Virus record (IMG/VR): IMGVR_UViG_3300006790_000106
Coordinates: 1 to 25,010 of that record
Length of the DNA stretch: 25,010 nt
From: a virus
Reading direction: 5' to 3' (one strand)
Below the pieces are notes generated by a model, which saw only the letters and a list, made by a program, of their open reading frames with translations, had not been told where the DNA came from and did not search any database. Position numbers and translations under genes: made by a program. How positions within the stretch are numbered: the stretch's first letter is position 1; the number at the start of each line of letters is the position of its first letter. Of this stretch, positions 1-25,010 are shown one piece after another.

Positions 1-282
1 AGCTAGATTTGAACTAGCATCTGTATTAAGGGTTTAAATTACATTTGACAATCTTATCGACTTACTGTACAGGTAATTCTTACAAAAGCAATCTAATTCA
101 CTAACTTAAAATCTCTATCAGTTCGACTGTGTACATCAGTAGGCGACTTTCAAGCAACATGTTTTAACATTTAAACTACAGATGGTTTTTGAATCTTCCA
201 GTATTACATTGTCTTTTTAGACCTGGAGATGTTGTTTATTTCTTATATCTTTTATATAGGTAATTACTTAAGTTACATAAAA
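1..282. other. Non-coding stretch, function unknown
   Basis: I find no convincing reading frame here on either strand; the longest candidates are 11-49 codons and lack a recognisable leader. There are several short inverted repeats. One is at about 191-230, where ATCT-CCAG type arms enclose an inner GTCT/AGAC hairpin. Another is a perfect five-base-pair stem with a seven-base loop at 2-18. The stretch lies downstream, in the minus sense, of the terminator at 283-315. It could hold small RNAs or degenerate tRNA-like sequence, but I cannot identify any. Confidence 0.4.
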
Positions 283-315
283 ATAAAAGCTCCAACAGTC
301 CGCCAGAGCTTTTAT
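283..315 (-). terminator. Intrinsic terminator, probably bidirectional
   Basis: A perfect ten-base-pair stem (283-292 with 306-315, core AAAAGCTC/GAGCTTTT) encloses a 13-base loop. Read on the minus strand it is followed by a T-rich run (TTTTATTTTTAT), which fits termination of the leftward transcripts. The plus-strand side has only TTTTATA. The loop contains the CAACAGTCCG segment (293-302) that is exactly complementary to 474-483. Confidence 0.75.
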
Positions 316-483
316 ACCTACAACTACTCTTCAACGTGTTACATCTACCTATCGTTGGTCGAGCCTAAGATATGATGTGTTATAGGATTAGTATTTTATT
401 CGGTTGTTAAAAAGGGAAATTTCATCCCTCTACAACTGCATGCATTTCTCACCGTACTGTAGTTGTTATCCTACGGACTGTTG
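293..483 (-). ncRNA. Candidate structured non-coding RNA
   Basis: No reading frame of useful size exists here, but complementary segments are dense. The ten bases at 474-483 pair exactly with 293-302, which form the loop of the terminator at 283-315, giving a pseudoknot-like closure. Inside are a nine-pair stem with one wobble (432-440 with 458-466), a five-pair stem with a seven-base loop (413-417 with 425-429), a TAGGAT/ATCCTA pairing (383-388 with 468-473) and a CAACG/CGTTG hairpin near 333-356. It lies directly after the 26-residue minus-strand gene and ends in the terminator, so it could be a 3' UTR-derived RNA or an independent small RNA. No known RNA family is recognised. Confidence 0.4.
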
Positions 484-492
484 ATAATAAAT

Positions 493-573
493 TTAGATGC
501 TTGTTATAATTGCAATGAACAGAGCTATACCATATCCTATGATATATGCTCTTGTTTTATAGTCTTTTTTCAT
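493..573 (-). CDS. 26-residue membrane microprotein
   Basis: A short minus-strand frame encoding MKKDYKTRAY followed by a hydrophobic segment (about residues 10-26, rich in I, A, G and L) and then a stop. The charged N-terminus (K, K, D, K, R) followed by one membrane-spanning stretch is typical of small phage membrane peptides. Its start lies in a 21-base sequence that is repeated exactly at the start of the next gene upstream (585-701), which supports translation of both. It is 11 bases downstream of that gene's stop codon, so the two are probably co-transcribed. Function is unknown; interference with a host membrane protein is only a guess. Confidence 0.5.
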   Translation of the reverse strand: MKKDYKTRAYIIGYGIALFIAIITSI

Positions 574-587
574 AATTGATAAGTTTA
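567..587 (-). repeat. Translation-start repeat, copy 1
   Basis: This 21-base sequence is identical to 695-715. On the minus strand it reads as a leader TATCAATT directly before ATG and the first AAA codon of the 26-residue gene. Part of it also encodes the end of the 38-residue gene, since that gene's stop codon is at 585-587. Confidence 0.75.
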
Positions 588-701
588 ATTTAATACATAA
601 GATACATCCTTTGTGAATGGTTTATTAATACCATATCTAATTACACAATAATGTTCCCATAAAATAGTTGTTTTTAATATGTCAGATGATATTGTTTTCA
701 T
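585..701 (-). CDS. 38-residue hypothetical microprotein
   Basis: A minus-strand frame starting MKTISSDILK and ending near DVSYVLN, with no membrane segment and a mixed charge. I do not recognise it. The main support is positional: the 21 bases around its start are repeated exactly at the start of the 26-residue gene, and the two genes sit head to tail with 11 bases between them. Its leader is preceded by a long imperfect hairpin at 726-795. It may be an early host-interaction peptide, but nothing in the sequence proves this. Confidence 0.45.
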   Translation of the reverse strand: MKTISSDILKTTILWEHYCVIRYGINKPFTKDVSYVLN

Positions 702-715
702 AATTGATAAGTTTA
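695..715 (-). repeat. Translation-start repeat, copy 2
   Basis: Second exact copy of the 21-base sequence at 567-587, here around the start of the 38-residue gene. Shorter versions of the same leader (ATCAAT just before ATG) occur at the minus-strand genes starting at 1088 and 1493. Confidence 0.75.
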
Positions 716-725
716 TAGTTAAATA

Positions 726-795
726 AGTTACTCACAAGATAGGAATTAACTGAGGATTACTCTAATTACCCTTACCTACTTGGTCTTGTAACTTA
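726..795 (-). promoter_or_regulatory. Long imperfect hairpin in leader of small gene
   Basis: Nested complementary segments fold as AAGTT, a four-base bulge, ACAAGA, TAGG, AATTA on one side and TAATT, CCTA, TCTTGT, AACTT on the other, around a short loop near 750-763. There is no T-run on either side, so it is not a standard terminator. It lies directly 5' of the 38-residue minus-strand gene and could be a processing site, a stabilising leader or a protein-binding site. Confidence 0.4.
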
Positions 796-816
796 TAAAT
801 GTTTTAGCTATTAATA

Positions 817-915
817 TTAGTAGCTGTAGTTTTTTAGTGATTGGTTGATTGGGTGAGATATTGATGGAGAGAGATAATTCGTCATACTCTCATAACCCCA
901 CAACTCACTACTCAT
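817..915 (-). CDS. Possible 32-residue microprotein
   Basis: A minus-strand frame beginning MSSELWGYES, with an alternative internal start at 885 that would give 22 residues. It lacks the ATCAAT leader seen at its neighbours, has no recognisable motif, and follows a terminator at 931-974. It is listed because it fills the gap between two better-supported small genes; it may be chance. Confidence 0.2.
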   Translation of the reverse strand: MSSELWGYESMTNYLSPSISHPINQSLKNYSY

Positions 916-930
916 AAGGGTTTCAGAGAT

Positions 931-974
931 AAAAAACAAGAGACAACCGCCTTGGGATAGTTAGTCATCTCTTG
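931..974 (-). terminator. Intrinsic terminator
   Basis: CAAGAGA (937-943) pairs with TCTCTTG (968-974), and on the minus strand the stem is followed directly by six T residues (931-936 as A on the plus strand). The loop is long (24 bases) and contains further short pairings. It would end the transcript of the 27-residue gene at 1005-1088. Confidence 0.65.
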
Positions 975-1004
975 CCAATGTTCAAATAAATGAACCATTC
1001 AAGT

Positions 1005-1088
1005 TTATTTATCACACTCTTTAACTCTTGGGTTAAAAGGTGTAACCAATCCAGTTCTAGGATCTACGTATAAAACTCTTTTCTTCAT
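1005..1088 (-). CDS. 27-residue hypothetical microprotein
   Basis: A minus-strand frame encoding MKKRVLYVDPRTGLVTPFNP followed by RVKECDK and a stop. It is basic at the N-terminus and has a DPRTG turn. The leader reads ATATATCAATC just before ATG, matching the repeated leader of the two microgenes at 493-701. It sits between two intrinsic terminators (1126-1160 upstream, 931-974 downstream), so it forms its own small unit or depends on readthrough from the 106-residue gene. Function is unknown. Confidence 0.5.
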   Translation of the reverse strand: MKKRVLYVDPRTGLVTPFNPRVKECDK

Positions 1089-1125
1089 GATTGATATATG
1101 TTAGATTAATATTAAATGATTAGGT

Positions 1126-1160
1126 AAAAAAAAAGAGCAGTAGCCGTAGCTACCACTCTT
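1126..1160 (-). terminator. Strong intrinsic terminator with UACG loop
   Basis: An eleven-base stem (1134-1144 with 1149-1159, two of them wobble pairs) closes a four-base loop that reads C-UACG-G on the minus strand, the very stable UNCG tetraloop class. It is followed by nine T residues. It lies 13 bases past the stop codon of the 106-residue gene and clearly ends that transcript. Confidence 0.9.
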
Positions 1161-1172
1161 GTGTGTTCTGTC

Positions 1173-1493
1173 TTAGAACAATGAAGTATAACCGTTGTCT
1201 TCACCCTGAAGTGAGATCTTAGTTCTCTTTTCACCGTCTTCGTACTCAAGATCAATGATCTTAAGCTCTGCAGCTTGTTCAGCTGTGATGGCATCACCAA
1301 CCTCAAACCCTTCACTCGCATTTTGTGAGAAACACAACATCTCTGCGTCTTTCTTACCTGGAGTGAACAAGTGTACAAATAGCACACCGTTTTCAGTCTC
1401 ACGAACTGGAGTTAATACTGGTTTACCTTGCGCTTTCGCGTAATCGATTACGCTACCATGATCGGCAACGATTTGAGCTTTTCTGTCTGACAT
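1173..1493 (-). CDS. 106-residue highly expressed protein, unknown role
   Basis: I do not recognise a family. The protein is small, acidic overall and soluble, with no signal or membrane segment. It starts MSDRKAQIVADHGSVIDYAK and ends GEDNGYTSLF. Its codons clearly favour C-ending forms (ATC, AAC, TTC, GAC, TAC), unlike the A/T-ending codons of most genes here, a pattern otherwise visible in the major capsid gene. With the strong terminator downstream this suggests very high expression. The start is fixed by an ATCAATCATT leader like those of the neighbouring minus-strand genes. A terminator-like hairpin lies in its leader at 1525-1546. It is the first gene of the leftward block and could be an abundant early or DNA-associated protein, but that is inference. 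Confidence 0.8.
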   Translation of the reverse strand: MSDRKAQIVADHGSVIDYAKAQGKPVLTPVRETENGVLFVHLFTPGKKDAEMLCFSQNASEGFEVGDAITAEQAAELKIIDLEYEDGEKRTKISLQGEDNGYTSLF

Positions 1494-1515
1494 AATGATT
1501 GATTTAACAGATTAG

Positions 1516-1546
1516 TAAATAAAAGCACTGGGGTACTTCCCCATGC
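1516..1546 (-). promoter_or_regulatory. Terminator-like attenuator hairpin in gene leader
   Basis: GCA-bulge-TGGGG (1525-1533) pairs with CCCCATGC (1539-1546) around a TACTT loop. On the minus strand the stem is followed by TTTTATTTA, so it looks like an intrinsic terminator lying just before the 106-residue gene. The minus strand also has an ATG inside the stem that opens a ten-codon frame (1512-1544). This fits attenuation, or the end of a short upstream transcript. Confidence 0.45.
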
Positions 1547-1683
1547 CAAAACTTAGAGGGGGTTGTTAGTTAGGTGATACTCACTTTCGACTACCCAAAA
1601 TTTTTTTTATAATAATTTTTTTTTAATTTTCTTTACTGTATGAGTTAATGTACTAGCTACTGTAGGAGCTTTTAGATTATTGC

Positions 1684-1695
1684 GTATCGCGATAC
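1684..1695. promoter_or_regulatory. Perfect 12-base palindrome, candidate operator
   Basis: GTATCGCGATAC is self-complementary over all 12 bases and GC-rich at its centre, in an otherwise AT-rich intergenic region. It lies between the divergent transcription units, where an operator would be expected. No protein partner is identified; the winged-helix protein at 2584-2946 is one candidate. Confidence 0.4.
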
Positions 1696-1710
1696 ACGAT
1701 ATTAAATAAA

Positions 1711-1774
1711 AAACACTCCCCCCTACTGATATGAGAAAAGAGTGTAACAAGTGGAAACAGTGGGGGGAGTTTTG
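1711..1774. terminator. GC-rich bidirectional terminator or attenuator
   Basis: ACTCCCCCC (1715-1723) pairs with GGGGGGAGT (1762-1770), extended by ACTG (1725-1728) with CAGT (1758-1761) after a one-base bulge; flanking A and T runs extend the stem. On the minus strand it is followed by TTTTTTATTT, on the plus strand by a short TTTG. An alternative stem, ACACTC (1713-1718) with GAGTGT (1740-1745), uses the same left arm, so the two folds exclude each other as in attenuators. A 14-codon frame containing two Trp codons (1731-1775) overlaps it. Confidence 0.6.
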
Positions 1775-1820
1775 ACTAAGAACTAGTCTATGAATCTCCG
1801 TAAGGGTTTTTCTTTAGGTT

Positions 1821-1848
1821 AAACTTGATAAACAGAAAAAGTTTTTTT
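1821..1848 (+). terminator. Weak AT-rich terminator-like hairpin
   Basis: AAACTT (1821-1826) pairs with AAGTTT (1839-1844), followed by further T residues. The stem has only six mostly A-T pairs, so it is weak. It follows the GC-rich hairpin and could end any rightward leader transcript. Confidence 0.3.
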
Positions 1849-1947
1849 ATAAATAATCCAAAAAGAAAAATGTGTTGACCAGTGTCTGTCTGTAAGAGAC
1901 TAGTCTTTGGCACAAAGCTAGTGGTTTATTACGAGATATGCAAGCAT

Positions 1948-1978
1948 TTTGTTAAATAAATTTTTATCTGTACTTTTG
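1948..1978 (+). promoter_or_regulatory. Bacteroidota-type promoter
   Basis: TTTG at 1948-1951, exactly 19 bases, then TACTTTTG at 1971-1978. This matches the -33/-7 consensus TTTG-N19-TAnnTTTG used by the primary sigma factor of Bacteroidota. Transcription would begin near 1984, giving a leader of about 40 bases before the gene at 2022. Confidence 0.85.
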
Positions 1979-2021
1979 TAGCAGTTTAAACTAATATTAA
2001 TTAAATAAAACAAATAACGTT

Positions 2022-2525
2022 ATGAGTTTTACAAAAAAGGTAGTTAAAGAAACTACTACACCAGCTCAAGTAGAGCAGATTATTGTTACCGAAAGAGGTA
2101 CTGATGAGTTAAAGAGGATTAATAAGGCAGATATTGTTGCTAATGTTAGTGCTAATATACCGGGTGCTAAATATTGGATAGGTATAGTTACTCAATCTAG
2201 TACCAACCCCCCTACAGCTACTGTTTATAAAAATGAGTTAGGTGGAGATATAGTGTGGACATATGATGCTGTAGGTAGATACACTGGTACATTAACAGGT
2301 GCATTTCCAGTAGGTACTACTGCATTATCTGTATCTAGAACAGGTGATGATGGTAACTTTACTGGTAGTTCTACATTATTGGCTTCTGGATTTAATGATG
2401 CTGATTCATTTTATATTAACTCCGGAAGAATTGCTCCAGCTACAGGGGTGATTACTTTAACTAATGGGTATTTATATAATACACTTATTACTATTGTAGC
2501 TCTTGATGAGGCTACTTCTTTATAA
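2022..2525 (+). CDS. Putative virion protein, beta-rich
   Basis: A 167-residue protein rich in T, S, G, A and V. A short charged N-terminus (MSFTKKVVKETTTP) is followed by a region with many alternating hydrophobic residues, which suggests a beta-sandwich. The YWIGIVTQ and DDGNFTGSSTLL parts resemble domains I associate with fibre or decoration proteins of flavobacterial phages, from memory only. It has its own consensus promoter and an A-rich leader (AAATAAAACAAATAACGTT) with no Shine-Dalgarno. A second promoter directly follows it, so it is expressed as a single gene or as the first of the rightward operon. Its exact place in the virion is unknown. Confidence 0.7.
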   Translation: MSFTKKVVKETTTPAQVEQIIVTERGTDELKRINKADIVANVSANIPGAKYWIGIVTQSSTNPPTATVYKNELGGDIVWTYDAVGRYTGTLTGAFPVGTTALSVSRTGDDGNFTGSSTLLASGFNDADSFYINSGRIAPATGVITLTNGYLYNTLITIVALDEATSL

Positions 2526-2534
2526 TAAAATTTA

Positions 2535-2565
2535 TTTGTAGTTATAATTATTTTTATTATATTTG
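2535..2565 (+). promoter_or_regulatory. Bacteroidota-type promoter
   Basis: TTTG at 2535-2538, exactly 19 bases, then TATATTTG at 2558-2565. This is a second full match to TTTG-N19-TAnnTTTG. Transcription would start about 6-8 bases later, leaving a leader of only 10-13 bases before the ATG at 2584. Confidence 0.85.
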
Positions 2566-2583
2566 CGTCTAAATAAGTAGAAG

Positions 2584-2946
2584 ATGCAAAAAGGAGCTAG
2601 ATTAGGATTCAATTCTAAACAGGCACTGTTTAAAGGGTATGTTGAGTTAATGCAGAAATTGCTTAAGCTTACTAAAAGTGAGGCATCTGTATTTGCTCAA
2701 CTTCTTTTTTTAAATAATGAGAAGAAAGATATTCCAGAAACAGATAGATTTAATATTATATTTAGTACTTCTTCTAGGAAAGATATATCTAAAGAGTTAG
2801 GTATGTCGGATCAGGTATTACAAAATTGTTTTACTAAACTTAGAAAGAAGAAACTAATTGTGAATAATAGTATACCTAAAAATAGACAGGTGTTTATAGA
2901 GAATGAATTATTAGTTGTTTTAAAATTAGAATTAAAAGATGTATAA
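2584..2946 (+). CDS. Winged-helix DNA-binding protein
   Basis: A 120-residue basic protein. Residues about 25-45 form a helix (KSEASVFAQLLFL). They are followed by a helix-turn-helix (about residues 66-90: SRKDISKELGMSDQVLQN, then a recognition-type helix CFTKLRKKKL) and a wing-like strand pair ending in an acidic helix. This is the pattern of winged-helix replication initiators and phage regulators. It is the first gene after its own promoter, at the head of the gene row leading to the terminase. It could be a transcription regulator, possibly acting on the palindromic sites in 1494-2021, or a small-terminase-like DNA binder. The fold is fairly clear; the role is not. Confidence 0.65.
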   Translation: MQKGARLGFNSKQALFKGYVELMQKLLKLTKSEASVFAQLLFLNNEKKDIPETDRFNIIFSTSSRKDISKELGMSDQVLQNCFTKLRKKKLIVNNSIPKNRQVFIENELLVVLKLELKDV

Positions 2947-3244
2947 AGTTGTAAATGAAGATTGGATAATGTTTGAAAGAATCTTTAAACTACTAGATAG
3001 TGATGTAGATTTCTCTGAAACATATGCTATGAATAAGGCTATGGATGAATCACCTATAGTACTTACTAGAAAGTGGGTTAGAAGATCAGATATCGTTTCA
3101 TTAGAAGATTCAACGGATACTAGTAAGGAAACATTAGAGAATGATAATGTATTTTTATTAAGTACTATGTTTGAATCTGACTTACCAGTAGTATTATCAA
3201 TAGAAGAAGTTCAAGAAGTATTAGGATTAATTAAATCTAAGTAA
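2939..3244 (+). CDS. 101-residue hypothetical protein
   Basis: I do not recognise this acidic protein (MYKVVNEDWIMFERIFKLLD...). It appears alpha-helical with a strand-rich middle and ends with a predicted helix, SIEEVQEVLGLIKSK. Its start overlaps the end of the winged-helix gene by eight bases, so translation is probably coupled. An in-frame ATG at 2969 is an alternative start giving a 91-residue protein without overlap. It is one member of the compact row of small genes between the promoter at 2535 and the terminase. Confidence 0.65.
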   Translation: MYKVVNEDWIMFERIFKLLDSDVDFSETYAMNKAMDESPIVLTRKWVRRSDIVSLEDSTDTSKETLENDNVFLLSTMFESDLPVVLSIEEVQEVLGLIKSK

Positions 3245-3245
3245 T

Positions 3246-3422
3246 ATGCCTGCAATGGCCATAGAGAAGAGTTATGATATTGATGAATTAATACAGAAGC
3301 TTTTCTGGTTAGAAGAAGTCTCTGATACTATGAAAGAGAATGACCAGGGTTGGTTAATTTGGGATATTAGTTTTGATGGAGATTTATTTACATTAACTGT
3401 TAGTCACGTTTTAGAAAGATAA
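3246..3422 (+). CDS. 58-residue hypothetical protein
   Basis: A short frame starting one base after the preceding stop codon (TAA T ATG) and ending in TAATG, where its stop overlaps the next start by one base. This perfect fit in the operon is the main evidence that it is real. The protein is acidic and aromatic-rich, with a helix (DIDELIQKLFWLEEVSD) followed by strands (GWLIWDISFDGDLFTLTV). No family is recognised. A second ATG three codons in is also possible as the start. Confidence 0.6.
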   Translation: MPAMAIEKSYDIDELIQKLFWLEEVSDTMKENDQGWLIWDISFDGDLFTLTVSHVLER

Positions 3423-3664
3423 TGCATTTTAAATTAAAGGAAATAATATTAGAAGTAGCTAAAGAAAACAATATTAGTTTTGAACAAGCTAAACAGATAT
3501 TTGATTCTGAGTTTTTATGTACTAAAGAAATAATGAAAGAAGGTGAACATAACAAACCAGAAACTTTCAAGAATATTAATATAATTAATTTAGGTAAGAT
3601 CTACTGTAAAACTAAGATAGTAGAGAATATGAGAGATAATCAAAAAAAGAAAAAAGATGATTAA
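3422..3664 (+). CDS. HU/IHF-like DNA-binding protein, short form
   Basis: An 80-residue basic protein that follows the N-terminal half of the HU/IHF fold: helix 1 (LKEIILEVAKENN), helix 2 (SFEQAKQIFDSEFLCTKEIM), then strands with the family-like NINIINLGKIY segment. The DNA-embracing beta-arm region of normal ~90-residue HU is missing and replaced by a short Lys-rich tail (QKKKKDD). IHF-like proteins are known near structural genes of crAss-like phages. It overlaps neighbours on both sides (one base before, eight bases after). A role in DNA compaction or packaging is plausible. The assignment rests on pattern, not alignment. Confidence 0.55.
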   Translation: MHFKLKEIILEVAKENNISFEQAKQIFDSEFLCTKEIMKEGEHNKPETFKNINIINLGKIYCKTKIVENMRDNQKKKKDD

Positions 3665-3914
3665 ATTTTTTAAAAACAGAAGACGTAAAGAAATTGAAGA
3701 AGTTCTTTATGATGTACTACAAGAGAGTACTAGAAGAAAAAAAGAAAAGGTTAAAGAACAACATCAAGGTAAATCCGTATATAAAATTAATATGGAGGAA
3801 GTTAATACTAAGTATGATATTATTAATGTTTTGAATTTATTTAATAATAGATTTACTTTTATATTAACAGATGAAGAAGCTGAAAAATTTAAACATTATT
3901 TAAAGAAGCAGTAA
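3657..3914 (+). CDS. 85-residue basic hypothetical protein
   Basis: The protein has a strongly basic N-terminus (MIKFFKNRRRKEIEEVL, and later RRKKEKVKEQ) with high helix propensity. Its C-terminal half ends FTFILTDEEAEKFKHYLKKQ. That tail resembles the [LM]-[ST]-x-x-E-x-x-x-F motif in the three small paralogues at 4314-5117. It overlaps the HU-like gene by eight bases and the next gene by one (TAATG). No known family is recognised; nucleic-acid binding is suggested only by the charge. Confidence 0.65.
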   Translation: MIKFFKNRRRKEIEEVLYDVLQESTRRKKEKVKEQHQGKSVYKINMEEVNTKYDIINVLNLFNNRFTFILTDEEAEKFKHYLKKQ

Positions 3915-4342
3915 TGGCAGAAAAAGACGAAGAAGTGTATACACATGCTAATGGCTTTAATTATAATGTTATTGAGCATGATGATTTAGAATTTAGATTA
4001 TTTCACTCTATAGACAATGCTAGATTAGAGGGTGAGGAATTTGCTGAATATAAGATAAGACAAAAATATGTTAAGAAATTCCTTAAAGAATCTAAAAAAG
4101 GTACGACTATATGGTATTCTAAGAATACAGCAACTATTACAGATTATAAGATTGCTGACTATCTTGTAGGATTAACTGCTACAACAGAAGATACTAATGA
4201 GGATAGTTTGAAGAAAGCTGTATATAATCTTAGAAATGCTGAAGAGTTAGCACTTAAAACTAATTTAGGTACTTATAATAAAAAGAAGGTTGAAGAAATA
4301 GTTAAGAAGCAAAATGAAGATAAAGAAAACAAAGATAAATAG
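3914..4342 (+). CDS. 142-residue conserved-type hypothetical protein
   Basis: A charged, mostly helical protein. The central region (EFAEYKIRQKYVKKFLKESK followed by GTTIWYSKN) looks like a conserved core, and the C-terminus is a long Lys/Glu-rich helix ending KEVEEIV-type repeats and EDKENKDK. I associate the core with proteins upstream of the terminase in crAss-like phages, but cannot confirm that here. It overlaps the previous gene by one base and the next by 29 bases, the longest overlap of this row, so its last ten codons are read in two frames. Confidence 0.6.
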   Translation: MAEKDEEVYTHANGFNYNVIEHDDLEFRLFHSIDNARLEGEEFAEYKIRQKYVKKFLKESKKGTTIWYSKNTATITDYKIADYLVGLTATTEDTNEDSLKKAVYNLRNAEELALKTNLGTYNKKKVEEIVKKQNEDKENKDK

Positions 4343-4595
4343 AGGTTATACAGATTTAGAAACTTTACAAGATGAAATCTTTAGGCTCCAGGCGGAAGAT
4401 TATAGAGATGTTACAGATATAGAGCTTGAGGTGGAGTTGTCTAAGGATGAGTACGCTAAATTCAGTAAAGACTTGGCTGCTTTTGTTGATGTATTTCAAA
4501 AATTACCAGAACAAGTTATTGATAATCCTCCAGCAGTAAGAGAGTTTAACTTTACTGGTACAAAAGTAAAAGTAAGAGTAGATGAAGATAGGTAA
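4314..4595 (+). CDS. Small paralogue 1, hypothetical
   Basis: A 93-residue acidic protein with a basic first ten residues. After a helix (LETLQDEIFRLQAEDY) it has strand ELEVELS, then the motif SKDEYAKFSKDLAAF, and near the end strands FNFTGTKVKVRVDE. The gene at 4833-5117 has the same order: LTLKMT, TQAEYDSFSDDLDF, WVFTGRLEFKIKI. The two are therefore paralogues that diverged after tandem duplication. The only ATG available places the start inside the previous gene. Function is unknown. Confidence 0.65.
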   Translation: MKIKKTKINRGYTDLETLQDEIFRLQAEDYRDVTDIELEVELSKDEYAKFSKDLAAFVDVFQKLPEQVIDNPPAVREFNFTGTKVKVRVDEDR

Positions 4596-4836
4596 TAAAC
4601 TAACTCAAGAAGAGTTTAACGATTTTAAGAAGGACTATAAGAAGTATACTTTTGGTGCTGACTATTACGTCTTTAATGATGATCTTAGATTTGAAAGAAA
4701 AGTAGATAGTGATATTCTTTATTGGGAACTTGTATCTACACATGAATCTAGAGTTAAAGATAGAGAAACAGGTCACCCTAATATACACAGACCTGAACAA
4801 AGAAAGTTTAAACGTTATTACGAAGGTAAGTCATGA
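4582..4836 (+). CDS. Small paralogue 2, hypothetical
   Basis: An 84-residue protein beginning MKIGNKLTQEEFNDFKKDYK. The LTQEEFNDF motif matches the SKDEYAKF and TQAEYDSF motifs of its two neighbours, suggesting a third, more diverged member of the same set. The C-terminal half is basic, with many His, Arg and Lys residues (GHPNIHRPEQRKFKRYY). It overlaps the previous gene by 14 bases and the next by four (ATGA). A minus-strand frame in the same place is a shadow. No function is known. Confidence 0.6.
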   Translation: MKIGNKLTQEEFNDFKKDYKKYTFGADYYVFNDDLRFERKVDSDILYWELVSTHESRVKDRETGHPNIHRPEQRKFKRYYEGKS

Positions 4837-5117
4837 CACGAAGACGAAAAATAAAAGCTACTCTTAGATATGAGTATGATGGTAATCTGGAAAAGATGTA
4901 TCATTTTATGATGCAACGTATTGGTTACGATACATTAACTTTAAAAATGACTCAAGCTGAATATGATAGCTTTTCAGATGATCTAGACTTTGATGATAGT
5001 AACGAAAGTTTTTATGGGTCACATTTTAGACCTACTACAGATCAAACAGATAACTGTAACTTACAATGGGTATTTACAGGTAGATTAGAATTTAAAATTA
5101 AAATAATAACAGAATAA
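4833..5117 (+). CDS. Small paralogue 3, hypothetical
   Basis: A 94-residue protein with a basic start (MTRRRKIKATLRYEY), a helix, the LKMTQAEYDSFSDDLDF motif, an acidic Ser/Asp-rich linker, and the terminal strands WVFTGRLEFKIKI. It matches the protein at 4314-4595 in motif order and length. It overlaps its neighbours by four bases (ATGA) and one base (TAATG). The alternating charge and the conserved FTG strand suggest a small alpha/beta domain, perhaps binding a common partner. Role unknown. Confidence 0.65.
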   Translation: MTRRRKIKATLRYEYDGNLEKMYHFMMQRIGYDTLTLKMTQAEYDSFSDDLDFDDSNESFYGSHFRPTTDQTDNCNLQWVFTGRLEFKIKIITE

Positions 5118-5521
5118 TGGAGACAACAAAACCACAAGTAGTAAGTGATGCTGCAGAGAAGAGTGAAGCAGCTACAATTTTAAAAAACGAACAAACAACT
5201 CAGTTTGTAGGTAACGGCAGAGGACAGGTAGCTGATGGTTATCCTCTTATTCCAGTAGGTAGTCAAATCTTCCTTAAGTGGAATTTGAAAGAAGATTCTA
5301 AAATTATTGTTCAAGATGATAAGGCTAGAAAACCTCTTAACAACTATTGGGAAGTAGTAGGTATTGGTGCTAAAGTTTCGACAGTTAATATTGGTGATAA
5401 AGTGATATTGACTATGAAAGCACAACCTATGTCGTTTGATACAGAGAACATGGATGATATCCCTAATACTAAGTATCATATTATCTATGAGTTTGATATC
5501 TCAGCAATTTGTGATTTTTAA
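5117..5521 (+). CDS. GroES-like small protein, tentative
   Basis: A 134-residue protein. After a low-complexity N-terminus (about 40 residues), residues 45-110 follow the beta-strand order of co-chaperonins: IPVGSQIFLKWN, then WEVVGIGAKVSTVNIGDKVI, then a final strand region YEFDISAIC. The V-V-G-I-G and V-x-x-V-x-I-G-D-K-V pattern is typical of GroES/Cpn10, and phages such as T4 carry functional equivalents for capsid folding. A long insertion replaces the usual mobile-loop region. Its place just before terminase and head genes would fit a capsid-folding helper. It could also be an unrelated beta-barrel; the resemblance is by eye. Confidence 0.45.
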   Translation: METTKPQVVSDAAEKSEAATILKNEQTTQFVGNGRGQVADGYPLIPVGSQIFLKWNLKEDSKIIVQDDKARKPLNNYWEVVGIGAKVSTVNIGDKVILTMKAQPMSFDTENMDDIPNTKYHIIYEFDISAICDF

Positions 5522-5523
5522 TT

Positions 5524-6078
5524 ATGAATTTATTTGAACTAAAAGATCATACTTTATCTTGGTTACCAGAGACATTATCTCTGAAACCATTTGAAGCTTT
5601 ATGGAAAAGAGATAAAACAAAGAATAAGCTTACCGCTACAGGTGAGCTTTCTTTTATTTTCTTTTTTACTGATGGTAGAAGTGATTTTCACAATATCTTA
5701 GATGAAGACGAACGTACTAAAGAGATACTTGAACAAGTAGGGGGGTTACCTGAAAATTGGAAACCAGATGCTAAAGTTATGGCTGCCATTGATTTTTATA
5801 GAGAACGTAGTGAGACAGTTAGTAGTAGACTTCTTGAAGACGCAGAACATGCTGCTAAAAAGATATCTCAATTTTTGAGAAACGTTAATCTTTATGAGCG
5901 TGATGAAAAATCAGGCAGACCTGTATACAAACCTAACGAAATTGTAACTGCTTTAAAGAGTATACCTACAGTAGTAGATGTACTACAAGAGACTAGAAAG
6001 AAAGTTCAAAAAGAGTTACAAGAAAAAGGTAATGCTAGAGGTTCTGTAGAAAAAGGTACATTTGAAGATGGTATATGA
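5524..6078 (+). CDS. Pre-terminase conserved phage protein
   Basis: A 184-residue acidic, mainly helical protein. The N-terminal half has the segment FEALWKRDKTKNKLTATGEL followed by SFIFFFTDGRSDF, and a later helical region (residues ~85-150) ends in a Lys/Glu-rich helix. Proteins with a LWKRDK then YIYF-like segment are common next to the terminase in phages of Bacteroidota, as far as I recall. Position suggests a small terminase subunit or packaging factor, but no helix-turn-helix is evident. Its stop TGA overlaps the ATG of the next small gene (ATGA). Confidence 0.6.
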   Translation: MNLFELKDHTLSWLPETLSLKPFEALWKRDKTKNKLTATGELSFIFFFTDGRSDFHNILDEDERTKEILEQVGGLPENWKPDAKVMAAIDFYRERSETVSSRLLEDAEHAAKKISQFLRNVNLYERDEKSGRPVYKPNEIVTALKSIPTVVDVLQETRKKVQKELQEKGNARGSVEKGTFEDGI

Positions 6079-6200
6079 AGAGGACTATTAAAAAAATTGA
6101 AAACTTTACTCCAAAACTTAAAACTAAAATTAGGACTACAAATCCTTTTAGTTCTGGTATATCTATAAGAAAAGCTACTAGAAGTAATGATAACCAATAA
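6075..6200 (+). CDS. 41-residue basic protein
   Basis: A very basic short protein (MKRTIKKIENFTPKLKTKIR... ending RKATRSNDNQ) with about 12 Lys/Arg and only two acidic residues. Its ATG overlaps the preceding TGA, and its end overlaps the terminase start by 14 bases, so it bridges the two genes exactly as a coupled gene would. No family is recognised. The charge suggests nucleic-acid binding; a minimal packaging accessory is one possibility. A minus-strand frame across the same bases is treated as a shadow. Confidence 0.55.
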   Translation: MKRTIKKIENFTPKLKTKIRTTNPFSSGISIRKATRSNDNQ

Positions 6201-8421
6201 ATTCCAAACAAATATATCAGAAGAGTTATTATCTGGACTAGATGCAGAACATAAAGAGATGTTCCATGAGTATCTAGAAAAGATACCTATGATTCAGCGT
6301 TTGGTTAAGCCGGATAGAAAATATGCTAAAGATCTAGACACAGATGATAAAGGTAGAATTATAGTTGATCTAGCTAATCCACACATACTAGAAGATATGG
6401 ATTACTTTAGAGAAGCAGCTTTAACATTTCAAGAAACTGGTAAATATACTAATCTATATCCTAATAGAAACCCACAATCTGAATATGCTAAGTTCTGGAA
6501 AGAGGAGAGAAGACGTTGTTTAGAGGGTTATGTTAGAGAGTCTGATGGTGAGTGGATATCTGGTTATAATTATTTCTATTGGAATTACGCACCTATTATG
6601 AAAGTTATTCAAGTTGGTGAAGAGTCAGCTGATGGTAAAGTTAGATCAGAACGTATACATGATTTTGCTAATCCTTGGGATAGTGATTATTGGTACTTTC
6701 ATTATATTGAACAAGGTGAACAATCTGGTCAATATGGTAAAGTATTAAAAACAAGGGGTAGAGGATATTCTTTTAAAGCCGGTGGTATTATGGGTAGAAA
6801 TGCTGTCCATATCAAAAGAAGTAAATCTTATGCAATGGCCTTTGAAAAAGAGTATCTTAATAAAGATGGTCTATTTAATAAAGCAATTGATTCTTTAGAT
6901 TGGAACGCTAGACATACACCATTCCCTAGATTAAGACTTAAAGATTCAGGTGAAAAGATGCATCTGATTTTAGGTTATAAAGATAGTGAGTTAGGTATTG
7001 ATGCAGGACAGCTATCTGAGCTTATAGGGGTAACATTAAAAGATAATCCAGATAAAGCACGTGGTAAGAGGGGTAAGATTATATTATGGGAGGAAGATGG
7101 TGTCTTTCCTGGTCTTAAAAAAGCTTGGGGTGTAGCCCGAATGTCACTTGAAGATGGTCGTAATGTCTTTGGTTATATGTGTTCATTTGGTACTGGTGGT
7201 ACAGAAGGCGCAGACTTTGAAGCGTCTGAAGAGTTCTTTTATCATCCGGATGGTTATAATATATTAGGTATTGAAAATGTATACGATATGAATCCATCTG
7301 GAACATGTGGTTATTTCATTGCTGAGTATATGAATAAGTCCAACTGTTATGATGAAAATGGTAATAGTGATGTAATAAAGGCTTTAGTTGAGATATTAGA
7401 GGATAGACAAAAAGTAAAGAAAGGTGCATCTGATCCTAACACTATTATACAGGAGATGGCCGATAGACCTATTACTCCACAAGAAGCAGTAATGCGTAGA
7501 GAAGGTAGTTTATTTCCTGTTTATGAATTAAAACAAAGATTAGGTGAAATTGTAGTTGATAATAAATTATTAGATTCTTCTTGGAAAGGTAAAATGATAT
7601 CTAATAGTAATGGATTTGCTCATAAAGTTACTACTACAGTTAAAGTAATAAATAAGTTTCCACACACAGAACAAAGACCGGGTGGTATTGAAATATTTGA
7701 CCATCCTGTTACAGATGCTAATGGAGAAATACCTAGATGGAGATATATAGCTGGATGTGACCCCGTTGATGATGATGGTTCTGGAACAAACTCATTATTA
7801 TCTACTTTTATAATGAATACTCTTACCGGAGATATTGTAGCTGAATATACAGGTAGACCTCAAATAACAGATGATTATTTTGAACAACAAAGACAACTTT
7901 TATTATATTATAATGCTACAATGAATTATGAGAATAATAAAAAGGGACTTTACGTTTACTACAAACATAAAAACAGCCTCCACCTTCTATGTGAAACCCC
8001 GGAGATCCTCCGTGACCAAATGAATATTACTATTAGTAAAGTAGGTAACAAACGTTTTGGTACACCTGCTAGTAAGTCAGTTAACGTATACGGCTTAGAT
8101 CTTATTAAGAAATGGCTGTTAAGCGAATCTTTACATCAACCTGAGACTAAAGATGATGAAGTAGTTGAAACAGTTCTTAATTTACATAGAATTAGATCTA
8201 AACCTTTATTAGAAGAATTAATTGGTTGGCATAGTGATGGTAACTTTGACCGTGTATCAGCTTTAGGTATGTTAATGATTTATAGAGAAGATATTTATAA
8301 ACTAATAACACAAAATAAAAACAACACTGTAGGAACTGTAGAAAATGCTGACTTTTGGTTTAGACAGTTTCCCAACATGAAAAATAATATGAGCTATAAT
8401 AGATACAAGTTTCCTAATTAA
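6187..8421 (+). CDS. terL: Terminase large subunit
   Basis: A 744-residue packaging motor that cuts and pumps DNA into the prohead. The N-terminal ATPase domain has a non-classical P-loop, RGRGYSFK at residues 190-197, and a Walker B strand ILWEEDG at 299-305 with acidic pair E302/E303. The C-terminal RNase H-like nuclease has GCDPVDDD (D525), NYENN (E582) and NFDRVSA (D688), the three acidic positions expected for metal binding. The GYNYFYWNYAPI segment (~124-135) is shared with TerLs of crAss-like phages as I recall them. The start at 6187 lies inside the 41-residue gene, 14 bases before its stop. The portal gene follows after 52 bases. Confidence 0.93.
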   Translation: MITNKFQTNISEELLSGLDAEHKEMFHEYLEKIPMIQRLVKPDRKYAKDLDTDDKGRIIVDLANPHILEDMDYFREAALTFQETGKYTNLYPNRNPQSEYAKFWKEERRRCLEGYVRESDGEWISGYNYFYWNYAPIMKVIQVGEESADGKVRSERIHDFANPWDSDYWYFHYIEQGEQSGQYGKVLKTRGRGYSFKAGGIMGRNAVHIKRSKSYAMAFEKEYLNKDGLFNKAIDSLDWNARHTPFPRLRLKDSGEKMHLILGYKDSELGIDAGQLSELIGVTLKDNPDKARGKRGKIILWEEDGVFPGLKKAWGVARMSLEDGRNVFGYMCSFGTGGTEGADFEASEEFFYHPDGYNILGIENVYDMNPSGTCGYFIAEYMNKSNCYDENGNSDVIKALVEILEDRQKVKKGASDPNTIIQEMADRPITPQEAVMRREGSLFPVYELKQRLGEIVVDNKLLDSSWKGKMISNSNGFAHKVTTTVKVINKFPHTEQRPGGIEIFDHPVTDANGEIPRWRYIAGCDPVDDDGSGTNSLLSTFIMNTLTGDIVAEYTGRPQITDDYFEQQRQLLLYYNATMNYENNKKGLYVYYKHKNSLHLLCETPEILRDQMNITISKVGNKRFGTPASKSVNVYGLDLIKKWLLSESLHQPETKDDEVVETVLNLHRIRSKPLLEELIGWHSDGNFDRVSALGMLMIYREDIYKLITQNKNNTVGTVENADFWFRQFPNMKNNMSYNRYKFPN

Positions 8422-8473
8422 AAACTTGATAAATTATATTATTTTTACAAATTATCTAGATTAAACAAACAAT

Positions 8474-10918
8474 ATGTCATATTTAAGTAATACTTCAGCA
8501 AATGGTTTTGCTACTTTTCCTAGCCAAAAGTTATCGGAAAAGAAAAAGACTAAAGAGTGGGTAAAGCGAACTATTAATGCTGCAGAAGACTTAGCTCTAT
8601 TTAGAGATCCCCTTATCAGACAATCATATAGAAATAAACAAGTTAATTATGACTTGTATAACGATATATTAGATACTAAAGATATTGAAAGGGTATGTAA
8701 TCCAATGGGACTAGAGTTAGGTGCTTTTCCAGCTACTATGCAAAACTATCCATTAGTGTTACCTAAGATAGATGTACTAATTGGCGAAGAAAGAAAAAGA
8801 CGTTTTGACTATCAAGTTAGAACTATTAATGATGAAGCAATTTCAACTGCTGAAAGAGAAAGAAAACAAGAACATAAAAAGTTTATTCTAGCTAAGATCT
8901 CTAAAGATGAAGAACCTAATAAAAATGAATTAAAAAGAGAGATTGAGCAATATCAAAGCTACATGAGTTATGAATGGCAAGATCAACTTTCTCGTAGAGC
9001 TAGACATATTGTTAATTACTTATACAAAAAGAACAATCTAAAGGAAGTTTTCTCTAGAGGATTTGAAGATGTATTATTAGCTGGTGAAGAAATTTATTGC
9101 GTTGATATTGTATCTGGTGAACCTGTTCTTAGAAAAGTAAATCCACTTAATCTACATACATTAAGATCTGGAGAATCTCCGTGGATCAATGATGCTGATA
9201 TTATTATTGAAGATGGTTATTACTCTCATGGTCAAATTCTAGATGATTTTCATGAAGAACTTACTGATAGTCAAGTTAAATTAATTGAAAATAATTTTGC
9301 TACTGAGGGTAGTGAAGGTTTTATCAGTATTGGTGAAACTGAAGCTTCATTAATGTTGAGAGATACAGATCTTATTGATATTGAAGGTGATATTAGAAAT
9401 CAATTTGGACATACATATGATTCTGAAGGTAATATCAGAGTTATGCGTGTTGTTTGGAAATCTAAACGTAAAGTTGGTAAACTTGAATACTTTGATGAAG
9501 ATGGTAACAAGTTTGAAAAGATTGTAGACGAAAGATATAAAAAGAAACCTGGAGAAAATATTAAATGGGTTTGGATTAACGAGTGGTGGGAAGGTACTCG
9601 TATTGGTGGTGGTGGACTAGGTGGTGTAGATAAAAAAGCCATCTATGTTAAGATGAAAAAAAGACCTATCCAATTTAGAAGTATTCATAATTTATCTAGA
9701 TGTCATTCTGGTTATGTAGGATTAGCTTATAATACAAACGTATCAAAAGCTAAATCTTTAATGGACCGAATGAAACCTTACCAATATCTATATAATGTTT
9801 TCATGTATAGAACAGAGCTTGCTTTCGCTAAGAGTAAAGGTAAGATTGGTAGACTAGATAAAGCAGAAATGCCTGATGGTTGGACACCTGAAATCTGGAT
9901 GCATTACGCTGAGTTAAACGGTTGGTTAGTTGTTGACTCTTTTAATGAGGCCAAGAAAGGGGCTGCTCAAGGTAAGTTGGCTGGACAAATGTCTGGTTCT
10001 GCAACAGCTATTGATTTAGAAATGGGTAACTATATACAACAACATGTATTAATGTTACAGTTTATTGAACAACAACTAGGTCAAATTGCTGGTATTACTA
10101 AACAACGTGAAGGGCAAATTGAGTCTAGAGAAACTGTTAGAGGAGTAGAAAGATCTGTTTCTCAGTCTAATATTATTACAGAGAAGTATTTCGGTTTACA
10201 TGATATGGTTAAAGTTAAAGCTTTAACTGCATTATTAGAAACAGCTAAAGTTGCCTGGAAAGGTAAAAAGAAAATATTGTCTTATGTAACAGACGAGTTT
10301 ACAGAACAAACTTTTACTATTGAAGCAGATGATCCAGTTATGGATTGTGATGCTGGTGTAGTACTAACATCAGGTCAAAATGATGTAGAACTTATGCAGT
10401 CTCTTAAAGAGTTTGCACATGCAGGATTACAAAACGATAAAATATCATTTAAAGAATTAATTGATATTTATATGAATCCATCTATTAATGCTACTAGAAG
10501 ACGACTTGAAGGCGCTGAAGCTAAAAGAGAACAACAATTACAAGAGCAACAAGAACAACAAGCTAAAATTAATGAAGCTAACATACAAGCTGCTAAAGAG
10601 AAAGATGCTTTAGATAAACAGCATGATATGAATAAGATTGATAAAGAGTATGGCTACAAGATGCAAATTGAAGCTATGAAACAAGCAGCCAATTCAGATT
10701 TAGATAGAGATCAAGATGATGATGGTATTATTGATGAAATTGAATATGCTAGAGAGAATACTAAAATCAATATAGCTAAGTTAAAGGCAGAAAGTGATAA
10801 GCTAAAATTAGATAAACAACTACAACATGAACGTGTAGAAAATGCTAAAGATAGATCACATAAAGAAAAGATAGAGAGAATGAAACCTAAACCTACAGCT
10901 AATACAGGTAAAAAGTAA
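8474..10918 (+). CDS. Portal protein
   Basis: An 814-residue protein forming the ring at the capsid vertex through which DNA passes. Typical parts are the N-terminal region with FPATMQNYPLVLPKIDVLIG (~90-110), followed by EERKRRFDYQVR. There is a second conserved region with GEEIYCVDIVSGEPVLRKVN (~210-230). The helical stem region lies near residues 490-560 (QQHVLMLQFIEQQLGQIAGI and following). The C-terminal ~130 residues are Gln/Lys/Glu-rich coiled coil. Length and motifs fit crAss-like portals, from memory. It is preceded by an AAACAAACAAT leader, similar to that of the next gene, with no promoter that I can see. Confidence 0.9.
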   Translation: MSYLSNTSANGFATFPSQKLSEKKKTKEWVKRTINAAEDLALFRDPLIRQSYRNKQVNYDLYNDILDTKDIERVCNPMGLELGAFPATMQNYPLVLPKIDVLIGEERKRRFDYQVRTINDEAISTAERERKQEHKKFILAKISKDEEPNKNELKREIEQYQSYMSYEWQDQLSRRARHIVNYLYKKNNLKEVFSRGFEDVLLAGEEIYCVDIVSGEPVLRKVNPLNLHTLRSGESPWINDADIIIEDGYYSHGQILDDFHEELTDSQVKLIENNFATEGSEGFISIGETEASLMLRDTDLIDIEGDIRNQFGHTYDSEGNIRVMRVVWKSKRKVGKLEYFDEDGNKFEKIVDERYKKKPGENIKWVWINEWWEGTRIGGGGLGGVDKKAIYVKMKKRPIQFRSIHNLSRCHSGYVGLAYNTNVSKAKSLMDRMKPYQYLYNVFMYRTELAFAKSKGKIGRLDKAEMPDGWTPEIWMHYAELNGWLVVDSFNEAKKGAAQGKLAGQMSGSATAIDLEMGNYIQQHVLMLQFIEQQLGQIAGITKQREGQIESRETVRGVERSVSQSNIITEKYFGLHDMVKVKALTALLETAKVAWKGKKKILSYVTDEFTEQTFTIEADDPVMDCDAGVVLTSGQNDVELMQSLKEFAHAGLQNDKISFKELIDIYMNPSINATRRRLEGAEAKREQQLQEQQEQQAKINEANIQAAKEKDALDKQHDMNKIDKEYGYKMQIEAMKQAANSDLDRDQDDDGIIDEIEYARENTKINIAKLKAESDKLKLDKQLQHERVENAKDRSHKEKIERMKPKPTANTGKK

Positions 10919-11009
10919 TAGCTATACATTTAGTTTCAAATATAATTTTTTTTATTATAATGTCTAAATTATTTTGTTAATTTGACATCAATTATTTAAA
11001 ACAAACGTA

Positions 11010-12179
11010 ATGAATAAAGACGGAGACAACGATTTGTTTAAAGATATCAGCTTTGAAGACGATTTAATTATAGAAGGAGCTGAGACATCTTCAAACACTT
11101 CAAACGAACAAACGATAGAAGAAGCAAAAGACGGTAATACTGATACTAGTGTGAATAGTAACGAAACTAGTGCTACCGCAGCCCAACCAAACGAGGATGG
11201 GTTAATTGAATTTGATGAACCTTCTACCACCGCAGAGTCGAGTAGTGATGCTTCTGCTAGTGAATCTAGTGATAGTGAAACTAGTGCTTCTTCTTCGTCT
11301 CCTTTTTCTTTTATCACTAACGCTCTCGGTGCTGAAGGCTTTATCGAAGTTAGTGATGATGAGTTAGATGGAGTTGAAGACCATGCAGAGTTTTTAAGAA
11401 ATAAACTAAACGAAGCTATTGATAAAAAAGTTAAGTCTGGTTTAAGTGAAAGGAAACTTAAAGCTTTAGAGGCTTTTGAAAAAGGTGTTCCAATGGAAGA
11501 CTATGTTAATAGTAATGCTAGAGAAACACAATATGCTAGTATTTCTGCCGAACAAATTGATGAAAATGTTCAACTGCAACAACAACTAATTGCAAGATCT
11601 CAACAAGCTAGAGGCTACTCTGAAGAAGAAATTCTAGATAATCTTAAAACTTACCAAGATGTAGGTGGGGATAAGATGAAAGAAAAAGCTCTTGCTGCTC
11701 AAAAACACTTGATAAGTATTGAACAAGATAACAGAGAGAAAATGTTAGAGCAAGCGGAAGCTGCTAAAAAAGCTCAAGAAGAACAAAGAAAAGATGAGCT
11801 TAATAACATTAAAGATTTTGTTACAAAACAAAAAGAAATTATTCCTGGTTTAGAATTAACAGATTCAACTAAGGATGATATTTATAAGATAATGACTACT
11901 CCAACTGGTCAAGATAAAAACGGTAACCCCGTTAACGCTATAGGAGCAGTTAGAGATAAAGATCCAAATAGATTTAATATGTTAATGACATATTATTATC
12001 ATTTAGGTCTGTTTGATGAGAAGCCTAACTTGAGTAAACTTGAAAAAGTTGCTGAAACAAAAGTATCAAAAGGGTTAGATAACCTTTTACAGGAAGGTAC
12101 TAGTTTCATGACTCAAAGTGGAGGAACAAAAGATGCTAATCTAAGATCAGAAGATGATTTCGGATTAGACTTTATTTAA
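11010..12179 (+). CDS. Putative scaffolding protein
   Basis: A 389-residue acidic protein between portal and capsid genes, where scaffolds usually lie. The first ~110 residues are low-complexity, rich in Ser, Glu, Asp and Thr (several AGT/TCT Ser runs near residues 70-95). The middle (about 175-270) is a Gln/Glu/Lys-rich coiled coil (EQAEAAKKAQEEQRKDELNN). The C-terminus is smaller and mixed, ending EDDFGLDFI. This disordered-coil-tail plan is common for phage scaffolds. It could instead be an internal head protein. The leader TTTAAAACAAACGTA resembles the portal leader. A large minus-strand frame over its Ser-rich region is a compositional shadow. Confidence 0.65.
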   Translation: MNKDGDNDLFKDISFEDDLIIEGAETSSNTSNEQTIEEAKDGNTDTSVNSNETSATAAQPNEDGLIEFDEPSTTAESSSDASASESSDSETSASSSSPFSFITNALGAEGFIEVSDDELDGVEDHAEFLRNKLNEAIDKKVKSGLSERKLKALEAFEKGVPMEDYVNSNARETQYASISAEQIDENVQLQQQLIARSQQARGYSEEEILDNLKTYQDVGGDKMKEKALAAQKHLISIEQDNREKMLEQAEAAKKAQEEQRKDELNNIKDFVTKQKEIIPGLELTDSTKDDIYKIMTTPTGQDKNGNPVNAIGAVRDKDPNRFNMLMTYYYHLGLFDEKPNLSKLEKVAETKVSKGLDNLLQEGTSFMTQSGGTKDANLRSEDDFGLDFI

Positions 12180-12207
12180 TTAGTAAACTATATAAAAATA
12201 AAATAAA

Positions 12208-13686
12208 ATGCCAAAAATTAGTCCGTTTCAAATGACCGAAGCTAAGTCTTGGGCTGGATTGACAACTAAAAATCACTTGGGTTCTATTTTTCAAAGCGAG
12301 CCGCAAAAAGCTAGTAAACTACTTACTAGAATTGCACAAACTAACTTTGGGCTAGACCTAGATACTTATTTAGATCAGTTCTCACCATTGTACTTAGATA
12401 CTGATGATGACTTTACTTGGGACTTGGTAGGTTCTGGTAAAAAGAATGTACCTCTAGTTGAAGCTCGTATTAATGATACTGCTTTAGCTGCTACAGATAC
12501 AGCTGGTTTAAACTTTACTGCTTTTGAACTTGTTTTCGCAGAGCAATGGTTTACTGACGAGCATGTAATCGTTGGTCACAAGAATGAGAAGTACCAACTT
12601 CAAATTCAATCAGATCCAGTTCCAGATGGATCATATTGGGTATATACAGTTAAACTTTTAACTGGTGATCCAGATTTGTTTATGCCATATGAAGAGTTAA
12701 CTGCCGGGACTAGATTCTCAAAAGACTTCTCTTTAGTTGAGCAAACTCTATCTAAAAAAGGTGGTGGAATTAACTTCACTTCTCCTTTCAAAATGAGAAA
12801 CGCTTTCTCAATGATTCGTATGCAACATACGACTCCAGGTAACATGATTAACAGACCACTTATGACAGGTTGGGTTGGAGATCAAGGTAAAAAATATGCT
12901 ACTTGGACTCAATATGAAGATTACGAGTTTGAAAGACAATTTAGAGAAGAGAAAAACAAACTTGTTATGTTCTCAAGAGCTAACAAGAAAGATGATGGTT
13001 CTTATCAAAACACTGGTAAATCAGGTCACGTTAAGAAACAAGGAGCTGGTCTTCGTCAACAAATGGAAGCTGCTAATACAGTAGTTTATTCAACATTTGA
13101 TATTGACTTCTTACTAGACACATTGTTAGAGCTTTCAGAAGGAAAACTTCCAACTGATAAGAGAGAGTTCGTAATGATGACTGGTGAAAGAGGAGCTGTT
13201 CAATTTCATGAAGCTATTGAGAACTATTCTCAATTGTTTACTAAAATGAATGACGGTTCAAGAATCTATGGTGCATCTTCAGATAATGGAGCTAAAATGC
13301 CTTTAGGTTACGGAGGTCAATTCGTTGAGTACATGGGACCACAGGGAATCAAAGTTACTCTTAAAGTTCATTCATTATATGATGATAGAGAGAGAAACAA
13401 GATTTATCACCCTGATGGTGGTGTAGCTGAATCGTACAGATATGACATCATGGATGTTGGTACTTCTGACGGTGAGCCTAACATCAGAAAAGTATACGTT
13501 AAAGGTCAAGATGATATCATGGGATATGTACCAGGATTTAGAGATCCATTCTCACCAACTGGTTCAAGAGCTAGAATCATGGCTGATCCAACTGACGGTT
13601 ATACTATTCATAGAGGTTCAATTTGTGGTGTAATGGTGAAAGATCCATCTAGAACTGCAACGTTGTTACCTAATACTTTAGTGTAA
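12208..13686 (+). CDS. Major capsid protein
   Basis: A 492-residue protein following the scaffold-like gene, of the length normal for crAss-like major capsid proteins (HK97 fold). It is neutral, mixed alpha/beta, starts MPKISPFQMTEAKSWAG and has no membrane segment. Its codons use more C-ending forms (TTC, AAC, GAC, ATC) than neighbouring genes, as expected for the most abundant virion protein. An A-rich leader (AAAAATAAAATAAA) precedes it and an intrinsic terminator follows within 25 bases. The HK97 fold itself cannot be read from motifs; the call rests on position, length, codon use and general resemblance. Alternatives such as a large decoration protein are less likely. Confidence 0.85.
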   Translation: MPKISPFQMTEAKSWAGLTTKNHLGSIFQSEPQKASKLLTRIAQTNFGLDLDTYLDQFSPLYLDTDDDFTWDLVGSGKKNVPLVEARINDTALAATDTAGLNFTAFELVFAEQWFTDEHVIVGHKNEKYQLQIQSDPVPDGSYWVYTVKLLTGDPDLFMPYEELTAGTRFSKDFSLVEQTLSKKGGGINFTSPFKMRNAFSMIRMQHTTPGNMINRPLMTGWVGDQGKKYATWTQYEDYEFERQFREEKNKLVMFSRANKKDDGSYQNTGKSGHVKKQGAGLRQQMEAANTVVYSTFDIDFLLDTLLELSEGKLPTDKREFVMMTGERGAVQFHEAIENYSQLFTKMNDGSRIYGASSDNGAKMPLGYGGQFVEYMGPQGIKVTLKVHSLYDDRERNKIYHPDGGVAESYRYDIMDVGTSDGEPNIRKVYVKGQDDIMGYVPGFRDPFSPTGSRARIMADPTDGYTIHRGSICGVMVKDPSRTATLLPNTLV

Positions 13687-13708
13687 TATACTATCACACA
13701 TAAATAAA

Positions 13709-13740
13709 GCTGGTGGGGTAGAAATATCCCGCCAGTTTAT
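13709..13740 (+). terminator. Intrinsic terminator after capsid gene
   Basis: CTGGTGGG (13710-13717) pairs with CCCGCCAG (13728-13735), with one wobble pair, and two more pairs extend it inward around an AGAAAT loop. It is followed by TTTATTAAAT, a short T-run, so termination is probably partial. The next ATG is only 14 bases past the hairpin and no promoter is seen between, which suggests readthrough lowers expression of downstream genes relative to capsid. Confidence 0.7.
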
Positions 13741-13753
13741 TAAATAAATAAAA

Positions 13754-14626
13754 ATGACAGAAGAAGTAAAAAAAGAAGCTAAGACACCTTTTACGCTACC
13801 TAATAAAAAAGTAAAGGTTGTTCCAGTAAGAAGAAAAGGTGGTTGGTTAAATGATCTACATCCAGATCACGAAGCTAACTTTTTGGTAGCAAATGCAAAA
13901 ATTAAATATGCTGCTCCGACAATTGGTAGAGGTAGGGTTGCAAACCCACTTACTCCAGAAGAGAGAGCTTATTTAGAAAAAGAGCTAGATGAAGATCTAA
14001 ATCCATTGAAGAAAGATAATAACTTTTGGACAAAAAGATTTGCAGTTCTAGACAGAGGTATTAGAGTTTTAGATTTAACTAATCCATTGGATTATATAGA
14101 TTATAAAATTTTACTAATGCAAAAAGATTTTATAGCTCCTTCAGGTGAAAAGAAATTCGCTAAAGGAACTTACAAGTTCTTCATTGATGATTTAGAATAT
14201 GAAGATAGAACTAAGTTCAAAGCTGCTACAGCTAAAAAGGAAGCTTACAAGTTCTTTGGTAAATTAGAGGAAAAAGGCAAGACAGCTCTTGTTGACTTTC
14301 TTACAGTTTATTATAAACATAAACCAGGTAAGAGAGCTGATAGCTCAATGAGTCTTGAGAAACTAGTATCAACTATTGATGGTATCATTGATAATGATGT
14401 TGATGGTTTCTTACAAGTAGCTGCTGATGCTGAATATGACAATAAAGTATTTATTACTAAAGCACTTAGATATAAAGCGATTCTAGTAGAAGAAGGTAAA
14501 TATTACCTACCAGAAGGTGCATTAATTGCTTCTTCACAATCTGATCTAGTAGCTTGGTTAAAAGATGGTAATAATAGCGAAGAGTATTTGCAGATTAAAC
14601 TAAGAATACAAAACGCAGAACAATAG
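13754..14626 (+). CDS. Conserved post-capsid phage protein
   Basis: A 290-residue protein. The N-terminal region contains KVKVVPVRRKGGWL, then PTIGRGRVANPLTPEERAYL and NNFWTKRFAVLDRGIRVLDL followed by TNPLDYIDYK. I recall this pattern in genes following the capsid gene in Bacteroides and flavobacterial phages, where it is annotated as hypothetical or as a structural protein. The C-terminal half is helical with a Lys-rich patch (VYYKHKPGKR). It may be a capsid auxiliary or a connector. It begins just after the partial terminator and ends seven bases before the connector gene. Confidence 0.65.
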   Translation: MTEEVKKEAKTPFTLPNKKVKVVPVRRKGGWLNDLHPDHEANFLVANAKIKYAAPTIGRGRVANPLTPEERAYLEKELDEDLNPLKKDNNFWTKRFAVLDRGIRVLDLTNPLDYIDYKILLMQKDFIAPSGEKKFAKGTYKFFIDDLEYEDRTKFKAATAKKEAYKFFGKLEEKGKTALVDFLTVYYKHKPGKRADSSMSLEKLVSTIDGIIDNDVDGFLQVAADAEYDNKVFITKALRYKAILVEEGKYYLPEGALIASSQSDLVAWLKDGNNSEEYLQIKLRIQNAEQ

Positions 14627-14632
14627 ATATAG

Positions 14633-15349
14633 ATGACTGCAAACGAAATGGCAGATGAGTTAGAAGTATTGTTTGATAAAATTACAAACAATGATTCTCC
14701 TGGATATGAAGACGCAGAACTTTCAACTGTTTTAACAAAAGCACAAGAAAGATTTGTATTCCAAAATTATGCAGGAACTAACAAATTAAAAGAGGCTTTT
14801 GAAGAGACTGAAAAAAGAAGAAAAGATTTAAATGAGTTAGTTAGTAACTCTACTATCTCAACTTCTTCTTCAACTCAAACAGGAGCATTACCTAATGGTG
14901 TCTTTTATGATTTGCCAACTGACTTTATGTATGCTATATCAGAACAAGTAACTATTAGTTCTACAGACACTTGTCATGACGGCAATAGAATAAAGGTTAA
15001 ACCAATTACTCACGACTTATATGCTGAGAATGTTAGTAATCCTTTTAAAAAGCCTGACACTAGTTTAGCTTGGAGATTAGATTTCAGTAGATCAACTTCT
15101 GGAACAGATCCAAAAAGACATGAACTAATTACAGATGGTAATTATACTATTACTAGTTATCATCTTAGATACTTAAGACAATTACCAAATATAGTAGTAG
15201 ATAGAACTACTACAACAAACCAGGTAAACTGTATACTTAATGAAACCACTCATAGACGTATCATTGATACTGCAGTAGAAATATTACTAGAGATTACAGT
15301 AGATGGAAGGTTACAAACCAACTTGATACTTAATCAAACAAACGAGTAA
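14633..15349 (+). CDS. Head-to-tail connector (ring) protein
   Basis: A 238-residue protein whose layout matches the connector proteins that follow capsid genes in crAss-like phages. It has an N-terminal helix (EMADELEVLFDKITNND) and the SPGYEDAELSTVLTKAQERF segment (about residues 22-41), which corresponds to the usual PGL-x-E-x-S-x-x-LTKAQE pattern. It then has a YDLPTDFMYAISEQ strand-turn (~98-111), a KPITHDLYAE segment, and late strands with LRYLRQLPNIVVD. These proteins form rings below the portal. It sits between the post-capsid gene and an abundant virion protein. The assignment is from remembered motif order. Confidence 0.75.
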   Translation: MTANEMADELEVLFDKITNNDSPGYEDAELSTVLTKAQERFVFQNYAGTNKLKEAFEETEKRRKDLNELVSNSTISTSSSTQTGALPNGVFYDLPTDFMYAISEQVTISSTDTCHDGNRIKVKPITHDLYAENVSNPFKKPDTSLAWRLDFSRSTSGTDPKRHELITDGNYTITSYHLRYLRQLPNIVVDRTTTTNQVNCILNETTHRRIIDTAVEILLEITVDGRLQTNLILNQTNE

Positions 15350-15390
15350 ATTATAAATAAATATATTGTTTAATTAAATTTTAAAACAAC

Positions 15391-16671
15391 ATGCGAACGC
15401 AAAGAAACGTAGAACACCTTTTTATTGGTGGAACTGCAACAAAAACAACAGCGAATTATCCAAATTCAATGAACGCAGGTGAGATTGGTATCTTTACTCC
15501 AGAGGGAATTAGAGTTACTGAAGCAACAGCTGCTACTATTGATGAGTTTGTAGTTGCTCTTGAAGATGCTAATGGGGTTGAGTATGTATCACCTGTATAC
15601 AACAAAAACGACATTAAATCTGCAAAGAGAACTGTTTACGCTGCTGCTACTGCACAACTTGATTATTTAGGGTACAATGGAACTACTGGTTCAATTGACG
15701 CTATCAATAACAACTTGTACAAAATCAATATCCAAGTTCAAGAATTATTGAGAGCTAATACTGACGGTAGAAAAACTAAATTCGGAGTTTATAAGTCAGA
15801 TTCATCTGCTACTCAAGCTGAGATTGCTATCGGTCTAGCTGGTTCATTAGTTAATAACTTTGATAGAGAGGCTGAAAAGTTTATCACTTTCAATGCTATT
15901 TGTAGTGATGCTCTTGATACTAACTACACAATGGATGAAACTGTAACTGTAACTAATGGTTCAAAAGCAATTTCAATTGCAACTGACTACGATTATAATA
16001 CAGGTACAGATTTAGCTGTAGGTGATTTTATTAGAATTGCAGATACAGATACTACTGTAGCTCTTACTGATGATGTTTATAGAATTGAGACTATCAACTC
16101 TACTTCAGATATCAGATTGGATAGACCTTATCAAGGTACTTCTGGAACAAGAACTCACGGTAATAACTCTACACAAGCAATTACTGCTGCTGATGGAGCT
16201 GCTGCTGATTGGGGTATCTCAATGACAGGTGCTGCTCTTGACTTCGTAGCTGGTAAAGAAAACTATGAAGTTGTTAGATGGGAAACTCAAGTTGTTGATT
16301 TCGGAACTACAACTCAAAACTTTAAATCAACTGCTGCTTCTAGAGGTAACGGTACGATTAACGAAGTTGCTGAGTTAGAATGGTTCTTACAAGGTAACGA
16401 AGGTGAATACTACAGAGAAGGATTCTCTACAGTCCACACTCCGAGATCATTAGTTGACTCATCAGTAACTGGTGGTGGATACGATATGACTACTATTACT
16501 TTTGATTCTGCTCACACAAATGCATTTCAAAATGTAATCTCTCCAAGAGTATTAACTCTTGCGACTCCAGCAACTGCACCTAACTATGCAATTACTGGTA
16601 CTTCAGATGACATTACAGATGTATTGGAAGTTTTAGCTTTCGGTTCAGCTAACGGTAACTTAGCACTGTAA
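15391..16671 (+). CDS. Abundant virion protein, possible tail component
   Basis: A 426-residue protein, rich in T, A, N, D and G, with few Lys and Cys. It begins MRTQRNVEHLFIGGTATKTT, contains a helical segment around residues 105-125 (NLYKINIQVQELLRANTDGR), then mostly beta-type sequence with repeated Thr/Asn. Codons are optimised like those of the capsid gene (GAC, AAC, TTC, ATC), and a strong terminator lies directly behind, so it should be made in large amounts. It could be a tail-tube-like, tail-sheath-like or capsid decoration protein; which one depends on tail type, which this window does not show. Confidence 0.65.
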   Translation: MRTQRNVEHLFIGGTATKTTANYPNSMNAGEIGIFTPEGIRVTEATAATIDEFVVALEDANGVEYVSPVYNKNDIKSAKRTVYAAATAQLDYLGYNGTTGSIDAINNNLYKINIQVQELLRANTDGRKTKFGVYKSDSSATQAEIAIGLAGSLVNNFDREAEKFITFNAICSDALDTNYTMDETVTVTNGSKAISIATDYDYNTGTDLAVGDFIRIADTDTTVALTDDVYRIETINSTSDIRLDRPYQGTSGTRTHGNNSTQAITAADGAAADWGISMTGAALDFVAGKENYEVVRWETQVVDFGTTTQNFKSTAASRGNGTINEVAELEWFLQGNEGEYYREGFSTVHTPRSLVDSSVTGGGYDMTTITFDSAHTNAFQNVISPRVLTLATPATAPNYAITGTSDDITDVLEVLAFGSANGNLAL

Positions 16672-16687
16672 TAGCTATATAACATTT

Positions 16688-16730
16688 AGTATGGTGGTGT
16701 GCTTAATTGTATACCACTATACTTTTGTTT
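16688..16730 (+). terminator. Intrinsic terminator
   Basis: AGTATGGTGGTGT (16688-16700) pairs with ATACCACTATACT (16711-16723) over 13 positions, two of them wobble pairs, around a ten-base loop. It is followed by TTTTGTTTATTTTTGTTT. It ends the unit with the 426-residue gene. The T-run also forms the -7 region of the next promoter. Confidence 0.85.
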
Positions 16731-16737
16731 ATTTTTG
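16707..16737 (+). promoter_or_regulatory. Promoter overlapping terminator
   Basis: Two -7 elements matching TAnnTTTG occur: TACTTTTG (16720-16727) and TATTTTTG (16730-16737). The second has TTG at 16707-16709, 20 bases upstream, a near match to the -33 element; the first has no good -33. A promoter is needed here because the preceding terminator is strong. Transcription from the second would start near 16743, about ten bases before the ATG at 16754. Confidence 0.55.
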
Positions 16738-16753
16738 TTTATAATCAGAAATT

Positions 16754-17317
16754 ATGGCTTTTTCTCCGACCTTAAAACTCTGTCAACCAAACTGTAAAAC
16801 AATCACTTTTATAGACATTACTAATGTTTATAATGCAACTACTAATGATGATGGGTGGGGTGCTGCTAATAGTGTTACTGGAGCAACAGTAACTGCAGCT
16901 ACAATTACAGTTAAAGATTCAGATGGCGATACAGTGTTTACTTATGATGTTTTATCTCAAATACCAGATCCTGTAACTGGTGACATAACATTTACTGATT
17001 ATTCATATTCCTTAAGTGATGGTAGATATACTGTTACTTATTCAATTACAGTAGGAGAAGCAGAAGATACTTATACTCATAATCAAACAGTTTTAATTAC
17101 TTGTAATTTTGAATGTTGTATAAGTAAACAGTTAGCAAAGATTGCTAAAGCTTATTGTGAAGATCAATGTGATACTTCAACAATAGATGATTACCTTTTA
17201 ATTGAAGGTTTACTGCATGCTTATAAGTCTGCAGAAATGTGTGAGAAAGACACTATTAAAGATAATATTAAAGCAAGACTACAAAGGTTTTGCGATTACC
17301 AATGTGATGATTGTTAA
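16754..17317 (+). CDS. Cysteine-rich putative virion protein
   Basis: A 187-residue protein with two parts. Residues 1-110 look like an Ig- or fibronectin-like beta-sandwich rich in Thr, Asp and Val (ATITVKDSDGDTVFTYDV). Residues about 118-187 are helical and carry most of the eleven cysteines: CNFECC, YCEDQC, MC, and FCDYQCDDC at the end; the N-terminus has CQPNC. The Cys spacing suggests metal binding or a disulphide-stabilised structure. The next two genes also have Cys clusters, so the three products may bind one another. It is the first gene after the promoter at 16707-16737. Fibre or tail-tip function is inferred from context only. Confidence 0.6.
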   Translation: MAFSPTLKLCQPNCKTITFIDITNVYNATTNDDGWGAANSVTGATVTAATITVKDSDGDTVFTYDVLSQIPDPVTGDITFTDYSYSLSDGRYTVTYSITVGEAEDTYTHNQTVLITCNFECCISKQLAKIAKAYCEDQCDTSTIDDYLLIEGLLHAYKSAEMCEKDTIKDNIKARLQRFCDYQCDDC

Positions 17318-17319
17318 TT

Positions 17320-17955
17320 ATGAGTTGTACAGATTGTGATGATAATAAAATTCCATTATCGTTAGCTACTGGTGCTGACGGTACAAATGGTGATGACGGT
17401 AACAGTATTTATGTAGCTTTTGCTACAGATGAAAACGGTACTGGATTTACATATACACCTACAGATTTAACAGAGTACATCTCTTTTGTATCTAAAGTAG
17501 GTGATACAGTAACTCAACCTGAATTTACTACATGGACTAAATTTCATGGTGAAGATGGTTTAGATGGTCAAGACGGTGCTGGTACTTCAGCTCCAGTTTG
17601 GAAAGATTTAATCCTTATGAATGGTTGGGTAGCTAATTCTGGATTAGGAGGTAAAATTACTGTTACACCCCAATACTCAGTACATAATGGATTTATATAT
17701 TTTAGAGGAGAGGGTGATGCTACTAATGCAACATCTGGATCATGTGCTATAACACCTTCAATAAGTGGAGTAGATGGAATACCTCCAAATCTTATAGTGT
17801 ATACACAAGCGGTAGGATTTACTTCAGGCTCTGTGTTTTCTACTAAATATATAAAAGTGTCTTATACTGGAGGGGTTTATACTTTAGAGGTAGATGGAGA
17901 TTACTCTGATTTTATTGACTTTGGATCTATTCCTCCTATATCAGTAACTAACTAA
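17320..17955 (+). CDS. Putative tail fibre protein with collagen-like segments
   Basis: A 211-residue protein starting MSCTDCDDNKIPLSL. The ATG at 17320 is chosen over an upstream TTG at 17311, since it comes two bases after the previous stop. It has two short Gly-X-Y-like stretches (GADGTNGDDGNS near residue 19 and GEDGLDGQDGAG near residue 81) around IYVAFATDENGTGFTYTPTD, a segment I associate with flavobacterial phage fibres. The last ~110 residues are beta-rich, like a trimeric fibre head. Two Cys in CTDC link it in style to its Cys-rich neighbours. It probably forms trimeric appendages, with receptor binding as inference. Confidence 0.65.
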   Translation: MSCTDCDDNKIPLSLATGADGTNGDDGNSIYVAFATDENGTGFTYTPTDLTEYISFVSKVGDTVTQPEFTTWTKFHGEDGLDGQDGAGTSAPVWKDLILMNGWVANSGLGGKITVTPQYSVHNGFIYFRGEGDATNATSGSCAITPSISGVDGIPPNLIVYTQAVGFTSGSVFSTKYIKVSYTGGVYTLEVDGDYSDFIDFGSIPPISVTN

Positions 17956-18245
17956 TGACTACAGATTTAGACAAACAAAAGATAGTTACAAAATACCAAT
18001 GTAAATTGGCTTGTTTAGGTAATAGTGTTGCTACTAAATTATCTAAACATAAAATGTGTGATTTTAAAGATGAGATTAGAGATCTCAAATTCGCTAGAGC
18101 ATTACTTTGGCGAATTACTGCTTATGATACAAGTGCAGGTACAGACGCAGGTAATGCGTTAGTTAACTGTTTAACTAAGACAGAATTATGTCAAATGTTA
18201 AATGCTTTATATTGCACTTTAGATAAGTATTGTGATTGCGAATAA
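17955..18245 (+). CDS. Small cysteine-rich helical protein
   Basis: A 96-residue helical protein with eight cysteines: KYQCKLAC near the start, MC, NC, LC, and CTLDKYCDC at the C-terminus. It overlaps the fibre-like gene by one base (TAATG), so it is translationally coupled. The Cys placement echoes the C-terminal helical part of the protein at 16754-17317 (both have short helices separated by C-x3-C or C-x-C pairs), which suggests a shared module. Such proteins occur among virion genes of flavobacterial phages, in my recollection, with unknown role. Confidence 0.6.
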   Translation: MTTDLDKQKIVTKYQCKLACLGNSVATKLSKHKMCDFKDEIRDLKFARALLWRITAYDTSAGTDAGNALVNCLTKTELCQMLNALYCTLDKYCDCE

Positions 18246-18279
18246 TTAAAATAAACATAAACTAAAAATTTAAAATAAA

Positions 18280-18861
18280 ATGGGAGTTACAGTTTTTACT
18301 GATGATGGTAACGGAATGACATTTTCAGGTGTACTTTTAGATGATGGAGATATCAAATTAAAAGGTTCTGGTAAACTATACTTAGATAATGATAATGATT
18401 CATATTTTGAAGCTAGTACTGATGATACTATTGATTTATATATAGCAGGTTCAAAAGACTTTGTTTTTAAATCAAATAATTTACAAGTACAAACAGCTTC
18501 ATATATTACATCAGAAAGTGCTATTGCACAATGTTTTCACTTGTCTACACCAAATGCAGCTATGCAGTCTTTATCGGGGGCAGGTGCTATTGGTAATACT
18601 CAATATTACACAGCTTGGACAACTACTAGTACTGATGCTGGTACTTTAGCTGACGCTGACGTTGTTGGACAACATAAAAAAATTCAAATGATTGTTGACG
18701 GAGGTGATGGTACTCTAACACCAACAACTTTAGTAGGAGGTACTACAATTACCTTTGCTGACGCTGGTGATACTGCAGAACTTATGTGGACAAATTCTGG
18801 TTGGAGAGTCCTTGCTCTTTATAATGTAACAGACGGGGCTACAGCACCAGTTTTAGCATAA
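18280..18861 (+). CDS. Putative fibre or tail-tip protein
   Basis: A 193-residue protein. The first half has short strand repeats typical of fibre shafts (KLKGSGKLYLDNDN, STDDTIDLYIAGS). The second half (about residues 125-185) holds the segment KKIQMIVDGGDGTLTPTTL followed by GGTTITFADAGDTAEL and NSGWRVLALYN, a beta-rich C-terminal domain found in many phage appendage proteins. It has an A-rich leader (AATTTAAAATAAA) and starts 34 bases after the previous stop. Receptor binding or shaft function is inferred. Confidence 0.6.
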   Translation: MGVTVFTDDGNGMTFSGVLLDDGDIKLKGSGKLYLDNDNDSYFEASTDDTIDLYIAGSKDFVFKSNNLQVQTASYITSESAIAQCFHLSTPNAAMQSLSGAGAIGNTQYYTAWTTTSTDAGTLADADVVGQHKKIQMIVDGGDGTLTPTTLVGGTTITFADAGDTAELMWTNSGWRVLALYNVTDGATAPVLA

Positions 18862-18891
18862 TAATTTTAACATAAATAAAACTATAATAAA

Positions 18892-19458
18892 ATGGCTATA
18901 GCAACAAAAGTAACTGCGAATAATCATTTACCTGGAGAAGGTGATGGTAGATTTGTAGTTTATTCAAAACAATTCAACGAACTTGTTGATGCGTTTTTAG
19001 AGATTGAAGGTACAGATGGTACTTTTACAATTGACACAATTAATGAGTCTACTTCAGGGTCTGGAGTAACTGTTGATTCAGTATTACTTAAAGATGGTGG
19101 AGCTACCTTCACATCTATTAGTGGATATGGTACTGGTGCAGGTGGAACTGTAACTCAGCTTACATCTATTGCTACAGGAGTAACTCTTAGTAAAGCTTGT
19201 GGTGCTATTACTACAGTATCTAGTACATTAGCTGCTGGAGCAGAAGCTACATTTACAGTAACTAATACTGTTGTAGGCTCTACTGATACAGTAATCGCTA
19301 ATCTACAATCTACATCTTCAGCAGGTACACCAGTTGTATTTGTTACAGCAGTAGCTGATGGATCTTTTGACATCACTATCGCTAACTTACATGCTTCAAA
19401 TGCCCTAGACAATACGCTAGTTATTAACTTTGCGCTTGTTAATGGTGTAACAGCATAA
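18892..19458 (+). CDS. Putative virion protein with Gly/Thr-rich beta domain
   Basis: A 188-residue protein. The N-terminal ~55 residues (GEGDGRFVVYSKQFNELVDA...) look like an attachment region. Next come NESTSGSGVTVDSVLLKDGG, a linker common in phage structural proteins, and a C-terminal beta domain (residues ~80-188: GYGTGAGGTVTQLTS, TGVTLSKACGAITT, and a last strand VINFALVNGVTA). The C-terminal domain is of a type widely seen in phage fibre or decoration proteins. A strong terminator follows directly, which suggests an abundant product. Confidence 0.65.
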   Translation: MAIATKVTANNHLPGEGDGRFVVYSKQFNELVDAFLEIEGTDGTFTIDTINESTSGSGVTVDSVLLKDGGATFTSISGYGTGAGGTVTQLTSIATGVTLSKACGAITTVSSTLAAGAEATFTVTNTVVGSTDTVIANLQSTSSAGTPVVFVTAVADGSFDITIANLHASNALDNTLVINFALVNGVTA

Positions 19459-19473
19459 TTAATTTTAACTTTC

Positions 19474-19514
19474 AAGTCTACCTCATTTTTCGTATATTGG
19501 GGTAGACTTTTTTA
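19474..19514 (+). terminator. Strong intrinsic terminator
   Basis: AAGTCTACC (19474-19482) pairs perfectly with GGTAGACTT (19501-19509), and three more pairs extend the stem inward. Six T residues follow (19508-19513). It lies 15 bases past the stop of the 188-residue gene. No promoter is evident before the next ATG at 19526. Confidence 0.9.
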
Positions 19515-19525
19515 TAATTACTATT

Positions 19526-19804
19526 ATGGCAACTAAAAAAAATTACGATAGTGCTGCGGCAGAAGTTTTAGTTTCAAAATCATTACTTAACACTAAACCT
19601 TATTTTATTTCTGATACTAATGCACATTCAGATTTAAATGGTTATGCAATTCAAGCAATTGAAGATACAGTTATTTCTGCCATTAGCTCAAATGTACAAG
19701 GTAATGCTTTAGCAAGCGAGACTATTCTAGCTGGACATGTTTGGTATATGGATGTTTACTCTATAACTTTAACATCAGGGGCAGTATTTATTCATAGACG
19801 ATAA
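19526..19804 (+). CDS. 92-residue hypothetical, virion cluster
   Basis: A small protein starting MATKKNYDSAAAEVLVSKSL, with a helical N-terminus and a beta-type C-terminus ending SITLTSGAVFIHRR. I do not recognise it as a family, but small proteins of this kind (one strand-rich domain with a late Thr/Ser/Gly turn) occur in tail or fibre clusters. The start is only 12 bases past the T-run of a strong terminator, so the gene depends on readthrough or on an unseen promoter. Confidence 0.6.
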   Translation: MATKKNYDSAAAEVLVSKSLLNTKPYFISDTNAHSDLNGYAIQAIEDTVISAISSNVQGNALASETILAGHVWYMDVYSITLTSGAVFIHRR

Positions 19805-19816
19805 AATCAACCAACC

Positions 19817-20515
19817 ATGTTAGGTATAGCATTAGGTACGAGAGGTTCTAGTTCTGGGGGCGGAGGTAGTAATACTAGTTCGTTGTTTGTAACTGGACAA
19901 ACTACTTCTTACACATCAGGAGATGATGGTGATAGAGAAAGAGACAGAGGTACAGATTTCTATAACCTAGATATTAATAATGGTTTTGATAATAATACTA
20001 AAAGATTTACTGGAACAACTGGAGGTTATTTTGATGAAGTGAACAACGTTTATTATGATGTAGATGATGTTTCTACTACAAGAGCTGGTGCATTTCCAAA
20101 TGGTTTAATAATTGATTGGTCAGCTTGGGATCAAGTAAATAATAAAGTATTGTGTTTAGACTATAATTATTTACAAACTGGTACCAATACATCAATGATG
20201 AGTGGTGCTCCCTATACTAGAGGCAGTATAGCTGGATTTTATGTAGCTAATATTCAAGAATTACATAATTTCTTTTTCTATAGTGGAAAATCTTATGGTT
20301 GGGGTACGCCTGCTTATTATAATTGGCCGCCACTATCTTTTAATATTGGCTCACCTAGTACGACTTTTAGAGTTGCAAGTTCTACTTATTTTGGAACATC
20401 TCAAACTTATTGTATGGCTGGAACGACAAATTTAGCGGTTTCGATTTCGCATACTCAAAGTTACACGACTTTTCTAGTTAATTATTTAGACACTGTAACA
20501 GACTTAGGACTTTAA
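19817..20515 (+). CDS. Putative receptor-binding or fibre protein
   Basis: A 232-residue protein. It begins MLGIALGTRGSSSGGGGSN, a short hydrophobic start followed by a Gly/Ser linker, which suggests an N-terminal anchor. The rest is aromatic and Gly/Asn-rich (TGQTTSYTSGDDGDRERDRG, TDFYNL, GLIIDWSAWD, YNWPPLSFN), resembling DUF1566/Lcl-like lectin-type domains that I recall from flavobacterial phage tail proteins. Such aromatic-rich domains often bind cell-surface sugars. The assignment to that family is tentative. Ten bases separate it from the next gene. Confidence 0.5.
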   Translation: MLGIALGTRGSSSGGGGSNTSSLFVTGQTTSYTSGDDGDRERDRGTDFYNLDINNGFDNNTKRFTGTTGGYFDEVNNVYYDVDDVSTTRAGAFPNGLIIDWSAWDQVNNKVLCLDYNYLQTGTNTSMMSGAPYTRGSIAGFYVANIQELHNFFFYSGKSYGWGTPAYYNWPPLSFNIGSPSTTFRVASSTYFGTSQTYCMAGTTNLAVSISHTQSYTTFLVNYLDTVTDLGL

Positions 20516-20524
20516 TTATAGATT

Positions 20525-20773
20525 ATGGCAAATTATAAATTTGAATGGTTAAATGGTGGGGCAGAAATAATAAACCCTACAATAACTATCAACCCTGATA
20601 ATATTAGTATATTTCCATCTAATATGACGATAGATGTAGATATTCTATTAACTACTCCAAATGGAACTTCTTTTGGAGTTAGATTATTTGATATTCCAGT
20701 GGAGAATTTAAACTATGATGTTGGTACTTTACAAACTAGAGTATTATCTAAATTAGAAAATTTTAAGGTTTAG
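20525..20773 (+). CDS. 82-residue hypothetical, virion cluster
   Basis: A small beta-rich protein (MANYKFEWLNGGAEIINPTI...) with Asn/Pro/Ile-rich strands and a short C-terminal helix (LQTRVLSKLENF). No family is recognised. It has a TAGATT leader directly before ATG, the same as the following gene at 20777. Its place between a fibre-like gene and the lysis cassette suggests a small tail or chaperone-type protein, but this is inference. Confidence 0.55.
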   Translation: MANYKFEWLNGGAEIINPTITINPDNISIFPSNMTIDVDILLTTPNGTSFGVRLFDIPVENLNYDVGTLQTRVLSKLENFKV

Positions 20774-20776
20774 ATT

Positions 20777-20917
20777 ATGAAACAAAGAAATATAGATAAT
20801 CCATTAGATAGATTTAATGTAACTAAATCAAAAGTAATTATTGAGCCAGGTAAAAAAGGTAAAGTAGTTAAATATAATTGGTTACAAAGATTAATAATTA
20901 AATTATTTAAATTATAA
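20777..20917 (+). CDS. 46-residue basic hypothetical protein
   Basis: A short frame starting three bases after the previous stop, with the same TAGATT-ATG leader as the gene before it, and ending in TAATG, overlapping the next start by one base. The product is basic (about 11 Lys/Arg) with an amphipathic or hydrophobic C-terminal helix (WLQRLIIKLFKL). That tail could associate with membrane, fitting the neighbouring lysis genes. No family is recognised. Confidence 0.5.
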   Translation: MKQRNIDNPLDRFNVTKSKVIIEPGKKGKVVKYNWLQRLIIKLFKL

Positions 20918-20976
20918 TGATAGGTATAGGATTAAGTATTTTAAAACCCCCGGTAACACCACCTGTTACTCCATGA
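20917..20976 (+). CDS. 19-residue proline-rich micro-ORF
   Basis: A tiny frame, coupled to the preceding gene by a one-base overlap, encoding MIGIGLSILKPPVTPPVTP and ending in TGA nine bases before the amidase start. The first residues resemble the N-terminus of the fibre-like protein at 19817 (MLGIALG), so it may be a remnant of a fibre gene or a short anchor peptide. It may also be chance. Confidence 0.25.
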   Translation: MIGIGLSILKPPVTPPVTP

Positions 20977-20984
20977 TATAATAT

Positions 20985-21680
20985 ATGAATATAACACAAG
21001 AAGCAGAAGAACAAAGAAAAATGGCGATTGAAAAATTAAATAACATACAAGCTGAATCTAAATACTTATATATTTTAGATCCAGGACACGGTGGTATGAA
21101 AAATGGTGTATATCAAACATCAGGTAAAAGATCTCCTATATGGGATGATGGTACTCAATATTTTGAAGGTGTTGGTAATAGGGAGGTTGCTAAAAAAGTA
21201 GGAGATAAACTAAAAGATTTAAAGATTGATTTTGCTTATACAGTAGAACCAACTGATGCTACAGATGTATCTCTAAAAGAAAGAGTTAAATGGGTAAACG
21301 AATTACCATATAAAAACGTTATATTAATATCACTACACTCCAATGGAGCTAGTGCTGAAGCTGCTCAAGGTTGGGAAATATATACATCACCTGGAGAAAC
21401 TACGTCTGATAGAATAGCTACTGTTTTCTATAATAGATTTCAAGATAAATTCTTAGATAGAAAATTTAGAAAAGATACAAGAGATGGTGATCCAGACAAA
21501 GAGGCTAATTTTTACATAATTAAAAAAACCGTATGTCCCGCAATTTTGTTAGAGAACTTCTTTCATACCAACGAATACGAGTGTAAAAATATCTTAATGA
21601 CAGATGAAGGACAAAATAAAATTGTTGATGCTATTATAGAATCTATTACCTTTATAGAATTAAATGGAATACCTAAATAA
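20985..21680 (+). CDS. N-acetylmuramoyl-L-alanine amidase (endolysin)
   Basis: A 231-residue Zn-dependent amidase of the Amidase_3 family, which cuts the bond between muramic acid and the peptide stem of peptidoglycan during lysis. Visible motifs are DPGHGG with H35, the FEGVGNRE segment (E61 or E67 as metal ligand), SLHSN with H118, and LLENFFH with catalytic E190. There is no signal peptide, so it needs a holin for export. It has no separate cell-wall-binding domain; the first ~25 residues are a charged helix. It heads the lysis cassette; its stop overlaps the next start by one base (TAATG). Confidence 0.92.
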   Translation: MNITQEAEEQRKMAIEKLNNIQAESKYLYILDPGHGGMKNGVYQTSGKRSPIWDDGTQYFEGVGNREVAKKVGDKLKDLKIDFAYTVEPTDATDVSLKERVKWVNELPYKNVILISLHSNGASAEAAQGWEIYTSPGETTSDRIATVFYNRFQDKFLDRKFRKDTRDGDPDKEANFYIIKKTVCPAILLENFFHTNEYECKNILMTDEGQNKIVDAIIESITFIELNGIPK

Positions 21681-22285
21681 TGCAATACGATTGGTCACAT
21701 ACAATTAAAAATTTAATCATAGTATTACTATTGTTATTAGTAGTATTTAAATGTGGTGGCAGAGGTGAAGAACCCAATGACGTAGAAGTAGTAACTTATA
21801 CTGATACCACATTTATAACTCATATTGATACAGTAACTTTTATAAAAGATACTACTGTTACAAAGACGGTACTCTCGTATACATATGTAGAACGTGTTGC
21901 AAAAGATACTAGTAAAGCGTATACTTTTAAAACTCATGTATCAGATAGTCTTATTTCAGGTGATATTACTACTAAAGTGAAGGTGAAAGACAGTGTAGCT
22001 ACTTTAATTAACCAAAGTATTGCTTATCAACCACTTTTTCCTAAATATATTTACCAGACAGATAGTATCATTATTCACGATTCTACAGTAGTTACAAAAT
22101 ATAATACAAAGCCTAGATTATTACTAGGAGCTGACATTGTATTTGGTAATTCTCAAAACAATGGAACAATAATACCAAAACTTGCACTAGAACTAAAAGA
22201 TCAAACTGTCTTAGAAGGTGGTTATGATATTTTTAATAATCAAATTGTTTTTGGTGCCAAATATAAATTTAAAAGAAAAAAGTAA
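21680..22285 (+). CDS. Spanin-like membrane protein
   Basis: A 201-residue protein with a short cytoplasmic start, one membrane segment (about residues 10-24, NLIIVLLLLLVVF) and a long periplasmic part rich in Thr, Val and Asp repeats (TYTDTTFITHIDTVTF, IHDSTVVTK). From about residue 144 the sequence turns into alternating hydrophobic strands (RLLLGADIVFG, IIPKLALEL, QTVLEGGYDI, QIVFGAKYKF), like hairpins of an outer-membrane barrel. This suggests a one-protein spanin that links inner and outer membranes in lysis. The Cys at 25 lacks a proper lipobox. Downstream of the amidase is the normal spanin position. Function is inferred from layout. Confidence 0.6.
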   Translation: MQYDWSHTIKNLIIVLLLLLVVFKCGGRGEEPNDVEVVTYTDTTFITHIDTVTFIKDTTVTKTVLSYTYVERVAKDTSKAYTFKTHVSDSLISGDITTKVKVKDSVATLINQSIAYQPLFPKYIYQTDSIIIHDSTVVTKYNTKPRLLLGADIVFGNSQNNGTIIPKLALELKDQTVLEGGYDIFNNQIVFGAKYKFKRKK

Positions 22286-22289
22286 TACA

Positions 22290-22529
22290 ATGGAATCAGT
22301 ACTAAATACTCCAATGGGTGAAGCTGGAGGAATTACAACCCTATTAGCTTCAGTCGGCTTTCAAGCCGCAAGTATGTTGGATTTAGCAAATATTAACCCT
22401 TATTTAACTTTCTTTACTACCGTTGGTGGTATAGTGTATTTGTGGTATAAAATTAAAAATGAACGTTTAAAAAATAAAGAACTTAAACGTAAACTAGAAA
22501 ATGCCGACAGAGAAAATAAAAAAGGCTAA
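22290..22529 (+). CDS. Small membrane protein, holin candidate
   Basis: A 79-residue protein. The start at 22290 is chosen because it lies five bases after the spanin-like gene; an in-frame ATG at 22218 would lie deep inside that gene. There are two hydrophobic segments (about residues 15-30 and 38-53) and a basic, charged C-terminal tail (KIKNERLKNKELKRKLENAD). Size, two membrane segments and basic tail fit class II holins. It could also be an antiholin or membrane anchor. The last 29 bases overlap the next gene. Confidence 0.6.
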   Translation: MESVLNTPMGEAGGITTLLASVGFQAASMLDLANINPYLTFFTTVGGIVYLWYKIKNERLKNKELKRKLENADRENKKG

Positions 22530-22845
22530 TGAAATAAGTTCTCTAATTACTGGTTGGGGGAAAATTCTATTTATAATAGGGTCAGCAATTGGTAGTGGGT
22601 TTTTATTATATTATCAAATACAAAATAATTCTACTAGTATACAAAATTTAGAGTTAAAGATAGATGATAATAATAAAGCCAACGAAAGAGAATTTGAAAT
22701 AAACGAAGAACGTAGTAATAAACGATACGACAGAGCTATGAAAACAGGCGATATTCTTCTAAAGCAAAACGCTAAACAAAATGACTGGCTACTTGACTTA
22801 GATAAAAGAATATCTTATATTGAAGGAAATTTAAAACATGAATAA
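22501..22845 (+). CDS. Single-pass membrane protein with coiled coil
   Basis: A 114-residue protein with a charged N-terminus, one membrane segment (about residues 19-39, GWGKILFIIGSAIGSGFLLY) and a charged helical region (45-95) likely to form a coiled coil. The plan resembles inner-membrane spanin subunits or holin partners. It overlaps the preceding gene by 29 bases and the following by eight, so the three membrane genes are tightly coupled. Confidence 0.6.
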   Translation: MPTEKIKKANEISSLITGWGKILFIIGSAIGSGFLLYYQIQNNSTSIQNLELKIDDNNKANEREFEINEERSNKRYDRAMKTGDILLKQNAKQNDWLLDLDKRISYIEGNLKHE

Positions 22846-23110
22846 TTGGTTTACAAATACTTGGGAATGGTTTAAATCATTCTTTGATGGTAAAACAGTA
22901 GCATCAATGATGAGATTACTTAACTTTTTAGCTGTAGTTAATGGTTTAGGAGTTATTTGGTATTGTGCTATTGCAGAATCTGAATATGCTCATTATGGTT
23001 TAGAACTTGTAATGATTGGTATATTTGGTAAAGGTTATCAAGACTATAATAACTATCGTAGAGATAAAACTAAAAAAGATGGCGAGAATATACAGTCTGA
23101 CATATCTTAA
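22838..23110 (+). CDS. Probable holin
   Basis: A 90-residue protein with a Trp/Phe-rich amphipathic start (MNNWFTNTWEWFKSFF) and two membrane segments (about residues 27-46 and 52-66). A GKGYQDY segment at about 64-70 matches the GK-x-x-Q motif that often closes the second membrane segment of phage holins. The hydrophilic, charged tail would be cytoplasmic. Of the three membrane proteins here it is the best holin candidate; it would release the amidase to the periplasm. It overlaps the next gene by 32 bases. Confidence 0.65.
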   Translation: MNNWFTNTWEWFKSFFDGKTVASMMRLLNFLAVVNGLGVIWYCAIAESEYAHYGLELVMIGIFGKGYQDYNNYRRDKTKKDGENIQSDIS

Positions 23111-23354
23111 AGAGTTACATAGAAATAAAAAAGCTGAAAATGGTGTATTATATTACACTGATGAAAAAGTTTTTAAAGGTACTGATAAAGGTTATTTAGA
23201 AGATGTTACTGATATAAAGCTTTCTACTGAAGAAACCAATAATTCTTTAGTTATTATAGAAGGTGATATTGAAGATAATAGTATTAGAATAACTAATTTA
23301 GAGAGCAATAAAGCTGATAAATGTCAGGCATTAGCTTGGTCAATTATATTTTAA
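23079..23354 (+). CDS. 91-residue hypothetical, fibre-type
   Basis: The start at 23079 (MARIYSLTYLKELHRNKKAE) is chosen over an in-frame ATG at 23016, which would add a Lys/Ile-rich stretch overlapping the holin by 95 bases. The segment NGVLYYTDEKVFKGTDKGYL resembles short beta-repeat motifs of phage fibre proteins, and the C-terminal part (NNSLVIIEGDIEDNSIRITN) is a likely coiled coil followed by Lys/Asp residues. It begins the second virion gene block after lysis. Confidence 0.55.
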   Translation: MARIYSLTYLKELHRNKKAENGVLYYTDEKVFKGTDKGYLEDVTDIKLSTEETNNSLVIIEGDIEDNSIRITNLESNKADKCQALAWSIIF

Positions 23355-23735
23355 ATGGAAAAAGTTATATTAGATAGTGTTAATTATAATTTTGATGCTT
23401 CAGCTAAAACTATAACTTTTACTCAAAGTTATGGGACTGTAGAATTAAATCATGTATTATTAATTACTAATGTTACAGATAACGTAATTATATATAACTT
23501 TGGATGTACTGGGTACGGCGGGTCAATGTCTGGTCTAACTTTAACTTTAGATTACGATACTACTAGTATGGCAGACACTGATGATTTGCAAGTAGTATTA
23601 TATGTAGAGAGTACTGAAAATAGCTCTAATATGTTAAAAGAACTAGAGGTACAGTCTGAGACATTAAGTTGTCTACAAAACATATTAGAAGAATTAAAAT
23701 TAAATAATAAATTAATTAAAGAAATTCTAAGATAA
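23355..23735 (+). CDS. Putative virion protein with C-terminal coiled coil
   Basis: A 126-residue protein beginning directly at the base after the previous stop. Residues 1-90 form a beta-rich domain with VNYNFDASAKTITFTQSYG and NVTDNVIIYNF, then LTLDYDTTSMADTDDLQVV, a pattern I recall from virion proteins of flavobacterial phages. The last 35 residues (LKELEVQSETLSCLQNILEE...) form a leucine-rich coiled coil that could trimerise it. It overlaps the next gene by one base. A trimeric collar or fibre-base component is plausible. Confidence 0.6.
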   Translation: MEKVILDSVNYNFDASAKTITFTQSYGTVELNHVLLITNVTDNVIIYNFGCTGYGGSMSGLTLTLDYDTTSMADTDDLQVVLYVESTENSSNMLKELEVQSETLSCLQNILEELKLNNKLIKEILR

Positions 23736-24322
23736 TGGCAGAATATAAAATAAAAGACGGTACTGGTACCGGGGAAATGGCCAAAGTAAATGGTGATAAT
23801 AGATTATATACCCAAGCAGTTACTACTACCGAAAATGATGATGCTAATAAAAAAGGTGCAGCATATAATATAAATACCGGAGTTATTACTCTTACGGATT
23901 CAGCAGATACTGCAGTAATGTATCTAAAAAATGATGAAGAAAAGACTCTTCATATTACAGCTATTGCCATAGGACTAGGTCCCTCAACAGGTGGTACTGG
24001 AGGTATACCTAAAATTACTGTAGTTAGAAATCCAGCTAGTGCTAGTTTTAGTACAGATGTTGATATTAAAAGTAATAGAAATTACGGCTCTCAAAATGCT
24101 TTAACAGATGTTACTGCTTACAAAGGAGCAACAGGGGCTACCCTAACGGGAGGAGAAGATCATCTAATTTTCTTTCAAACATCTAGTGGTAGATTATTTG
24201 CTGCTATTGATGAGATTTTACCTAAAGGTAGTAGTATTGGAGTTAAAATTGACCCACAACCAAGTAATACGTCTCAAGATGTTTACGTGGCTCTTATTTG
24301 TCACCAAGAAATACTTGAATAA
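23735..24322 (+). CDS. KDGTG-family virion protein, copy 1
   Basis: A 195-residue protein. The N-terminus IKDGTGTGEMAKVNGDNRLY followed by TQAV defines a short module shared with the next two genes (KDGTGSQQEAHVDGFGRLHV; IDGEGSKKRVGSKT). The rest is beta-type: strands with EKTLHITAIAIGLG, a Ser/Thr/Gly-rich middle, and HLIFFQTSSGRLFAAIDEIL, PKGSSIGVKIDPQPSN near the end, ending VALICHQEILE. Tandem copies suggest a multi-subunit appendage whose members share an attachment module and differ in the tip. Confidence 0.65.
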   Translation: MAEYKIKDGTGTGEMAKVNGDNRLYTQAVTTTENDDANKKGAAYNINTGVITLTDSADTAVMYLKNDEEKTLHITAIAIGLGPSTGGTGGIPKITVVRNPASASFSTDVDIKSNRNYGSQNALTDVTAYKGATGATLTGGEDHLIFFQTSSGRLFAAIDEILPKGSSIGVKIDPQPSNTSQDVYVALICHQEILE

Positions 24323-24341
24323 TAAAAAATTATAAAAAATT

Positions 24342-24899
24342 ATGGAAACTACAATAAAAGATGGTACAGGTTCTCAACAAGAAGCACATGTTGATGGCTT
24401 TGGTAGATTACATGTTTTTTCAGTAACAGAACCAGAAGATAAACATATTGCTAGAGATGGTAAAACGTGGAGTTATTACTTTACTACCACTCCAGCAGGA
24501 GCCAATGATTATTTTTTCTATTTTGAAAATACTGGTGAAGAAATATATACTATCACAGACATTAGAATTATGTCTGCTTCTGCTGATACCATTAATGTGA
24601 ATGGGGTTAGTGGAACACCTTCCTATACAGCTAGTGCAGATGTAGATGCTGTAAATAGAAATAGAGGATTAACTTCTATTTTACCTTCAGCTACTGCTAA
24701 AAAAGATACAGATACTACGGGACTAACCAATGATGGTACAATCTTTTTTATAAGATGCGATACTGCGAACGAAATGGAACATCTAAGAACATCTTCTAAT
24801 ATTCATATACCTAAAGGAGCAGCTATTGGATTACAAGCTGTTACAGGTACTGCTTTAATTACTTGTGTAGTATCAGTAAGTGTTCTCGAAGAACTTTAA
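24342..24899 (+). CDS. KDGTG-family virion protein, copy 2
   Basis: A 185-residue protein whose start (METTIKDGTGSQQEAHVDGF) matches the preceding gene in KDGTG, the AHVDG/AKVNG position and the following RL. The later layout also matches: a strand with YYFTTTPAGANDYFFYF, ITDIRIMSASAD, an N-x-N-R-G segment (VNRNRGLTS versus SNRNYGSQN), IFFIRCDT, and HIPKGAAIGLQA against LPKGSSIGVKI. So the two are full-length paralogues, not only sharing the N-terminus. It starts 19 bases after the previous stop, with an A-rich leader. Confidence 0.65.
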   Translation: METTIKDGTGSQQEAHVDGFGRLHVFSVTEPEDKHIARDGKTWSYYFTTTPAGANDYFFYFENTGEEIYTITDIRIMSASADTINVNGVSGTPSYTASADVDAVNRNRGLTSILPSATAKKDTDTTGLTNDGTIFFIRCDTANEMEHLRTSSNIHIPKGAAIGLQAVTGTALITCVVSVSVLEEL

Positions 24900-24903
24900 T
24901 TAA

Positions 24904-25010
24904 ATGGGACTAGAAACTAAAATAATAGATGGTGAAGGTTCCAAAAAAAGAGTAGGCTCTAAAACTACTGAAGAATTTGGTACTGGTTTAAAGGTATATA
25001 CTTTTGAAGG
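24904..25010 (+). CDS. KDGTG-family virion protein, copy 3 (partial)
   Basis: The frame starts MGLETKIIDGEGSKKRVGSK, four bases after the previous stop, and is cut by the window end after 35 codons. The IDGEG position aligns with IKDGTG of the two preceding genes. The Lys/Arg residues after it are more basic than in the other copies. The rest is unknown. Confidence 0.55.
   Translation, partial: MGLETKIIDGEGSKKRVGSKTTEEFGTGLKVYTFE

Follow-up and report, generated by a model that had tools for sequence, protein, structure and literature searches.

A candidate small-RNA gene with a repeated 5′ box and its own intrinsic terminator in a Crassvirales contig

Phages encode small RNAs that end in intrinsic terminators, such as RNA C and RNA D of phage T4. 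The prophage Pas sRNAs of E. coli are reported to be likewise phage-encoded small RNAs with intrinsic terminators (PMC13192938). Literature searches largely outside subscription journals turned up no description of such non-coding RNAs for crAss-like phages.

The window, i.e. the whole stretch of DNA analysed here (25,010 nucleotides), is a 25-kb viral contig with terminase, portal and capsid proteins that match PHROGs head-and-packaging families. Its capsid protein is similar to gp32, the major capsid protein in PDB 7qof (E 1.6e-115), and to those of Bacteroides, Flavobacterium and other crAss-like phages, with best identities of about 43-44%, and the phage is therefore assigned to the Crassvirales by sequence similarity. 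The structural genes run rightward from 2022, whereas the region between 1493 and the left end of the window is occupied by small genes in leftward orientation; the candidate RNA locus sits within this leftward block (Table 1). Leaders like AACTTATCAATTATG are found at 567-587 and 695-715 of the window and at many sites between 700 and 2600 of L008, another Crassvirales contig, where they precede many small minus-strand ORFs and probably represent their translation start region.

Table 1. Features at and around the candidate RNA locus (window coordinates).
Feature	Position	Strand	Remarks
Entire conserved unit (candidate sRNA gene)	280..416	minus	96.4% identical to L008:1235->1099; flanks unrelated
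Intrinsic terminator	283..315	minus	15-pair stem, 3-base loop, then T-rich tail; 293-302 is upper stem
Structured body	316..391	minus	closing stem CCTATAAC/GTTGTAGG, inner stem, exposed segment CTTAGGCTCGACCAACG; R1 consensus structure
Conserved 5′ box CCCTTTTTAACAACCGAATAAAATA	392..416	minus	may act as promoter or as 5′ tag
Terminator-like hairpin AGAGGGA/TCCCTTT	about 411-431	minus	mostly inside the 5′ flank
Non-conserved 5′ flank	417..492	minus	10-mer partner 474-483, 8-mer partner 459-466; absent from L008
Small upstream ORF, 26 aa	493..573	minus	leader AACTTATCAATTATG common to other minus-strand ORFs

The minus strand from 416 to 280 is rather likely to be an autonomous small-RNA gene of a Crassvirales phage, about 130-135 nt long and so far an orphan. 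This reading is supported, first, by the boundaries of the conserved block: homology between the window and L008 ends with the box at one edge and with the T-run of the terminator at the opposite one, the small genes beyond these edges are not the same, and nothing in L008 matches 417-490. Second, the unit is 96% identical in two genomes that are about 70% identical elsewhere, and it ranks first among all aligned 137-base stretches of the two contigs, for which the next best value is 88% and the median 70%. Third, stops occur in all frames on both strands across the window and L008; a single long plus-strand frame was rejected as coding since it is broken by a stop in L008, and the statement of an earlier note that the interval holds no reading frame was borne out. 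The locus thus holds a delimited unit that is conserved, does not code for protein and carries a terminator, as expected of a phage small-RNA gene. A marker-gene scan returned no third contig that reaches the locus, leaving L008 as the sole sequence found with it, and the high identity could reflect recent transfer instead of constraint.

On the minus strand, the box TTTTTAACAACCGAATAAAATA is followed by a short single-stranded tail, a closing stem of eight pairs, an inner stem, the exposed segment CUUAGGCUCGACCAACG and the terminator, and about 70 nt between box and terminator form a domain closed by a stem. The strong minus-strand terminator predicted from 315 to 283 was confirmed by a terminator scan, which recovers it in the window and in L008; its presence in both contigs argues for a small-RNA gene. 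The scan, single-sequence folds and the two-sequence consensus agree on a stem of 14-15 pairs (the count of 15 includes G-U pairs) and a loop of 3-5 bases, which makes it an ordinary, though long, terminator. In L008, its upper stem carries two A/G differences, both of which face a U and keep the pairing as A-U or G-U. All 38 pairs (100%) of the R1 consensus form in both contigs, and three of the five differences between the window and L008 fall in stems and break no pair, including one in the stem of the structured body that again exchanges A-U and G-U. This pattern is counted in favour of a small-RNA gene; kept pairs in two near-identical sequences are consistent with the fold without proving it and do not amount to covariation in the strict sense. 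The unit also folds better than its shuffles, in L008 with a z-score of -4.3 and, more moderately, in the window with one of -2.1, which supports the same reading; the signal comes mostly from the terminator, and the body alone in the window folds no better than shuffles. The comparison with Rfam that the earlier note had proposed gave no match at or above the curated cut-off among 4227 families, only weak sub-threshold ones.

The terminator also bears on the simplest alternative, that the locus consists only of an operon-end terminator and an AT-rich spacer and produces no distinct RNA. Although the scan detects more intrinsic terminators between the small minus-strand ORFs of the window, as this explanation would expect, it leaves unaccounted for about 100 upstream non-coding bases that are kept at 97% while the neighbouring genes differ, and is considered very improbable.

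The box occurs once in the window and three times in L008 (at 342, 576 and 1231, all on the minus strand and within 0.9 kb). One L008 copy heads the shared unit and the two others head different non-coding stretches, one of which folds better than shuffles; this recurrence in front of non-coding sequence is a further argument for a small-RNA gene. Of these two stretches, one comprises 231 nt with several predicted hairpins and is not better folded than shuffles (z -1.2); the other is closed by a 17-pair stem (z -3.6) and belongs to the leader of an ORF that is truncated where the contig ends. The gene that follows the first box and runs off the contig (L008:170-1) resembles by eye an HD-type (SpoT/MESH1-like) hydrolase. 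A role of the box as general phage promoter was rejected, because it is absent from 61 kb of contig G001, which is 99.99% identical to the window where compared. The other relatives checked also lack the box, except for one match with three mismatches in G015. Further box matches in exact-pattern scans of IMG/VR look accidental and lie mostly in coding genes, and the same verdict was reached for every exact-pattern match beyond L008 in IMG/VR and bacterial genomes, most of which are inside coding genes. Three related contigs (L036, L037 and L039) contain an 18-base box-like sequence just behind the end of an apparent integrase gene in Bacteroides-like elements; this similarity is probably due to chance.

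We infer that transcripts of this class may use the box as their promoter or carry it as a 5′ tag. A more speculative proposal, which we regard as rather unlikely, is that a group of small RNAs and leader RNAs of the Crassvirales share one dedicated 5′ box, which the remainder of the sampled genome does not use and which might be the promoter for a phage-specific RNA polymerase or factor, and that in the window phage one of these RNAs gained a self-made antiterminator segment. Alternatively, the unit may be a cassette of DNA that moves or is shuffled, with the box as recombination site, instead of a regulatory RNA gene. The different neighbours in the two contigs, combined with near identity, would fit recent movement of such a cassette, as would the same orientation of the box copies in L008. 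On the other hand, the unit ends exactly at the T-run of the terminator, the two remaining boxes of L008 are followed by other sequences, and no recombinase is seen nearby, the left arm being cut by the contig end; a cassette therefore appears unlikely.

The earlier note had proposed an RNA of about 200 nt with its 5′ end near 483, in which this end pairs with the terminator loop in a pseudoknot. The ten bases at 474-483 (CGGACTGTTG) are indeed the exact reverse complement of 293-302, and the 10-mer has only these two sites in the window; the complement of the corresponding L008 terminator segment has no other occurrence in L008. In both sequences, however, 293-302 is mostly the upper stem of the 15-pair hairpin, whose loop comprises three bases. 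In addition, 474-483 is absent from L008, and the proposed partner therefore lies outside the conserved unit; with the partner missing from the sole relative that has the locus, the predicted compensatory changes were not found. The proposed pseudoknot thus does not belong to the conserved gene and is probably a local feature or an accident. The extent of 200 nt and the 5′ end near 483 are equally unsupported; the part of the proposal that finds support, in the conservation of 280-416, is a structured small minus-strand RNA with its own terminator.

When the whole 213-nt strand (278-490) is folded with a program that cannot draw pseudoknots, the lowest-energy structure uses the 10-mer pairing, which displaces the terminator stem and leaves its 3′ arm free. 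A second complement of eight bases (459-466 with 320-327) is collinear and nested with the 10-mer. These observations could indicate that the window RNA reads through from about 490 and that CAACAGTCCG...ACAACTAC pairs with the 3′ strand of the closing stem and the upper terminator stem, forming a switch that antiterminates read-through or masks the RNA. The nested total of 10+8 is reached in 0/3000 shuffles of the 5′ segment, which speaks for the switch; that the score and gap limits were chosen after the sequence had been seen counts against it. Judged by folding energy, the attraction between 5′ segment and unit is less telling than this count: 7/400 shuffles and 5/200 real phage segments match it, a level of about 2% that also weighs against the switch. 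An antiterminator leader should conserve a mutually exclusive upstream pairing together with its terminator, and this pairing is possible in the window but missing in L008. As a terminator-like hairpin also separates the 5′ segment from the unit, the switch is doubtful. The chances are about even that the 10+8 complement is functionless, either what is left of a small inverted duplication that involved the 3′ part of the unit or a coincidence, which would be compatible with a small-RNA gene. By sequence inspection, both runs keep the order expected of an inverted copy in which about 10 bases between them are lacking, and inverted repeats of 10 nt or more without a mismatch arise within the 201 bases in 8/400 dinucleotide shuffles (2%), the repeat being itself a selected observation. 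The duplication is deduced from 18 matching bases and a poorly matching middle, and nothing dates it.

ARAGORN called no tRNA near the locus at its normal threshold, even when introns were allowed. Perfect hairpins resembling a tRNA T-arm are present on the minus strand at 2-18 of the window and about 1897-1913 of L008, with the loops TTCAAAT and TTCGATT, respectively; neither is surrounded by a callable tRNA, and the window copy is cut by the contig end. Distant Crassvirales relatives contain a tRNA with the anticodon CTA (L019:1484-1557, L023:5333-5406 and L026:5648-5723), which ARAGORN calls Pyl. It is probably an amber suppressor and suggests stop-codon reassignment. In another contig, 17 tRNA genes form a dense cluster just upstream of the terminase block (L011:4517-7216).

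For the small-RNA gene, the following course of events can be proposed. The RNA polymerase would begin at the box or beside it, where the terminator-like hairpin of the small ORF upstream has just ended, and would stop at the 15-pair terminator, yielding an RNA of about 130 nt. This RNA would consist of a single-stranded 5′ tail, a stem-closed domain that exposes the conserved segment, and a stable 3′ terminator hairpin, which is the architecture of a regulatory RNA that is produced in the course of infection and acts in trans; the pairing of 474-483 would not be needed. The unit with its boundaries and conservation, the box repeats and the terminator are seen directly in the sequences; the promoter, the transcript and the regulatory role are inferred. 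Counting against such a gene are the number of sequences, two, the large share of the terminator in the folding signal, the lack of a match to the host-type Bacteroidota promoter TTTG/TAnnTTTG at or near the box, and the lack of an exact base-pairing target of at least 11 bases elsewhere in the window or in contig L003. With 96% identity between otherwise divergent genomes, the unit is a concrete target for RNA-seq, and its box might lead to a promoter used by these phages.

Among known systems, the locus resembles terminator/antiterminator leaders, such as attenuators and riboswitch expression platforms, in that a segment upstream in the window could base-pair with a portion of the terminator hairpin. 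In contrast to these leaders, the pairing is not conserved, Rfam gives no aptamer match above cut-off and no downstream gene is shown to be controlled. From the phage small RNAs, i.e. RNA C and RNA D of T4 and the Pas sRNAs, the unit differs by its occurrence in the Crassvirales, by its own repeated 5′ box and by the lack of a detected Rfam relation, and it is known here from sequence alone. It shares with them that it is short, non-coding and structured, that it lies between small phage genes, and that it ends in an intrinsic terminator.
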